Assembly: GCF_016863035.1 (NCBI RefSeq)
Contig: NZ_BOOC01000023.1
Location: forward strand, 62,001-126,000
Reading direction: 5' to 3'
From: Microbispora corallina
GTDB taxonomy: Bacteria; Actinomycetota; Actinomycetes; Streptosporangiales; Streptosporangiaceae
Length of the DNA: 64,000 bases
Below the pieces are notes generated by a model. The model was not told where the DNA came from, searched no databases, and saw only the letters and a program-made list of their open reading frames with translations. Of the stretch, positions 1-64,000 are shown piece after piece (position 1 is the stretch's first letter; each line of letters starts with the position of its first letter). A program made the position numbers and the translations under genes.

Positions 1-97
1 CCCGAGGAGCGCCCCCGCCGCGTTCACCGCGCCCACGGGTCCCCGCCCGCGGGCTCGCCGGGGCACGCCGTCGCGCCCCCGCTCGTCGCCAGACCGG

Positions 98-1306
98 TCA
101 TCGCGCCGCACCCGCCGCCTGATAGAGGGCCTCAGGTGTGACCGCCCCGGCGACCAGGCGGCCGTCGTCGGTCAGGAGGACCGACAGGAGCTTGGTCCGC
201 AGCAGACGGCCGCTCCCCCACGGGCCGCTGACGCGCGTGGCCGACCGCAAAGCGGTGTCGAGCAGGTTCGCCGGGTTCGCCCCGTTCGCGCTCGCCCCGT
301 TCGCGCTCGCCCCGTTCCCGCTCGCACCGTTCCCGCTCGCACCGTTCGCCGCGCTCGCGCCGCTCCCGCCCTTCGCGTCGGTCGCCGGCAGCGAGGTGAC
401 CAGGACGCTGTCCCAGCCCGACCCGGCGATCCGGGTGCCGTCGGCGGCGTCCCTCACCTTGCCGGCCTCGTGCCCGGCCGCCGCGGGGGCCCGGCCCTCC
501 TCGACCTTGGCCCCCGCCGGCGGGGTGAACGTGAAGTTCTCCGGAGCCGGGGCCGAGAACGTGACCGAGTCGAAGCCCACCTCGAACGCGGGCTCGGCGG
601 CCCCCTTGGCGTACACCTGGACGCGCAGCGGGATCAGCGTCTCCCCGTCGATCGCCACGCGGACGTCCCGCACCAGGGAGGTCGCGGTCTTCGGGGTGAG
701 GACGACCTGGTAGGCGGCCCGGCCCGCGACGGTGACGTCGTCGGCCACGGTGATCCGGGTGTCGCCGCCGGCCGCCCTGAGGGCCTCCTGCGCCGCGTGC
801 TGCGGCGTGAGCGCCGTCGGCAGCGGCGAGGCCGCGGACGGCAGCGGCACGGGCGAGCCGGTCGCCGCCCCCGGGTGACCGGTGAAGTGGGTGGCGGTGT
901 TGGCGGCGCTGTCCCACAGCCACATCTGCCCGCCGTTGACGATCAGGTCGGTCTCGCTCATCTCGCCCGGCAGCATCAGCCGCACCCGGTCCTCGTCGCC
1001 GTACCAGACCTTGAGCTGGTGGGAGCCGGACAGCAGCGACAGGGCGCTCGCGCCGCCGCCGGAGAGGCCCGGCAGCGCCGGGAGCCCGAGGGACGCCGTC
1101 TCGACGACGGTGCCGGACATCGCGGGGACCTTGCGGGAGCTCCACGAGCCCGCCATGTCGGCGAGCAGCTGCTGGGCGGTGCGGTCCGGCAGGGACGGGT
1201 CGCCCTGCACAGCCGCGATCACCGGGCCGGTCCCGACGGCGGCCGCGACCACGGCGACCGCGGCGACCGGCACTCCCCACCTCACGGCGCGTGCTCTCTT
1301 GGACAT
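98..1306 (-). CDS. exported LolA-like / DUF2092-type protein
   Basis: 402 residues. Residues about 10-32 form a single hydrophobic stretch after a basic MSKRARAVRW start, consistent with a signal peptide or membrane anchor. The next ~260 residues read like the LolA/LppX-type half-barrel proteins of actinomycetes (segments such as GSHQLKVWYGDEDRVRLMLPG, then NGGQMWLWDSAANTATH and a DGETLIPLRVQVYAKG strand). An Asn-Gly-Ala-Ser low-complexity linker encoded by a 15-bp tandem repeat separates this from a final ~60-residue segment (LLDTALRSATRVSGPWGSG). The gene is transcribed divergently from a response regulator/kinase pair, so it may be their target or an accessory envelope sensor. The fold is inferred from sequence pattern; the ligand is unknown. 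Confidence 0.75.
   Translation of the reverse strand: MSKRARAVRWGVPVAAVAVVAAAVGTGPVIAAVQGDPSLPDRTAQQLLADMAGSWSSRKVPAMSGTVVETASLGLPALPGLSGGGASALSLLSGSHQLKVWYGDEDRVRLMLPGEMSETDLIVNGGQMWLWDSAANTATHFTGHPGAATGSPVPLPSAASPLPTALTPQHAAQEALRAAGGDTRITVADDVTVAGRAAYQVVLTPKTATSLVRDVRVAIDGETLIPLRVQVYAKGAAEPAFEVGFDSVTFSAPAPENFTFTPPAGAKVEEGRAPAAAGHEAGKVRDAADGTRIAGSGWDSVLVTSLPATDAKGGSGASAANGASGNGASGNGASANGASANGANPANLLDTALRSATRVSGPWGSGRLLRTKLLSVLLTDDGRLVAGAVTPEALYQAAGAAR
282..341. repeat. 15-bp coding minisatellite
   Basis: Four uninterrupted 15-bp units of the form CCGTTCSCGCTCGCM lie in frame in the LolA-like gene and encode the NGAS(G/A) linker; degenerate units flank them. In-frame 15-bp units can expand or contract without breaking the protein, so linker length is likely to vary between strains. 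Confidence 0.85.
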
Positions 1307-1381
1307 CTCACATCTCCATCATGTGCGGCGGACTGACATTCCCGAGCCTGCTGGGCCGGTCCTGTGCCGACGCTGAGACGT

Positions 1382-1399
1382 CCTGAGAGCCCTCTCAGG
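1382..1399. promoter_or_regulatory. palindrome in divergent promoter of the two-component pair
   Basis: CCTGAGAG-CC-CTCTCAGG is a perfect 8-bp inverted repeat 33 bp before the response regulator start. A further CTGAGA copy sits 9 bp upstream (1374-1379), giving a direct-repeat arrangement common for OmpR-family sites. It lies between the divergent LolA-like gene and the regulator, so autoregulation plus control of the LolA-like gene is plausible. Function is inferred. Confidence 0.5.
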
Positions 1400-1431
1400 C
1401 ACCGGTGCCGGAATGGGTCCACTATGGGGCG

Positions 1432-2106
1432 ATGCGGGTTCTGGTGGTGGAGGACGAACGGCGGATGGCGGCGGCCCTCAAGCGGGGGCTGCAGGCCGAG
1501 GGGTTCGCCGTGGACCTCGCGCACGACGGCGTCGAGGGCCTGCACCTGGCACGCGTCGGAGAGTACGACATCGTCGTGCTCGACATCATGCTGCCGCGGC
1601 TGTCCGGCTACAACGTGTGCAAGCAACTGCGCGCCGAGGAGAACTGGGTGCCGGTGCTCATGCTCTCCGCCAAGGACGGCGAGTACGACATGGCCGACGG
1701 GCTCGACCTCGGCGCCGACGACTACCTGACCAAGCCGTTCTCGTACGTCGTGCTGGTGGCGCGGCTGCGCGCCCTGCTGCGGCGCGGCGGCGGCCGCCGA
1801 CCGGCCGTCCTGCGGGCCGGCGACCTGTCGCTCGACCCGGCCCGGCGGCAGGTGACCCGGGGCGACGCCTCGATCGAGCTGACGCCGCGCGAGTTCGCCC
1901 TCCTGGAGTACCTGATGCGGCGGCACGACGAGGTCGTGTCGAAGACCGAGATCCTCGAACACGTGTGGGACACCTACGACACCGACCCCAACGTGGTCGA
2001 GGTCTACGTCGGGTACCTCCGCCGCAAGATCGACGTGCCGTTCGGGCGCAGCGCGCTGCAGACCGTCCGGGGGGCCGGCTACCGGCTGGTGAGCGATGGC
2101 GGCTGA
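1432..2106 (+). CDS. OmpR-family response regulator
   Basis: 224 residues from the ATG at 1432 (MRVLVVEDE); an upstream in-frame GTG at 1405 would add nine residues before the receiver domain's first strand, so it is rejected. The receiver domain (1-~118) has the acidic pair in VVEDE, phospho-acceptor Asp51 in VVLDIMLP and the conserved Lys in LTKPFSY. The C-terminal winged helix (~125-222) has the usual ELTPREFALLEYL and VYVGYLRRKID segments. It overlaps the next gene, a histidine kinase, by 11 bp, so the two form one co-translated two-component system. Its signal is unknown; the divergent LolA-like exported protein suggests envelope stress. Confidence 0.95.
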   Translation: MRVLVVEDERRMAAALKRGLQAEGFAVDLAHDGVEGLHLARVGEYDIVVLDIMLPRLSGYNVCKQLRAEENWVPVLMLSAKDGEYDMADGLDLGADDYLTKPFSYVVLVARLRALLRRGGGRRPAVLRAGDLSLDPARRQVTRGDASIELTPREFALLEYLMRRHDEVVSKTEILEHVWDTYDTDPNVVEVYVGYLRRKIDVPFGRSALQTVRGAGYRLVSDGG

Positions 2107-3460
2107 CCCCCTCGGCTGGTGGCGGAGGCAGAGCCTGCGCTTCCGGCTGACGACGGTCTCGACCGCCGTGCTGGCCCTCGCGCTGGCCCTGTCGGCGTAC
2201 GTCTTCGTGGGCGTGCTGGGCCGGGCCCTGATGCGGACCATCGACGACGAGGTCTACCAGCGGGCGAGGGAGGTCTCCGCCCTGTCCGACGCCGGGCGCC
2301 TGCCCGACCCGGTCGTCTCGGTCGACAACACGATCGTGCAGGTCATCGGGCCGGACGGGCGGATCGTGGACGCCACCCCGAACACCGACAGGCTCGTCCC
2401 GCTGCTCGGCGCCCGCGAGCGCGCCGAGGCCGTCCGCTCGGGGTCGGCCCGCTTCCTCGACGGCCGGCCGTACGCGATCCCGGGGCCGCTGCGGGTGCGG
2501 GCGCTCAGCGGGGACCACGGCGTGACGGTCATCGCCGCGCGGTCGTTCGCCGAGGTGGAGGGCGGCCTCACCACCACGGGGCACGTGCTGCTGGTCGGGA
2601 TGCCGCTGCTGCTCGCGCTGCTCGCGGGGGCGTCGTGGCTGGTGATCGGCAGGACGCTGCGCCCGATCGCGCTGCTGCGCCGCGGAGCGGCCGAGATCAG
2701 CGGGACGGCGCGGTCCCGGCGGCTGCCCGTCCCCGAGGCCCGCGACGAGGTCCACTCCTTGGCCACCACGCTCAACGACATGCTGGGACGCCTGGAGGAC
2801 GCCGACGCCCGCCAGCGCGCCCTCGTCTCCGACGCCGCGCACGAGCTGCGCAGCCCGCTGGCGAGCATCCGTCTCCAACTGGAGGTCGCGCTCAGCCACC
2901 CCGAGGGGCAGGACTGGAAGGAGACCGCGGAAGGCGTGCTGGAGGACACGCTCCGGCTGTCCCGCCTGGCCGAGGACCTGCTGGCCCTCGCCCGGCTCGA
3001 CGAGGGCCGCCCCGGGCGGCGCGAGCCGGTCGACCTCGCCGCGCTGGCCCGGGGCACGGCAGAGCGGTACGGCCTGGCCCTCGACGCCGCCTCCCCCGCC
3101 GTCGTGCTGGGCGACGGCCTCGACCTGCGGCGGGTGCTCACCAACCTGGTCGACAACGCCCTCAGGCACGCGGCGTCCGCCGTGTCGGTCGCGGTCCGGA
3201 CGGACCGTGGCACGGCGGAGCTGACGGTCGCCGACGACGGCCCGGGCATCCCGGCCGAGGACCGGGAGCGGGTCTTCGACCGCTTCACCCGCCTCGACAG
3301 CGCCCGCAGCCGGGACGACGGGGGCGCCGGGCTCGGGCTGGCCATCGTGCGGACGACGGTGGAGGCCCACGGCGGTACGGTCCACCTGGAGGACGCCGCC
3401 CCCGGCCTGCGCGCCGTCGTGCGGCTCCCCCTGGCAGACCGCCCCACGCACCACGCCTGA
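2096..3460 (+). CDS. HAMP-containing sensor histidine kinase
   Basis: 454 residues. Membrane segments at ~20-42 and ~163-185 enclose an extracytoplasmic sensor of about 120 residues. A HAMP domain follows (GRTLRPIALLRRGAAEI), then the dimerisation/phosphoacceptor helix with His249 in SDAAHELRSPLASIR, and a HATPase domain with N-box NLVDNALRHA, G1 ADDGPGIP and G2 GAGLGLAIV. The order and motifs are those of an intact class I kinase. It starts inside the response regulator gene (ATG at 2096), so the pair is stoichiometrically coupled. The sensor region is not recognisable, so the stimulus cannot be named. Confidence 0.95.
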   Translation: MAADPLGWWRRQSLRFRLTTVSTAVLALALALSAYVFVGVLGRALMRTIDDEVYQRAREVSALSDAGRLPDPVVSVDNTIVQVIGPDGRIVDATPNTDRLVPLLGARERAEAVRSGSARFLDGRPYAIPGPLRVRALSGDHGVTVIAARSFAEVEGGLTTTGHVLLVGMPLLLALLAGASWLVIGRTLRPIALLRRGAAEISGTARSRRLPVPEARDEVHSLATTLNDMLGRLEDADARQRALVSDAAHELRSPLASIRLQLEVALSHPEGQDWKETAEGVLEDTLRLSRLAEDLLALARLDEGRPGRREPVDLAALARGTAERYGLALDAASPAVVLGDGLDLRRVLTNLVDNALRHAASAVSVAVRTDRGTAELTVADDGPGIPAEDRERVFDRFTRLDSARSRDDGGAGLGLAIVRTTVEAHGGTVHLEDAAPGLRAVVRLPLADRPTHHA

Positions 3461-3470
3461 GGAGACCCAT

Positions 3471-4952
3471 TTGCTTCCCGAGTACGGCAGGCCCGTCAAC
3501 GACCTGCTCGCCGAGCTGACCGCGCTCAAGGCCGCCGACCTGCCGGTCCGGGGCGGCACGGTCACCGCGTACGTCTACGACACCGGACGGCCTGAGGTGC
3601 ACGACGCCGCCCACCGGGCGTACGCGGAGATGCTCGAGGTGAACATGCTCGACCCGACGGCGTTCCCCAGCATGGTGGCGCTGGAGCGGCAGGTCGTGGC
3701 GGCCGCCGCCGAGCTGCTGGGGCGGCCGGGCGCGCCGGGGATCTTCACGAGCGGCGGCACCGAGTCGATCATGCTGGCCGTGAAGGCCGCCAGGGACGCG
3801 CGGCCCGGCGCGACCCGCGTGGTGCTGCCGGTCACCGCGCACCCGGCGTTCCACAAGGCCGCCCACTACCTCGGCATGGAGATCGTGCCGGTGCCGGTGG
3901 ACCCCGTGACGTTCCGCGCCTCGGTGCCGGCCGTCGAGGCGGCCGTCGACCACCGCACGGCGCTGGTGGTCGCCTCGGCCCCGTCGTACCCCCAGGGCGT
4001 GGTCGACCCGGTCGAGGAGATCGCCGCGATCGCGGCCTCCCGCGGGGTGCTGTGCCATGTGGACGCCTGCGTGGGCGGGTGGCTGCTGCCGTGGCTGCGG
4101 GAGGCGGGGGCGGCCGTGCCGCCATTCGACCTGAGTGTCCCCGGCGTCACCTCGATCTCGTGCGACCTGCACAAGTACGGCTACGCGCCGAAGGGCGCCT
4201 CGGTGCTGCTGTTCCGGGACGCCGGGCTGCGCCGCCGGGCCTACTTCGCCTCGGCGGCCTGGCCGGGCTACACGATCATCAACGCCACCGTGCAGAGCTC
4301 GCGCTCGGCCGGGCCGCTGGCGGGGGCGTGGGCGACCCTGCAGTCCCTCGGCCGGGAGGGCTACCGGGAGCTGGGCCGCAGCACCCTGGAGGCCACCCGC
4401 CGGCTGGCCGAGGGCATCCGCGCGATCCCCGGCCTGCGGGTGCTCGGCGAGCCGGAGACATCGCTCGTCGCCGTCGCCGGGTCGCCCGAGGTCGACGTGT
4501 TCGTGCTCGCCGACGAGGCGCGCAGGCTCGGCTGGTTCCTCCAGCCGCAGCTCTCGTACGCCGGCATTCCCGCCAACCTGCACATCACGGTGACCGGCGT
4601 GACGCTGTCGGGGGTGGACGCCATGCTCGACGTCATCGCCCGGTCGGCGGAGGCGGCGCGGGCCAAGGGCCCGGCGGCGGTGCCGGACGGGCTGCCCGAG
4701 CTGATCGCCTCGCTCGACCTCGACGCCCTCGACGACGCCACGTTCGCCCAGCTCGCCGCCTCGGTCGGCATCGACCTCGGCCCCTCCCCCGTAGGTGACG
4801 CCGGACCGGGAGACCGCGGCGTCGACGGGACGAACGGCACCGGCTCTGGTGACGGGGGCGGCATGGCCGCGGTCAACGCGGTGCTCGACGCCCTGCCGGC
4901 CGAGACCCGGGAGGCGATCCTGGTCCGCTTCCTGTCCGTCATGTACGCCTGA
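3471..4952 (+). CDS. PLP-dependent lyase, sphingosine-1-phosphate-lyase-like
   Basis: 493 residues from a TTG start preceded by GGAG (3462-3465). Group II decarboxylase fold: FTSGGTESI cofactor loop (~92-100), Asp198 in CHVDAC for the pyridine nitrogen, and Schiff-base Lys235 in SCDLHKYGYAPKG, the signature arrangement of sphingosine-phosphate lyases and their bacterial homologues rather than glutamate decarboxylases. Such enzymes cleave phosphorylated long-chain amino alcohols. Unlike the eukaryotic enzyme there is no N-terminal membrane anchor. A C-terminal extension of ~90 Ala/Asp/Gly-rich residues follows the fold. It starts 10 bp after the kinase, so the three genes are probably co-transcribed. 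The substrate in this organism is unknown; a generic amino-acid decarboxylase remains possible. Confidence 0.85.
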   Translation: MLPEYGRPVNDLLAELTALKAADLPVRGGTVTAYVYDTGRPEVHDAAHRAYAEMLEVNMLDPTAFPSMVALERQVVAAAAELLGRPGAPGIFTSGGTESIMLAVKAARDARPGATRVVLPVTAHPAFHKAAHYLGMEIVPVPVDPVTFRASVPAVEAAVDHRTALVVASAPSYPQGVVDPVEEIAAIAASRGVLCHVDACVGGWLLPWLREAGAAVPPFDLSVPGVTSISCDLHKYGYAPKGASVLLFRDAGLRRRAYFASAAWPGYTIINATVQSSRSAGPLAGAWATLQSLGREGYRELGRSTLEATRRLAEGIRAIPGLRVLGEPETSLVAVAGSPEVDVFVLADEARRLGWFLQPQLSYAGIPANLHITVTGVTLSGVDAMLDVIARSAEAARAKGPAAVPDGLPELIASLDLDALDDATFAQLAASVGIDLGPSPVGDAGPGDRGVDGTNGTGSGDGGGMAAVNAVLDALPAETREAILVRFLSVMYA

Positions 4953-5054
4953 CGGCCGGCGCGCGCGGCCCACCGGTACGGGACGGGCGGGCGACAGGGG
5001 CGACGCGCGGCCGACCGCGAGGGGACGCGACCGCGGGGGCGCGCGGGCGACCGC

Positions 5055-5915
5055 TCAGCCGGCGGCGAGGCGGGCGACGACGGCGAGGGTCCTCCGGGCG
5101 CTCGCGGCGTCGTGGACCCGGAACACGCGGGCGCCCTGGAGGGCCGACACGGCCAGCGTGGCCAGCGTGCCCGCGTGCCGTTCCCCGACCGGGAGCCCGC
5201 CGAGCGCCTCGCCCACGAAGTCTTTGTTGGACACCGCCACCAGGACCGGCCATCCGGTGGCGGTCATCTCGCCGAGCCGGCGGCTCACCTCCAGCGAGTG
5301 CCAGGTGTTCTTGCCGAAGTCGTGCGCGGGGTCGATGAGGACGGCGTCCCTGCGCACGCCCGCCGCGACGGCCCGCTCGGCGAGATCGGTGGTGTAGGCG
5401 ACCACGTCGGCGACCACGTCGTCGTACGCGATGCGATGCGGCCGGGTGCGCGGCTCGACGCGGCCGGCGTGGGCGCAGACCAGCCCGATGCCGTGGGCCG
5501 CCGCGACCTCGGCCAGCCCGGGGTCGACCCCGCCCCACGTGTCGTTGAGGAGGTCGGCGCCCGCCTCGGCCACGACCTTCGCCACTTCTGAGCGCCAGGT
5601 GTCCACACTGATGACCACGTCGGGGTGGCGGTCGCGCACGGCGGCGACGACCTCGGCGACCCGGCGGATCTCCTCGTCCGGGTCGACCTCGGCGCCGGGG
5701 CCGGCCTTCACACCGCCGATGTCCACGATGTCGGCGCCCTCGTCGATCAGCCGGGAGGCGGCGTCCACGGCCGCCCTGAAGGCGAACGTCGAGCCCCTGT
5801 CGTAGAACGAGTCGGGGGTGCGGTTGACCACGGCCATGACCGCGAAGTCGCCGGGCCCGAAGGCGCGGCCGCGCAGGCGGAGGACGGACGGCTGGTCGGA
5901 CGTCGGACTAGGCAT
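5055..5915 (-). CDS. folP2: dihydropteroate synthase homologue, FolP2 type
   Basis: 286 residues with a dihydropteroate synthase TIM barrel: strand-1 motif VNRTPDSFYDRG, NDTWGG, DPAHDFGKN and the C-terminal VFRVHD. Key loops depart from active FolP: the GGESTRPG catalytic loop reads GGVKAGPG and the SRK anion site reads SNKD. These are the hallmarks of the actinobacterial FolP2 paralogue (mycobacterial FolP2 is reported not to make dihydropteroate). The gene is therefore probably not the folate enzyme of this organism; a true folP1 is expected elsewhere. Its actual reaction is not known. It stands alone, convergent with the PLP lyase. Confidence 0.8.
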   Translation of the reverse strand: MPSPTSDQPSVLRLRGRAFGPGDFAVMAVVNRTPDSFYDRGSTFAFRAAVDAASRLIDEGADIVDIGGVKAGPGAEVDPDEEIRRVAEVVAAVRDRHPDVVISVDTWRSEVAKVVAEAGADLLNDTWGGVDPGLAEVAAAHGIGLVCAHAGRVEPRTRPHRIAYDDVVADVVAYTTDLAERAVAAGVRRDAVLIDPAHDFGKNTWHSLEVSRRLGEMTATGWPVLVAVSNKDFVGEALGGLPVGERHAGTLATLAVSALQGARVFRVHDAASARRTLAVVARLAAG

Positions 5916-6003
5916 CGGCGCCAGCCTACTCGCCGGCGCCGACGCCCCTTGCCTGCCGCCGTGGACATGCGTTTGGAACGCTCCAATGAAATTGCAAAGA
6001 AAA

Positions 6004-6873
6004 TCACGCCGCGGATCCGCCTTCGGCGAGGGCGAGGAAGTCCTGCGCCATCGCGGGGAGCCTGCGCCGGGCGTGGACCACGGCGATGATCTTCCTGAGC
6101 GAGGGGTCGAGCGAGCGGACCACCAGGCCGGCGCGGGCCGCCTGGTCGGCCATGCCCCGATACCAGAGCAGGGACGCCCGCCCCTCGCGCACCGCCCGCA
6201 GCCAGCCGCGGCGCTCGTCCGACTCCACCGCGGGGATCGGGCGGACGCCGTACGTCACGAAGATGTGGTCGAACTCCCTGCGGCGGGGGCTGCCGGGGGC
6301 GGGCAGGACCAGGCGCATGCCGTCCAGCCGCGCCATCGGCACGGGATCGGGCAGGTCGGTGCCGGGAGGGGAGATGAGCACGATCTCCTGGCGTTCCAGC
6401 GGGTGGCTGACCAGGTCGGTCGGGACCGGAAGGTCGGTGAGGCCGAGGTCGGCCCGCTGCTCGCGGACCGCGCTGACCACCGCCTCCCGGCCGTCGCACC
6501 GCACGATGTGCACCCGGATGCCCGGGTGCTCCGCCGCGTACGCGGGCAGCAGGCGCCCGGCCAGACCGGGCTCCAGGCTCGGGGTCGAGGCGATGCGCAG
6601 TTCGGCGCCGGGCGTGCTGCCCTGCGTCGCCAGCGCCTCGATCTCCGCGACGGCGTCGAGCGCCTCCCGGGCGAGCTTGACGACGCGGCGGCCCTGCGCG
6701 GTCACGACGACCCCTCGCCCCGAACGCGCGAACAGCGTCATGCCGAGCTCGCGTTCCAAATCGCGAATCGCGCGGGACAGGGCAGGTTGCGCGATATAGA
6801 GCGATCTGGCCGCGTCGGTCATGGTGCGGTGCTCCGCGGTGGCGACCACGTAACGGAGCTGCTGCAGATTCAT
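6004..6873 (-). CDS. LysR-family transcriptional regulator
   Basis: 289 residues. The N-terminal winged helix-turn-helix (MNLQQLRYVVATAEHRTMTDAARSL, then QPALSRAIRDLERELG) and the periplasmic-binding-like effector domain (~90-289) are complete. It is divergent from the zinc metallopeptidase gene across 151 bp, so autoregulation with control of the peptidase is the usual expectation for the family. The gap contains ATTCCGGAA (6906-6914) and TTACGGAAT (6938-6946), two similar dyad-like boxes that could be its binding sites. The effector is unknown. Confidence 0.9.
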   Translation of the reverse strand: MNLQQLRYVVATAEHRTMTDAARSLYIAQPALSRAIRDLERELGMTLFARSGRGVVVTAQGRRVVKLAREALDAVAEIEALATQGSTPGAELRIASTPSLEPGLAGRLLPAYAAEHPGIRVHIVRCDGREAVVSAVREQRADLGLTDLPVPTDLVSHPLERQEIVLISPPGTDLPDPVPMARLDGMRLVLPAPGSPRRREFDHIFVTYGVRPIPAVESDERRGWLRAVREGRASLLWYRGMADQAARAGLVVRSLDPSLRKIIAVVHARRRLPAMAQDFLALAEGGSAA

Positions 6874-7024
6874 GCGAAAAACGCTAGGGCAGACGAGCCC
6901 GGCGATTCCGGAACATCGCAGAGATCACCTCGGATGATTACGGAATGTACCTGACATCTGCTACATCCGTGACCCCTGGGAAATCAGTATTCTTTTGCCC
7001 CAAATCGACGAAGGGGGCGATGTC

Positions 7025-8767
7025 TTGGCGCCGCAGTACCCTCCGCCGCCACCACGGGGCCGTCCTCCGTATTCGTCCGGGCCGAATTCCCCTGAACCAT
7101 TCGGACAGGGTCCGGACAGGGACAATTCGGATGACCAGGAATCCCTTTCCGGGAGTCCTCCCTGGCCGGGCACCCTGCCCCCGGACGCCCACTGGCCCCG
7201 TTCCCAGGATCTCGGCCACACCCCCGGCGTCCCGGCGCCGCCGCCCCCTCCCGGGTGGCCGCAGTACCCCGACCCCGGCCCGCAGCAGCAGGGTTCGTAC
7301 CAACCGGGCGAGACGTACCAACCCGCCGGGCCCCAGCATCCGGGCGGGCCGTACCGGCCGGGCCAGTACCAGCAGGGCGGGCCGTACCAGCCACGTGAGG
7401 CGTACCAGCCGGCCGGGCCCCAGCAGCCGGGCCAGTACCAGCCAGGCCCGCAGCAGCAGGGCGGGCCGTACCAGCAGGGCGGGGAGCGGCAGGGGCCGGG
7501 CGGATACCCGCGGCAGCCGGACCCCCAGGCGTTCCGGGACCCCGGGCCGCGGCCCCGCCCGTGGCCAGGCAGTCCGGACCTCGCGCAGCCCGGACCCCGC
7601 AACGTCCCGCCGCCCCCGAACACGCCACCGGCCCCGAACCTGCCGCCGCCGAGCGTCCCCCCGCCGCCATACGCACCGCCGTACCCGCCGCAGTCCCCGG
7701 GCCAGCCCTCGGGTCGGCCGGGGTACCCGCGGCCGCCCGTCCCGCCGGTACCGTACGGCCCGCCCGGGTACGCCCCCGGGTGGCGTCCGCCCAAGCGCAG
7801 ATCCGGGGCGGGGGCGCTGATCGGCGGCCTCGTCGGCGCGGTCGCGGTCGTCTTCGTCCTGCTCGCCGTCGCGGGCGCGCTGCTGCGCTCCGCCCACCGG
7901 TCCGAGCCCGTGTCGCCGGTCGCGATCCCGACGTACGGGGTCCCGACACTGCCGACCTACGAGCCGACGTCCGAGCCCACCTCGGGTACGACCCGGCGGC
8001 CGACGTCGCCGCCGACCGCGGCCCCCACGAAGCCCCCGACCCCGCGTGTGCTCAACCGGAGCCTGAAGAACAACACGGTCTACCGGGCCGGCGGGCTGCC
8101 CAGGACGAACTGCCCGGCGGGCGGCGCGAGCATCTACAACCACACCCAGTTCAAGGCGCTCATCCTGAAGACCGGCACCTGCATGGGCAAGGCGTGGGCT
8201 CCGGCGCTGCGCAAGGTCGGGATCGCCTGGACACCACCGAGCTACATGATCGCGCGGACCAGGGGACGGGGGGCCTGCGGCGACTACCCCGCACCCGGGA
8301 GCAACGTGCCGTACTACTGTCCCAGCAACCGCACGATCTACGCCTCCACCAGCGCCATGACCCGGGAGTACGGCTCGCTGGGCTCGTGGAACGGGATCAT
8401 CATCAGCATGATGGCCCACGAGTACGGCCATCACATCCAGAACCTGTCCGGCATCTCGGACTCCTGGTGGGAGCGGACGCTCGACGCCCACTCCCAGAGC
8501 GAGCGGATGGGTCTCAGCCGCCGGCACGAACTCCAGGCGACCTGCTTCGGCGGGATGTTCATGCGCTCGGTCGCGGCCAGCTACCCGATCACCACGGCCC
8601 AGCGGAACACGCTCCTGTGGGCGTACACCCATCTGGGCGACCCGCCGGGCGGCCCGCGCGACCACGGGACGACGCGGAGCAACGCCGCCTGGTTCCGGCA
8701 GGGGTACACGCGCCCCCTCGCGTACCAGTGCAACACCTGGGCCGTCGGCGCGGCCTCGGTGTCGTAA
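7025..8767 (+). CDS. membrane-anchored neutral zinc metallopeptidase with Pro/Gln/Tyr-rich N-terminus
   Basis: About 580 residues. The TTG at 7025 is preferred because AAGGGGG lies 7 bp before it; an in-frame TTG at 6995 lacks a ribosome site. The first ~250 residues are a low-complexity Pro/Gln/Gly/Tyr tail with repeated GGPYQ, QYQPGPQQQ and YQPAGPQ units and no signal peptide. One membrane segment (~260-285, GALIGGLVGAVAVVFVLLAVAGALL, split here for brevity) follows, then a Thr/Pro-rich stalk and a catalytic domain with HEYGH in MMAHEYGHHIQN, the zinc site of the putative neutral zinc metallopeptidase family (PF04228). Four cysteines in the catalytic part suggest it is outside the cell. Substrate unknown. 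Confidence 0.85.
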   Translation: MAPQYPPPPPRGRPPYSSGPNSPEPFGQGPDRDNSDDQESLSGSPPWPGTLPPDAHWPRSQDLGHTPGVPAPPPPPGWPQYPDPGPQQQGSYQPGETYQPAGPQHPGGPYRPGQYQQGGPYQPREAYQPAGPQQPGQYQPGPQQQGGPYQQGGERQGPGGYPRQPDPQAFRDPGPRPRPWPGSPDLAQPGPRNVPPPPNTPPAPNLPPPSVPPPPYAPPYPPQSPGQPSGRPGYPRPPVPPVPYGPPGYAPGWRPPKRRSGAGALIGGLVGAVAVVFVLLAVAGALLRSAHRSEPVSPVAIPTYGVPTLPTYEPTSEPTSGTTRRPTSPPTAAPTKPPTPRVLNRSLKNNTVYRAGGLPRTNCPAGGASIYNHTQFKALILKTGTCMGKAWAPALRKVGIAWTPPSYMIARTRGRGACGDYPAPGSNVPYYCPSNRTIYASTSAMTREYGSLGSWNGIIISMMAHEYGHHIQNLSGISDSWWERTLDAHSQSERMGLSRRHELQATCFGGMFMRSVAASYPITTAQRNTLLWAYTHLGDPPGGPRDHGTTRSNAAWFRQGYTRPLAYQCNTWAVGAASVS

Positions 8768-8860
8768 CGGTAGGCCGCAAAGCTGGGTTTACGTCGGCAT
8801 TGTCCGGATATGGGGGTTAGACTCCCTAGCCAACGTTCGCAGAGGAGAGTGCGGTGAACC

Positions 8861-10450
8861 ATGGGCGACGGGGGTCCCGCTGAGCAGACCGGGCGTCCCC
8901 CGGACGGGCAGAGCTCTGAGGGGCAGGACGGGCAGGCGCCCGAGCGGCGGGACGTCCGCCCGCGGAAGGGCCGGGAGCCTCGCTACGCCAAGCCGCTGAC
9001 CACCGCCTCGCTCATCGGCTGGACGGCCCTGTCGGCCGTCGTCCCCGGCGCGGCGCACCTGCGGGCCGGCAACCGCCGCATCGGGTTCGCCCTGCTCGGC
9101 GTGTTCGGAGCGGGCCTGGTGGCCGTGGTCGTCTTCGCCCTGCGCCTCGTGGGCGACGCCGGAGCCGCCGTGCGCGGCAGCACGCTGACGGCCATCATGA
9201 TCGGCGCCGGCGTGTGCGCGGTGGCCTGGTTCGCGCTCGTCGCCCTGTCGTTCGTCGCCCTGCGGCCGCAGCGCCTGCCCCAGGGCGGCCAGATCGTGTC
9301 GGGCATCGTCGCCGGGGTGCTGTGCGTGTCCGTGATGGCGCCGTTCGCCGTCACCGCGGGGTACGTCAGGACCGCGAGCCAGACGCTCGACGCGGTGACG
9401 GCGCCCGAGCCCGGCGTGACGGTGTCCCAGATCAGGGCCGAGGACCCCTGGAACGGCCGCAAGCGGGTCAACTTCCTGCTCATCGGCGGCGACGCCGCCG
9501 GCAATCGCATCGGCGTGCGCACCGACTCCATGACCGTCGCGAGCGTGAACATCGCCACCGGCAACACCGTGCTGCTGAGCCTGCCGCGCAACCTCCAGTA
9601 CGTCCGCTTCCCGCCGACCAGCCCGCTGCACCGGCTGTTCCCCGACGGCTTCAACGCCGAGGGGCAGGGCCTGCTCAACTCGGTCTGGTACTACGCGGAC
9701 AACAACCCGCAGGTCATGGGCGGCAAGAACCGGGGCGCCCAGGCGCTCAAGGACGCCATCGGCTACACCCTCGGCCTGCACATCGACTACTACGCCATGG
9801 TCGACATGTTCGGCTTCGCCGCGCTGATCGACGCGGTCGGCGGCCTCAAGATCCGGGTCGAGCGGGACGTCAAGTGGGGCGGCCACTTCGGCACCGCCGG
9901 CACGATCAAGGCGGGCTACCGGACGCTGAACGGCGAGGAGGTGCTCTGGTACGGCCGCTCCCGGGTGGACAGCGACGACTTCTCCCGGATGGCCCGGCAG
10001 CGCTGCGTCATCGGCGCCCTCGCGCACCAGGTCACCCCGGCCACCGTCCTCGCGAACTTCACCAAGATCGCCGCTGCCGCCCGCCACATGTTCCGCACGG
10101 ACATCCCCCGCGACCTGCTGGAGCACCTGGTGCCGCTCGGCATGAAGGTGCGGAACGCCAAGATCACCAGCCTGCAGTTCGTGCCTCCGGTGATCTACCC
10201 CGGCAACCCCGACTGGGTGAAGATCCGGAACCTGACCCGTGAGGCCGTCCGCGAGTCGATGGCCGACCAGGTGACGGCGGCGACCGGGCCGAGCCCGGCC
10301 GCGTCCGCGCTCGCCTCCGGAGCGCGCCCCACGCCGTCCGTCTCGGCGTCGCCCTCGTCCACGCCGTCGCCGCGCGTCTCGACGCCCGGGCAGACCCCGA
10401 CGCCGAACGATCAGGCGGCCAAGAGCCTGTCGGAGCTCTGCGGGTTCTGA
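8861..10450 (+). CDS. LytR-CpsA-Psr (LCP) family protein
   Basis: 529 residues, ATG at 8861 after GAGGAGAG. The LCP catalytic domain runs from ~200 to 390: VNFLLIGGDA, TDSMTVASVN, the arginine of LSLPRNLQ, and GLHIDYYAMVDMFGF / IDAVGGLKI. LCP enzymes transfer lipid-linked glycopolymers such as teichoic acids or arabinogalactan to peptidoglycan. Unlike the usual single anchor, residues ~45-170 hold about four hydrophobic segments. The C-terminal ~70 residues are a Ser/Pro/Ala-rich tail. It is encoded alone here, but a nonulosonate-polymer locus lies ~27 kb away and this type of enzyme could attach such a polymer. Confidence 0.9.
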   Translation: MGDGGPAEQTGRPPDGQSSEGQDGQAPERRDVRPRKGREPRYAKPLTTASLIGWTALSAVVPGAAHLRAGNRRIGFALLGVFGAGLVAVVVFALRLVGDAGAAVRGSTLTAIMIGAGVCAVAWFALVALSFVALRPQRLPQGGQIVSGIVAGVLCVSVMAPFAVTAGYVRTASQTLDAVTAPEPGVTVSQIRAEDPWNGRKRVNFLLIGGDAAGNRIGVRTDSMTVASVNIATGNTVLLSLPRNLQYVRFPPTSPLHRLFPDGFNAEGQGLLNSVWYYADNNPQVMGGKNRGAQALKDAIGYTLGLHIDYYAMVDMFGFAALIDAVGGLKIRVERDVKWGGHFGTAGTIKAGYRTLNGEEVLWYGRSRVDSDDFSRMARQRCVIGALAHQVTPATVLANFTKIAAAARHMFRTDIPRDLLEHLVPLGMKVRNAKITSLQFVPPVIYPGNPDWVKIRNLTREAVRESMADQVTAATGPSPAASALASGARPTPSVSASPSSTPSPRVSTPGQTPTPNDQAAKSLSELCGF

Positions 10451-10458
10451 CACTCCGG

Positions 10459-10482
10459 GGCCTCTCGTCCCCACGAGAGGCC
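10459..10482 (+). terminator. hairpin terminator after the LCP gene
   Basis: GGCCTCTCGT-CCCC-ACGAGAGGCC is a perfect 10-bp stem with a 4-base loop, 9 bp after the LCP stop codon. There is no U-run, as is common for actinomycete terminators. Confidence 0.75.
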
Positions 10483-10561
10483 CAGGAACCCTGCGAAAAC
10501 GGTGGACTCCGCCGCCCGGATGACGCATCGTTGTGACGCGACGTAATCGTCTAGTCACGGA

Positions 10562-11932
10562 GTGAAACCGGTGCGCGTACTGATCCAGCTGCGTCCCTCC
10601 CCCGATCTGGTCGCCGCGGTCGCCGGCCGCACGGCCACGGCGACGGCCGCCGACGTGGCCGACGGCCTGCCGGGCGTGGTGCTCGACCGGTCCTACGGCC
10701 CGGTGGCGGTGCCCCGCCCGATGCCGGCGGTCCCGGGCGGCGACCCCCTGTCGCTGAACCAGCCGCTGGCGTTCTCGATGGCGCCGCACGAGGCGTCCGT
10801 CGTGGTGCGCGGGGAGATCGGCGACGACGAGATCTCCACCCGGGTCTCGCTGCTGCCCGCGACCCGGCGGGACGTGGTCGCGGTGTACGCTGACCCGGTC
10901 ATCGAGAGCACGCCCACCTGCGGCGGCGACGGGCCTGTGGGCGACTGGCACGACGTGGAGCGGCTGCTGCGGGTGACCGACCTCGCCGCGGAGGGCCTCG
11001 ACGGCTCCGGCGTGCCCCTGGCGATCACCGACACCGGGATCAACGCCGGTCACGTGTCGGCGGCCCTGGGCCGGGCGGTCACGGTGGACCGGGAGCGCAG
11101 CTGGAACCCCGCCGGCGTGTCCGGCCGGGCCGGGGAGTTCGCCGTGGACCACGGCACGATGTGCGCGTTCGACACGCTCGTCGCCGCCCCGAAGGCCTCG
11201 CTCGTCGACCTCCCCGTCCTGCTGTCGCGCCGGTCGGGCGGGACGACGATGGACGGCCTGCTGTCCGACGCCCTCGCGGCGTACGCCCACCTGCGGACCG
11301 TGCTGGAGGCCCAGCCGGCGGCCTCCCGGTCTCTCGTGATCAGCAACAGCTGGGGGTCGTTCTCCCCGCGGTGGGACTTCCCACCGGGCCATCCCGGCAA
11401 CTACTCGGACAACCCGGCGCACCCGTTCAACCTGATCGTCGGCAGCCTGGCCGAGGCGGGCGCCGACATCCTGTTCGCCGCCGGCAACTGCGGGCGGCAG
11501 TGCCCCGACAGCCGGTGCGCCTATCCCGACCGGTCCATCGTCGGGGCCAACTCGCACCCGCGTGTGCTGTCGATCGGCGGGGTCGACACGAAAGGCGAGC
11601 GGGTCGGCTACTCCTCCCAGGGGCCGGGCCGGCTCGCCCCGCGCAAGCCCGACCTCTGCTCCTACACCCACTTCGCCGGGTCGGGCGCCTTCGGGGCCGA
11701 CGAGCCCGACTCGGGGACGTCGGCCGCCTGCCCGGTCGCCGCCGGGCTGGTCGCGGCCGTCCGCACCCGCTGGCCCTCCGCCGCGCTGTCGCCGGCCCAG
11801 CTGCGTACCCTCCTCCGCAGGACGGCCGATGATCGCAGCGACGTAGGCTATGACTACGACTACGGGTACGGCGTCGTGGACGTCGCCGGGATCCTCGCCG
11901 CCCTGCGCAGGAGGGCGGCGCGGGCGGCCTGA
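10562..11932 (+). CDS. intracellular subtilisin-like serine protease (S8)
   Basis: 456 residues from GTG at 10562. The S8 triad is intact: Asp157 in AITDTGI, His197 in VDHGTMC, Ser387 in SGTSAAC, with oxyanion Asn309 in AAGNCG. There is no signal peptide or membrane segment. Residues 1-~130 form a non-catalytic domain opening with RVLIQLR and later DRSYGPVAVP; the small protein encoded immediately downstream shows the same two elements. Many Cys residues sit around the active site (NCGRQCPDSRCAYP). The arrangement, protease then mini-prodomain-like protein then P-loop kinase, is compact (16-bp gap, then a 4-bp overlap) and looks like one functional unit. Role unknown: regulated proteolysis or immunity are options. 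Confidence 0.85.
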   Translation: MKPVRVLIQLRPSPDLVAAVAGRTATATAADVADGLPGVVLDRSYGPVAVPRPMPAVPGGDPLSLNQPLAFSMAPHEASVVVRGEIGDDEISTRVSLLPATRRDVVAVYADPVIESTPTCGGDGPVGDWHDVERLLRVTDLAAEGLDGSGVPLAITDTGINAGHVSAALGRAVTVDRERSWNPAGVSGRAGEFAVDHGTMCAFDTLVAAPKASLVDLPVLLSRRSGGTTMDGLLSDALAAYAHLRTVLEAQPAASRSLVISNSWGSFSPRWDFPPGHPGNYSDNPAHPFNLIVGSLAEAGADILFAAGNCGRQCPDSRCAYPDRSIVGANSHPRVLSIGGVDTKGERVGYSSQGPGRLAPRKPDLCSYTHFAGSGAFGADEPDSGTSAACPVAAGLVAAVRTRWPSAALSPAQLRTLLRRTADDRSDVGYDYDYGYGVVDVAGILAALRRRAARAA

Positions 11933-11948
11933 GCCAAGGGGGCGCGAC

Positions 11949-12188
11949 GTGGCGAGGGTCCTCATCACCGTGCGGCTCCCGGAGGGCGCGAGCCTGGAGT
12001 CCGCCATGAGCGCCCTGGGCCTGGAGGAGGACGAGGTGGACACCGGCTACGGCCTGGTCCCCGTCGACCCCGGCGGCGGCCTGTACGCCCTGCGGGTGAG
12101 CGAGAGCGCCGGCCGCAGAGTGGGCGGGGACGGCGCGGCCGGGCCGCACGCAGACCCGCCCATCGAGCCGTTCGGCCCACCCCGATGA
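11949..12188 (+). CDS. 79-residue protein resembling the S8 protease N-terminal domain
   Basis: Starts at GTG 11949, with AAGGGGGCG just upstream (11937-11945), and ends in an ATGA overlap with the kinase gene. It begins [10 protein letters not shown] and contains [12 protein letters not shown]; the neighbouring protease begins VRVLIQLRPSP and contains LDRSYGPVAVP, in the same order but about 9 residues further apart. This suggests a free-standing copy of the protease's N-terminal domain, perhaps an inhibitor, chaperone or substrate. No cysteines, no signal peptide; the C-terminal 25 residues are Gly/Pro/Ala-rich and probably disordered. The family is not one I recognise, and the homology was read by eye. 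Confidence 0.7.
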
Positions 12189-12751
12189 GCCCCCCGTCGT
12201 GGGTGGTCTCCGGGCCGCCGGGGGCGGGCAAGTCCACCGTCTGCGCGCTCCTGCTGGCCCGTCTGCGGCCCGTGCCCGCCCTGCTCGACAAGGACACGAT
12301 GTACGGCCGCTTCGTCGAGGCCACGCTCGCCGCGTACGGCAGGCGCCCGGACGAGCGCGAGGGCCCCTGGTACGACGAGTACGTCAAGAGCCACGAGTAC
12401 GACGGCATGACGGCGACCGCACGGGAGATCCGCTCGCACGGCTGCCCGGTCATGCTGGGCGGCCCGTTCACCTCGCAGGTGCACGACGCGGCGCTGTGGG
12501 AGCGGTGGGTCGAGGACCTGGGCGGCCCGGACGTCCGGCTGGTGTGGGTGCGGTCCGACGGCCCCACCCTGCGGGAGCGGCTGGTCCGGCGCGGGCTCGC
12601 GAGGGACGGCCGGAAGCTGGAGCGCTTCGCCGACTACCTGCGGGCCATCCGGGTGGACGAGCCGCCGGCGGTGCCCCACCACGAGATCGACAACCGGCTC
12701 GGCGCCCCGCCCCTGGCCGCCCAGGTCGACGCGCTCCTGGCCCGGGCCTGA
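12185..12751 (+). CDS. P-loop kinase / AAA_33-type ATPase
   Basis: 188 residues. Walker [10 protein letters not shown] at residues 10-18, an early Asp in [11 protein letters not shown], a VMLGGPFTS strand and a lid-like arginine cluster ([21 protein letters not shown]) match small-molecule kinases of the zeta-toxin/chloramphenicol-phosphotransferase/AAA_33 kind. The phosphate acceptor cannot be told from sequence. The start overlaps the mini-protein stop by four bases, so translation is coupled and the protein probably works with the protease pair. It could equally be a stand-alone nucleotide or sugar kinase. Confidence 0.75.
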
Positions 12752-12793
12752 CAGTCGCGCGACCGAGGGGCGACCGCGTGCCGATCCGGCGGC

Positions 12794-13945
12794 TCAGACC
12801 GCGGCGGAGTCGACGGCGTCGGCGGAGAGCACGTGGTCGAGCACCATCAGCGCGCAGCCGGTGATGCCGGCGCCCGGTCCGAGGCGGCTGCGCTCGATCC
12901 GCAGGCTGCGGGTGGCGAGCTGGGTGGACCTGCGGTAGATCACTTCGCGGACGCCGGAGACGAGCGGCTGGAACATCTCGGCCACGTCGCCGCCGAGCAC
13001 GACGACGGCCGGGTTGAGCAGGTTGACGGCCCCGGAGATGACCTCGCCCAGCCAGCGCCCGGCCTGCCGTACGACGGCCATCGTCTCGGCGTCGCCCGCG
13101 CGGACCAGCGCGGTCACGTCGGCGAGCGAGACCACGTCGCGGCCCTTGGCCCGCAGGTCGCGCAGGATCGCGGTGCCGCTCGCGACGGAGTCGACGCAGT
13201 CGAGGTTGCCGCAGCGGCACAGCACGCCGCCGCCGTCCCGCACCGGGATGTGGCCGATCTCGCCGGCGGCGCCGAGCGCGCCGCGCAGGATGCTCCCGCC
13301 GGAGATCACGCCGGCGCCGATCCTGGTCGAGACCTTCACGAACAGCAGGTCGTCGAGCTCGGAGGCGTAGGCCAGGCGGTGCTCCCCCATCGCGATGACG
13401 TTCACGTCGTTGTCGACGAGCACGGGCACGGCGAACCGCTCCGCGATGATCGGCGGGATCACCACGCCGGTCCAGCTGGCCATCACGCGGGCGCTCTCGG
13501 TGCGCCCCGCGGCGAACTCCACCGTGGCGGGCACGCCGAGGCCGACGCCCACGACGGGGGCCTGCCCGTCGAGCAGCTTCTCCCAGGTGTCCATGAGCAG
13601 CGGCAGCACCACGTCGGGGCCCTCCTCGACGTCGATGTCGAGGTCGGTGCGCAGCAGCACCTGGCCGGCGAGGTCGCAGAGGGCGATCTGGGTGCGGCTC
13701 GCGCCGAGCGAGGCGACGAGGACGACGCCGCCCGCCTGGTCGAACCGGAGCCGGACCGGGGGGCGCCCGCCGGTCGACGGGCCTTCGGCGTCCTCGATGA
13801 TGAGCCCGCGCCGGCGCAGCTCGGTGATCCGGTGGGCGACGGCCGGGCGCGACAGGCCCGTGATGCGGCCGATGTCGGCACGCGTGACCGCCTCCCCGCT
13901 CCGGATGAGCTGGAGGACCTCGCCGGTGGTCGCAAGTCGTGACAT
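12794..13945 (-). CDS. ROK-family transcriptional repressor
   Basis: 383 residues from ATG 13945 (MSRLATTGEV); a GTG at 13963 in frame would add six residues and neither has a clear ribosome site. An N-terminal winged helix (TRADIGRITGLSRPAVAHRI) precedes a ROK sugar-kinase-like fold with VDNDVNVIAMGEH, GAAGEIGHIPV and the zinc-binding cysteine cluster CRCGNLDC. The kinase-like domain senses sugars or sugar phosphates in NagC/Mlc/XylR-type regulators. It is divergent from zwf, so it is the likely regulator of the Entner-Doudoroff operon. Confidence 0.88.
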   Translation of the reverse strand: MSRLATTGEVLQLIRSGEAVTRADIGRITGLSRPAVAHRITELRRRGLIIEDAEGPSTGGRPPVRLRFDQAGGVVLVASLGASRTQIALCDLAGQVLLRTDLDIDVEEGPDVVLPLLMDTWEKLLDGQAPVVGVGLGVPATVEFAAGRTESARVMASWTGVVIPPIIAERFAVPVLVDNDVNVIAMGEHRLAYASELDDLLFVKVSTRIGAGVISGGSILRGALGAAGEIGHIPVRDGGGVLCRCGNLDCVDSVASGTAILRDLRAKGRDVVSLADVTALVRAGDAETMAVVRQAGRWLGEVISGAVNLLNPAVVVLGGDVAEMFQPLVSGVREVIYRRSTQLATRSLRIERSRLGPGAGITGCALMVLDHVLSADAVDSAAV

Positions 13946-14052
13946 TAACGAGAAGTGAAGCACAGATGCTTACCGAAGTTCAATGACTTATTCATCCCAA
14001 GTTACAAAAGTCGGCTTGAAAAGTCACATATCTTCCCGCTACTGTCCCCCTC
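13946..14052. promoter_or_regulatory. divergent promoter region, ROK repressor / zwf operon
   Basis: A 107-bp AT-rich patch (AAGTTCAATGACTTATTC, AAGTTACAAAAGTC) in an otherwise ~73% GC neighbourhood. TACTGT at 14040-14045, 7 bp before the zwf ATG, resembles a -10 box and would imply a leaderless or nearly leaderless zwf transcript. AAGTTCA, AAGTTAC and AAAAGTC recur and may be ROK half-sites. All of this is inference from composition. Confidence 0.45.
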
Positions 14053-15528
14053 ATGCCCGACCTTTCGAACGGCACGGCCCGGCCCGCCGACCTGATCATC
14101 TTTGGCGGCACCGGTGACCTGGCGATGCGCAAGCTCCTGCCTGCGCTGTACCACAGCCACCGCGACGGACGGCTCCACGCCGACAGCCGCGTCATCGCGC
14201 TGTCGCGCGGCGGGCTGGACGACGCGGACTACCGGGGGAAGGTCGACGCGGAGGTCCGCCCCGCCCTGAGCGGGGGCGAGGGCTGGGACGGATTCCTCCG
14301 CAGGCTGCACCACCGGACGGTCGACATCGCGGCGCCCGAGGGCTGGCAAGGGGTCGCCGGGCTCCTGGACGGCCACGAGGACCGCGACCGGATCTTCTAC
14401 CTCGCCAGCCCGCCCATGACGTTCGGCGCGTTCTGCCGGGGAGCCCGGGAGGCCGGGCTGGTCACGCCGCTGTCGCGGGTGGTGCTGGAGAAGCCCCTCG
14501 GCCGCGACCTGGCGAGCGCCCAGGCGATCAACGACGAGGTCGGCGCGATCTTCGACGAGTCGCAGATCTTCCGGATCGACCACTACCTGGGCAAGGAGAC
14601 GGTCCAGAACCTGCTCGTGCTCCGGTTCGCCAACGCGTTCCTCGAGCCGATCTGGAACTCGCTCTGGATCGACCACGTCCAGATCACGGTGGCGGAGACG
14701 GTCGGCACGCCGGGCCGCCGGGGTTACTACGACCAGGCCGGCGCGCTGCGCGACATGGTGCAGAACCACCTCCTCCAGTTGCTGTGCCTGGTGGCCATGG
14801 AGCCGCCGTCCCGCAACGACCGGGAGGCCGTCCGCGACGAGAAGGTCAAGGTGCTGCAGTCGCTGCGGCCGATCGTGGGCTCCGAGGTCGACCGGTTCAC
14901 GGTCCGCGGGCAGTACACGGCGGGCCGGGCGGACGGCGCCGAGGTCCCGGGGTACCTGGACGAGCCCGACAAGAACCAGCCGACGGCCGAGTCCCTGCGG
15001 GTCGAGACGTTCGCCGCCGTACGCGCCGAGGTGCGCAACTGGCGCTGGGCCGGCGTGCCCTTCTACCTGCGCAGCGGCAAACGCCTGCCGGCCCGGCGGT
15101 CGGAGATCGTGGTGCAGTTCAAGGACGTGCCGCACGCCATCTTCCCCGGCGCCTCGCCCAACCGGCTGGTGCTGCGGCTCCAGCCGAGCGAGGGCATCCA
15201 CCTGCGGCTCATGGCGAAGGAGCCGGGCGCGGGCGAGGTCGTGCTGCGGCCGGTGCCGCTGAGCCTGAGCTTCGCCGACACCTTCAGCGCCCGCGTCCCC
15301 GACGCGTACGAGCGACTGCTCATGGACGTGATGTCCGGCAATCCCACGCTGTTCATGCGGCGCGACGAGGTCGAGGCCGCCTGGCGCTGGATCGATCCGA
15401 TCATGGACCACTGGAACGGCTCGGGGATGCTGCCCGAGCCGTACCCCGCCGGGACCGCCGGGCCGGCCGGGGCCCACGAGCTGCTGGCCCGCAGCGACCG
15501 TGCCTGGCACGAGGAGGACCTGCCGTGA
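14053..15528 (+). CDS. zwf: glucose-6-phosphate 1-dehydrogenase
   Basis: 491 residues. The Rossmann motif [17 protein letters not shown] (~18-34), the EKPLGRD loop and the active-site RIDHYLGKE signature are all present, and the length is normal for the family. It oxidises glucose-6-phosphate to 6-phosphogluconolactone with NADP+ or NAD+. It is the first gene of zwf-edd-glk-eda, all coupled by 4-base overlaps, so here it feeds the Entner-Doudoroff pathway. No 6-phosphogluconolactonase gene is present in the operon; it must be elsewhere or the lactone hydrolyses spontaneously. Confidence 0.97.
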
Positions 15529-17354
15529 CGAACCGTGTGATCGCCGAGGTCACCGAGCGGGTCCGCGCGCGCAGCCGCGACCGCCGCCGGGCCTACCTCG
15601 ACCGGATCGGCCGGGCCGGCCAGGAGCTGCGCGAGCGGGGCCCGGCCCGCGGCCGTCTCGGCTGCGCCAACCTCGCGCACGGCTTCGCCGCCGCGCCCGC
15701 CGAGGACAAGATCGACCTGCGCGGGTCGGCCAAGCCCGGCGTCGCCATCGTCACCTCGTACAACGACATGCTCTCTGCCCACCAGCCGTACGAGACCTAC
15801 CCGCCGGAGCTGAAGCGGGCGGTCCGGACGGCGGGCGGCGTCGCGCAGGTGGCGGGCGGCGTGCCGGCCATGTGCGACGGCATCACCCAGGGCCGCGCCG
15901 GGATGCAGCTGTCGCTCTACAGCCGCGACGTGATCGCCATGGCGACGGCGATCGCGCTGTCGCACGACATGTTCGACGCCGCGCTCCTGCTGGGCGTGTG
16001 CGACAAGATCGTCCCCGGCCTGCTCATCGGCGCCCTGCGGTTCGGCCACCTGCCGGCGATCTTCGTCCCGGCCGGGCCGATGACCTCCGGCCTGCCGAAC
16101 AAGGTCAAGGCGCGGGCGCGGCAGCGCTTCGCCGAGGGCGCGATCACCCGGCTGGAGATGCTGGACGCCGAGGCGGCGTCCTACCACTCCCCCGGCACCT
16201 GCACCTTCTACGGCACGGCGAACTCGAACCAGCTGCTCATGGAGGTCATGGGCCTCCACCTGCCGGGCGCGACGTTCGTCAACCCGCACACCGAGTTGCG
16301 GCACGCGCTGACCGCGGCGGCGGGCCGCCGGGCCGTCGAGATCTCCCCGCACGGCGCGGAGTACACGCCCGTGGGCGAGGTCGTCGACGAGAAGGCGATC
16401 GTCAACGCGGTGGTGGCCCTGCTCGCCTCCGGCGGCTCGACCAACCACACGATGCACCTGGTCGCGATGGCGGCCGCCGCCGGGATCGAGCTGACCTGGG
16501 ATGACATGGCCGACCTGTCCAAGGTCGTGCCGCTGCTCACCCGGATGTACCCGAACGGCCAGGCCGACGTGAACCACTTCCAGGCCGCGGGCGGCATGCC
16601 GGTCTTCATCGGGGACCTGCTCGACGCGGGACTCCTGCACGCCGACGTGCTCACGGTGGCCGGGCGCGGCCTCGGCTTCTACCGGACCGAGCCCGCGCTC
16701 AAGGAGGGCGTCCTGGTGTGGGAGGAGCGGGCCGAGGGCAGCGGCGACCTCGACGTGCTGCGGCCGGTCGCCGACCCGTTCTCCGCCGACGGCGGCATCC
16801 ACATCCTGGACGGCAACCTGGGCCGGGCAGTGTCGAAGGTGTCGGCGGTCAAGCCGGAGCACCTGGTGATCGAGGCCCCGGCCAAGGTGTTCGACGACCA
16901 GCTCGACCTGCTGCGGGCGTTCGAGGCCGGTGAGCTGGACGACCAGGACTTCGTCGCGGTCGTCCGCTACCAGGGCCCGCGGGCCAACGGCATGCCGGAG
17001 CTGCACAAGCTCACGCCGCCGCTGGCGGTCTTACTCGACCGCGGCCGGAAGGTGGCGATCGTCACCGACGGCCGCATGTCGGGCGCGTCGGGCAAGGTCC
17101 CGGCCGCCATCCACCTGTCCCCCGAGGCGGCCGACGGGGGGCCGATCGCGCTGGTGCGCGACGGCGACGTGATCCGTCTCGACTCGGCCGCCGGGACCCT
17201 GACCGTCCTCGCCGACCTGTCCGCGCGCACTCCGGAGGGCGCTCCCCTGCCCGACGAGCTGTGGGCGGGGACGGGCCGTGAGCTGTTCGCCTCCTTCCGC
17301 CGCACCGTCGGCCCCGCCGAGCGGGGGGCGAGTGTGTTCGGGGACGTTGCGTGA
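15525..17354 (+). CDS. edd: 6-phosphogluconate dehydratase
   Basis: 609 residues from GTG 15525, which overlaps the zwf stop (GTGA). The open frame extends upstream inside zwf, but family similarity begins at [12 protein letters not shown]. IlvD/Edd signatures: [13 protein letters not shown], the iron-sulfur cysteines in [10 protein letters not shown] and [28 protein letters not shown], and the C-terminal [17 protein letters not shown]. It dehydrates 6-phosphogluconate to KDPG and defines the Entner-Doudoroff branch. Linkage to glk and eda and the [13 protein letters not shown] loop favour Edd over dihydroxy-acid dehydratase. Confidence 0.96.
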
Positions 17355-18310
17355 ACCTCCCGTGGCTCGTCGCCGACATCGGCGGCACCAACGCCCGGTT
17401 CGGTTTGGTGACCAGGCCCGCCGGGCAGCCGGAGGCGGTAGCCGTACTGAACGTGTCCCAGCATCACGGCCTTGCCGATGCCGTAGCCGCCTATCTCGCA
17501 GACCATGCGGGCGGAGTTCGGCCGGAGGCCGCGTGTCTGGCGATCGCCGGTCCTGTCGACAGGGACCGGTACCGGCTGACGAACGCGGCATGGGCCGGGT
17601 CCGTCCTCGACCTGGGCATCCCCCGCGCGGTGCTGCTCAACGACTTCGAGGCGCTCGCGATCTCGCTGCCGCATCTCGCGGGAGACGACCTCGTGCCGCT
17701 CGGCGGCCCCCCGCCGTCGGCCCGGCTGGCCAAGGCCGTGCTCGGGCCCGGGACGGGCCTCGGGGTCGGCGGCCTGGTGCCCGTGCCCGGCGGTTGGGCG
17801 CCGGTGCCCGGGGAGGGCGGGCACGTCGCCGCCCCCGCCGTGACCGACCTGGAGATGGAGATCGTCCGTGCGCTGCGCGCGGACGGCCTGCCGTACGTGG
17901 ACGCCGAGCACCTGCTGTCCGGCCCCGGGCTGGCCCGCCTCCACCGGGGGCTCGCGCTGGTCCGCGGCGTGGCGCCGGTCGCGGGCACGGCGGCCGAGGT
18001 CACCGCGTCGGCCGACCCGCTCTGCCTGGAGACCGTCGAGGTGTTCCTGGCGATGCTCGGCGGCTTCGCCGGCGGGGTGGCGCTGACGCTGGGCGCGCGC
18101 GGCGGGGTCTACCTCGGCGGCGGCGTGCTGCCCCGCCTGGCGGACCGGATCGGTGGCGGCGCCTTCCGCGCCCGGTTCGAGACGGCGGCCCCCGCGCTGG
18201 CGCCCTACCTCTCGGCCGTCGCCACCTCGCTGATCGTCGCGGAGCACCCCGCGCTCACCGGGGCGGCCGCCTGGCTCGCCCAGGTTTCCTCTAATGTGGA
18301 GCTGGTATGA
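17351..18310 (+). CDS. glk: glucokinase, proteobacterial (PF02685) type
   Basis: 319 residues, GTG start overlapping the edd stop. ATP motif [12 protein letters not shown] at ~8-19, the sugar-binding LLNDFEALA segment, and [11 protein letters not shown]. This is the E. coli-type glucokinase family, not the ROK glucokinase typical of Streptomyces, and it carries no CXCGXXGC zinc motif. It phosphorylates free glucose entering the pathway, for example glucose released by the alpha- and beta-glucosidases encoded nearby. The combination with zwf, edd and eda mirrors proteobacterial operons and may reflect old horizontal transfer. Confidence 0.93.
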
Positions 18311-18921
18311 GCCTTCTCGATCTCGCCCCCGTGGTGCCCGTCGTGGTCGTCGACGACGCGGAGACCGCCGTCCCCCTCGCCCGCGCGCTGGTCACGGGCG
18401 GGCTGCCGATGATCGAGATCACGCTGCGCACCCCGGCCGCGCTGGAGGCGGTCCGCCGGGTGGCCGCCGAGGTGCCCGAGGCCGTGGTGGGCGCCGGCAC
18501 GGTCCGCACCCCGGACGACGTCGAGGCGGCCGTCGAGGCGGGCGCCCGCTTCCTCGTCTCCCCCGGCACCACACCGGCCCTGCTCGCCGCGCTGCTCGGC
18601 TCCGGCGTGCTGTTCCTCCCGGGCGCGGCGACCGCCACCGAGGCGATGACCCTGGCCGAGCGCGGCATCAAGGAGATGAAGTTCTTCCCCGCGGAGGCCG
18701 CGGGCGGCGTCGCCTACCTCAAGTCGCTGGGCGGGCCGCTGCCCGACGTCCGCTTCTGCCCGACCGGCGGCGTCACGCCGCGGAACGCGCCGTCCTATCT
18801 GGCGCTGCCGAACGTCGGCTGCGTCGGCGGAAGCTGGCTGACCCCCGCCGACGCCCTGGCCTCCGGCGACTTCGGGCGGATCGAGAAGCTGGCGGCGGAG
18901 GCGGCCACGCTGCGCCCCTGA
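18307..18921 (+). CDS. eda: KDPG / 2-keto-4-hydroxyglutarate aldolase
   Basis: 204 residues, ATGA overlap with glk. The class I aldolase signatures are present: [26 protein letters not shown], the Schiff-base lysine in [12 protein letters not shown] and FCPTGGV. It cleaves KDPG to pyruvate and glyceraldehyde-3-phosphate and closes the pathway. It is the last gene of the operon; a strong hairpin follows at 19021-19056. Confidence 0.96.
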
Positions 18922-19020
18922 CCGGCACACCCTCCAGACCTCGCCGGCCGAGCCACCCTCCCTCGGCGGAGCCGGCGGCCATGCTCGTGGCCGCGACCCG
19001 GCACCACGTTCATGGATTTC

Positions 19021-19056
19021 GGGCCCGCGACCGTCTCACCCGCCGGTCGCGGGCCC
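19021..19056. terminator. bidirectional terminator between eda and pfkB-like gene
   Basis: GGGCCCGCGACCG and CGGTCGCGGGCCC form a perfect 13-bp stem with a 10-base loop, followed by TTT on the + strand. It serves the convergent eda operon and the leftward sugar operon. Its right arm lies inside the last codons of the pfkB-like gene, so stop codon and terminator overlap. Confidence 0.85.
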
Positions 19057-19914
19057 TTTCCACGGGTCCTCGTGGGTGCCCTCGACCGTGCACGCGTGCG
19101 CCCCGGCGAGCCCGCCCAGCCGTACGCACTCCTCCAGTGGGCGGCCGGAGAGCCTGCCGTACAGGAAGCCGGAGACGAACGCGTCGCCCGCGCCGTTGGT
19201 GTCGGCCACCGGGCCGGGCAGCGGTTGCGCCGGGAAGTGCCGGATCTCGCCGCTCTCGCCGAGCACGTGGCATCCCCGGGCGCCGTCCGTGCACACCACG
19301 GTCGAGGCCCGGCCGCGGTCCGCGATCGAGCGCATGACCGCGTCCCGGCGGGCGCCGAGCGCGGCCGCGGACAGGAACACCAGGTCGGAGTTGCCGGCGA
19401 AGTCACGGTGGTGGTCGTTCTCGCCGTCCCAGTCGTGCAGGTCGGTGGAGGTCGGCGTGCCGGGCGGGATGTCCGCGTAGACGTGCCGGCAGAAGTCGGT
19501 GATCGACACGTGCACGTGCCGCGCCTCACGGAGGGCGGGCAGGTAGAGGTCGCGCGGCAGCCGCTCACCCGGCGACGGCCGCGGGTCGAACAGCGACAGC
19601 CGCCGTCCCGCCGGGTCGACGAGCAGGACACTGCGCCGCGTGCCCGCCTCCGCCCGCGCGAAGGCGAAGCCGACGCCGCGCGACGACAGGTGCGCCCGGA
19701 TCAGCGCGCCCTGCGGGTCGTCGCCGACGAGGTCGACCAGGAGCACCCGCAGGCCGAGGGCGTGGCAGCCGAGCGCCACCCCCGCGCCGGTGTTGCCGAT
19801 GCGGTCCAGGACGGGCGGGACGGCGTAGGTGTCGGCGTACGGCAGGGGCAGCGCGGGAACCCGGACGGTGGTGTCGACGCCGGAGCCCCCGACGACGAGG
19901 ACGTCCACGGTCAC
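19036..19914 (-). CDS. PfkB-family carbohydrate kinase
   Basis: 292 residues from GTG 19914, which forms a GTGA overlap with the upstream lacI stop; the frame stays open further upstream but without family similarity. PfkB signatures: N-terminal VVGGSGVDTTVRVP, the IGNTGAGVALGCHALG glycine motif, and the C-terminal DTNGAGDAFVSGF with the catalytic Asp and anion hole. It phosphorylates a sugar or nucleoside; the substrate is not defined by these motifs. As the last gene of the malEFG-GH13-lacI operon it may act on a product of alpha-glucoside breakdown. Confidence 0.88.
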   Translation of the reverse strand: MTVDVLVVGGSGVDTTVRVPALPLPYADTYAVPPVLDRIGNTGAGVALGCHALGLRVLLVDLVGDDPQGALIRAHLSSRGVGFAFARAEAGTRRSVLLVDPAGRRLSLFDPRPSPGERLPRDLYLPALREARHVHVSITDFCRHVYADIPPGTPTSTDLHDWDGENDHHRDFAGNSDLVFLSAAALGARRDAVMRSIADRGRASTVVCTDGARGCHVLGESGEIRHFPAQPLPGPVADTNGAGDAFVSGFLYGRLSGRPLEECVRLGGLAGAHACTVEGTHEDPWKGPATGG

Positions 19915-20933
19915 CGGTTGACGAGCGGGCCCGAGCTGGTGGACCCGCGGACCACCAGCTCCGGCTGGTAGATCAGCTCGACGTGCTTGGAAGGGGTGCC
20001 GCCGATCTCCTCCAGCAGGGTCTCGACGGCGGCCGCGGCCATCGCGCCGATCGGCTTGCGCACCGTGGTCAGCGGCGGGTCGGTGAACGCCATCAGCGGC
20101 GAGTCGTCGAAGCCGACCACCGACACGTCGCCCGGGACCGACAGCCCGCGCTCCCGGGCCGCGCGGATCGCGCCGAGGGCCATGAGGTCGCTGGCGCAGA
20201 AGATCCCGGTGCAGCCGCGGTCGATGAGCGCCCCGGCGGCCGCCTGGCCGCCCTCGACCGAGAACAGCGAGTGCTGGATCAGCTCGTCGACGCCGGACAA
20301 CCCGAGGAGCTGGGCCATCGTCTGGCGGAAGCCCTCGATCTTGCGGATGACCGGGACGAAGCGGCGCTGGCCCAGGGCGAGCCCGACCCGCTCGTGCCCG
20401 AGGTCGACCAGGTGCTGGACGGCGAGACGGGCCGCGAGCCGGTCGTCGGGCGAGATGAACGGCGCGGGGATGCCCTCGTTGTACCCGTCCACCAGCACGA
20501 TCGGCAGGCCCCGGTCGGTGAGCCGGGTGTAGCGGTCCATCCGGGCGGTGGTGTCGGCGTGCAGGCCCGACACGAACACGATGCCGGAGACGCCGCGGTC
20601 GAGCAGCATCTCGGTGAACTCGTCCTCGGGGGCGCCGCCGGGTTCCTGGGTGCACAGGATCGGGGTGTAGCCGTGCTGGGTGAGCGCCTTCTCCACCGCC
20701 TGCGCGAAGGCCGGGAAGATCGGGTTGCCCAGCTCGGGGATGACCAGGCCGATCAGGCCGTTGCTGCGCTGGCGCAGCCGCTGCGGGCGTTCGTACCCCA
20801 TCAGGTCGAGCGCGGTCAGCACGGCCTGGCGGGTGGAGGCCGACACCCCCGCCTTGCCGTTCAGCACCCGGCTCACCGTCGCCTCGCTGACTCCCGCCTG
20901 AGCCGCGATGTCCGCGAGCCGCGTGTTGTTCAT
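19911..20933 (-). CDS. malR: LacI-family repressor of the alpha-glucoside operon
   Basis: About 340 residues; ATG 20933 gives MNNTRLADIAAQAG, a standard LacI opening (a GTG at 20942 would add three residues). The helix-turn-helix with hinge is TRLADIAAQAGVSEATVSRV followed by LNGK, and the rest is a periplasmic-binding-like effector domain ending in a normal DNA-distal region. It sits 3' of malE-malF-malG-GH13 in the same direction, the place of MalR in Streptomyces. A 20-bp element shared by the malE and pullulanase promoters is its candidate operator. Confidence 0.85.
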   Translation of the reverse strand: MNNTRLADIAAQAGVSEATVSRVLNGKAGVSASTRQAVLTALDLMGYERPQRLRQRSNGLIGLVIPELGNPIFPAFAQAVEKALTQHGYTPILCTQEPGGAPEDEFTEMLLDRGVSGIVFVSGLHADTTARMDRYTRLTDRGLPIVLVDGYNEGIPAPFISPDDRLAARLAVQHLVDLGHERVGLALGQRRFVPVIRKIEGFRQTMAQLLGLSGVDELIQHSLFSVEGGQAAAGALIDRGCTGIFCASDLMALGAIRAARERGLSVPGDVSVVGFDDSPLMAFTDPPLTTVRKPIGAMAAAAVETLLEEIGGTPSKHVELIYQPELVVRGSTSSGPLVNR

Positions 20934-20993
20934 GAGCATCACTTTAGGTCGTGCCCCTCAGATCTTCTGCCGTTGCGGTTCTCCCGCGGGCCC

Positions 20994-22613
20994 TCACCGA
21001 TCCGTCCCGGCCGCCCACCAGGTGGCCGAGTCGGGCGCGAGCCTGACGACGCCGCCGGCCGTGTCCGGCCCGCCGCTGGCCAGCAGCAGCTCGCCGGGGG
21101 CCGGCCCGATCTCGACCCACTCCGGCGTCATGTTCATCAGGAACGTGAACCCGTGCCCGCGGGTGAAGGCGAGCGTGCCGCGCGGCCCGTCCAGCCACGT
21201 CAGCGTGCCGTCGCCGAGGCCCGGGTGTTCGCGCCGCATCGTCAGGGCCGCCCGGTAGAGGGCGAGGGTGGAGGCGCCGTCGCGCTGCTGGGCCTCGACG
21301 CTGAGGTCCCGCCACCCCGGAGGCACCGGGAGCCAGCTCTCGTAGATGCCGGGAGGGGCGAAGCCGAGCGTGGGGTCGCCGGCGGCCGTCCACGGCAGCG
21401 GCACCCGGCAGCCGTCGCGCCCGCTGTCGGGGTCGCGCAGCCGCTGCGGGTCGCGCAGGTAGTGCTCGGGCAGGTCGAGCACCTCCGGCAGCCCGAGCTC
21501 CTCGCCCTGGTAGACGTACGCCGAGCCGGGCAGCGCGAACATCAGCAGCGCGGCGGCCCTGGCCCGGCGCAGGCCGCGCTCCCCTCCGCCGTACCGGGTG
21601 ACGTGGCGCTTCACGTCGTGGTTGGACAGCACCCACGTCGAGGGGGCGCCGACCAGGGCGGCCGTGCGCAGCGACTCGTCGACCACCGCGCGGAAGCGGG
21701 TCGCGTCCCACGGGGTCTTCAGGAAGTGGAAGTTGAACGCCTGGTGCAGCTCGTCGGGCCGGACGTAGTTGGCCAGCCGCTCGGGGGAGGGCGCCCACGC
21801 CTCGGCGACGCCGATCCGCTCCCCGTCGTAGGAGTCGAGGATCCGGCGCCACGACCGGTGGATCTCGTGCACGCCGTCCTGGTCGAAGAACGGCACGACC
21901 TGGGCGCCGATCAGCTCGGCCTGGCCGAGCCGCCCGACGTCCGGCAGGCCGGGCGCCTTGACCATGCCGTGGGCCACGTCGATCCGGAAGCCGTCCACCC
22001 CGAGGTCGAGCCAGAACCGCAGCACGTCGGCGAACTCGGCGTGCACCTCGGGGTGCTCCCAGTTCAGGTCGGGCTGCTCGGGCGCGAACAGGTGGAGGTA
22101 CCACTGGCCGTCGGGAACCCTGGTCCAGGCGGGGCCGCCGAAGATGGACTCCCAGTCGTTCGGCGGGAGCGCGCCGTCCGGGCCCTTGCCGTCCCGGAAG
22201 ATGTAGCGCTCCCGCTCCCGGCCGCCCGGTCCGGCGGCCAGGGCGGCCGCGAACCAGGGGTGCCGGTCGGAGGTGTGGTTCGGCACGACGTCCACGATGA
22301 TCCGCAGGCCCAGCGCGTGGGCCTCCTCGATCAGCGCCGTGGCGTCGGCGAGCGACCCGAAGATCGGGTCGACGTCGCGGTAGTCCGCCACGTCGTACCC
22401 GAAGTCGGCCATGGGCGAGGGGTAGAACGGGGTCAGCCAGACGGCGTCCGCACCGAGCTCGGCCAGGTACGGCAGGCGGCTGCGCACCCCCGGGAGGTCC
22501 CCCACGCCGTCGCCGTTGCCGTCCGCGAAGCTGCGCACGTACACCTGGTAGATCACGGCGTCGCGCCACCATCGGGTGGCGACCACCGGCGGCTGGACGG
22601 CGACTTCGGTCAT
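20994..22613 (-). CDS. GH13 alpha-glucosidase (oligo-1,6-glucosidase type)
   Basis: 539 residues from ATG 22613 (MTEVAVQPP), with GGGGGA 5 bp upstream. It starts with the family hallmark WWRDAVIYQVYVRSFADGNG, then VVPNHTSDRHPWF, the nucleophile in FRIDVAHGMVK, the acid/base in IGVAEAWAP and LSNHDVKRH. There is no signal peptide, so it hydrolyses imported malto- or isomalto-oligosaccharides in the cytoplasm. It lies 26 bp after malG. Trehalose or sucrose hydrolysis cannot be excluded. Confidence 0.93.
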   Translation of the reverse strand: MTEVAVQPPVVATRWWRDAVIYQVYVRSFADGNGDGVGDLPGVRSRLPYLAELGADAVWLTPFYPSPMADFGYDVADYRDVDPIFGSLADATALIEEAHALGLRIIVDVVPNHTSDRHPWFAAALAAGPGGRERERYIFRDGKGPDGALPPNDWESIFGGPAWTRVPDGQWYLHLFAPEQPDLNWEHPEVHAEFADVLRFWLDLGVDGFRIDVAHGMVKAPGLPDVGRLGQAELIGAQVVPFFDQDGVHEIHRSWRRILDSYDGERIGVAEAWAPSPERLANYVRPDELHQAFNFHFLKTPWDATRFRAVVDESLRTAALVGAPSTWVLSNHDVKRHVTRYGGGERGLRRARAAALLMFALPGSAYVYQGEELGLPEVLDLPEHYLRDPQRLRDPDSGRDGCRVPLPWTAAGDPTLGFAPPGIYESWLPVPPGWRDLSVEAQQRDGASTLALYRAALTMRREHPGLGDGTLTWLDGPRGTLAFTRGHGFTFLMNMTPEWVEIGPAPGELLLASGGPDTAGGVVRLAPDSATWWAAGTDR

Positions 22614-22639
22614 GGGGATCCCCCGATTCTCATATAGGG

Positions 22640-23518
22640 TCACGCCTTCGTGGCGCCGGACGTGAGGCCGGTCACGAGATGGCGCTGGACGAGCAGGAAG
22701 ACGGCGGCCGCCGGGATCGCGATCAGCACGGACGCGGCCGTGAGCAGCCCCCACTCCGCCTTGTGCTGGCCGACGAACTGGCTGAGGCCGACCGCGAGCG
22801 TGTACTTGTCGTCGCCGGTCATGAACGCCGTGGCGTACGCGACCTCGGCCCAGGCGGTGAGGAACGAGTAGAACGCGGCGACCGCCAGCCCCGGTTTGGC
22901 CAGCGGCAGGATCAGCCGCCAGAACGTGCCGAACGGGGTCAGGCCGTCCACCCGTCCCGCCTCGTCGATCGACGCCGGGACCGTGTCGAAGTAGCCCTTC
23001 ATCATCCACGCGCAGAACGGGATGGTCGTGGTGAGGTAGGTGATGACCAGCGAGGGCAACTGGTTGATCAGCCCGAGGCCGGCCATGAGGTTGTAGATCG
23101 GCACGATCAGGATGGCCACCGGGAACATCTGGATCACCAGCAGCATCCACATGACCGAGCGGAACCCGGGGAAGCGGAACCGGCTCACGGCGTACCCGGT
23201 GCTGGCCGACAGCAGGACGCTGATCACCGCGGTGGCCAGCGAGACGACGACCGAGTTGCCGGCCCAGGTGAGGAACCGGGTCTCGCCGAGCACCTGCGCG
23301 TAGTTGGCGAACGTGGGCTGCTCGATCGGCGAGACCGAGGCCGTCTCGATGACGGCCCGCGGCTTGAGCGAGGTCAGCACCAGCCAGGCGACCGGGAAGA
23401 CCGACACGATGCTCGCCGCGATCAGCGTGAGGTGCAGGGCGGCCGACTTCAGCGGCGTGCGGGAGTCCCGTCCCCCGGCCTTGGCGCGCGTGGCGGGCGG
23501 GGCCGCGGCCGGGCTCAC
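22640..23518 (-). CDS. malG: ABC sugar permease, MalG type
   Basis: 292 residues. GTG 23518 overlaps the malF stop (GTGA); GTG 23521 is an alternative. Six membrane segments and the inner-membrane EAA-loop signature PASIDEAGRVDGLTPFGTFWRLILPLA (split: EAGRVDG...LPLA) that contacts the ATPase are present. With MalF it forms the channel of a CUT1 importer for maltodextrins. It lies upstream of the cytoplasmic glucosidase. Confidence 0.93.
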   Translation of the reverse strand: MSPAAAPPATRAKAGGRDSRTPLKSAALHLTLIAASIVSVFPVAWLVLTSLKPRAVIETASVSPIEQPTFANYAQVLGETRFLTWAGNSVVVSLATAVISVLLSASTGYAVSRFRFPGFRSVMWMLLVIQMFPVAILIVPIYNLMAGLGLINQLPSLVITYLTTTIPFCAWMMKGYFDTVPASIDEAGRVDGLTPFGTFWRLILPLAKPGLAVAAFYSFLTAWAEVAYATAFMTGDDKYTLAVGLSQFVGQHKAEWGLLTAASVLIAIPAAAVFLLVQRHLVTGLTSGATKA

Positions 23519-24477
23519 CACGCCTCCCCCTGCTGACGGAGGGCCCGGCGGTAGACCGTGGCCATGACCACGAGCAGGGCGAGGATGACCAGGCCCCACG
23601 CCGCGGAGCCGGCGTAGTCCCTGATGCCCTCGAAGGCCTGCCGGTAGGCGTACGTCACGAGGATCTCCGTGGATCCGGCCGGCCCTCCGCGGGTGAGCAG
23701 GAAGATGACCGGGAACTGGTTGAACGTCCAGATCGTGCCGAGCAGCACCACCGTGCTCAGGACGGGGCGCAGCCCGGGGACCGTGATGTGCCGGAACCGC
23801 TGCCAGGCCGAGGCGCCGTCCACCTCGGCGGCCTCGTACAGCTCGCGCGGGATCCCCTGCAGCCCGCCGAGCAGGGCGAGCATCATGAACGGCACGCCGA
23901 GCCAGACGTTGCACGCGATGACCGAGACCTTGGCCCAGAACGGGTCGTCGAGCCAGCTGATCCCGGCGAACCCGGCGGCCCTGAGCATCGCGTTGACCAC
24001 GCCGAACTCGCCGTTCAGCAGGTAGCGCCAGATGAACGCGGACACGAACGCCGGGACGGCCCACGGCAGCACGAGCAGCATGCGGTACAGCGCCCGCAGC
24101 CGCATCGGCCGGTTCAGCAGCAGCGCGAGGCCGAGCCCGATGCCCACGTGCAGGGCGACGCACACGAGGGTCCAGACGACGGTCCACGCCAGCCGGCCGA
24201 GGAACGTGGACGACGTCAGGATGTCGGCGTAGTTCCGCAGCCCCACGAACTCGTACGTCGCGGGGATCACGTTCATCCCGATCGTGCGGCCCATGGTGGC
24301 CTCGGTCGCGTCGGTGAGCGACAGGTAGACGCCGCGGACGAGGGGGTAGCCGACCAGCACCAGCGTCACGATGACGACCGGCGCGACCATCGCCCAGGCG
24401 TACCAGTGGCGCGACAGGAGACGCCGCGCCCCGGAGCGGGGCGCGGCCCTCCTCGCCGCGACGACGTCAGCCGCCAT
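23515..24477 (-). CDS. malF: ABC sugar permease, MalF type
   Basis: 320 residues with about six membrane segments and the EAA loop YEAAEVDGASAWQRFRHITVP near the C-terminus (residues ~215-235). The length is that of short CUT1 MalF proteins lacking the large E. coli periplasmic loop. It starts 3 bp after the malE stop, so the transporter genes are tightly coupled. Confidence 0.93.
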   Translation of the reverse strand: MAADVVAARRAAPRSGARRLLSRHWYAWAMVAPVVIVTLVLVGYPLVRGVYLSLTDATEATMGRTIGMNVIPATYEFVGLRNYADILTSSTFLGRLAWTVVWTLVCVALHVGIGLGLALLLNRPMRLRALYRMLLVLPWAVPAFVSAFIWRYLLNGEFGVVNAMLRAAGFAGISWLDDPFWAKVSVIACNVWLGVPFMMLALLGGLQGIPRELYEAAEVDGASAWQRFRHITVPGLRPVLSTVVLLGTIWTFNQFPVIFLLTRGGPAGSTEILVTYAYRQAFEGIRDYAGSAAWGLVILALLVVMATVYRRALRQQGEAW

Positions 24478-24480
24478 CGG

Positions 24481-25773
24481 TCACAGGCTCCAGCCCTTGA
24501 GGATGCCCTGGTAGGCGGTGGCGACGTCCTTCAGCATGGGCTCGGTGGCCGTCTGCCCGGCGGCCAGCTTCTGGTAGCCGTCGACCAGCGGCTGGAACAG
24601 GGAGGCCGCCTCCGGGATCCACGGGCGCTCGACGGCCGACTCCATCGGCTTCTGCCACTGGGCGATCTTCGGGTTGGCCGTGGCCTCCGGCGAGCTGTAG
24701 GCCGGCTGGCGGGTGGGCAGCAGGCCCAGCTTGCCGGCGATCTTGGCCTGGTTCTCGGCCGAGTCCATGAACGCCACGAACAGGTAGGACGCCGCGAGGT
24801 TCTTCGAGCCGGCGTAGACGGTGTAGTCGTGCCCGCCGACCGGCGCGCCCGACTTCACCGACCCGGCCGGGACCGGAGCCACGCCGAAGTTGTCCGGGTT
24901 GTCCTTGAAGACCTTGCCGCCAAGGTTGTCGGAGTTCGACCACGGCCCGTTGAAGATCATGGCGACCTTGCCGTCCTTGAAGGCGGTCTCCGCGTTCGTG
25001 TAGCTGTCCTGCAGGGCCGGCTTGGCCGTCGCGCCGGACGTGATCAGGTCCTCGACGATCTTCACCCCCGCGACGGACTGCGGCGAGGAGATGGTGATCT
25101 TCTTGTTCGGCACGTCCACGAAGTCGCCGCCCTCGCCGTAGATGAACGGCAGCAGGAAGTAGGCGTCCACGTTCAGCGCGAGACCGTCGGCCCCCGTCTT
25201 GGACTTGACGTCGAGGGCGACCTTCTTCAGGTCGGCCATGGTGGCCGGAGGGGCGTCGTAGCCCGCCTTCTTCAGTAGCTCCTTGTTGTACAGGAGGCCC
25301 AGGGTGTCGGTCACCTGCGGCACGCCGTACGTCTTGCCGTTGAACTTGCCGCTGGCGGCGGGCGAGGCGAGGAACTCCTCGGGCTTGACCAGCGCGGGGG
25401 TGCCGTCCAGCGGCGCGAGGTAGCCCAGCGAGGCGAACTCCGAGACCCAGCCGACGTCGGTCCGCAGCACGTCGGGCGCCCCGGCCCCCGACTGCGCGGC
25501 CGTCTTGAACTTGTCGCGCGCGTTGGCGAACGGCACGTTGACGTAGTTCACCTTGATCTTCGGGTACTTGGCCTCGAAGTCCTTGATCAGGTCCTGGAAG
25601 GCCGGCGCCTCGTTGGTGGCGTCGGAGGTGTCCCACCAGGTGACCTGGCCCGAGACCTGGTCCGGGGCGACGCTCGTGGCCGGGGCGGAACTCGTGTCGG
25701 AACTGCTGCCGCAGGCGGAGACCGCCAGGGCGAGCGCCGCGGCGACCGCCGCGGCAGGGATGACTCGCCGCAT
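24481..25773 (-). CDS. malE: maltodextrin-binding lipoprotein
   Basis: 430 residues. A signal peptide with lipobox LAVSAC at ~16-21 (lipidated Cys21) places it on the outer face of the membrane. The mature part is a solute-binding protein of CUT1 importers (VTWWDTSDATNEAPAF, NGKTYGVPQVTDTLGLLYNK, MIFNGPWS). AAGGAG lies ~10 bp before ATG 25773. It is the first gene of the leftward operon; the shared operator-like element lies 71-90 bp upstream. Maltodextrin as ligand follows from the neighbours, not from binding residues. Confidence 0.9.
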   Translation of the reverse strand: MRRVIPAAAVAAALALAVSACGSSSDTSSAPATSVAPDQVSGQVTWWDTSDATNEAPAFQDLIKDFEAKYPKIKVNYVNVPFANARDKFKTAAQSGAGAPDVLRTDVGWVSEFASLGYLAPLDGTPALVKPEEFLASPAASGKFNGKTYGVPQVTDTLGLLYNKELLKKAGYDAPPATMADLKKVALDVKSKTGADGLALNVDAYFLLPFIYGEGGDFVDVPNKKITISSPQSVAGVKIVEDLITSGATAKPALQDSYTNAETAFKDGKVAMIFNGPWSNSDNLGGKVFKDNPDNFGVAPVPAGSVKSGAPVGGHDYTVYAGSKNLAASYLFVAFMDSAENQAKIAGKLGLLPTRQPAYSSPEATANPKIAQWQKPMESAVERPWIPEAASLFQPLVDGYQKLAAGQTATEPMLKDVATAYQGILKGWSL

Positions 25774-26087
25774 GTGTGGTGCACTCCTTGCTCAGGGGGA
25801 TTTATGGCGGAACGTACAGCCGGGCGCGTCACCGTGAAAGCCCTTACAGAAACTTTCAGCAAATTCGTTACCTTTGACGGCCTGCCGGGCGCATCCCGAA
25901 GGTCATGAGCAGGCCCTGACAAAAGACTTTCAAATAGGGAAAGTTTGCAGTAACCGTAAGTTGCGAGCAGATGCCGGATTCTTCACGACACGTATGGACA
26001 CGGGTGCCCGCAACGCGATGTACTACCTCATCAATCACACCGAAGGCTGGGGATCCGGGCGTGCCTGCCCGGGAGGAACGAGCTTGC
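25774..26087. promoter_or_regulatory. divergent malE / ABC ATPase promoter region
   Basis: 314 bp without a gene, AT-richer than its surroundings. It holds the candidate MalR operator at 25844-25863, a second partial ACTTTCA at 25926-25932, and an inverted-like GAAAGTTTGCAGTAAC at 25939-25954. Repeated ACTTTCA/TTTGCAG half-sites suggest more than one repressor site serving both directions. I found no riboswitch-like structure. Confidence 0.6.
25844..25863. promoter_or_regulatory. candidate MalR operator, malE copy
   Basis: TTACAGAAACTTTCAGCAAA, matching 17 of 20 positions with the element upstream of the pullulanase gene at 28111-28130; the last 13 bases AACTTTCAGCAAA are identical. Shared presence before two alpha-glucan genes and the linked lacI gene support operator function. 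Confidence 0.6.
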
Positions 26088-27377
<1,290 letters not shown>

Positions 27378-27399
27378 TCCTCGCCGTCCGGGCGATTGT

Positions 27400-28020
27400 T
27401 CACGCCGTACGGCTCACCCCCGCCCGGGCGAGCACGCAGACGATCTCGACGAGGCGGACGACCTTGTCCACCTCGGCCCGGTGGAACGCGGGCCCCTGTG
27501 ACCGCGCCACCACCAGATGCACGCCGTCCATCGGCACGCTGACGAGATGAAGGCCGCCCTCGCTGAACGAGGCCGGCCGCAGGGGGGTGAGGTCGGCGGC
27601 GGGCACGGTCTCCGGCGCCTGCCAGCTGCCGTGCACGACCTCCCCGGTGGAGCTGTCGACCGCGACCGCCCACTCCGCGCTGACGAGATCGGGGACGGCG
27701 TCCACGAGCGCGAGATACGCCCGGTCGGGCTCCCCCGCCACGTGCCCGAGCAGGTCGTAGTCGGGGCTGGTGCCGGGCGCCTCGCGGGTCGGCCACACGG
27801 CCTCGACCCGCGTGCCGGGGACGACGCCGATCCGCTCGCGCAGCTCGCCGGGCTCGAACAGCCCCGACCAGGAGACCGTGAAGTCGTCCACCGCCCGGCC
27901 CGACTGCCGTTCGAGCACCGTCACCTGCAGGATGTCGGCTCCCATCACCCCGAACGCGCGCGCCACCTGGCCGAGCACTCCGGGCCGGTCGGGGAGCGAG
28001 ACGCGCAGCCGCAGCAACAT
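27400..28020 (-). CDS. ACT-domain protein
   Basis: 206 residues. The N-terminal ~75 residues form an ACT domain (MLLRLRVSLPDRPGVLGQVARAFGVMGADILQV, split: VSLPDRPGVLGQVARAFG), the fold that binds amino acids in regulatory proteins. The rest (~80-206) contains a DRAYLALVDAVPDLVSAEWA helix-strand pattern and no recognisable catalytic motif. It is a single gene convergent with the ATPase (22-bp gap) and divergent from the pullulanase gene. Related actinomycete proteins are annotated only as ACT-domain regulators; ligand and target are unknown. Confidence 0.8.
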   Translation of the reverse strand: MLLRLRVSLPDRPGVLGQVARAFGVMGADILQVTVLERQSGRAVDDFTVSWSGLFEPGELRERIGVVPGTRVEAVWPTREAPGTSPDYDLLGHVAGEPDRAYLALVDAVPDLVSAEWAVAVDSSTGEVVHGSWQAPETVPAADLTPLRPASFSEGGLHLVSVPMDGVHLVVARSQGPAFHRAEVDKVVRLVEIVCVLARAGVSRTA

Positions 28021-28110
28021 CCCCCATCACCTCCACCTTGTGCGACACCAACAGTGTCGGACACAGGTTTCGAGCCTGTTACGGCGGTGGGTCACGGAAC
28101 GGCTGCAATG

Positions 28111-28130
28111 TTTCTGGAACTTTCAGCAAA
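28111..28130. promoter_or_regulatory. candidate MalR operator, pullulanase copy
   Basis: TTTCTGGAACTTTCAGCAAA, 38 bp before the pullulanase ATG, 17/20 identical to the malE-side element. CCTTGCACG follows at once. The position, over or just after the promoter, suits a repressor site. Confidence 0.6.
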
Positions 28131-28168
28131 ACCTTGCACGAGGTGGGGCTCGCCAGTACGTTCCGGGC

Positions 28169-31100
28169 ATGGTGCCCCCCCAGCTCCCGCGTGCGCGCGT
28201 CCCGCTCGCCGCTGCCGCCGCCCTCGCACTTCTCGCGTCCCCGCTGGTCACGACCGCGCCCGCGCAGGCGGCGCCGCCCGCCGCCGTCCCCGCCCACAGG
28301 GCCGCGGGCGCGCAGACCCCCGTCGCCGCCGGCCCCGCCGCGGCGCCGTCCCCGGCCGGCGGCGCGCCCGCCGACGCCGACCTGGCCAGGGACGCCCTCC
28401 GTACGGGCCTGACCCGGGAGCGCCTCTACTTCGTCATGACCGACCGCTTCGCCGACGGCGACCCGTCCAACGACCGGGGCGGCCTGTCCGGCGACCGGAC
28501 GACCACCGGCTTCGACCCCACCGACAAGGGCTTCTACCAGGGCGGCGACCTCGCCGGCCTGATCGGGAGGCTCGACTACGTCAAGGGGCTCGGCAGCACG
28601 GCGATCTGGCTCACGCCGTCGTTCGAGAACCGGCCGGTGCAGGGCACGGGGGCGAACGCCAGCGCCGGCTACCACGGCTACTGGATCACCGACTTCACCA
28701 GGATCGACCCGCATCTCGGCACGAACGCGCAGATGAAGACCCTCGTGAAAGAGGCGCACAAGCGCGGCATGAAGGTGTTCTTCGACATCATCACCAACCA
28801 CACCGCCGACCTGATCGACTACGCCGAGAAGACGTACGGCTATCGCTCCAAGGCGGCCTACCCGTACGTCGACGCGTCGGGCAGGGCCTTCGACGACCGC
28901 GACTACGCCCTGCGGGACGACTTCCCCAAGGTCACGACCGCGTCGTTCCCCTACACGCCGGTGGTCACGGCGAATACGAAGGTCCCGGCCTGGCTGAACG
29001 ACCCGACGATGTACCACAACCGGGGCGACTCGACCTTCTCCGGCGAGAGCTCCGAGTACGGCGACTTCTCCGGCCTCGACGACCTGTGGACCGAGCGGCC
29101 CGAGGTCGTAAAGGGCATGACCGACATCTACGAGACGTGGGTGAAGGAGACCGGGATCGACGGGTTCCGGATCGACACGGCCAAGCACGTGGACATGGCC
29201 TTCTGGCAGCGCTTCGCGCCCGCGCTGCACGGGTACGCCGCCAGGCTCGGCGACCGGCGGTTCTTCATGTTCGGCGAGGTCTACAGCAGCGACCCGGCCT
29301 TCGAGAGCCGCTACTCCACGACGGGCGGCCTCGACGCGACCCTCGACTTCGGCTTCCAGGAGGCGGCCCGGTCCTACGCGAGCGGCGGCGACGCGCGGAG
29401 CCTGTCCGCCCTGTACGCGGGCGACGACTACTTCACCGACGCCGACTCGAACGCGGCGTCGCTGCCGACGTTCCTCGGCAACCACGACATGGGCCGCATC
29501 GGGCACTTCCTGGAGCAGGACGACCCCTCGGCCGACGACGCCACCCTCCTCGCCCGCGACCGCCTGGCCCATCAGCTCATGTACCTGACCCGCGGCCAGC
29601 CGGTCGTCTACTACGGCGACGAGCAGGGGTTCACCGGCGCGGGCGGCGACAAGGACGCCCGGCAGAGCATGTTCGCCTCCAGGACTCCCGACTACCTCGA
29701 CGACGACCTCATCGGCACCACCGCCACCCACGCGACCGCCAACTTCGTCACCACCCATCCCCTCTACACCTCGATCGCCGAGCTGGCGCGGCTGCGCGAC
29801 CGCTATCCGGCGCTCGCCGACGGCGCACAGGTCGAGCGGCTGGCCTCCGGCGGGCTGTACGCCTTCTCCCGGATCGACGCCCGGGAGAAGGTCGAGTTCG
29901 TCGTCGCGCTCAACAACCGCGGGACGGCCGGGGCCGCCGACATCCCCACCTCCTCCCCCGGCACGTCCTTCACCCAGGTGTACGGCGGCGCGGGGCGGGC
30001 GACGGCCGGCGCCGACGGGCGCCTGTCCGTCACCGTGCCGCCGCTCTCGGCCGTGGTCTACCGGGCCGACGTGCGGCTGGCGGCGCCGGCCGCACAGCCG
30101 GCGATCACGCTGTCCCTCCCCGGGACCGAGCTGCGCGGCCCGGCCGGCGACGGCCGGGTGGCGATCACGGCCCAGGTGCCGGGGACGGGCTTCGACCAGG
30201 TGACATTCGCGGTCAAGGCGGGCGACGCGCCCTGGCGGGTGCTCGGCACCGACGACGCCCCCACCGGCCGCGTCTTCCGCGTATTTCATGACCTGAGCGG
30301 GCTGCCGGCGGGGACACCCCTGACGTACAAGGCCGTGGTGAAGGACTCGGCCGGACGGTACGCGAGCGCGACGGCCACGGCCGTGGCCGGCCCCGAGCCG
30401 GTCGAGGAGACGCCGGGGACCGTGAACCGCGACTACCTGGTGGTCCACTACCAGCGGAAGGCCCGCGACTACGACGGCTGGGGCCTGCACGCCTGGGGGG
30501 ACGTCGACCAGGCCGTCGACTGGGCCTCGCCCGTCGCGCTGGACGGCGAGGACTCCTTCGGCCGGTTCGCCTGGATCAGGCTCAAGCCCGGCGCGCGGGA
30601 GGTCAGCCTGATCACGCACCGCGGCGACACCAAGGACCAGGGCGACCGCATGGTCGATCCGTCCAAGACGGGCGAGGTGTGGCTCGTCGAGGGCGACCCG
30701 GCCGTCCACCCCTCCCGGGCCGAGGCCCAGGGATACGCGACCGTCCACTACCACCGGCCCGACGGCGCGTACGACGGGTGGGGGCTGCACCTGTGGGGCG
30801 ACGCGATCGCCGACGGCGTGGGCACCGACTGGGCGAGCCCCAGGAAGCCCGACGGGACCGACGCGTCCGGGGCGTTCTGGCGGGTGCCGCTGAAGGACCC
30901 GGCGGCGCCGCTGAACTTCATCGTGCACCGGGGCGACGCCAAGGACCCGGGGCCCGACCTGTCGTTCGTCCCGGCCCGGCAGCCCGAGGCGTACGTGGAC
31001 TCGGGCGAGGCGGCCGTGCACGCGAGCGCGGCCGCGGCCCGGCACGTGGCGGTGCTGCACTACCACCGGCCGGACGGCGACTACGAGGGCTGGGGCCTCC

Positions 31101-33925
31101 ACTACTGGGGCGACGCGGAAGGGTCGGTCGAGTGGGGCAGCCCGCTCGCGCCGGCCGGGACCGACGCGTTCGGCGTGTACTTCGAGGTGCCGCTCAAGGA
31201 GGGCGCCCGCACCCTCGGGTGGATCGTCCACAAGGGCGACCAGAAGGACCAGCAGGCCGACCAGTCCCTGGATCTCGCCGTGAACGGCAACGAGGTGTGG
31301 AAACTGTCAGGTGTGGACGGATACCTGCTGCCCCAGCCGGCGGCCTCCGGCGCCGACGCCGACCTGTCGAAGGCGACGGCCCAGTGGATCGACCGCGACA
31401 CGGTGGCCTGGAAGGGCCGGACGGCCGATGCGCGCCACTACGCGCTCGCCTACTCCCCCACCGGCGGCATCGCCTACGCCAAGGGCGACCTGACCGGCGA
31501 CGTCCACCTGATCCGGCTGACCCCCGGCACGCTCACCGACGCCCAGAAGGCAGCCTGGCCGCACCTGGCGTCGTACGCGGCGCTGAAGGTGGACCCCCGC
31601 GACGCCGGGCTGGCGCGGGCCGCGCTGCGCGGGCAGGTCGTGGCCGTCGAACGCGATCCCGCGGGCGCGCTGCTGACCGCGACCGGCGTGCAGATCCCCG
31701 GCGTGCTCGACGACCTGTACGCCGGGGCGGCCTCGGCCGCGCTCGGGCCCACCGGGGGCGGCGGGCTCGCCGTGTGGGCGCCGACCGCGCAGAAGGTCGA
31801 ACTGGCCCTCTACGACGGGCCCGCGGGCGGCCGGCGGACGGTCCACCCGATGCGCCGCGACGACGCCACCGGCGTGTGGTCGGCGGACGGCCCGTCGTCC
31901 TGGCGGGGCAGCTACTACACCTACCTCGTCACCGTCTACGCCCCCGCCGCGGGCAAGGTCGTGACCAACGAGGTGACCGACCCCTACAGCCTCATGGTCT
32001 CTGCGGGCTCGGGCCGCAGCCGGATCGTGGACCTGTCGGACCGGTCCCTGACGCCGGCGGGGTGGGCCACGCTGAAGAAGCCGGCCCCCGTCCGGCAGGA
32101 CCGGGCGTCGATCTACGAGCTGCACGTCCGCGACTTCTCGGCCTCGGACGCGACCGTCCCGGCGGCCGAGCGCGGCACGTACAAGGCGTTCACCGAGACC
32201 GGGAGCGCGGGCATGACCGAGCTGCGGAGCCTGGCGAAGGACGGGCTGACCCACGTCCACCTGCTGCCGGTGTTCGACTTCGCGACCGTGCCCGACCGGA
32301 GGGCCGACCGCACCGAGCCGGCCTGCGACCTGGCCGCGCTCCCGCCGGACTCCGACCGGCAGCAGGCGTGCGTCGCCGCCGCCGCGGCGTCCGACTCCTT
32401 CAACTGGGGGTACGACCCGCTGCACTACACGGTGCCCGAGGGGTCGTACGCCACCGACCCGGACGACCGGATCCGCCAGTTCCGCGAGATGGTCGAGGGG
32501 CTGAACGGCGCCGGGCTGCGGGTCGTGATGGACGTGGTCTACAACCACACCCACGCCGCCGGTCAGGACCCGCAGAGCGTGCTCGACCGGATCGTGCCGG
32601 GCTACTACCAGCGGCTTCTCGACGACGGATCCCTCGCCACGTCGACCTGCTGCGCCAACACCGCCCCCGAGCACGCGATGATGGGCAAGCTCGTCGTGGA
32701 CTCGATCGTGACCTGGGCCAAGGAGTACAAGGTCGACGGGTTCCGGTTCGACCTGATGGGCCACCACCCGAAGGCGAACATCCTGGCCGTGCGCAGGGCC
32801 CTCGACGCGCTCACCCCCGCCAAGGACGGCGTGGACGGCAGGTCGATCATCCTGTACGGCGAGGGCTGGAACTTCGGCGAGGTGGCGGACGACGCCCGGT
32901 TCGTCCAGGCCACCCAGGCCAACATGGCCGGCACCGGCATCGGCACGTTCAACGACCGGCTGCGCGACGCGGTGCGGGGCGGCTCGCCGTTCGACGCCGA
33001 CCCGGGCGTGCGCGGCTTCGGCTCCGGCCTCGCCGACGAGCCCGGCGACCGGCTCGCGGGGTACGAGGACCTGATCAGGCTGGGCCTCGCGGGCAACCTG
33101 CGCGACTTCACGTTCACCGGGTCGTCGGGCAGGCCGGTCAAGGGGTCGGAGGTCGGCTACAACGGCGGCCCGGCCGGGTACACCGCGGCCCCCGGCGAGG
33201 CCGTCACCTACGTGGACGCCCACGACAACGAGACCCTCTACGACGCCCTCGCCTACAAGCTGCCCCGGCCGGCGTCCATGGCCGACCGGGTGCGGATGCA
33301 GACGCTGTCGCTGGCCACGGTTCTGCTCGGGCAGGGCACGGCGTTCGTGCACGCGGGCAGCGAGCGGCTGCGCTCCAAGTCGCTCGACCGCAACTCCTAC
33401 GACTCCGGCGACTGGTTCAACCGGCTGCTGTGGGACTGCCGGGAGGGCAACGGGTTCGGCGCGGGCCTGCCCCCGGAGAAGGACAACGGCTCCCGGTGGC
33501 CGTACGCCCGGCCGCTGCTGGCCGACCCCGCGCTGCGGCCGGACTGCGGGGCGATCACGGCGGCCAGGACCGGCTTCGGCGAGCTGCTGCGGATCCGCTC
33601 CTCCTCCCCCGCGTTCTCGCTCGGCACGGCCGCGGAGATCCAGAAGCGGGTGTCGTTCCCGCCGTCCGGCGTCCCGGGGGTGATCGTCATGCGGATCGAC
33701 GCGAACGGCGTGGACCCCGCGTACCGGTCGCTGACCGTGGTGTTCAACGCGACCGGGACGGCGGCGGCCCCCGTGGTGCCCGAGCTCAAGGGGGCGCGGG
33801 CCGCCCTGCATCCGGTGCAGGCGGCGTCGGCCGACCCGGTGGTGCGGCAGGCGTCCGCCGACCCGGCGACCGGCGCCCTGCACGTCCCGGCCCGTACGGT
33901 CGCCGTGTTCGTCCAGACCGGCTGA
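28169..33925 (+). CDS. pulA: secreted bifunctional alpha-amylase / pullulanase
   Basis: 1918 residues from ATG 28169 ([19 protein letters not shown]), beginning with a Sec signal peptide ending near APAQA. Order: (1) GH13 amylase ~85-560 with [12 protein letters not shown] (~330), FGEVYSSDP (~368) and LGNHDMGR (~437); (2) a beta-sandwich; (3) three pullulanase-associated starch-binding modules (CBM41/PUD) at ~751-841, 851-947 and 959-1047, each with a D-G-W-G-L-H-x-W-G core; (4) pullulanase N-domain and CBM48 (~1180-1300); (5) a GH13_14 pullulanase domain with [28 protein letters not shown] (~1523), GEGWNFGE (~1564) and [11 protein letters not shown] (~1682). It should cut both alpha-1,4 and alpha-1,6 links of starch outside the cell, supplying dextrins to malEFG. 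Both catalytic sites look intact. Confidence 0.93.
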
Positions 33926-34049
33926 TCGCCGTCCGTCGCCCGGTGCGGCCATGCTCGTTAGGGCGACCGTATGGCCAAAGGCCGCCGTCAGGTAGATAGT
34001 GAGCCCGAACCGGAAATTTCCGGATTTGGCGATCTATCTGGTGGCGGCC

Positions 34050-34997
34050 ATGGCTGTTGTCGGCACGTGGAACCTGGAGAACCTCTACCGGCCGGGCGGC
34101 GAGTACGGCCCACGCGACATGGCGGCCTACGAGGCCAAGCTCAAGGCGCTGAGCACCACGATCACGCAGATCGCGCCCGACGTGCTCGGCGTCGAGGAGG
34201 TCGGCGACCCGGAGGCGCTGGCCGACCTGGCCGCCCTGCTCGACGGGGACTGGCACGTCGCGCTGTCGGCCCACCCCGACGTCCGGGGCATCCGCGTCGG
34301 GGTGCTCAGCAGGCTCCCGATCACCGTGCTGGAGGACGTGAGCGCGTTCCCGCCGCCCCTCGGGCCGATCCAGGCCGACGACCACGGCGGGACCGGGTCC
34401 GCGACCGGCCGCGGCGTCCTCGCCGTACGGGTGGAGCCCGTCCCCGGCACGAGCCTGGACCTGGTCGTCTGCCACCTCAAGTCGAAGCTGCTGAGCTTCC
34501 CCGGCGGGCGGTTCCAGCCGCACGACGAGGGCGAGCGGGCCCGGTTCGGGGCGTACGCCCTCTACCGGCGGGCCGCCGAGGCGGTCACCGTGCGCGCCCT
34601 GGCCGACCGGCTGCTCGACGGGCACGGGCGGGACAGGAACGTCGTCGTGGTCGGCGACTTCAACGACGAGCCCGAGGCCGCCACCTCACAGATCCTGCTC
34701 GGGCCGCCCGGCTCGGCGATCGGGACCGCGGGCGAGCGGGTCCCGGACAAGGGCGACGCGTGGCGCCTGTGGAACCTCGCGCCGCTGATCCCGGAGGCCG
34801 AGCGGTACTCCCGGGTCTTCCACGACGGCCGGGAGCTCATCGACCACATCCTGGTCAGCCGGGCCCTGCTCGACCGGGTGGCGTCGGTCCGCTCGTTCAC
34901 GGGTCACGGGCTGCCGTCCGTGGGCGACCAGCCGTCGGCCCGCCGCGACGCCGCAGACTCCGACCACGCGCCGGTCGTCGCCACGCTGTCGCTCTGA
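34050..34997 (+). CDS. endonuclease/exonuclease/phosphatase-family protein
   Basis: 315 residues from ATG 34050 (MAVVGTWNLENLY); GTG 33999 or GTG 34041 would add residues before the conserved first strand and are less likely. EEP-fold motifs: TWNLENL, the metal-binding Glu in LGVEEVGD, VVCHLKSKLL, VVVGDFNDEPEA and DSDHAPV. The family cuts DNA, RNA or phosphoester small molecules; the exact substrate is unknown. No signal peptide is evident with this start. It stands alone between pullulanase and an orphan kinase. Confidence 0.85.
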   Translation: MAVVGTWNLENLYRPGGEYGPRDMAAYEAKLKALSTTITQIAPDVLGVEEVGDPEALADLAALLDGDWHVALSAHPDVRGIRVGVLSRLPITVLEDVSAFPPPLGPIQADDHGGTGSATGRGVLAVRVEPVPGTSLDLVVCHLKSKLLSFPGGRFQPHDEGERARFGAYALYRRAAEAVTVRALADRLLDGHGRDRNVVVVGDFNDEPEAATSQILLGPPGSAIGTAGERVPDKGDAWRLWNLAPLIPEAERYSRVFHDGRELIDHILVSRALLDRVASVRSFTGHGLPSVGDQPSARRDAADSDHAPVVATLSL

Positions 34998-35009
34998 CAC
35001 GCGGAGCGA

Positions 35010-35073
35010 TCGCGACATCACCCGCCCTTTGGAGACTTTGGGTAACTTTGGGGACAGCTTTTCGATGTCGCGA
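35010..35073. promoter_or_regulatory. repeat-rich promoter of the orphan histidine kinase
   Basis: TCGCGACATC (35010-35019) and GATGTCGCGA (35064-35073) form a perfect 10-bp inverted pair. Between them ACTTTGG occurs twice (35035, 35045) exactly 10 bp apart, and related GGGTAA / GAGTAACC units continue to the start codon. One-turn direct repeats are typical OmpR-family binding sites, so an unlinked response regulator may act here. Confidence 0.5.
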
Positions 35074-35108
35074 AGTTTCCGCGAGATGACCTTGAGTAAC
35101 CTCGGGTA

Positions 35109-36482
35109 ATGCTCCTCCCCAGGCTGCGTTCCCCGTCGCTCCGTGCGCGATTGACCCTGATCGCGACCGGTGCCGCGGTGTTCGTTCTCATACCTCTCGC
35201 GATCGCGGTGAACGTGGTCGTGCGGCACGCCGTGGCCGACCGGATATGGGACCAGAGCCTGGACGCCGCCACCCGCGTCGCCGCCCAGGTGCGCGACGGA
35301 CGCCTGCCGAATCCCGTCCCCGCCGACCCCACCGGCGTCGATCTGATCGAGGTCGTCGGCCCGGGCGGCCGGCTGGAGGCGAGCAGCGTGCCCGCGCGCG
35401 GCCTGCACCGCCTGAGCATGCTGCAGCCCGACTCCGACACCCGGGTCACCCAGACCACGTCGTGCTCGATGCCCCACCGCGACTGCCTGCTCGTGACCGC
35501 CGTCCGGGTCTCCGACAGCCCCGCCTCGGAGATCGTGTACGCCGGGCGGTCGGCCCCGACCATCCTCACCACCCCGTTACCCGAGGTGGAGATGATGCTC
35601 GTGGCGGTCGTGCTCGCCTTCCTCACCGGCTGGGTGGCGTGGAAGGCCACCGGCCGGGCCCTGCGGCCGGTGGAGGCGATCCGGTCGGAGCTGGCCGAGA
35701 TCACCCCGCAGACGATCGACTCCCGCGTGCCGGAGCCCCCCGGCGACGACGAGATCGCCCGGCTGGCGCGCACCGCGAACGACGCCCTCGAACGGCTCGA
35801 CCGGTCGATCCAGATGCAGCGCCAGTTCGCGGCCGACGCCTCGCACGAGCTGCTGACCCCGATCGCGGGCATCCGCGCCCAGCTGGAGGGCGCGCGGCTG
35901 CACCCCCAGGACACGGCCGAGGCCGTCGACGCGGCCCTGCGCGACACCGAGCGGCTGGAGTCGATCGTGGCCGACCTGCTGCTGCTCGCCCGGGTGCGCA
36001 CCGTCCCCGAGGCGGCCCGGGAGGACGTCGACCTCGGCGCCCTGGTCGCCGCGGAGGTGGCGCACCGCTCGGAGCGGCTCCCCACGCGCCTGCGCACCGC
36101 GCCAGGCGTGACCGTGCGGGCCCTGCGCGGCCAGCTGTGCCGGGTGGTGGCCAACCTGCTCGACAACGCCGAGCGGCACGCGCTGACCAAGGTGTGCGTG
36201 GAGGTCGCCCAGACCGGCGACGAGGCCGTCCTGTGCGTCATCAACGACGGCGACCCGATCCCGGCCGAGGACCGCGAGCGGATCTTCGAGCGCTTCTACC
36301 GCAGGGACGCCGCCCGCAGCCGGATCCACGGCGGGACCGGCCTCGGGCTGGCGATCGCCCGGGAGGTGGTGGAGGCGCACGCGGGCACGATCCGGGTGGA
36401 GGACGGCGAGCCCGGCGTGCGGTTCGTCATCCGGCTCCCGCTGGTTCACGACGAGGTCGCCGCGCAGCCGCAGGCCCGCTGA
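35109..36482 (+). CDS. orphan HAMP sensor histidine kinase
   Basis: 457 residues. Membrane segments at ~15-38 and ~160-178 flank a ~120-residue extracytoplasmic sensor with Cys119 and Cys126, a possible disulfide. HAMP (GRALRPVEAIRSELAEI), phosphoacceptor His246 in ADASHELLTPIAGIR, N-box NLLDNAERHA and G-boxes NDGDPIP and GTGLGLAIA are present. No response regulator is adjacent: the upstream gene is a nuclease-fold protein and the downstream gene is convergent. Its partner must be encoded elsewhere, or is the OmpR regulator at 1432. Confidence 0.92.
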   Translation: MLLPRLRSPSLRARLTLIATGAAVFVLIPLAIAVNVVVRHAVADRIWDQSLDAATRVAAQVRDGRLPNPVPADPTGVDLIEVVGPGGRLEASSVPARGLHRLSMLQPDSDTRVTQTTSCSMPHRDCLLVTAVRVSDSPASEIVYAGRSAPTILTTPLPEVEMMLVAVVLAFLTGWVAWKATGRALRPVEAIRSELAEITPQTIDSRVPEPPGDDEIARLARTANDALERLDRSIQMQRQFAADASHELLTPIAGIRAQLEGARLHPQDTAEAVDAALRDTERLESIVADLLLLARVRTVPEAAREDVDLGALVAAEVAHRSERLPTRLRTAPGVTVRALRGQLCRVVANLLDNAERHALTKVCVEVAQTGDEAVLCVINDGDPIPAEDRERIFERFYRRDAARSRIHGGTGLGLAIAREVVEAHAGTIRVEDGEPGVRFVIRLPLVHDEVAAQPQAR

Positions 36483-36496
36483 GGTCGTCCGGAGGC

Positions 36497-36527
36497 GCGC
36501 CCGGCCCATGGCGACCGATCCGGGCGC
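36497..36527. terminator. possible terminator between convergent genes
   Basis: GCGCCCGG and CCGGGCGC pair across a 15-base loop just after the kinase stop and before the esterase stop. The stem is short for the spacing, so this is weak. Confidence 0.35.
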
Positions 36528-36534
36528 GGCGCCC

Positions 36535-37500
36535 CTACGCGGTGGGCATCGGGTTCGCCGAGGGCCCGGGACGCCAGGAGCCGGCCAGCGTCGGCAGTGC
36601 CCTGTCCAACTCCCTCTCCCAGTAGGGCCAGGTGTGGGTGCCGGGGCCGTAGAAGTCGGTCGTCACCGGCACCCCCGCCGCCCGGGCGGCCGCGACGAAG
36701 CGCCGGTTGCGCACCAGGATGGCGCGCTCCCCCCGGTCGAGCGCGGCTCCCGCCCCGTCCAGCGGGCCGGGCTCGCCGTCGCCGCACGACACGAACAGCC
36801 GCACCCCCTTCAGCCGCGCGGCCAGGTCTACGGGGTTGTGCTCGCGCCACGTCCCCGCCGGCGGCGTCCCCCACAGGTCGGCCGGGTCCACGCCGAATGA
36901 GCGCATCAGCTCCTCCAGCCCCGGCCGGTCGTAGGAGGTGTCGAGCACGCCGGAGAACGACGCCGCGGCCTGGAACACCCCCGGGTGGCGGGCGGCGTAG
37001 GCGAGGGCGCCGAGGCCGCCCATGGACAGCCCGGCGACCGCCCGCCGGTCGCCCACGCCGTAGCGCCGCTCCACGACGCCGCGCACCTCGGTCATGTGGA
37101 AGGTCTCCCAGGCGGGGCCGCGCAGCCAGTCGGAGTACCAGCCCATCGGGCCGCCCTCCGGGACGATCACGACCGCGTCGAGGTCCCCGGTGAGGCGCTC
37201 GGCGCCGCCCTCGGCGAGCCAGGAGTCCGCCCGGCTCTCGCAGCATCCGTGCAGCAGGTACAGCGCCGGCCACCCGGTGGAGCCGGGCCGCCAGCCGCGC
37301 GGCCTGACGACCCACACCGACGCCTTGCGGCCGAGCGCGGGAGAGTCGACGGTCAGCAGATCGACCCGCCCGCCGAGGTCCTCCACCGACACCAGACGCG
37401 GCCCCGGGGAGGCGCCGGACGGCCGTACGGCGGCCCCGTCATGGCGGGCACAGGCCCCCACCAGCACAAGGACGGTCAGAGCGGCGACGAGCCGGCGCAT
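36535..37500 (-). CDS. lipoprotein esterase, alpha/beta hydrolase (esterase D / Ag85-like)
   Basis: 321 residues. A signal peptide with lipobox LVGAC (lipidated Cys ~17) anchors it outside the membrane. The alpha/beta hydrolase core has GWPALYLLHGC, the nucleophile elbow AVAGLSMGGLGALAYA, an acidic strand LFVSCGDGEPGPLD and His in YGPGTHTWPYW. This matches the putative esterase family PF00756, which includes feruloyl esterases and mycolyltransferase-like proteins. The substrate is unknown; an acylated cell-wall or plant polysaccharide is plausible. Confidence 0.85.
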   Translation of the reverse strand: MRRLVAALTVLVLVGACARHDGAAVRPSGASPGPRLVSVEDLGGRVDLLTVDSPALGRKASVWVVRPRGWRPGSTGWPALYLLHGCCESRADSWLAEGGAERLTGDLDAVVIVPEGGPMGWYSDWLRGPAWETFHMTEVRGVVERRYGVGDRRAVAGLSMGGLGALAYAARHPGVFQAAASFSGVLDTSYDRPGLEELMRSFGVDPADLWGTPPAGTWREHNPVDLAARLKGVRLFVSCGDGEPGPLDGAGAALDRGERAILVRNRRFVAAARAAGVPVTTDFYGPGTHTWPYWERELDRALPTLAGSWRPGPSANPMPTA

Positions 37501-37669
37501 GGGGGACCTCCGGGTCTCCTCGGGATGTCGACCGCTCCGGCGACACCCAAAGTTAAGACCGGCGCCCCTGGCCGTTCAACGGACCAACCCCCTGAAGGAC
37601 ATCCCTGTGGCTAGTTTCAGGACACCCCACCCCAGGGGTACCCGTTGTCGCAGGTAAGAGGAGTCACTC

Positions 37670-39736
37670 GTGCGAGTGCTGGCTGTTGTCCCCGCCCGTG
37701 GAGGTTCGGTGGGCGTCCCGCTGAAGAACCTGGAGAAGGTGGGCGGCATCCCGCTGGTGGCGCGAGCGGTCGGCGCCTGCCTGCGCGCCGAGCTCGTCGA
37801 CGACGTGATCGTGAGCACCGACCACGACCGCATCGCCGAGGTGGCCGTGGACGCGGGCGCGCGGGTCGTGCGCCGCCCGGCCGACCTGAGCGGCCCCACC
37901 GCCTCCAGCGAGTCCGCCGTCCTGCACGCCCTCTCGGAGGGCGTGGACGAGGACCCGGAGATCGTCGTCCTCGTGCAGTGCACCAGCGCGTTCATCGACC
38001 CGGCCGACCTCGACGCGGCGATCGCCAAGGTGCTGAACGGCGAGGCCGACTCGGTCTTCTCCGGCATCGAGACCTTCGAGTTCGTCTGGACCGGCGCCGG
38101 CCAGGGCGTCAACCACGACCCGGCCGTGCGTCCCCGCCGGCAGGACCGCGAGCCCAACTACCGCGAGACCGGCGCGTTCTACGTCATGCGCACGTCGGGG
38201 CTGCGCGAGCGGGAGCACCGCTTCTTCGGCGCCGTGGCGGTCCAGCCCGTGCCCGGCACCCACGCGGTCGAGGTGGACACCCCCGAGGACCTGGAGATCG
38301 TCCGGGCGCTCGCGCCGTTCGTCGACGAGCCGCTGCCGATCGACGTGGACGCCGTGGTCACCGACTTCGACGGCGTGCACACCGACGACCGGGCGTTCGT
38401 CGACTCCGAGGGCCGCGAGATCGTGGCCGTGAGCCGCTCTGACGGCATGGGCGTCGCCCTGCTCAAGCGGGCCGGGGTCAAGGTGCTCGTCCTGTCGTCC
38501 GAGCGCAACCCCGTCGTCGCCGCCCGCGCCGCCAAGCTCGGCGTGCCCGTCCTGCAGGGCCTGGCCGCCAAGGACGGCGCGCTGCGCGAGTGGCTGGCCG
38601 CCCAGGGCCTCGACCCGCAGCGGGTGGCCTACGTCGGCAACGACGTCAACGACCTGGCCTGCATGAGCCTCGTGGGCTGGCCGGTGGCCGTGCCCGAGGC
38701 CCACCCGCGGGTCCGCGCCGCCGCGCGCGTGGTGCTGTCGACCCCGGGCGGGTCCGGCGCCGTCCGCGAGCTGTCCGACCGCGTGCTGGCCGCCCGGCCG
38801 CCGCTCGGCGACGCCGTCCCGATCGCCGAGGCGCCCGCCCCCATCTCGTCGTACCGCGTGCAGCCCCGGCCCGTGCGGATCGGCAGGTCGCTCGTCGGCC
38901 CCGGCCAGCCCGTGTACGTGATCGGCGAGATCGGCATCAACCACAACGGCGACGTCGACATCGCCCGCAAGCTCATCGACGTGGCCGCCGACGCGGGCTG
39001 TCAGGCCGTGAAGTTCCAGAAGCGCACGCCCGAGATCTGCGTGCCGCTGGAGCAGCGCGACCAGATCCGGCAGACGCCGTGGGGCGAGATGACCTACATG
39101 GAGTACAAGATCCGCACCGAGTTCGGCGTGGACGAGTACAACCACATCGCGAAGTACTGCGAGGAGCGCGGCGTCGACTGGTTCGCCTCCCCATGGGACG
39201 TCCCCTCGGTCGAGTTCCTGGAGCAGATGGACGTCGTCGCCCACAAGGTGGCCTCGGCCTCGGTGACCGACCACGAGCTGCTGCGCGCGCTGGCCGCCAC
39301 CGGCAAGCCGCTCATCCTGTCCACGGGCATGTCGACGATCGACGAGATCGACCGGGCCGTGGAGATCCTCGGCACCGAGCGGCTCGTGATGATGCACGCC
39401 ACCTCGACGTACCCCCTCCCGCCGGAGGAGGCCAACCTCAAGATGATCCACACCCTCCAGGAGCGGTACGGCGTGCCGGTGGGCTACTCGGGCCACGAGC
39501 GCGGCCTGCAGATCTCGCTGGCGGCGGTGACGCTGGGCGCGGTGACGGTGGAGCGGCACATCACCCTCGACCGCACGATGTGGGGCTCCGACCACGCCGC
39601 CTCGCTGGAGCCGAGCGGGCTGGAGCACCTGGTGCGGGACATCCGCATCATCGAGAGCGCCCTCGGCGACGGCGTGAAGCGCGTCTACCCCGGCGAGGAG
39701 GCCCCCCGGGCCCGCCTGCGCCGCACCACGGCCTGA
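37670..39736 (+). CDS. trifunctional fusion: CMP-nonulosonate transferase, HAD phosphatase, NeuB-type synthase
   Basis: 688 residues. (1) ~1-222, NeuA-like cytidylyltransferase: VVPARGGSVGVPLKNL, VVLVQCTSAF; the usual Lys of ARGGSKG is Val. (2) ~224-395, KdsC-like HAD phosphatase: VTDFDGVHTDD, VLVLSSERN, AKDGALREW and GNDVNDLACM. (3) ~402-688, NeuB-like synthase: VIGEIGINHNGDVDIA, AVKFQKRTPE, YSGHERGLQ and VERHITLDRTMWGSDHA. The C-terminal SAF domain usual in NeuB is absent. Together the domains could condense PEP with a mannose-type sugar (phosphate), dephosphorylate and activate the product as CMP-nonulosonate, sialic acid or Kdn. Two glycosyltransferases follow at once. Exact sugar unknown. 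Confidence 0.9.
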   Translation: MRVLAVVPARGGSVGVPLKNLEKVGGIPLVARAVGACLRAELVDDVIVSTDHDRIAEVAVDAGARVVRRPADLSGPTASSESAVLHALSEGVDEDPEIVVLVQCTSAFIDPADLDAAIAKVLNGEADSVFSGIETFEFVWTGAGQGVNHDPAVRPRRQDREPNYRETGAFYVMRTSGLREREHRFFGAVAVQPVPGTHAVEVDTPEDLEIVRALAPFVDEPLPIDVDAVVTDFDGVHTDDRAFVDSEGREIVAVSRSDGMGVALLKRAGVKVLVLSSERNPVVAARAAKLGVPVLQGLAAKDGALREWLAAQGLDPQRVAYVGNDVNDLACMSLVGWPVAVPEAHPRVRAAARVVLSTPGGSGAVRELSDRVLAARPPLGDAVPIAEAPAPISSYRVQPRPVRIGRSLVGPGQPVYVIGEIGINHNGDVDIARKLIDVAADAGCQAVKFQKRTPEICVPLEQRDQIRQTPWGEMTYMEYKIRTEFGVDEYNHIAKYCEERGVDWFASPWDVPSVEFLEQMDVVAHKVASASVTDHELLRALAATGKPLILSTGMSTIDEIDRAVEILGTERLVMMHATSTYPLPPEEANLKMIHTLQERYGVPVGYSGHERGLQISLAAVTLGAVTVERHITLDRTMWGSDHAASLEPSGLEHLVRDIRIIESALGDGVKRVYPGEEAPRARLRRTTA

Positions 39737-39749
39737 CGCCGGAGCGACG

Positions 39750-40700
39750 GTGATCACCCTCTCCGTGGTCGTGCCCGTCCGGGACGGCGAGCCGTACCTG
39801 GCGGACGCCCTGACGTCGCTGGCCCGCAACCGCACGCGGGACTTCGAGACCGAGGTCGTCGTCGTCGACGACGGCTCCGTGGACGCGACGCCGGACGTGA
39901 TCGAGGACTTCCGGCAGGACCTGCCGGGGCTCACGGTCGCCCGCAACCCGGTGCCGGTGGGGCTGGCCGACGCCCGCAACGTCGGGCTGAAGCTGGCCTC
40001 CGGCCGGTACGTCACGTTCCTCGACGGCGACGACTGGCTCGCGCCCGGCTACCTGCCCCGGCTGGTCGCCGCCATCGAGGGACTGGGCTGCGACTTCGTC
40101 CGGGTGGACCACGTGCAGGTCGAGGGACGCAGGCGGGAGACGCACCGGGCCCCGCAGGCCCGGCGCGGCGTCGTGCTCGACCCGAGAGAGGCGATCCTGC
40201 CCGCCGGGCAGAAGACCATGGTCGACTACCCCTACGCCTGGGCCGGGATCTACCGGCGCGAGCTGGGCGACCTGATCGCGTTCCCGGGCGGGCTGCACAC
40301 GGCGGAGGACCGGCCGTGGATCTGGCGGCTGCACCGCAGGGCGCGCTCGTTCGCGGTGGTGTCGCTGGCCGGGCTGTTCTACCGGCGCGGGCTGCCCGCC
40401 TCGCTCACGCAGATCGGCGACGAGCGGCAGCTCCACTTCTTCGACGCCTACGACATCGTGCTCGACGAGGTGGAGCCGCAGTTCCTGCCCAAGGCGGCGC
40501 GCAACCTGTGCGCGCTGCTCGCCCACCACGTCGAGCTGGGCGACCGCTACACGCCGGAGCTGCGGGCCCGGTTCGACGACCGGGCCAGGGCCGCCCTCGC
40601 GCGGCTCCCCCGTCCGGTGCTCGACGAGTCGGTGGCGAGCATGGAGCCGGAGCGCGGGGCGCTGCTCGCGCCGTACCTCCCGGGAGGCGCGGGTGCCTGA
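39750..40700 (+). CDS. GT2-family glycosyltransferase
   Basis: 316 residues from GTG 39750, 13 bp after the fusion gene. GT-A motifs: SVVVPVRDGEPYLADAL, VVVDDGSVDATPDVI and the metal-binding FLDGDDWL, then a basic/aromatic acceptor region (WIWRLHRRA). No membrane segment, so it works at the inner face of the membrane on a lipid-linked acceptor. It probably adds a neutral sugar or glycerol-type unit of the polymer that carries the nonulosonate. It overlaps the next gene by 8 bp. Confidence 0.9.
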   Translation: MITLSVVVPVRDGEPYLADALTSLARNRTRDFETEVVVVDDGSVDATPDVIEDFRQDLPGLTVARNPVPVGLADARNVGLKLASGRYVTFLDGDDWLAPGYLPRLVAAIEGLGCDFVRVDHVQVEGRRRETHRAPQARRGVVLDPREAILPAGQKTMVDYPYAWAGIYRRELGDLIAFPGGLHTAEDRPWIWRLHRRARSFAVVSLAGLFYRRGLPASLTQIGDERQLHFFDAYDIVLDEVEPQFLPKAARNLCALLAHHVELGDRYTPELRARFDDRARAALARLPRPVLDESVASMEPERGALLAPYLPGGAGA

Positions 40701-41961
40701 GACGACACGGCTGTTCTACGCCTCGACGCTGTTCGGGGCCATGACGCTGGCCGCCGCGATCGACGAGGGACGGTTCAGGCCGGGCCGCCGGGTGCTGCTG
40801 GTGTCGAACAACGCGGCGATCCCCGAGATCACGCCGTCCCTCGACGAGGCCCCCGGCTTCGCGGCGCTGCGCGGCCGCTTCGACCGGATCGTCTCCTGGA
40901 ACGACGTCATCGCCCCGATGCACCCCTCCGACTGGAAGGCCCGCGCCATCGAGGTGCCGATGCTCGGACGGCTGCTGGGCGACGTGCTCGGTGACCCCGA
41001 CGAGCTGGTCCTGGAGTCGATCGCGGTGCCGCCCGCCCGCACGCTGGCCGGGCTCGTCAAGGAGTGCCCGATCACCGTCTACTCCGACGGGCTGATGAGC
41101 TACGGGCCCACCCGCGACCCGCTCCCCCAGGAGATCGCCGGCCGGATCACCCGCCTGCTCCACCTCGACCTGGTCCCGGGCCTGTCGCCGCTGCTGCTGT
41201 CCGAGTACGGCGTGCCGGCCGAGGCCCTCGCCGACGGCTCGTTCACCGAGGTCGTGGGCCAGGTCGCCGCGGCCGGCGGGAGCGCGGCGCCGCCCGCCGA
41301 GGCCGTGATCCTCGGCCAGTACCTGTCCTCGCTCGGCATCGTCACGGCCCAGGAGGAGGCGGGGCTGCACGAGCGGATGCTCCGCGCTCTGGCCGCCCGG
41401 GGAGTCCGCCGGGTGCTGTTCAAGCCGCACCCGGCGGCGGGCCGGCGGCACGCCAGGGAGCTGCGGCCGGTCGCCGCGGAACTGGGCGTCGAACTGTCGG
41501 TGGCCCCGGAGACGACCCCCGCCGAGACGTACTTCTCCGGAGCCCGCCCCGGCCTGGTGGTGGGCTGCTTCTCCACCGCCCTCCTGACGGCCCGCCGCCT
41601 GTTCGGCGTCCCGGTGGCCGCCGCCGGAGGCGACCTGGTGCTGGAACGGCTCGCGCCGTACGAGAACAGCAACCGGATACCGGCGACGATCGTGGACGCG
41701 ACGTCGCCGCGCCTCCAGGACGACGGCTCGGTACAGGAGCCGCCGGCCGTCGACCTGGAGGCCCTCGTCCGGGCCGTGGGCTACTGCATGCAGAGCGAGG
41801 CGCACCCGGGCCTGCGCGAGGACGCGGCCCGCTACCTGCGGGAGAACGGGCCGGCCCGCTACTTCAAGAAGCGCCGGCTGGAGTCGCTGGACCTGCTGGA
41901 CAGGCCGCCGGCGGCCCCGCCGCGCCAGGAGTCCCGCCTGCGCCGCCTGCTGTCCCGCTGA
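40693..41961 (+). CDS. polysialyltransferase-like glycosyltransferase
   Basis: 422 residues from GTG 40693. The layout resembles bacterial polysialyltransferases (PF07388): N-terminal FYASTLFGAMTLAAAID, a central ITVYSDGLMSYG motif, and the C-terminal RVLFKPHPAAG and GCFSTALLTA motifs, whose His and Ser-Thr are the catalytic/CMP-binding hallmarks of this family. It would transfer nonulosonate from CMP to a growing chain, using donor made by the upstream fusion protein. The C-terminus is basic, suiting membrane association. Assignment is by motif and neighbours. Confidence 0.82.
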   Translation: MPETTRLFYASTLFGAMTLAAAIDEGRFRPGRRVLLVSNNAAIPEITPSLDEAPGFAALRGRFDRIVSWNDVIAPMHPSDWKARAIEVPMLGRLLGDVLGDPDELVLESIAVPPARTLAGLVKECPITVYSDGLMSYGPTRDPLPQEIAGRITRLLHLDLVPGLSPLLLSEYGVPAEALADGSFTEVVGQVAAAGGSAAPPAEAVILGQYLSSLGIVTAQEEAGLHERMLRALAARGVRRVLFKPHPAAGRRHARELRPVAAELGVELSVAPETTPAETYFSGARPGLVVGCFSTALLTARRLFGVPVAAAGGDLVLERLAPYENSNRIPATIVDATSPRLQDDGSVQEPPAVDLEALVRAVGYCMQSEAHPGLREDAARYLRENGPARYFKKRRLESLDLLDRPPAAPPRQESRLRRLLSR

Positions 41962-42060
41962 CCCTGCCCTGGCGCCGCTCCAGCCGTCCCTGTCGCACGC
42001 GTCGTGACGCGAAGTCATGACGTCACGCACAGGGTGACGGGCTGCGGGTGGGCGCCGGTG

Positions 42061-42492
42061 TCAGTACGTGTAAGGGCTCAGTTTTGTCCAGAGGCGTGAC
42101 GGATGGCTGTCGCAGTAGTACTGGACGGCGGGAGCATTGGCTGCTTTGCCACCACCGGCGATGGTCAGACACAGCCCGCTGTTCTTGTTCCTGAATTTGT
42201 AGAAGCCTCCGCTCTGGTACAGAAAGGTCCAGAGGCGTGACGGATGGCTGTCGCAGTAATACTGGACGGCGGGAGCATTGGCTGCTTTGCCACCACCGGC
42301 GATGGTGAGACAGAGCCGGCTGTTGTAGTTCTTCATGTAGTAGGCAGTCCCCGCCAGCGCGGGCGGCGCGGTCAGCACTGCGCCGGCTGTTGCTGCAGCG
42401 ACCAAAACCGCTGCGGCCCGGCGTGTAGCTTTTGCCAACTCCCCTACCAACCTCTCTCTCGAAACGCATGCACACAAGCCGCACGCGGGCAC
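42061..42492 (-). CDS. secreted ricin-type lectin with two nearly identical lobes
   Basis: Up to 143 residues; the start is uncertain (GTG 42492, or TTG 42450 or 42438, which give a tidier signal peptide). A signal sequence (RRAAAVLVAAATAGAVL...PALA) is followed by two beta-trefoil lobes sharing LCLTIAGGGKAANAPAVQYY then CDSHPSRLWT. A ricin trefoil normally has three lobes; only two are encoded, so the protein may dimerise or be truncated. The lobes are 47 residues apart, matching a 141-bp DNA duplication. Codon use is lower in GC than the neighbours, suggesting recent acquisition. Likely binds sugars at the cell surface; no catalytic domain. Confidence 0.75.
   Translation of the reverse strand: MPACGLCACVSRERLVGELAKATRRAAAVLVAAATAGAVLTAPPALAGTAYYMKNYNSRLCLTIAGGGKAANAPAVQYYCDSHPSRLWTFLYQSGGFYKFRNKNSGLCLTIAGGGKAANAPAVQYYCDSHPSRLWTKLSPYTY
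42086..42330. repeat. 141-bp-spaced duplication inside the lectin gene
   Basis: Two ~104-bp copies (42086-42189 and 42227-42330) differ at only a handful of positions; the first ~85 bp differ at one or two. Such identity between protein lobes at the DNA level indicates a recent duplication or ongoing gene conversion. Confidence 0.9.
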
Positions 42493-42570
42493 GTCTAAAT
42501 GAACGCCGTATCAGATGAATTTCTCAGCGCATTGGCGAAGCGTGATACGCCCTCGTTCCGGAGGGCTGGG

Positions 42571-43050
42571 TCACATGGGAGGCGGGCCGAGGATCTGGTG
42601 GCCGTACCGGTTGCCGGCCTCGATCAGGCGGGGGATGTCGGGCGGGGTGGGGGCGGGCAGGCCGGGGTGTTCGGCGGGGCGGCCGAGTTCGGCGATGAAC
42701 TGCTCGAATCCCGACGGTGTGGTGATCTGCAGGCCGCGTACGGGCCCGTCGCTGACGATGAAGGAGTGGGGGATGCGGCGGGGCAGGAAGGCGAAGTCGC
42801 CGGGCCCGGCGGTCCAGTGGTGGTCGCCGCAGTCGATGGTGATCTTTCCCTCGAGGACGTAGAACGCCTCGTCCTCGCGGTCGTGGATGTGCTGCGGCGG
42901 CCCGAAGCCGACGGGGGCGGACCACTCGATGAGGGTGAAGGCGTTGCCGGTCTGGTCCGCGCCGGCCTTCACGGTCATGCGGGTGTCCAGGAACCACAGG
43001 TGGGGGCCGTCATCGGGGGTGAGCAGGTAGCCGGTGGGGTCGAAGGTCAT
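42571..43050 (-). CDS. cupin-domain protein
   Basis: 159 residues with one cupin barrel: FGPPQHIHDREDEAFYVLEG carries the metal-binding His-x-His and Glu, and FAFLPRRIPHSF carries the second motif. Small cupins of this kind act as dioxygenases, isomerases or sugar/ligand sensors. It begins with an ATGA overlap on the upstream VOC gene, and both are under the divergent TetR palindrome, so the pair probably handles the TetR ligand. Confidence 0.85.
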   Translation of the reverse strand: MTFDPTGYLLTPDDGPHLWFLDTRMTVKAGADQTGNAFTLIEWSAPVGFGPPQHIHDREDEAFYVLEGKITIDCGDHHWTAGPGDFAFLPRRIPHSFIVSDGPVRGLQITTPSGFEQFIAELGRPAEHPGLPAPTPPDIPRLIEAGNRYGHQILGPPPM

Positions 43051-43457
43051 CGGGCGTCCTCGAGGTCGTCCTGGGCTGGGTGGTAGAAGCGGATCTCGAT
43101 GCCGTCGGGATCGTGCAGGCCGACCAGCACCTCGCCGACGTGCCCTGTGACGATGCCGCCGTGCGGCTCGGCCAGGTCGTCCAGTCGCTGCTGCCAGGCC
43201 TTCAGGTCACGCAGGGTGGGCACGCACAGGGCCATCGGGTCGAATCCGGCCATCGCGGCGGCCCGGACCGGATCTTGACGCAGGGCCACGTCGACGGCGT
43301 TGTTCGCATCGCGGAGGGCGACGCCCATGAGCGTGCCGTCTTCGACGAACTCGATGAAGACGCGCAGGCCCAACACGCGCTCGTACCAGTCCCGGCTGCG
43401 CGCCACGTCCGTCACCGGCAGTTTGACGTGGTGGAAGCCGTTGAGTGTCGCATCCAT
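43047..43457 (-). CDS. VOC-family (glyoxalase/dioxygenase-like) protein
   Basis: 136 residues from ATG 43457 (MDATLNGFHHVKL), with GGAGGT a few bases upstream; a longer frame to 43481 is not needed. One VOC module pair: FHHVKLPVTDVARSRDWYERVLGL and the C-terminal LVGLHDPDGIEIRFYHP with the metal-binding Glu. Proteins like this detoxify electrophiles or antibiotics or cleave catechols; substrate unknown. It is first in a two-gene operon with the cupin gene, divergent from tetR. Confidence 0.88.
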   Translation of the reverse strand: MDATLNGFHHVKLPVTDVARSRDWYERVLGLRVFIEFVEDGTLMGVALRDANNAVDVALRQDPVRAAAMAGFDPMALCVPTLRDLKAWQQRLDDLAEPHGGIVTGHVGEVLVGLHDPDGIEIRFYHPAQDDLEDAR

Positions 43458-43476
43458 GGGGGACCTCCGGGGGGGT

Positions 43477-43500
43477 CTCACTAGAGTTGTCTCTAGTGAG
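43477..43500. promoter_or_regulatory. perfect TetR-type operator
   Basis: CTCACTAGAG-TTGT-CTCTAGTGAG: 10-bp arms, perfect, with a 4-base spacer, lying 20 bp upstream of the VOC start and 24 bp upstream of tetR. A related half-site CTCTAG lies at 43516-43521. Size, symmetry and place are those of a TetR autoregulatory operator controlling both directions. Confidence 0.85.
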
Positions 43501-43524
43501 TTTCTCTGTAGTAGGCTCTAGCGA

Positions 43525-44169
43525 ATGAGCGATCCTGTCAAGAGCACGACCGGGCAGGGCACCCGCCGAGCCGCCCAGGCGCGCGCCACCCGGAGACGGA
43601 TCACCGACGTCGCGCGGGACCTGTTCCTGCGGCAGGGGTACGCCTCGACCACCCTGGATCAGATCGCCGCGGGGGCCGGGGTCGCGGTGCAGACGGTGTA
43701 CTTCCACTTCGGCAACAAGGCCACGGTTCTCAAAGAGATCGTCGACGTGCTGTCGGTCGGCGACGACGAGCCGATACCGATGCTGGACCGGCCCTGGGTG
43801 AAGCAGGTACGCGACGAACCCGACGGCCGCCGGGCGCTGGCGATCTGGCTGGGCAACAGCCGCCTCATCTACGGCCGGGTGGGGCCGATCATGAAGATCG
43901 TCCGCGACGCCGCCGGCGCCGACGCCGAGATGGCCGCGCAGTGGGAGACCAATCAGAACCAGCGCTTCCTCGCCCATCACAGCCTCGCGCGGCAGCTCGC
44001 CGACAAGCGGGCCCTGCGCCCGGACCTGTCGACCGAGGAGGCGGCCGACGTCATCTTCACCTTGGTCAGCTTCGAGGTCTACCTCCTGCTCACCGGCGTA
44101 CGCGGGTGGACGCCCGACGAGTGGGAACGCTGGATCAACACGATCCTCGCCGCCGCGATCCTGCGATGA
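43525..44169 (+). CDS. TetR-family repressor
   Basis: 214 residues. The N-terminal helix-turn-helix ITDVARDLFLRQGYASTTLDQIA with VQTVYFHFGNKATVL is typical; the remaining helices form the ligand pocket and dimer interface. It is divergent from the VOC/cupin operon across a perfect palindrome. The most direct reading is repression of that operon and itself, relieved by a ligand the two enzymes process. Confidence 0.93.
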   Translation: MSDPVKSTTGQGTRRAAQARATRRRITDVARDLFLRQGYASTTLDQIAAGAGVAVQTVYFHFGNKATVLKEIVDVLSVGDDEPIPMLDRPWVKQVRDEPDGRRALAIWLGNSRLIYGRVGPIMKIVRDAAGADAEMAAQWETNQNQRFLAHHSLARQLADKRALRPDLSTEEAADVIFTLVSFEVYLLLTGVRGWTPDEWERWINTILAAAILR

Positions 44170-44223
44170 CCGCGGCACGGGTACGGGAGCGGGCGGGCGA
44201 CCGCACATCCGCCGAACGGGCCA

Positions 44224-44320
44224 GGCGCTCACGGTGGCCGGCGGTGGCTCGGCGTGCCGGTCCCGGCCGCCCGGGGGCTGGTCCCAGTGAGCGCCAAGCC
44301 GGTGCCCAGTGAGCGCCAAG
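44224..44320. repeat. three GTGAGCGCC boxes upstream of the monooxygenase
   Basis: CCCAGTGAGCGCCAAG occurs at 44283-44298 and 44305-44320, exactly 22 bp (two helical turns) apart, and the inverted core GGCGCTCAC occurs at 44224-44232. This 220-bp gap has no gene, so the boxes are candidate activator or repressor sites for the FAD monooxygenase gene. Confidence 0.55.
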
Positions 44321-44389
44321 AGCCCGCTCGCATGCTCGTCGCCGTAACCCACCGCCGCCCGTCCGGGCGGCCCGGCGACGAGGTGAGCC

Positions 44390-45814
44390 ATGGCCAAGCG
44401 AATCGTCCGTACGGCGGCGACGACACCCACCGGGCACTCGCCCACGCGACACGCCGTCGTCGTCGGAGCGGGGATGGGCGGGCTGCTCGCGGCCCGCGTG
44501 CTCACGGAGACGTACGACCGCGTCACGGTGATCGACCGCGACGCGCTCCCCGGCGGGAGCGCCCCCCGGCGGGGCGTGCCGCAGGGACATCACGCGCACG
44601 GCCTGCTGTCGCGCGGGCGCGAGATCCTGGAGGACCTCTTCCCCGGGCTGACCGCGGACCTGGTCGAGGCGGGCGCCGTCCCGTGCGACCTCCAGAACGA
44701 CGTCCGCTGGTACAACGACGGACGGCGGCTCCACCCGGCGCCGTCCGGGCTGCGCGGCCTGACCGTGAGCCGCCCCCTGCTCGAAGGCCAGGTGCGGTCC
44801 CGGGTCGCGGCCCTTCCCGGCGTCGTGATCCACGAACGCTGCGAGGCGGTCGAGCCCGTCGCCGCCGTGGACCACGGGAGGGCCGGCGCGGTCACCGGGG
44901 TGCGCCTGCTGCGTGCCGGCCACGGACCCGAGGACGTGGCGGCCGACCTCGTGGTGAACGCCACGGGCCGGGGCAACCGCGGCACCGAGTGGCTGCGCAG
45001 GCTGGGGTACGAGCCCGCGCCGGAGGAGCGCGTCGACTCGCGGCTGGTGTACGTCTCGCGCGAGTACCGGCGCCGGCCGGGGGACGCCGACTTCACGGCC
45101 GTCATCGTCGGGCACGGCGTGGCCGTCCCGAGGGGCGGCGTCGCGCTCAGCGCCGAGGGGGACCGCTGGCTCGTCACGCTGTTCGGCATGGGCGACGACG
45201 TCCCCCCAGTCGACCCGGACGGGTACCACCGGTTCGCCGAGCGGCTTCCGGTCCCGGACCTGCACCGCCTCCTGGAGCGCGCCGAACCGCTCGGGGCGCC
45301 CCGCCTGATGCGCATCCCGGTGAGCGTGCGCCGCCGCTACGAGCGGCCGGCCCGGTTCCCCGAGGGCTACCTGGTGTTCGGCGACGCCCTGTGCCAGTTC
45401 AACCCCAGCTACGGCCAGGGCATGACGGTGGCCGCCTGCGAGGCCGTCGCCCTGCGGGAGTGCCTGGCGGACGGCGTCCGAGGCGACCTGGCCCGCCGCT
45501 TCTTCGAGCGCGCCGCCCGGATCATCGATGTGCCGTGGGACATCTCCGCCTGCGGCGACCTGCGGTTCCCGTCGGTCGAGGGCCCTCGCCCCGCGCGGGT
45601 GCGGCTGCTCAACCGCTACCTCGGACGCCTCCACGCGGCAGCCGAATCGGACCCCGTGGTCGGGCACGCCTTCCTGAGCGTGGCCAACCTCGAGGCCCCT
45701 CCGCAGCACCTCCTGTCGCCCGGGGTCCTGGCCCGTGTGCTGCGGCCGCGGTCCGGCGGCGCCCCCTCCCCGTACGAGGTCGCGGTCCCGGAGGCGAGCC
45801 CGGCGGCCCGGTGA
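44390..45814 (+). CDS. FAD-dependent monooxygenase-like oxidoreductase
   Basis: 474 residues from ATG 44390 with GAGGTGA just upstream. FAD-binding GXGXXG in AVVVGAGMGGLLAARVL (~22-38), a PQGHHAHGLLSRG segment, and the second FAD motif FPEGYLVFGDALCQFNP with YGQGMTVAACEA. This pattern is that of group A flavoprotein hydroxylases/epoxidases of actinomycete secondary metabolism and is close to squalene-epoxidase-like enzymes. No clear NADPH motif was picked out. It is not in an obvious operon. Substrate unknown. Confidence 0.85.
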   Translation: MAKRIVRTAATTPTGHSPTRHAVVVGAGMGGLLAARVLTETYDRVTVIDRDALPGGSAPRRGVPQGHHAHGLLSRGREILEDLFPGLTADLVEAGAVPCDLQNDVRWYNDGRRLHPAPSGLRGLTVSRPLLEGQVRSRVAALPGVVIHERCEAVEPVAAVDHGRAGAVTGVRLLRAGHGPEDVAADLVVNATGRGNRGTEWLRRLGYEPAPEERVDSRLVYVSREYRRRPGDADFTAVIVGHGVAVPRGGVALSAEGDRWLVTLFGMGDDVPPVDPDGYHRFAERLPVPDLHRLLERAEPLGAPRLMRIPVSVRRRYERPARFPEGYLVFGDALCQFNPSYGQGMTVAACEAVALRECLADGVRGDLARRFFERAARIIDVPWDISACGDLRFPSVEGPRPARVRLLNRYLGRLHAAAESDPVVGHAFLSVANLEAPPQHLLSPGVLARVLRPRSGGAPSPYEVAVPEASPAAR

Positions 45815-45893
45815 CGAGACCGGATGCGATGCGGCTTTGCCCCACAGACCGTATGCGGACTTATCACCATTAATCGGTGTGAAATGATCGGCT

Positions 45894-47174
45894 GTGGGCA
45901 GCAGGGGACGCGTGCCCGACGACAATCCCCTAGGCAGCGGCATCACCAGCGTCTTCCCCTCCCTCCCCTCCGGGGCGACGCCGGAGACCGCCGTCACTCC
46001 CCCGCCCGGCGCCCCTGACAACAGCCCTGACAACGGTGCTGACACGGGCCCCGGCACCGGTCCCGGCGGCGCTTCCGACGGCGCGTCCGGCACCGGGGAG
46101 ACGGCGGCGCCCGGCGACCGCGACATGCCGTTCGGGCGGCCCGGCCGCCCGCTGCGGAGCAACCCGTTCATGTTCGGGCTCACCGGGGCGCTCGGCGTGC
46201 TCACCGCCTGGCTGCTGGTCCAGGCGATCGCGAGCGCCGGGTCCGCCCTGGTGCTGATCGTCGTCTCGCTGTTCCTGGCCATCGGGCTCAACCCGGCCGT
46301 CGAGGCGCTGCAGCGGCGCAACATGTCCCGCCGCGTCGCGATCGCGATCGTGTTCGGGTCGGTCATCGCGTTCTTCGTCGCCTTCGGGCTGGCCATCGTG
46401 CCGCCGCTGACCGAGCAGACGACCGGCTTCGTGCAGCACCTGCCCGAGTACGTCCAGCAACTGCAGAACCACCCGCTGATCCGGTCGGTCGACCAGCGGT
46501 ACCAGATCCTGGACAAGATCCAGCAGTACGTGACGAGCGGGAACCTCGCCACCCAGATGTTCGGCGGCCTGCTCGGCGTGGCCGGTGTCGTGATCAGCGC
46601 GCTGTTCAGCGCGTTCACGATCCTGGTGCTGACGCTGTACTTCCTCGGGTCGCTCCGGTCGATCAAGGAGACGGCCTACCGGTTCGTGCCGCGCTCCCGC
46701 CGCACCCGGGTGTCGCTGCTCGGCGACGAGATCGTCAACCAGATCGGCGGCTACGTCGCGGGCAACCTGATCATCTCGCTGATCGCGGGCGTGGTGACGT
46801 TCCTGTTCCTCGCGATGCTCAAGGTCCCGTACGCGCTGGCGCTGGCCATCTTCGTCGCCGTCACCGACCTGATCCCGCTGGTGGGGGCCGTCCTCGGCGC
46901 GGTGGTCGCCTCCGGCGTGGGCTTCCTGACGTCGTTTCAGGTGGGCGTCGCCTGCGTGGTCTTCTTCGTCGTCTACCAGCAGGTCGAGAACTACGTGATC
47001 TCGCCGCGGGTGTTCAAGTCGTCGGTCGACGTGCCGCCGATCGCCACCATCGTGGGCGCCCTGCTCGGCGGCGCCCTGCTCGGCATCGTCGGGGCGCTGC
47101 TCGGCATCCCGCTCGCGGCGGCGCTGATGCTCCTGGCCAGGGAGGTCGTGCTCCCCCGCCAGGAGCGGCTGTGA
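45894..47174 (+). CDS. AI-2E-family membrane permease
   Basis: 426 residues from GTG 45894. The first ~75 residues are an acidic Gly/Pro/Ala-rich cytoplasmic tail; then about eight membrane segments in the AI-2E (PF01594, formerly UPF0118) arrangement: two adjacent helices, a long amphipathic loop (VQQLQNHPLIRSV), and the conserved GDEIVNQIGGYVAGNL and VPPIATIVGALLGGALLGIVGALLGIP (split: VGALLGGALLGIVGALLGIP) ends. Family members export autoinducer-2 or act as Na+/H+ antiporters; function here is unknown. Confidence 0.9.
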   Translation: MGSRGRVPDDNPLGSGITSVFPSLPSGATPETAVTPPPGAPDNSPDNGADTGPGTGPGGASDGASGTGETAAPGDRDMPFGRPGRPLRSNPFMFGLTGALGVLTAWLLVQAIASAGSALVLIVVSLFLAIGLNPAVEALQRRNMSRRVAIAIVFGSVIAFFVAFGLAIVPPLTEQTTGFVQHLPEYVQQLQNHPLIRSVDQRYQILDKIQQYVTSGNLATQMFGGLLGVAGVVISALFSAFTILVLTLYFLGSLRSIKETAYRFVPRSRRTRVSLLGDEIVNQIGGYVAGNLIISLIAGVVTFLFLAMLKVPYALALAIFVAVTDLIPLVGAVLGAVVASGVGFLTSFQVGVACVVFFVVYQQVENYVISPRVFKSSVDVPPIATIVGALLGGALLGIVGALLGIPLAAALMLLAREVVLPRQERL

Positions 47175-47195
47175 CGTGCGCGAACGGCGTGCGCG

Positions 47196-48413
47196 TCAGA
47201 ACGCCTTGAGGTAGCGGCGCATCCGCCGCTTGGCGCGGTAGCCGTACCGCAGGACCTTGGGCGGCACCTCAAGCCGGAGGCGGGCGCGGCGGCGGGCGGC
47301 GGCGTGCTCGGGCCCGTCGAGCAGGGAGCGGGCCGGGACCAGGCGGCCCGCCCGAGCGTCGTCCACCAGGGCGGCGACGCGGCCTGCCCAGTCGGTGGCC
47401 GAGGAGTCGTGGAAGTAGTTGGCCTGGCACCAGTCGGCGGCCGGGGTGCGGAAGTCGGCCTTGGCCAGGTCCTCCAGCGTGCCGAGGCAGCCGCTGCCCT
47501 CGAAGACCAGGTTGATCATCTCCGCGCTGACGCCGAAGTCGGACAGCACGAGCAGGGGCACGTTCTGGGCGATGGCCTCCAGGGCGGCGGTCGAGCTGAC
47601 CGTGACGAACCCGGCGGCGTGCGTGAGGTGCTCGTGCATCGGCCCCGCGGCGAAGCGGACCGCGTCCTGGCGCACCCGGCCCGCGGCGGCCATCTCCCGC
47701 CAGAGCCGCTCGTAGTGGTGGCGCTCGTTGTGCGTCTGCCGCTCGTCGTCGCGGGCGCGCAGCTTGACGACCACGTCGAGGTCGGGCCGGGCCTCCGCCA
47801 GCGCGGCCAGCGCGAGCAGGACCGACTCCCGCTCCTCGCGCCGCCGCGGCACCTTCGCCTGGGTCGCGAAGATCACCCGGTCGCGCTCCCCCACCGGAGG
47901 CGCCCCGAGGTCGAGGTACGGCAGGCGGGCCAGCGCCACCCCGCCTCCGCCGCCGAGCTCGCGGCCGATGGCGGAGAACTCGGCGACCTCCCGGCCGCTG
48001 TGCACCACGAACAGGTCGCAGCCGCTGCGGAACAGCCAGGCCTTCTCCGTGGCGGGCACCGAGATGCCGGGCAGCCCGGACACCAGCACCGGGCGCGGGG
48101 TCAGCCCGGCCAGGATCTCGGCCGCGAGCGCGTCGACCACGGGACCGGTGCAGGCCAGGAGGATCGCGTCGGGCCGGAACCGCTCGGCGGCGCGGCGCAA
48201 CTGCCGCGCGGTCAACACGGGCGGCGCGACGTCTCCCCCCGGGCCGGCGCTCCTGGTTCCGCTCACCGCCGCCGCGATCTGGCCGTCCGAGGGGGTGATC
48301 GGCGTGCGGACGACGGCGAGATCGGTGGTCCACCCCTCCGGGAGCGCGTCGAGCAGGCCTGCGGCCCACTTGAGGTACGAGTCGGAGTCGGCCACGGCGA
48401 GCAGACGGGTCAA
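47196..48413 (-). CDS. putative glycosyltransferase (DUF6716-like)
   Basis: 405 residues from TTG 48413, with GAAAGG upstream and a TTGA overlap on the previous gene. It has a GT-B look: N-terminal LLAVADSDSYLKWAAGLLD, a mid VSGLPGISVPATEKAWLFRSG, then VVKLRARDDERQTHNERHHYE and a C-terminal VTVSSTAALEAIAQNVPLLVL that resembles nucleotide-sugar sites of polysialyl- and CDP-glycerol-transferase folds. It ends in a basic tail. Operon with the GT52-like gene; probably part of the nonulosonate polymer pathway. Family name is from memory of similar proteins. Confidence 0.7.
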   Translation of the reverse strand: MTRLLAVADSDSYLKWAAGLLDALPEGWTTDLAVVRTPITPSDGQIAAAVSGTRSAGPGGDVAPPVLTARQLRRAAERFRPDAILLACTGPVVDALAAEILAGLTPRPVLVSGLPGISVPATEKAWLFRSGCDLFVVHSGREVAEFSAIGRELGGGGGVALARLPYLDLGAPPVGERDRVIFATQAKVPRRREERESVLLALAALAEARPDLDVVVKLRARDDERQTHNERHHYERLWREMAAAGRVRQDAVRFAAGPMHEHLTHAAGFVTVSSTAALEAIAQNVPLLVLSDFGVSAEMINLVFEGSGCLGTLEDLAKADFRTPAADWCQANYFHDSSATDWAGRVAALVDDARAGRLVPARSLLDGPEHAAARRRARLRLEVPPKVLRYGYRAKRRMRRYLKAF

Positions 48414-49432
48414 GGAGCGACCTTTCGGGGAGCGTTCGCGGAGGGGTCGTGAGCGAAGATCTGGAGGTGGGAGCGGAGCGACGGCCCGGCCGAGGCCGTC
48501 CACCAGTCGTCGGGGACGTCGACGCTCTCGACCGACACGCCGCGCGCCGACAGCAGGACGCGCAGGGAGGTCACCGCCGTGGACGGCAGGCTGAGCACGC
48601 GCTGGTCGGGCCGCAGGTCGCGCAGGGTCATCTCGGCGGGCACGCCGGCGTCGTACACCGTCAGGCCCTCGATCCTGCGGACCCGGTCGAGGTCGCGGGG
48701 GTCCTCCCTGCGGTGGGGGTAGTAGGCGACCGGCTCCTCCAGCCGTTCGAGCCAGCGCAGGTAGCGGTCGCGGTGGATGAGCCCGTTGCGGACCAGCGAG
48801 GTGCCGAGCACGACGGTCCGCTCGTCCGGCGGCCGGTCGGCGGGCTGGGAGCGCAGCCAGGCGAAGTCGTGCCGCACCAGCCGGGCCCCCCGGGACCGCA
48901 CCGCCTCGGCCAGGTCGTCGGGGACCGGGAGCGCGGTGAAGACCGTCGGCTTGCGGGTGCGCAGCCGGACGGCGGCGGCGGCGCCGAGCAGCACGCGCCC
49001 CGGGGTCGCCCTGGCCCGCGCGCGCAGCAGCGGACGACGGGCGACCAGCAGCTCCAGCAGGCGGATCGTGGCGAGGCCGTCGTCGACGAGGATCGTGCGG
49101 CCGGGCTGCGCCGTGGCCAGCGCGAGCTGGACGCGCCCGGAGAACGCGTCGCCCACGGCCCAGGTGCGGGAGGGCCGCGGCATGCGGTCGGACGGCTCGG
49201 CGAACTCCAGACCCTCGGGCAGGCCGAGGCGCTTGAGCTCACGGCGGGTCATCCGCAGGGCGGGCAGACCGGCCCTCGGCACCACGCGCGTGGACGGGCC
49301 CAGGACGCCGGCATGATGCGCCTCGACCACGCACAACAGCTGCAGCGGGGACTCCACCCACGCGACAGCCGACCCCTGTTCACCGGCGTGGCGCCGACCC
49401 TCGTTCTCCACGCGGCGTAATGACACGTTCAC
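48410..49432 (-). CDS. putative sialyltransferase-like glycosyltransferase (GT52-like)
   Basis: 340 residues from GTG 49432; later GTG codons are possible. The N-terminal AWVESPLQLLCVVEAHHAG matches the opening of GT52 lipooligosaccharide sialyltransferases, which begin with a similar P-L-Q-L-L motif. Further on, TILVDDGLATIRLLELL and the RVLSLPSTAVTSLRVLL segment match the CMP-binding half with its Ser-Thr pair. It likely uses CMP-nonulosonate from the fusion protein at 37670. The C-terminal part carries an IFAHDPSANAPRK tail with no known role. Confidence 0.68.
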   Translation of the reverse strand: MNVSLRRVENEGRRHAGEQGSAVAWVESPLQLLCVVEAHHAGVLGPSTRVVPRAGLPALRMTRRELKRLGLPEGLEFAEPSDRMPRPSRTWAVGDAFSGRVQLALATAQPGRTILVDDGLATIRLLELLVARRPLLRARARATPGRVLLGAAAAVRLRTRKPTVFTALPVPDDLAEAVRSRGARLVRHDFAWLRSQPADRPPDERTVVLGTSLVRNGLIHRDRYLRWLERLEEPVAYYPHRREDPRDLDRVRRIEGLTVYDAGVPAEMTLRDLRPDQRVLSLPSTAVTSLRVLLSARGVSVESVDVPDDWWTASAGPSLRSHLQIFAHDPSANAPRKVAP

Positions 49433-49531
49433 GACGCGCTCACACTAGCGCGCGAACACGACATGAGCGGGAACTCGGGGTGAACAGACCCCAACGGGAT
49501 CCACGCGTTCACCTGCGAGAGCATGGTGCGC

Positions 49532-50350
49532 ATGGATCTCATCACGTTGAACAACGGTGTCGTCATGCCGCGGCTGGGGCTCGGCGTATGGCAGGTGAGC
49601 GACGGCGAGGCCGAGAAGGCCGTCCTCACCGCGCTCGAGCAGGGCTACCGCGGCGTCGACACCGCGAAGCTGTACCACAACGAGCGCGGGGTCGGCCGGG
49701 CCGTCCACGCCTCGGGACTCCCCCGCGACGAGCTGTTCGTCACCACGAAGCTGTGGAACGACGAGCACGACTCCGACAAGGCGCTGCGGGCCTTCGACGC
49801 GAGCATGGACCGGCTCGGCCTCGACGTGCTGGACCTCTACCTGATCCACTGGCCGGCCCCCCGCCAGGGGAAGTACGTCCAGGCGTGGCGGGCCCTGGAG
49901 AAGCTGTACGCCGAGGGACGGGTGCGGGCGATCGGGGTGTCCAACTTCACGGTGGAGGCACTGCGGCGCCTGCTCGACGAGACGGACGTCGTGCCCGCCG
50001 TCAACCAGATCGAGCTGCACCCCTGGCTGCCGCAGCGTGAGCTGCGCGCCTTCCACGCCGAGCACGGCATCGCGACCGAGGCGTGGAGCCCGCTGGGCCA
50101 GGGCAGGGGCCTGCTCGACCTTCCCGTCCTGGCCGAAATCGGCGCCCGCCACGGGAAGACGGCCGCCCAGGTGGTGCTGCGCTGGCACCTCCAGCTCGGC
50201 AACGTGGTCATCCCGAAGTCGGTGACGCCGTCGCGGATCGCCGAGAACATCGACGTGTTCGACTTCGAGCTGAGCCCCGAGGAGATGGCGGCCGTCGACG
50301 CGCTCGACGCGGGACGCCGCCTCGGGCCGAACCCGGCGACCTTCGGATAA
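49532..50350 (+). CDS. aldo/keto reductase
   Basis: 272 residues from ATG 49532 (MDLITLNNGVVM), favoured over ATG 49523 because GAGAG lies ~11 bp before it. The AKR tetrad is present: Asp and Tyr in GVDTAKLYHNE, Lys in TTKLWND, His in LYLIHWPAP. NADPH-binding VIPKSVTPSRIAENI follows. It resembles 2,5-diketo-gluconate-reductase-type enzymes that reduce aldehydes or ketosugars. It has no operon partners. Confidence 0.93.
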   Translation: MDLITLNNGVVMPRLGLGVWQVSDGEAEKAVLTALEQGYRGVDTAKLYHNERGVGRAVHASGLPRDELFVTTKLWNDEHDSDKALRAFDASMDRLGLDVLDLYLIHWPAPRQGKYVQAWRALEKLYAEGRVRAIGVSNFTVEALRRLLDETDVVPAVNQIELHPWLPQRELRAFHAEHGIATEAWSPLGQGRGLLDLPVLAEIGARHGKTAAQVVLRWHLQLGNVVIPKSVTPSRIAENIDVFDFELSPEEMAAVDALDAGRRLGPNPATFG

Positions 50351-50435
50351 GAGGCCATCGGGAGCGTACACCGCGTGTCGCCTCGAACACGGCGCGCACG
50401 TTTCCGCTGATGGGCCGGTGGCAAGGAAAAGGGCC

Positions 50436-51917
50436 ATGCCCCTGCCGAAAGGATCCGGGCGACGGTGGCTCGCCCTCGCGCTCGCGCTCGTCGCGTGCCT
50501 CGCCCTCACCGGCGCGGCGCGCGGCGTGCCGGACCCGCCGGGCCGCCCCAACATCGTGCTGATCCTGACCGACGACCTTGACACGTCCGATCTGCAGCAC
50601 TTCCCCAACATCGCGAACCTGCTGGTCCGGCAGGGCGCCTCGTTCTCCCGTTTCTTCGTCACCAACCCCTGGTGCTGCCCGTCGCGCTCGTCGCTGCTGC
50701 GCTCCCAGTACGTCCACAGCCATCACGTGGAGAGCAACCGGGCGCCTACTGGCGGCTTCCCCAGGTTCCGGGGCATGGAGGGGTCGACCGTCGGCACCTG
50801 GATGCACGACGCCGGCTACCGCACCGGCCTCATGGGCAAGTACCTCAACCAGTATCCGAAGGGCGCGCCGCGGACGTACGTGCCGCCCGGCTGGGACGAG
50901 TGGGACGTCCCGGTGACGCGGCTCTACCAGGAGTACGGCTACGCGCTCAACGAGAACGGCGCGGTCCGCCAGTACGGCCACGCGCCCGGCGACTACCTGG
51001 AGGACGTGCTCGGCGCGAAGGCCGGCCAGTTCGTCTCCGGTCCCGGCCCCTTCTTCCTCTACCTCGCCCCCATCGCGCCGCACCTGCCGGCCCACTACGC
51101 GCCCCGCCACGCGGACGCCTTCTCGGGCGAGCGCGCGCCGCGCACGGCCTCGTTCGACCAGGCCGACCTGTCGGCGGAGCCGCGGTGGCTGCGCGAGCGG
51201 CCGCCGCTGTCGGCCAGGGAGACCGCCCGGATCGACCGGGTGCACCAGGACAGGCTCAGGGCGATGCTCGGCGTGGACGACATGGTCGGCGCGCTCGTCT
51301 CCGCGCTGGCGAGGGCGGGCCGGCTCGACGACACCTACATCTTCTTCACCTCCGACAACGGCTTCCACCTCGGGCAGCACCGGCTCCGGCCCGGCAAGAC
51401 CACGCCCTTCGAGGAGGACATCCGGGTGCCGATGGTGGTGAGGGGGCCGGGCGTCGCGCCGGGCGCCACGCTGACCCCCCTCGCCTCGACCGTCGACCTC
51501 GCGCCGACGTTCGCCGAGCTCGGCGGGGCCGCCGTGCCGTGGTGGGCGGAGGGACGCTCGCTGGTCCCGCTGCTGCGCGGCGCCGACGTCCCCTGGCGGG
51601 ACGCGCTGCTGGTGGAGTTCTCCCACGCCGCGTACTCGCCGTTCTCGCCGCCCTCGTACGCCGTTCTGCGCACCGGCCGGTACGCCTACGTGCAGTACGC
51701 CACGGGAGAGCGGCAGTTGTACGACCTCTGGTTCGATCCGGCGGAGATGCACAACCTCGCGTCGGCCGCCGGCCCCGGACTGCTGGCGCAGCTGTCGGCC
51801 CGGCTGGCGCTGCTGCGGATCTGCACGGGAATGGGGTGCCGGATCGTGGACGGCCTGGGCGGTCTGGACGCGTTCGGCGTGGAGGGCCCGCGGGCGCCGC
51901 CCCCGCGGACCCGATAG
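50436..51917 (+). CDS. secreted type I sulfatase
   Basis: 493 residues from ATG 50436 (AAGGA 9 bp upstream); GTG 50418 is an alternative. A signal peptide follows; LVAC at ~17-20 could be a lipobox, so lipidation is possible. Sulfatase motifs: metal-binding VLILTDDLD, formylglycine site in WCCPSRSSLLRSQ (Cys-x-Pro-Ser-Arg), GKYLNQYP, and IFFTSDNGFHLGQHR. It hydrolyses sulfate esters, probably of carbohydrates; N-acetylglucosamine-6-sulfatase-like architecture. Activity requires a formylglycine-generating enzyme, not seen in this window. Confidence 0.92.
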   Translation: MPLPKGSGRRWLALALALVACLALTGAARGVPDPPGRPNIVLILTDDLDTSDLQHFPNIANLLVRQGASFSRFFVTNPWCCPSRSSLLRSQYVHSHHVESNRAPTGGFPRFRGMEGSTVGTWMHDAGYRTGLMGKYLNQYPKGAPRTYVPPGWDEWDVPVTRLYQEYGYALNENGAVRQYGHAPGDYLEDVLGAKAGQFVSGPGPFFLYLAPIAPHLPAHYAPRHADAFSGERAPRTASFDQADLSAEPRWLRERPPLSARETARIDRVHQDRLRAMLGVDDMVGALVSALARAGRLDDTYIFFTSDNGFHLGQHRLRPGKTTPFEEDIRVPMVVRGPGVAPGATLTPLASTVDLAPTFAELGGAAVPWWAEGRSLVPLLRGADVPWRDALLVEFSHAAYSPFSPPSYAVLRTGRYAYVQYATGERQLYDLWFDPAEMHNLASAAGPGLLAQLSARLALLRICTGMGCRIVDGLGGLDAFGVEGPRAPPPRTR

Positions 51918-51924
51918 GGGGATT

Positions 51925-51953
51925 GCGGCCATCACCTCACGGGTGGTGGCCGC
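51925..51953 (+). terminator. terminator after the sulfatase gene
   Basis: GCGGCCATCACC and GGTGGTGGCCGC pair (one G-U) around a short TCACG loop, 8 bp after the sulfatase stop. Confidence 0.75.
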
Positions 51954-51978
51954 TCATCCTTTCCTCCCCGTATGTATT

Positions 51979-51992
51979 TGGGAGCGCTCCCA
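51979..51992. promoter_or_regulatory. CebR operator 1
   Basis: TGGGAGCGCTCCCA, a perfect 14-bp palindrome identical to the CebR box described for cellobiose operons of Streptomyces. It lies 243 bp before cebE. Confidence 0.93.
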
Positions 51993-52098
51993 AGCCCGCT
52001 ATGTCCGGTAATGTACGGTTCACCGGTCCTAACCACCCCCGGAGTAACAGTTAGGTTTCAGCATATTGACGCCCGCGTTGCTCATAGAGGACCCTTCG

Positions 52099-52112
52099 TG
52101 GGAGCGCTCCCA
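52099..52112. promoter_or_regulatory. CebR operator 2
   Basis: A second perfect TGGGAGCGCTCCCA, exactly 120 bp downstream of the first and 110 bp before cebE. Two spaced sites would allow DNA looping. The 304-bp gap between sulfatase and cebE holds these boxes and no gene. Confidence 0.93.
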
Positions 52113-52221
52113 ACAGTGCCCACGCACATTGAACACCCATCGATCACGGGCCGTGAAGTCGGGGACCGGCCTGGGATGCACCTCCCACGAGATTCGGGAT
52201 ACCACCTGAGAGGGGTCCGGA

Positions 52222-53574
52222 ATGATTGACAACGCGCGCCGGGGCAGGATGCTGGCGATCGCCGCAGTGGCGACGCTGGCGCTCGGCGTAACCGCCGCCT
52301 GTAGCGGTTCGGGCGACAACGGCGGGACCTCTGCTTCGGGCGGGTCCTCGGCCGGCGCCGCCCCGATCACCATCACGGTGCAGACGTTCGGCGGCGGCAA
52401 GAACTTCGGCTACAAGGAGGCGGTCGACAAGTGGAACGCCTCCCACAACGACATCAAGATCAAGAATGACAACCTGACCGACCAGTTCGAGCAGGTCTAC
52501 TGGCCGCAGATGATCCAGTGGCTGCAGTCCGGCGCGGGCGCCGGCGACGTCGTCGGCATCGACGAGGGCGGCATGGGCCTCGCCAAGGCACACCCCGAGT
52601 GGTGGGCCGACCTGAAGGAGTACGGCCTGGACAGCCGCAAGTCCACCTACGCGGACTGGAAGTGGCAGAACGGCATCACCGCCGACGGCAAGCTGTTCGG
52701 CCTGGGCACCGACATCGGCGGCATGAGCCTGTGCTACCGCCGCGACCTGTTCGAGAAGGCCGGGCTGCCCGGCGACCGCGACGAGGTCAGCAAGCTCTGG
52801 CCGACGTGGGACGACTTCATCAAGGTCGGCGAGAAGTTCCAGGCGAAGGTCAAGGACACCAAGTTCGTCGACGGCACCAACACGCTCTACAACGTGGTCC
52901 TGGTGCAGGAGGCCGCCAAGAACGGCAACGTCTCCTACTTCGACACGAACAACAACCTGATCGTCGACAAGAACCCCGCGGTCAAGTCGGCCTACGACTT
53001 CGCGGTGAAGATCAGCCAGGACGGCCTCACGGCCAAGCTGCGCAACTTCACCGACGAGTGGAAGACCGGCATGAAGAAGTCGCAGTTCGCGACCCTCGGC
53101 TGCCCGTCCTGGATGCTCGGCGTGGTGAGCGGTGACGACGCCGCCGGTCCCGAGCTCAAGGGCAAGTGGGACGTCGCGGCGGTTCCGGGCGGCGGCGGCA
53201 ACTGGGGCGGCTCCTGGCTCGCCGTTCCCAAGCAGTCGAAGCACCCCAAGGAGGCCGCGCAGGTCCTCGACTACCTGACCGGCAAGGACGCGCAGGTCAG
53301 CGTCTTCAACTACAGCGGCAACATGCCGAGCAACACCGAGGCTCAGCAGGACCCGGCGGTCCAGGGCGCGAAGAACGAGTACTTCAACAACGCCCCGGTC
53401 GGCGACATCTTCGCCAAGTCGGCCTCCGCGCTCCAGCCGGTCTTCCTCGGCGTCAAGCACGCCCAGGTGAAGAACGCGGTCGAGTCGGTCATCTCGGCCC
53501 TCGACGACGGCTCGGTCCCCTACGCGCAGGCCTGGCAGAAGCTGGTCGACGACGCCGTGAAGGCTGCGGGCTGA
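52222..53574 (+). CDS. cebE: cellobiose/cello-oligosaccharide-binding lipoprotein
   Basis: 450 residues, GAGGGG 8 bp before ATG 52222. A signal peptide ends in lipobox VTAAC (lipidated Cys ~24), then a Gly/Ser linker and a solute-binding domain (ITVQTFGGGKNFGYKEAVD, SGAGAGDVVGIDEGG). The operators upstream, and cebF, cebG, a GH1 beta-glucosidase and a CebR-like LacI gene downstream, identify it as the receptor of the cellobiose importer. A hairpin between it and cebF would let it be made in excess. Confidence 0.92.
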   Translation: MIDNARRGRMLAIAAVATLALGVTAACSGSGDNGGTSASGGSSAGAAPITITVQTFGGGKNFGYKEAVDKWNASHNDIKIKNDNLTDQFEQVYWPQMIQWLQSGAGAGDVVGIDEGGMGLAKAHPEWWADLKEYGLDSRKSTYADWKWQNGITADGKLFGLGTDIGGMSLCYRRDLFEKAGLPGDRDEVSKLWPTWDDFIKVGEKFQAKVKDTKFVDGTNTLYNVVLVQEAAKNGNVSYFDTNNNLIVDKNPAVKSAYDFAVKISQDGLTAKLRNFTDEWKTGMKKSQFATLGCPSWMLGVVSGDDAAGPELKGKWDVAAVPGGGGNWGGSWLAVPKQSKHPKEAAQVLDYLTGKDAQVSVFNYSGNMPSNTEAQQDPAVQGAKNEYFNNAPVGDIFAKSASALQPVFLGVKHAQVKNAVESVISALDDGSVPYAQAWQKLVDDAVKAAG

Positions 53575-53597
53575 TCTCCACGCCCGACAGGTGAGCA

Positions 53598-53634
53598 CCG
53601 GCCCGCCGCGGCGGCATCCCCGCCGGCGGGCCGG
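53598..53634 (+). terminator. attenuating hairpin between cebE and cebF
   Basis: CCGGCCCGCCG and CGGCGGGCCGG form a perfect 11-bp stem with a 15-base loop in the 87-bp cebE-cebF gap. Partial termination here would give more binding protein than permease, as is common in sugar ABC operons. Confidence 0.7.
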
Positions 53635-53661
53635 TCGCCTGCTTCCGCTGAAAGGTAACGC

Positions 53662-54636
53662 ATGAGCCTGCACGTCGACGCGGGGCCGGCCGCCCGGACC
53701 CCCGCCCCTCCCCCGAGGAGGCACGGCCGCACGCGCCCGACCCGGTCCTTCCTGTCGTGGATCGACCTCAAGGCGGCGCCGTACCTCCTCATCTCGCCGT
53801 ACTACCTGCTCTTCCTGCTGTTCGGCATCTTCCCCCTGGGCTTCACGCTCTACTACTCGCTCTACAAGTACGACCTCACGGGCACGACCAAGTGGACGGG
53901 GCTCGGCAACTACGCGGCCCTGCTGACCGACAGCGCGTTCTGGAACGCGGTCGTCAACACGCTCGGGATGTTCGTCATCGCCACCGTGCCGCAGATGCTG
54001 CTGGCGCTGCTGCTGGCGAACGCGCTGAACAAGCGCATCAGGGGCCGCTTGTTCGTCCGCCTGGGGGTGCTGCTCCCCCTCGTCACCTCGGTCGTCGCGG
54101 TCGCCGTGGTCTTCACCCAGCTGTACGGCCGCGACTGGGGCGTGATCAACTGGGTCCTCAGCTGGTTCGGGGTCGACCCGGTCAGCTGGAAGACCGAGCG
54201 CCTCCCCTCCTGGCTGGCGATCTCCACGATGATCGACTGGCGGTGGACGGGCTACAACGCGATCATCTTCCTCGCCGGCATGCAGACCATCCCCCGGGAC
54301 CTGTACGAGGCGGCGTCCATCGACGGCGCGTCCCGCCGCCGGCAGTTCTGGCAGATCACGGTGCCGATGCTGCGGCCCACCATGATCTTCGTGATCCTGA
54401 ACTCCACCATCGGCGGCCTCACGCTCTTCTCGGAGCCCACCACGTTCTACGGCGGCAACGTCCACGGCGGCACGAACAGCCAGTTCCAGACCGTGTCGAT
54501 GTTCATCGTCGAGCAGGGCTTCCGGGAGTTCGACTACGGCTACGCGTCCGCGGCCGCGTGGCTGCTGTTCCTGATGATCCTCATCGGATCGTTCATCAAC
54601 TTCATGCTCATCCGCCGGATCGGGGGCAACAAGTGA
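53662..54636 (+). CDS. cebF: cellobiose ABC permease
   Basis: 324 residues, AAAGG 7 bp upstream. Six membrane segments, and the EAA loop DLYEAASIDGASRRRQFWQITVP (residues ~220-240) that docks the ATPase. CUT1 family. Operon with cebE and cebG. Confidence 0.93.
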   Translation: MSLHVDAGPAARTPAPPPRRHGRTRPTRSFLSWIDLKAAPYLLISPYYLLFLLFGIFPLGFTLYYSLYKYDLTGTTKWTGLGNYAALLTDSAFWNAVVNTLGMFVIATVPQMLLALLLANALNKRIRGRLFVRLGVLLPLVTSVVAVAVVFTQLYGRDWGVINWVLSWFGVDPVSWKTERLPSWLAISTMIDWRWTGYNAIIFLAGMQTIPRDLYEAASIDGASRRRQFWQITVPMLRPTMIFVILNSTIGGLTLFSEPTTFYGGNVHGGTNSQFQTVSMFIVEQGFREFDYGYASAAAWLLFLMILIGSFINFMLIRRIGGNK

Positions 54637-55526
54637 CCACGCTCTCCGCGCCCGCAGACACCAGAAGGCGCCGCGCGAAGCCCTCGGGCGGGGTGACCAA
54701 CCTCTGGACGGCGACGCCGCTGACCAAGATCGTGATCGCCGTCACGCTCATCGTGTCGGCGTTCCCGCTCTACTGGATGCTCGTCATCGCCTCCCGCACC
54801 AACCGCGAGGCCACCGACATCCCGCCGCCGTTCCTGCCGGGCGGCAACCTCGGGGCGAACATCCAGCGGGTGCTGTCCAACCCCGACGCGCACTACATGG
54901 CCGGCCTGACCAACTCGGTGCTCATCGCGTGCACGGTCACGCTCTCCGTCGTGCTGATCTCGACCTTCGCCGGGTTCGCGTTCGCGCGGCTGCGCTTCCG
55001 TGGCGGCCGGGTGCTCCTCCTGCTGGTCCTGGTCACCATGATGGTCCCGCTCCAGCAGATGGGCATCGTGCCGCTGTACCGCCTGATGGTCAGCCTGGAG
55101 TGGGTCGGCACGCTCAAGGCCGTCATCCTGCCGTACCTGCTGAACGGCTTCGGCGTCTTCCTCATGACGCAGTACACCGAGCAGGCCGTGCCGAACGAGC
55201 TCGTCGAGGCCGCGCGGGTCGACGGCGCCTCCACCCTGCGCATCTGGTGGAACGTCATCCTCCCGGCCGTCCGGCCGGGCATGGCGGTGCTGGGCATCAA
55301 CACGTTCATGCTGACCTGGAACGACTTCCTGTGGCCGCTGATCGTGCTGACTCCGGACAACCCGACCGTCCAGGTCGCCATCAACTCTCTGAACGCCAAG
55401 TACGGCACGGACTACGTGCTGATCTTCAGCGGTACGGCGATGTCGATTCTCCCGCTCATCGTCGTTTTCGTCGTGTTCGGCCGACAGATCATCGGCGGAC
55501 TCATGGAAGGTGCAGTCAAAGCGTGA
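54633..55526 (+). CDS. cebG: cellobiose ABC permease
   Basis: 297 residues from GTG 54633, GTGA overlap with cebF. Six membrane segments with EAA loop NELVEAARVDGASTLRIWW (~187-205). Pairs with CebF. No ATPase gene follows; the next gene is a beta-glucosidase. Confidence 0.93.
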   Translation: MTTLSAPADTRRRRAKPSGGVTNLWTATPLTKIVIAVTLIVSAFPLYWMLVIASRTNREATDIPPPFLPGGNLGANIQRVLSNPDAHYMAGLTNSVLIACTVTLSVVLISTFAGFAFARLRFRGGRVLLLLVLVTMMVPLQQMGIVPLYRLMVSLEWVGTLKAVILPYLLNGFGVFLMTQYTEQAVPNELVEAARVDGASTLRIWWNVILPAVRPGMAVLGINTFMLTWNDFLWPLIVLTPDNPTVQVAINSLNAKYGTDYVLIFSGTAMSILPLIVVFVVFGRQIIGGLMEGAVKA

Positions 55527-56959
55527 CAACGCACGGCACACGACCCGAGACAGAGATCCCGAGCCTGATGTTCCCCACGGGGTTCGTCTGGGGGGCCGCC
55601 ACCTCCGCCTACCAGATCGAGGGCTCGATCACGGCGGACGGTCGGGGCACCTCCATCTGGGACTCCTTCTGCAGTCAGGCCGGCCGGATCGTCGAGGCGC
55701 ACAACGCGGAGATCGCGATCGACCACTACAACCGGTACCGGGACGACGTGCGGCTGATGGCCGACCTCGGCCTGTCCGCCTACCGGTTCTCGGTCTCCTG
55801 GCCGCGGATCCAGCCGGACGGCTCGGGGTCGTACAACGCGAAGGGCCTCGACTTCTACAAGAGGCTCGTCGACGAGCTGCTCAGCTACGGCATCGACCCC
55901 TGGCTGACGCTGTACCACTGGGACCTGCCGCAGTCTCTGGAGGACGCGGGCGGGTGGCCCGCACGCGACACGTCGAAGCGCTTCGCCGACTTCGCCGCGA
56001 CCGTTCACGCCGAGCTGGCCGACCGGGTCAGGAACTGGAGCACGGTCAACGAGCCGTGGTGCGCGGCGTTCCTCGGGTACGCGTCGGGTGAGCACGCCCC
56101 CGGGCGGCGCGAGCCGGAGGCGGCCCTGCGGGCGGCCCACCACCTGAACCTCGCGCACGGCCTCGCCGTCCAGGCGATGCGGGCGCAGAGCGCGGACTCG
56201 CAGATCGGCGGGTGCGTGAACCTCTACGCGATCTCCCCCGCCACCGGCAGCGAGGCCGACAGGGACGCGGCCCGGCGGATCGACGGCCTGCAGAACCGGT
56301 TCTTCCTCGACGCCCTGCTCAAGGGCGCCTACCCGGAGGACGTGCTGGAGGACCTGGGCCACATCTCGGACCTCGCGTTCATCCAGGACGGCGACCTGGC
56401 CACGATCGCCTCGCCGATCGACATGCTGCTCGTCAACTACTACAGCCGCTTCACGGTGTCCGGCGCGCCGGGGGGAGCGGCGTCGGCGGCGGCGGCGCCG
56501 ACCGACTCGGGCTCGCCCTGGGTCGGCAGCGAGCACGTCGGCTTCGTCAACGGCGGCCGCCCGGTCACCGCGATGGGCTGGGAGATCGACGACGCCGGCC
56601 TGTTCGAGGTGCTGACGCGGCTGGTCGACGAGTACCCCCGGATCCCGCTCTACATCTCCGAGAACGGCGCGGCCTTCGACGACGCGCTCGGGGATGACGG
56701 CACGATCCACGACCCCCAGCGCCGGGACTACATCGAGGCGCACCTGCGCATCTGCCACGCGGCCATCGAGGCGGGCGTCCCGCTTCAGGGGTACTTCGCC
56801 TGGTCCCTGATGGACAACTTCGAATGGGCCTGGGGGTACGGCAAGCGGTTCGGCCTGGTCTACGTCGACTACGAGAGCCAGGTACGGACGCTGAAGTCGA
56901 GCGCTCTATGGTACGCCGACACCATCAGACACGGCGGGCTGCTGGGTCGGGCACAATAA
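55523..56959 (+). CDS. bglC: GH1 beta-glucosidase
   Basis: 478 residues from GTG 55523, GTGA overlap with cebG. Family 1 motifs: FPTGFVWGAATSAYQIEG at the start, acid/base Glu in STVNEPWCAAF, nucleophile Glu in LYISENGAAF and the final LMDNFEWAWGYGKRFGLVYVD (split: MDNFEWAWGYGKRFG). No signal peptide; it splits imported cellobiose to glucose, which the glucokinase at 17351 can feed into the Entner-Doudoroff route. Confidence 0.96.
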   Translation: MTTHGTRPETEIPSLMFPTGFVWGAATSAYQIEGSITADGRGTSIWDSFCSQAGRIVEAHNAEIAIDHYNRYRDDVRLMADLGLSAYRFSVSWPRIQPDGSGSYNAKGLDFYKRLVDELLSYGIDPWLTLYHWDLPQSLEDAGGWPARDTSKRFADFAATVHAELADRVRNWSTVNEPWCAAFLGYASGEHAPGRREPEAALRAAHHLNLAHGLAVQAMRAQSADSQIGGCVNLYAISPATGSEADRDAARRIDGLQNRFFLDALLKGAYPEDVLEDLGHISDLAFIQDGDLATIASPIDMLLVNYYSRFTVSGAPGGAASAAAAPTDSGSPWVGSEHVGFVNGGRPVTAMGWEIDDAGLFEVLTRLVDEYPRIPLYISENGAAFDDALGDDGTIHDPQRRDYIEAHLRICHAAIEAGVPLQGYFAWSLMDNFEWAWGYGKRFGLVYVDYESQVRTLKSSALWYADTIRHGGLLGRAQ

Positions 56960-56987
56960 GCGCAGACGCGATAAGGGGGCAGTATAG

Positions 56988-58007
56988 ATGAACGGGGACC
57001 GCCGCTCCGGGGGACGACCGACCTTGGAGGCGGTCGCCGCCCGAGCCGGCGTCGGCCGCGGCACCGTCTCACGCGTGATCAACGGGTCGCCGAAGGTCAG
57101 CGACCGGGCCCGCGACGCGGTGCTGCTGGCCATCCAGGAACTGGGCTACGTGCCCAACCGGGCGGCTCGGACCCTCGTGACGAACCGGACCGACACCATC
57201 GCCCTGGTGGTCTCGGAGTCCGAGCAGCGCGTGTTCGACGAGCCGTACTTCGCGGGGCTGATCCGCGGCATCGGCTCCGCGCTGTCCGAGACCGGCCTCC
57301 AGCTCATCCTGACGATGGCGCAGAACCGGCTCGAGCACGAGCGCCTGGAGGAGTACCTGACCGGGCAGCACGTGGACGGGGTCCTGCTGACCTCGGTCCA
57401 CGGCGCCGATCCCCTGCCCGGGCAGCTGGAGGAGATGGGCGTGCCGACCGTCCTCGGTGGCCGGCCCGTCGGGCTCAACCCGTACAGCTACGTCGACATG
57501 GACAACCGGGCCGGCGCCCGGCAGGCGGTCAAGTACCTGGTCTCCAAGGGCAGGACGCAGATCGCCACCATCGCCGGTCCGCAGGACATGGGCGTGGGTG
57601 TCGACCGTCTGGCGGGGTACCGCGACGCGCTGCTCGCCACCGGCATGACCGAGCTGGTCGCCTACGGGGACTTCTCCGAGGAGAGCGGCTCGGCGGCCAT
57701 GCGCGAGCTGCTGCAGCGCCACCCCGGCCTGGACGCGGTGTTCACGGCCTCCGACCCGATGGCGGTCGGGGCGCTGCGCGTGCTCAAGGAGAGGGGCAAG
57801 GTCGTCCCCGACGACGTGGCCATCATCGGGTTCGAGGACTCGAAGGTGGCCCTGCACACCGACCCGCCGCTCACCAGCGTTCACCAGCCCACCGAGGCCA
57901 TGGGCCGGCAGATGGTGCAGCTGCTGATCGCCCGCATCAACGGCGAGCCGCTGGAGCAGCCGGTCGTCATCCTCGACACGCACCTGGTGATCCGCGCCTC
58001 GGCCTGA
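56988..58007 (+). CDS. cebR: LacI-family cellobiose repressor
   Basis: 339 residues; GGGGG lies 10 bp before ATG 56988. Helix-turn-helix TLEAVAARAGVGRGTVSRVI followed by the hinge NGSPKVSDRARDAVL; the effector domain follows. It is the last gene of the ceb operon, and two perfect CebR boxes lie at the operon head. In Streptomyces CebR releases DNA on binding cellobiose or cello-oligosaccharides. A strong bidirectional terminator follows. Confidence 0.93.
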   Translation: MNGDRRSGGRPTLEAVAARAGVGRGTVSRVINGSPKVSDRARDAVLLAIQELGYVPNRAARTLVTNRTDTIALVVSESEQRVFDEPYFAGLIRGIGSALSETGLQLILTMAQNRLEHERLEEYLTGQHVDGVLLTSVHGADPLPGQLEEMGVPTVLGGRPVGLNPYSYVDMDNRAGARQAVKYLVSKGRTQIATIAGPQDMGVGVDRLAGYRDALLATGMTELVAYGDFSEESGSAAMRELLQRHPGLDAVFTASDPMAVGALRVLKERGKVVPDDVAIIGFEDSKVALHTDPPLTSVHQPTEAMGRQMVQLLIARINGEPLEQPVVILDTHLVIRASA

Positions 58008-58022
58008 GGCCCGCAGGTCCCG

Positions 58023-58056
58023 GAGGGCTCCCGCGCGTTCCCGCGCGGGAGCCCTC
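58023..58056. terminator. bidirectional terminator, cebR / NRPS operon
   Basis: GAGGGCTCCCGCGCG and CGCGCGGGAGCCCTC form a perfect 15-bp stem with a TTCC loop, placed between two convergent operons. It is the strongest hairpin in the window. Confidence 0.9.
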
Positions 58057-58075
58057 GCCGTCTCCCCAGGACGTG

Positions 58076-59377
58076 TCAGGCGAGCGCCCGCTCCACCACG
58101 GTCCGCTCCAGGGCGGGGAGGAACGCGTCGAGGTCGGCGGGGGCCACGTACCGGGTGTCCGCGGTGACCATCACCCGGAGCCGGTCCGGCTCGCCCGTCA
58201 CGTGCACGCAGAAGCGGCAGTTGAGGTCGTCGAGCCCGTCCTCCGGCGCCTCCTCCGTCAGCGGCAGGGCCGCGCGGATCTCGCCGGCGTCCGGCGGCGG
58301 GCCGGCGGGCGTCACGCCCTCGGCGGGCCGCTGGTCGTTGAAGCAGCACAGCGGGTCGGCCCCGGCGAGCGTGCGGTTCAGCTCGGCCTGGTCGTAGTAG
58401 GCGTGGCGGTAGGCGCGCAGGGCCGCCGAGCGGGCCGCGTCCATCGGGTCGCCGTCGCCGGGCTCGTCGAGGACGAACAGGCCGAGCTGCGCGAGCGAGG
58501 TCACCAGGTCCCGGTCCTCGGCCCGGAACCGGTTGTTGACCAGCGGCGTCATCGCGGCGACCGGCCTGCCGGCGATCCGGCCCGCCCCGGCGCAGGCGGC
58601 GGCCAGCAGCACGGTCGAGGTGCTCACGCCGTACCGGCCGGCGAGCAGGCGGCTCGCCCGGTCGAGGGCCGGCGAGACGAGGACGGCCCGCCGGTAGCGC
58701 GGCGACCCGGCCTCCGCTCCCGTCCCCTCGCGAGGCCTGTCGAAGATCGGGCCGCCGAGCGCGTCGAGACGCTCCCGCCAGAACTCCAGGGCCCGGTCGC
58801 CGCGGGCCTTGTCGGCCGTGCCCTGCCGCGCCACCAGGTCCCGCAGCTGTCCCGGCGCACCGGACAGCGCGCCGCGCAGCAGCGCGAGCCGCAGGTCCCG
58901 CGCGACGACGTCGCCAGCGTACCCGTCGGCCGCGACATGGCAGAAGACCAGCACGACGTGCCGGACGGCGCCGTCGCGGACGGTCATGCCCGCGCGCAGC
59001 GGCCAGTCCGCGGCCGGGTCGAACCGGTCCGCGGCCAGCCGCTCGGCCAGTTCGGCCGGGGTCTCCACGGACTCGTCCGCCACCTCGACCGGTATGCCGC
59101 CGGTCCCGCCGATCACCTGGTTCGGCTCGCCGCCGCCGTCGGCCCGCACCCGCGTGCGCAGCGAGTCGTGCCGCTCGACCACCATGGCGACGGCCCGGGC
59201 CACCGTCTCGGGGGGCGGGGACCCCGCGCCCCTCGGCACCGGGACGACGCGGGTGAAGTTGAAGTAGTGGTCCCCGGCCGCCCCGACCAGGCGCATCGCG
59301 CCCCAGATCGACCGCTGCCCCCACGCGAGCGGCCCCGTCCACTCGGGGACGTCGGCGCGGAAGGGCACCGGGGTCAC
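58076..59377 (-). CDS. free-standing condensation-domain protein
   Basis: 433 residues from GTG 59377, GTGA overlap with the carrier protein gene. NRPS condensation fold: an LAWGQRSIWGAM opening (C1-like), VERHDSLRTRV, and the active-site motif reading FCHVAADGYAGD at 145-156, that is CHxxxDG instead of HHxxxDG; the catalytic second His147 and Asp151 are kept. C-terminal LVNNRFR and LCCFNDQRP match later motifs. It probably joins an acyl or aminoacyl group on the adjacent free carrier protein to an amine, or acts as an esterifying/ releasing domain. It is the last gene of the biosynthetic operon. Confidence 0.85.
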   Translation of the reverse strand: MTPVPFRADVPEWTGPLAWGQRSIWGAMRLVGAAGDHYFNFTRVVPVPRGAGSPPPETVARAVAMVVERHDSLRTRVRADGGGEPNQVIGGTGGIPVEVADESVETPAELAERLAADRFDPAADWPLRAGMTVRDGAVRHVVLVFCHVAADGYAGDVVARDLRLALLRGALSGAPGQLRDLVARQGTADKARGDRALEFWRERLDALGGPIFDRPREGTGAEAGSPRYRRAVLVSPALDRASRLLAGRYGVSTSTVLLAAACAGAGRIAGRPVAAMTPLVNNRFRAEDRDLVTSLAQLGLFVLDEPGDGDPMDAARSAALRAYRHAYYDQAELNRTLAGADPLCCFNDQRPAEGVTPAGPPPDAGEIRAALPLTEEAPEDGLDDLNCRFCVHVTGEPDRLRVMVTADTRYVAPADLDAFLPALERTVVERALA

Positions 59378-59631
59378 CGGTGGATCCGTTCGCCGACGTA
59401 GCGCGCCAGATCGTCCAGCCCCGCGAGGTGGTCGACGTACCCGGCGAGGTCGATCTCCACGCCGAACTCGTCCTCGATCGCGTCGATCAGCCGGAGCTGG
59501 GCCAGCGAGGTGACGCCGAGGGCGGCCAGCGAGCAGTCGGCCGCGGAGATCTCCGCCGCCGTGATCTCGCCGTCGCACGCCTCGGAGATCATGACCGCCA
59601 GCCGCGCGGAGAGATCGGCCTGTGTCGTCAT
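59374..59631 (-). CDS. free acyl/peptidyl carrier protein
   Basis: 85 residues from ATG 59631 with AGGAGG just upstream. Phosphopantetheine Ser42 in LGVTSLAQLRLIDAIEDEFG, acidic helices, typical carrier length. The start codon shares a base with the stop of the preceding 50-residue peptide (TGATG), so translation is coupled. Its acyl or aminoacyl load is likely the second substrate of the condensation protein encoded next. Confidence 0.92.
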   Translation of the reverse strand: MTTQADLSARLAVMISEACDGEITAAEISAADCSLAALGVTSLAQLRLIDAIEDEFGVEIDLAGYVDHLAGLDDLARYVGERIHR

Positions 59632-59783
59632 CACGCCTCCTGGGGTTCGCCGGTCGTCCGGGCCACGCCGGCGACCGTCGGGGTGGTGGAGAACACGCCG
59701 ATCGGCCGATCGACGCCGAAGTTCCTGCGGGTCCCGGCGGCCCGCGCCGCCGGGACGAACGGGTGCCGGCCCGGCGCGGTCAT
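59631..59783 (-). CDS. 50-residue peptide of unknown function
   Basis: ATG 59783 forms an ATGA overlap with the mbtH stop and its TGA overlaps the carrier-protein ATG, so it is translated in a coupled series only if real; the frame has no in-frame interruption. It begins MTAPGRHPFVPAARAAG, with a basic middle (TRRNFGVDRP) and a hydroxy-residue-rich end (FSTTPTVAGVARTTGEPQEA). No Cys, no signal peptide. I do not recognise it. Options: a structural helper of the synthetase, a tailored peptide product, or simply a coupling leader for the carrier gene. Confidence 0.5.
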   Translation of the reverse strand: MTAPGRHPFVPAARAAGTRRNFGVDRPIGVFSTTPTVAGVARTTGEPQEA

Positions 59784-59959
59784 CCGCCCTGCCTGAGGCT
59801 GCGGGGGCGCATGTCCGTCCACACCTCCTCGATGTGGCCAAGGCACTGCTCCCGGGTGCCGTCGAACCCCTCCGGACGCCAGCCGTCGGGCACGGGCCGG
59901 TCGGCGGGCCAGAGGGAGTACTGGTCCTCGTCGTTCACCACGACGCGGTAGGTGCTCAT
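59780..59959 (-). CDS. MbtH-like NRPS helper
   Basis: 59 residues, ATGA overlap with the synthetase stop. MbtH motifs are complete: VVVNDEDQYSLWPAD and CLGHIEEVWTDMRPRSLR with the conserved Trp and Pro pocket. MbtH proteins bind and activate NRPS adenylation domains, so it should serve the A domain of the gene just upstream. It is slightly short at the N-terminus compared with the ~70-residue norm. Confidence 0.95.
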   Translation of the reverse strand: MSTYRVVVNDEDQYSLWPADRPVPDGWRPEGFDGTREQCLGHIEEVWTDMRPRSLRQGG

Positions 59960-62900
59960 GCTGTCTCCTTCTCGGGGGCGGGGACGGCGGCCGCCGCGAC
60001 GGGGGTGCGGGCGCGGAGCGTCTCCACCCCCACGAGGTCGTCGGGCAGCGCGTCGGGCATCTCGTCGTCGAAGCGGGCGAGCACCGGGACGCGCATCGCG
60101 ACCAGCGCGGTCGCGGCCATCCCGAGGGCGAGGCACACGTACAGGAAGCCGATCCCGCGGCCGGGGCCGGTGCCGATGACCAGGCCGACCGTGCCCGCCA
60201 GCGGACCGCCGCGCGCGAGCAGCGGCTCCAGCACCGCGGCGCCGTACGGCGCGACCAGGCCGAAGCCGATCGGCAGCGTCGACCAGGCGATCAGCGTGTT
60301 GAGCGCGATCACCCGGCCGTGGAACCGCTGGGGCACCTTGACCTGGATGATCGTCGCGTAGACGCCGTTCAGCAACGTCAGCCCCAGCGACATGCCGAAC
60401 GAGCCGAACGCGACCAGCGCGAGGTTCGCCCGCAGGCCGGTGACGAGGCAGAACAGCGCCAGGACCAGCGTGCTCACCAGCACGCCGCGCAGACGGCGGC
60501 GCCGCGGGCCGCCCCACACCGTCATCGCGAGCCCGCCGAGGAAGACGCCGGCGCCGCCCGCGAAGGCGACCCGCCCGACGTCCGCCAGCGTCGCCTGGGC
60601 CAGGACGAGCGGGGACAGCATGAGGAAAAGCGGCGACAGGAAGACGTTCAGCACCGCGAAGTAGACGAGCATGCCGCGGAACGGCCGCCGGCCCCAGACG
60701 AGCCGGAACCCGCCCTTGATCTCGTCGAGGACCGTCTCCCTGCGCCGCCAGGCCATCGCCGCGGGGAAGCGGACCAGCAGCACGCTCAGGAACGCGACGG
60801 TGTAGCTGGCCACGTCGAAGGCGAGGATGCCCTGCAGCCCGATCGCCGCCATCAGCCCGACCGCGACGAGCGGCACCGCGAGCTGGGCGACGCCGAACGC
60901 CATCTGCACGACGCCGTTCGCGTGGCCGAGGTAGCGCTTGGGGACGAGCTGCGGGACGGCCGAGCCGTACGCGAGCCGCTGGAACGTGAGCGCGACCGAC
61001 AGACAGGCGAGCAGCGGGTAGATGTGCCAGACCTGGAGGTTTCCGGTCCACAACAGCACGCCGAGCGCGAGCTGGGTGAGCCCGGCCGCGCCGTCGCCCG
61101 CGAGCATCACGCGCCGCCGGTCGTACCGGTCGACGATCGCCCCGGCCAGCGGGGACACCAGCATGCCGGGGACGAGGCCGATCACGGCGAACAGCGCGAA
61201 GTTCGCCAGCGAGCCGGTGGTGAGGTAGATCCAGACGGGCACGGCGAACTCGGTGAGCGCCGACCCGGTGATGGAGACGAGCTGGCCGGCCGCGACCAGG
61301 AGGAAGCGCCGCATGCTCGGCCGCGGCCCGCCCAGTCCCGCGCCGTCCAGGCCGCCCGGGACGGCGTGGTCCCTTTCGCCCGGCGCGGTGCGATCTCGCC
61401 CGGCCGACGTGGCGGGGTCCAGGCTGCCGAGCGCGTCGCGGGCACGTTCGCCCGATGCGGTGTGGTCCCCGTCGCCCGGCTCGGGGCGGTCCGGGCCCGG
61501 CGGTGTGTCCGGGGCTGATCCGGACCCGCTCTCCGGCACCCTGTCAGGCCCCGCCTGCGGCACCGCCTCCGGCCCGGCCGCGCCGCTCTCGGACGCGCCG
61601 TCCGGCTCCGGCCGGGAGACCGCCTGCGACGCCGGCCCCTCGGCGAGACCGAGGCGGGAGACGCCCTGGAGCCACCAGGTCGCGTCCTCGCGCCGTTCGA
61701 AACGCCCCGTGTCCCCCGACCGGATCGCGGGGTGGAGTTCGGTGACGATCCGGGCCAGCTCCTCCGCCCGATATTTCATGAAGAAGTGGCCAGCCTCGTC
61801 GAGCACGGCGGCGGCGGCCACGTCGGTGATGCGGTGCCACTCGCGGTAGCGCTCCTGGTAGAACTCCGTCGCCGGGTCGCGCTCGCCGGCGACCGCGATG
61901 ACCGGGGCATTCAGCCGCTCGGCCCGCTCCTCGTACAGGCGCGTGAAGTACCGCTCGGCCTGCTTGGTGCCCTCCCGCCGGTTGCGGACGATCAGCTTCA
62001 GCTGCTCGGGGTCGAACTCGTCGGCGTCGAGCCCGGCGGCGGTGAGCGCGTTGACCATCGCCTGGTCGCCGCGGAGCCGGTCCATCCAGTCGGCCAGCCG
62101 GGCCATCCCTCCCCGGGGACGGGCGAAGGGGAAGATGCCGCCGAGGTACACGGCGTCCACCTCACGCCCGGCCGCCTCCAGCCGGCGGGCGATCTCGGCG
62201 GAGATCATCACGCCCAGCCCGCAGTGGCCGTACAGGACGAGCGGGCCGCGGACGTTCTCCAGGATCTCCCCGACGCAGCGCTCGGCCAGCTCCTCCAGCG
62301 GGATGGCCTCCTCCCCCAGCTCGTGACCGGGGACGGCGATCGAGTACAGCGCCCAGTCGTCCGGCAGCACGTCGGCCAGCGGCTTGTAGATGAGGGCGTT
62401 GCCCCCGCCGTACGGCGCGCAGACGACGGTGCCACTCGTGACGGCGCGGGCGGGGGTGAGGCGGTGCAGGAGGAAGGCGCCGCCCACGGGCTCCCCGGCC
62501 TCGAGGAGCTGGGCCAGCTCGCGGACGGTCCGGTGGCGGAACAGGTCCATGACCGTCACCGGCCGATCGGGCACCAGCTTCCGCAGCCGGGCGACGACGC
62601 GCATGGCGAGCAGGGAGTGCCCGCCGGAGTCGAAGAAGTCGTCGAGCGCCCCGACGCGCTCCACGTCCAGCACCTCGGCCCAGATCTCGGCGACCGCCCG
62701 TTCCAGGTCCGTCCCCGGCTCGGCGTAGTCCTCGGCGAAGGGGGCGGCGGCGCCGGGGTCGGGGAGCGCCGCCCGGTCGACCTTGCCGTGGGACTTCAGC
62801 GGCAGCCGGTCGAGCCGGACGAACCGGGCGGGGATCATGTACTCGGGCAGCCGTTCCCGCAGCAGGGAGCGGAGCTCCGCGTCGGCGGGCACGTCCCCGG

Positions 62901-64000
62901 TCAGGTACGCGACCAGCCGGTCTCCCCGCAGGACGGCCGCGGCCTGGGCGACCCCGGGCAGGTCGGCCAGGACGGCCTCGACCTCCCCGAGCTCCACCCG
63001 GTAGCCCCGGATCTTCACCTGCAGGTCCCGGCGGCCGAGGAACTGCAGCTCGCCGGACGGCAGCCATCGGGCGAGGTCGCCCGTGCGGTACATGCGGCCG
63101 CCCGGCTCGCCGTACGGGTCGGGGAGGAACCGGTCGGCCGTCAGCCCGGGGCGGCCGAGGTAGCCGCGGGCCAGCCGGTCCCCGCCCAGGTGGATCTCGC
63201 CGGGGACGCCGGGGGGCACCGGCCGCAGCGCCTCGTCCAGGACGTACACCCGGGCGCCGGGGAGCGGCCGGCCGATCGGCAGCGTCGCCCCGCGGACGTC
63301 CTCGTCCGGCGCGACGGGGTCGACGGCGAACGTGGTGACCCCCACGGTCGCCTCGGTCGGGCCGTAGTGGTTGGCCACCGCGCAGCCGCCGATGGCCGCG
63401 AGGTCGCGCGCCCACTCCCAGCCGGAGGCCTCGCCGCCGAGGAGCAGCAGACGGCGCGGCAGCAGGGCGCGCGGGTCCGACTCGGCGAGCAGCGCCGCGA
63501 GGTGCGACGGCGTGATCTTGAGGACGTCGACGTCGCGGAGCAGCGACGCGAGGTCGGGCGCGGAGGTCCGCGAGGGGACGAGGCGCAGCCGGCCGCCGGT
63601 CATCAGCGACAGGTAGAAGATCGTGACGCCGAAGTCGAACGCGAGCGACTGCAGCAGCGCGAAAGTGCCGCCGTCCGGCACCGCGAACCGCTCCCGGACG
63701 CCCGTCAGGTACGTCACGACCTCGCGGTGCTGGACGGCCACGCCCTTCGGCCGGCCGGTCGTGCCGGAGGTGTAGATGACGTAGGCGAGGTTCTCCGGCC
63801 GCACGCCGGGATCGCCGTACGTCCTGCCGCCCTCCTCTCCGGGCCCGACGACCGTCAGGTCCCGGGTGAACGGCAGTCCGGCGGCCAGGTCCGGCGTGGT
63901 CACCACCACGCGCGCGCCCGCGTCGGCCACCATGTACGCCAGCCGCTCCTCGGGCTGCTCGGGGTCGAGCGGCAGGTAGGCGGCGCCCGCCCGCAGCACG
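59956..64000 (-). CDS. NRPS module fused to a transporter: A-PCP-TE-MFS (5' end beyond window)
   Basis: At least 1348 residues, cut at its N-terminus by the window edge. Adenylation (64000-~62730): YVIYTSGTTGRPKGV, HYGPTEAT, MYRTGDLARW, LQVKIRGYRVE, LKSHGKVD. PCP (~62720-62500): FFDSGGHSLLAMRV. Thioesterase (~62460-61740): CAPYGGG, GHCGLG with Cys (codon 62221-62223) instead of nucleophilic Ser, and DEAGHFFMKY. A ~140-residue Pro/Gly/Glu-rich linker (~61735-61320). MFS transporter (~61310-59956), about 12 membrane segments. Hand-read specificity residues D-F-T-K-L-G-H-V-G-K resemble the Asp code. It activates, tethers, releases and presumably exports one product; MbtH, carrier and condensation partners follow. 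Confidence 0.9.
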   Translation of the reverse strand, partial: VLRAGAAYLPLDPEQPEERLAYMVADAGARVVVTTPDLAAGLPFTRDLTVVGPGEEGGRTYGDPGVRPENLAYVIYTSGTTGRPKGVAVQHREVVTYLTGVRERFAVPDGGTFALLQSLAFDFGVTIFYLSLMTGGRLRLVPSRTSAPDLASLLRDVDVLKITPSHLAALLAESDPRALLPRRLLLLGGEASGWEWARDLAAIGGCAVANHYGPTEATVGVTTFAVDPVAPDEDVRGATLPIGRPLPGARVYVLDEALRPVPPGVPGEIHLGGDRLARGYLGRPGLTADRFLPDPYGEPGGRMYRTGDLARWLPSGELQFLGRRDLQVKIRGYRVELGEVEAVLADLPGVAQAAAVLRGDRLVAYLTGDVPADAELRSLLRERLPEYMIPARFVRLDRLPLKSHGKVDRAALPDPGAAAPFAEDYAEPGTDLERAVAEIWAEVLDVERVGALDDFFDSGGHSLLAMRVVARLRKLVPDRPVTVMDLFRHRTVRELAQLLEAGEPVGGAFLLHRLTPARAVTSGTVVCAPYGGGNALIYKPLADVLPDDWALYSIAVPGHELGEEAIPLEELAERCVGEILENVRGPLVLYGHCGLGVMISAEIARRLEAAGREVDAVYLGGIFPFARPRGGMARLADWMDRLRGDQAMVNALTAAGLDADEFDPEQLKLIVRNRREGTKQAERYFTRLYEERAERLNAPVIAVAGERDPATEFYQERYREWHRITDVAAAAVLDEAGHFFMKYRAEELARIVTELHPAIRSGDTGRFERREDATWWLQGVSRLGLAEGPASQAVSRPEPDGASESGAAGPEAVPQAGPDRVPESGSGSAPDTPPGPDRPEPGDGDHTASGERARDALGSLDPATSAGRDRTAPGERDHAVPGGLDGAGLGGPRPSMRRFLLVAAGQLVSITGSALTEFAVPVWIYLTTGSLANFALFAVIGLVPGMLVSPLAGAIVDRYDRRRVMLAGDGAAGLTQLALGVLLWTGNLQVWHIYPLLACLSVALTFQRLAYGSAVPQLVPKRYLGHANGVVQMAFGVAQLAVPLVAVGLMAAIGLQGILAFDVASYTVAFLSVLLVRFPAAMAWRRRETVLDEIKGGFRLVWGRRPFRGMLVYFAVLNVFLSPLFLMLSPLVLAQATLADVGRVAFAGGAGVFLGGLAMTVWGGPRRRRLRGVLVSTLVLALFCLVTGLRANLALVAFGSFGMSLGLTLLNGVYATIIQVKVPQRFHGRVIALNTLIAWSTLPIGFGLVAPYGAAVLEPLLARGGPLAGTVGLVIGTGPGRGIGFLYVCLALGMAATALVAMRVPVLARFDDEMPDALPDDLVGVETLRARTPVAAAAVPAPEKETA

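Follow-up and report, generated by a model that had tools for sequence, protein, structure and literature searches.

Organization of the locus

The window analysed here (the whole stretch of 64,000 nucleotides) contains a single open frame on the minus strand that enters from beyond the window end and closes with a stop at 59956. The whole gene (locus L011:3957-9773, minus strand) encodes 1,938 aa with the architecture C-A-PCP-TE-MFS; along this protein, Pfam places Condensation at residues 61-498, AMP-binding at 530-872, PP-binding at 1026-1090, Thioesterase at 1115-1343 and MFS_1 at 1494-1831, the last covering profile positions 2-340 of 347 (Table 1). A two-module NRPS (C-A-PCP-C-A-PCP) precedes it, giving an assembly line of three modules, and genes for an MbtH-like protein, a carrier protein and a divergent condensation-like protein follow in that order. 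The original prediction, made from the window alone, described a one-module A-PCP-TE and suggested looking for the full upstream gene; that gene, now found, includes a C domain and supplies the last of the line's three modules. The interval first assigned to the fusion, 61310-63999, lies within this gene, but one of its ends falls within the A domain and the other roughly at the beginning of the MFS domain.

Table 1. Features of the fused NRPS gene and its neighbours, in window coordinates
Feature	Position	Strand	Basis
Terminal adenylation domain, visible part	62782..64000	-	Pfam AMP-binding and AMP-binding_C; begins at about 64185, beyond the window; code DFTKLGHVG
Peptidyl carrier (PCP) domain	62503..62697	-	Pfam PP-binding
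Thioesterase, ObiF/SulM-like, predicted Cys nucleophile	61732..62418	-	Pfam PF00975; AlphaFold; Foldseek
Predicted Cys nucleophile codon TGC (Cys66), elbow YGHCGLG	62221..62223	-	alignment
Predicted catalytic Asp codon, position II	61876..61878	-	aligned to ObiF Asp1254; D in 116/116 fused TEs
Predicted catalytic His codon	61786..61788	-	aligned to ObiF His1284; H in 116/116 fused TEs
Low-complexity TE-MFS linker, about 146 aa	61294..61731	-	
Fused MFS domain (presumed exporter), C-terminal tail and stop codon	59956..61293	-	Pfam MFS_1 and MFS_3 above cut-off; AlphaFold; Foldseek
MbtH-like protein, 59 aa	59780..59959	-	Pfam PF03621; start overlaps NRPS stop
Stand-alone acyl/peptidyl carrier protein, 85 aa	59374..59631	-	Pfam PF00550
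Stand-alone divergent condensation-like protein	58076..59410	-	Pfam PF00668, 49 bits; CHVAADG instead of HHxxxDG

Three further clusters of this family (L070, L079 and L117) also encode stand-alone C proteins similar to the one found here. Pfam identifies no hydroxylase in any frame lying between the sugar genes on either side, and no sulfotransferase in the five cluster genes or in the single additional frame, itself without a Pfam match, that separates them from the next sugar gene. For related clusters, 150 representative neighbour proteins were listed, of which one scan covered 95 and another 10, and 10 NRPS-type proteins were scanned as well; the 25 commonest of the 123 families in the 95 neighbour proteins include no hydroxylase.

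Thioesterase active site and its conservation

As first noticed, the thioesterase elbow, GHCGLG, carries a Cys (TGC at 62223-62221, minus strand). This residue aligns with the nucleophile of ObiF1, the obafluorin NRPS (PDB 6n8e), which answers the concern that it might lie off the nucleophile position; as to a miscalled Ser codon, relatives share the Cys. By this alignment, Cys66 of the TE is the predicted nucleophile, acting with an Asp at position II and a His. With the ObiF Cys set to 1146 for numbering, the site of ObiF Gly1173 is occupied by Gly or Ala in all 116 fused TEs, and Asp is absent from position I. The elbow itself is one residue longer than the pattern GXCXG and so does not conform to it; the extra residue is present in 106 of the 116 fused TEs, and the usual spacing in 10.

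In a Foldseek search of the PDB with the AlphaFold model of the TE (pLDDT 84), ObiF1 ranks first (E 4.6e-12) and SulM, the sulfazecin NRPS (PDB 8w2c), next (1.5e-9), within ranks 1 to 5, with type II TEs below both. A sequence-profile search of the PDB likewise returns ObiF1 as best match, at 193 bits, but places SulM seventh, below several type II TEs. The proposed likeness to the ObiF and SulM thioesterases is therefore borne out for ObiF1 by profile and fold, and for SulM by fold; all 116 fused TEs keep the position-II triad. The triad with Asp at position II has been singled out in ObiF and SulM, and also occurs in type II TEs, RifR among them (PMC11298585, available text). These type II enzymes (RifR, BorB) are the next nearest in sequence and share the position-II Asp; they differ in being free-standing, in using a Ser nucleophile and in falling outside the fused clade. 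ObiF1 differs from the Microbispora TE in its elbow (GHCAG), with 31% identity in the fold alignment, and in its terminal residue, beta-OH-p-NO2-homoPhe; no fused transporter is reported for it in the text available.

The MFS-fused TEs form one clade of 116 sequences, 115 with Cys and one (L046/L185) with Ser, at support 100/98. Its hosts are Streptosporangiaceae and Streptomycetaceae, fused members being found in Streptomyces, Kitasatospora, Streptacidiphilus and Embleya, and identity between fused TEs falls to 32% among 2,000 sampled pairs. ObiF1 and SulM group beside the clade weakly (80/57, on long branches). Of 297 sampled genomes of one family, 123 contain a relative of the TE, and for some of these the fusion itself was read directly; a further search, counting 121 of 297 genomes from the order, covers many of the same genomes. 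One of the three peptide patterns used to collect loci contains YGHC, so that its loci are biased to Cys; three genome searches were free of motif selection, and Cys was found in 56 of the 57 distinct MFS-fused TEs from searches of this kind (115 of 116 when the named loci are added), which argues against chance. The tree left out TE rows shorter than 200 aa or scoring below 100 bits, exact duplicates, and L004, L005, L012, L059, L063, L125 and L165; L125 was retained among the 57 TEs counted for Cys and for in-frame tails. The 116 fused TEs of the tree, triad and elbow counts and the 116 fused genes used below for codes and linkers are overlapping but different sets, and in one set of 101 loci the TE is distinct in 97. 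In three plasmid records that contain relatives, no gene is annotated in the matching stretch.

The fused MFS domain

The covalent fusion of TE and MFS is genuine and conserved, and is neither unique nor an artefact. An in-frame tail of at least 430 aa with hydrophobic stretches follows the TE in 79 of 80 named loci, the remaining one being cut by a contig end, and in the 57 distinct genome-search TEs; in 19 chosen relatives, the MFS is 57-78% identical and aligns right through. The notion that an assembly or reading error has joined two separate genes is refuted by these in-frame fusions, and retains practically no likelihood. Across 116 fused genes, the TE-MFS linker varies from 16 to 303 aa (median 48.5). 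In one related genome, two MFS matches contain a stop codon.

The early reading of a TE, a linker and a complete MFS transporter in one frame holds up: the nearly full Pfam profile, an all-helical AlphaFold model (pLDDT 86) and the fold search agree that the MFS fold spans the whole domain. By sequence, the domain matches no PDB entry at E 0.01. Foldseek with this model retrieves MFS transporters, including drug exporters but also importers and uniporter-like proteins, and a match to TIGR00900 (H+ antiporter) falls below cut-off; export of the NRPS product, and with it an outward direction of transport, is therefore presumed. Coupling of release to export by the putative exporter domain is plausible.

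Terminal residue and mode of release

Adenylation-domain codes were read by alignment to a GrsA segment. The terminal code, DFTKLGHVG, is Asp/Asn-like; leaving aside V/L at position 299, it differs by one letter from DLTKVGHVG, an Asp/Asn code. The three codes of the line are predicted to read Gly, then an Arg/Lys-type residue, then an Asp/Asn-type residue, with beta-hydroxylated forms possible. Assignment of substrates from codes is weak, and the Orn and Lys/Arg labels are weaker still; Orn-like, Thr, Dab-like and Arg/Lys-type are putative labels, in part drawn from PMC12283262. Six code strings had no match in the open-access PMC literature.

A terminal code could be read in 113 of the 116 fused genes, and is of Asp/Asn type in 93, of Ser type in 17 (for instance the Nonomuraea glycinis locus L163) and of a presumed Orn-like type in 2. 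It was observed post hoc that 112 of these 113 codes denote residue types with a side-chain nucleophile, and that the sole other code, DAMSLGAVI, belongs to the only Ser-nucleophile TE. Among unfused relatives with the code DIWQST(A/T)DD, two TEs have Cys and three have Ser; Cys is therefore not bound to one terminal residue.

We favour, tentatively and at a probability of roughly 0.4, release through closure of a small ring, of whatever size and including the beta-lactone case, by the terminal residue's side chain. This reading is suggested because the triad with its position-II Asp is kept, because ObiF1 is the best match by profile and fold, and because Cys persists in 115 of 116 fused TEs; it draws further on the 112 of 113 terminal codes with a side-chain nucleophile, on the conserved MFS, and on the ObiF1 Cys-to-Ser mutant, which yields hydrolysed acid only (PMC6668435, available text). 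It is weakened by the extra elbow residue, by the position of SulM below type II TEs in sequence, by the 80/57 grouping, by the weakness of substrate assignment from codes, by the mix of Cys and Ser among the DIWQST(A/T)DD relatives, and by the importers and uniporter-like proteins among the MFS fold matches. We know of no precedent in NRPS release for Asp/Asn as the ring-forming terminal residue.

Whether that ring could be a strained one, as originally proposed, is a narrower question. The closest resemblance is to enzymes making reactive four-membered rings, and the position-II Cys triad and the ObiF1 and SulM folds lend a strained-ring reading partial support. A Cys nucleophile need not mean a four-membered ring: BulbE-TE (bulbiferamide) also closes its ring with one, and there the outcome is a 15-atom indolylamide ring (PMC11536411, available text). 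A beta-lactam of the SulM type is rejected: SulM has a Gln-Cys-Asn motif, a Dap substrate and N-sulfonation, and the Microbispora system has His-Cys-Gly, an Asp/Asn-like code and no Pfam sulfotransferase among the genes scanned. The same terminal code lends no support to Dap nor, so far, to a beta-hydroxy substrate for the last module (Dap codes are 80% identical to Dab codes; PMC12283262, available text). Within the small-ring reading, a beta-lactone formed from terminal beta-hydroxy-Asp or -Asn, as in obafluorin, is rather unlikely. No hydroxylase was found by Pfam between the flanking sugar genes or among the 25 commonest neighbour-protein families, and the nearest structures, ObiF1 and SulM, argue the other way, as does the Ser-ending subclade (17 of 113 codes), which would need no hydroxylase. 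An unfused relative (L193) also pairs a Cys TE with a terminal code that we take to read Thr. Asp/Asn-type codes are able to accept beta-hydroxylated Asp/Asn (PMC12283262, available text).

Ring closure may instead involve a more distant nucleophile (the Arg/Lys-type side chain, the N-terminal group or a hydroxyl of the acyl cap), giving a larger ring. BulbE-TE, with its 15-atom macrolactam, is a precedent, and a basic-type code accompanies the terminal code in many clusters; but BulbE and AB3403 both have Asp at position I (PMC11536411, PMC11298585, available text), unlike the Microbispora TE, and L067, L077 and L080, with two Gly-type codes before the last, lack a basic code in the stretch read. 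A larger ring is judged rather unlikely. Plain release, by hydrolysis or by handing the chain to an outside nucleophile, for example the stand-alone carrier/C pair, would make the Cys a historical accident. The position-II triad of type II TEs close in sequence, and the one fused member with Ser, are consistent with this; retention of Cys in 115 of 116 sequences despite pairs as divergent as 32%, and the acid-only ObiF1 Ser mutant, make it quite unlikely.

Under the favoured small-ring reading, the line would build an acyl-Gly-(Arg/Lys-type)-(Asp/Asn-type) peptide, an N-acyl cap being suggested by the first C domain and by the carrier, C and AMP-ligase genes of the Microbispora and related clusters. 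Transthioesterification, a step shown for ObiF1, would carry the peptide off the PCP and onto Cys66; the position-II triad would leave space beside Cys, where an intramolecular nucleophile, most likely the terminal side chain, could close a small ring and free the product. A terminal Ser would give a beta-lactone with no tailoring needed, Asn or Asp a five-membered ring (e.g., an aminosuccinimide or anhydride), and an Orn-like residue a six-membered lactam. The product, probably an acylating agent, may then exit via the tethered MFS, limiting exposure of the cytoplasm. The more encompassing proposal, of a single ancient actinobacterial clade of cyclase-exporters in which the last A domain sets ring size (Ser beta-lactone, Asn/Asp imide or anhydride, Orn-like lactam) and the reactive product is handed to an exporter within the same polypeptide, is rather less likely than not.

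If correct, these proposals would describe a recurrent pathway family uniting synthesis, ring closure and export in one protein, and with it many so far unexplored routes to covalent enzyme inhibitors; position-II Asp, GHC elbow and fused MFS would together provide a sequence handle for small-ring peptides, and the system would allow a test of whether transporter tethering shields the producer from a reactive product. Even with an ordinary ring, the conserved NRPS-MFS fusion allows direct study of release-export coupling.

Among the titles retrieved from the open-access PMC library, no bacterial NRPS-MFS or TE-MFS fusion was found, only fungal papers (PMC9495618, PMC11057048). In one of these, a Verticillium PKS is given as KS-AT-ACP-ACP-TE-MFS, a TE joined to an MFS in a megasynthase (PMC9495618); it differs in being a fungal PKS gene model. 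The rotihibin cluster, which combines Asn modules with an AMP ligase and a carrier protein, was considered and set aside, since the genes tabulated for it include a type II-like TE and an ABC exporter (PMC8552735, available text).

Gene order and the fused transporter

Completed from the neighbouring stretch L011, the terminal NRPS gene encodes 1,938 aa. The source genome measures 8.36 Mb in 121 contigs, with the window at G000:C23:62001-126000. The gene immediately upstream encodes a 2,072-aa NRPS and overlaps the terminal gene by 4 bases. The one-module A-PCP-TE line first proposed gives way to two modules in the first gene (C-A-PCP-C-A-PCP) and C-A-PCP-TE-MFS in the second (Pfam). Downstream, in the same orientation, are genes for an MbtH protein, a carrier protein of 85 aa and a divergent C protein that stands alone. 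A 210-aa frame separating the first NRPS gene from the next glycosidase gene had no Pfam match. On its flanks the cluster, possibly under sugar control, has genes for family-1 glycosidases, a LacI-type regulator and an aldose epimerase. The flanking sugar genes recur in part at the related loci L068, L078 and L083, with glycosidase and LacI-type neighbours retained in the first two.

The proposed covalent joining of a transporter to the TE is secure as anatomy, given the Pfam assignment, an all-helical AlphaFold model (mean pLDDT 85.6) and 19 aligned relatives whose MFS is 57-78% identical to that of the window. Linkers between TE and MFS range from 16 to 303 aa in fused genes. The fold matches listed for the model are MFS-type membrane transporters, importers and exporters mixed; we infer that the fused MFS exports the NRPS product.

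Coordinates of features in the window and in related loci
Feature	Location	Detail	Source
Cys codon of TE elbow	window 62221-62223	reads TGC	
Glycosidase, LacI-type and epimerase genes	window 54929-58007 and L011 16750-19793	flanking NRPS genes	Pfam
MFS parts of two family members	G216:C51:12828-14162 and G216:C21:14438-15787	one in-frame stop codon each	Microbispora-genus genome
Second fused Cys-TE-MFS gene (L182)	G000:C6:19976-22108	elbow YGHCVG; terminal code DLPKVAEVG	window's own genome
Short carrier-TE protein (L203)	NZ_CP070059.1, 5710-8016	elbow YGHCAG	Staphylococcus epidermidis plasmid
Unfused NRPS with Cys TE (L198)	NZ_CP108358.1, 2305-10631	code DIWQSTADD; elbow WGHCSG	

The thioesterase and its ancestry

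The Cys codon is present as predicted, and its residue occupies the nucleophile position: Cys, Asp and His of the window TE align with ObiF1 Cys1146, Asp1254 and His1284. At the ObiF1 Gly1173 site, where an ordinary NRPS TE would carry Asp, the window TE also has Gly. Across the fused clade, Cys is conserved in 115/116, Asp and His each in 116/116, and Gly or Ala fills the Gly1173 site in all 116. The elbow, GHCGLG, has one residue more than GxCxG; 106 of the 116 fused TEs share the longer form, and nine of the ten with usual spacing sit in a deep branch of the TE tree.

ObiF1 scored highest in the PDB profile search (193 bits), followed by the type II TEs BorB (165), RifR (137) and surfactin TEII (100), then SulM (89). 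In the structural comparison originally suggested, with an AlphaFold model (16 alignment rows, pLDDT 84) as query, Foldseek ranked ObiF1 first among PDB chains and SulM chains second to fifth. Passages of PMC6668435 and PMC11298585 link the triad layout (Cys, position-II Asp, His) to small-ring closure in ObiF1 and SulM; type II TEs have this layout too, according to part of PMC11298585. A maximum-likelihood tree, built from 126 TEs with five PDB outgroups, unites all 116 fused TEs in one group (support 100/98). Beside it lie a single unfused Cys TE and a second group, weakly supported (80/57), that contains ObiF1, SulM and unfused WGHC/WGHS TEs; the type II TEs lie outside. The TE is equipped like the strained-ring enzymes, and one old fusion, retained since, fits best.

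Distribution of the fusion

A search at E 1e-20 found TE relatives in 123 of 297 sampled genomes of one bacterial family, with up to seven per genome. In a wider phylum sample, the TE profile matched at E 1e-30 in 5/396 genomes, the window's own included; matches in the other four were all unfused. A scan of named genomes confirmed 497 stretches, and the 80 best of these all have YGHC; in 79 a 457-747 aa tail contains seven or more hydrophobic stretches, and the remaining one is cut by a contig end. Because one search pattern of that scan contained YGHC, the genome searches give fairer counts: 56 Cys and 1 Ser in fused TEs, 4 Cys and 6 Ser in unfused TEs, from related sequences that offer no test of independence. 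The fused family keeps its Cys almost without exception. Genome G092 (L185 and L046) supplies the one exception seen among MFS-fused TEs, a Ser nucleophile in the elbow YGHSGPG, and so a natural Cys-to-Ser contrast; the terminal code there, DAMSLGAVI, also differs from those of other fused members.

When the MFS was used to search 13 genomes, listed matches above 50% identity all lay in frames of at least 1,780 aa; the single stop codons in two of them may reflect decay or sequencing error. A 39%-identical unfused MFS sits among the NRPS frames of another cluster. The well-studied Streptomyces clavuligerus carries a fused family member (L191, code DFTKVGHVG) on megaplasmid NZ_CP027859.1, whose gene table lists no gene at that locus.

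Predicted product and unfused lines

The three A-domain codes are, in order, DILQLGMIW, DTEDVGTVI and DFTKLGHVG. Passages of PMC12283262 give DILQLGMIWK for Gly, DLTKVGHVGK for Asp and Asn, DVWHLSLVDK and DVWHMSLVDK for Ser, and Glu239/Asp278 as an Arg pattern; they also describe Dap codes as resembling Dab codes, beta-hydroxy forms as acceptable to Asp/Asn-type A domains, and TE domains that close six-membered rings from terminal hydroxy-ornithine. Of 116 fused genes, 85 have the terminal code DFTKxGH(V/I)G, 17 a Ser-type code, 8 another code with Lys278, 2 DMGEIGAVD and 1 DAMSLGAVI (3 unreadable); nearly every terminal residue predicted from these codes would bear a nucleophilic side chain.

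We put a small ring of any size, the beta-lactone included, at about 0.4 for the window module. A four-membered ring would require beta-hydroxy Asp/Asn; because the cluster has no recognised gene to provide it, a beta-lactone is unlikely. Sulfotransferases and hydroxylases are absent from the 25 commonest of 123 families in 95 neighbour proteins. Neighbours recurring across 97 distinct loci include 2-oxoacid dehydrogenase E1 alpha (33), E2 (23) and E1 beta (21) and carrier proteins (17), which, with AMP ligases and extra C domains near some loci, point to an acyl-capped product.

Unfused Cys TEs occur elsewhere. On a Caballeronia sp. NK8 plasmid (L193), one with elbow YGHCVG follows an A domain whose code, DFWNVGMVH, we read as Thr, a candidate Thr beta-lactone line. 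The Staphylococcus carrier-TE (L203) neighbours an NRPS, a phosphopantetheinyl transferase and a serine hydroxymethyltransferase-like gene, the class to which ObiH belongs, in a layout reminiscent of obafluorin logic. The L198 NRPS neighbours a PLP enzyme, an argininosuccinate-lyase-like gene, an ATP-grasp gene and a kinase.
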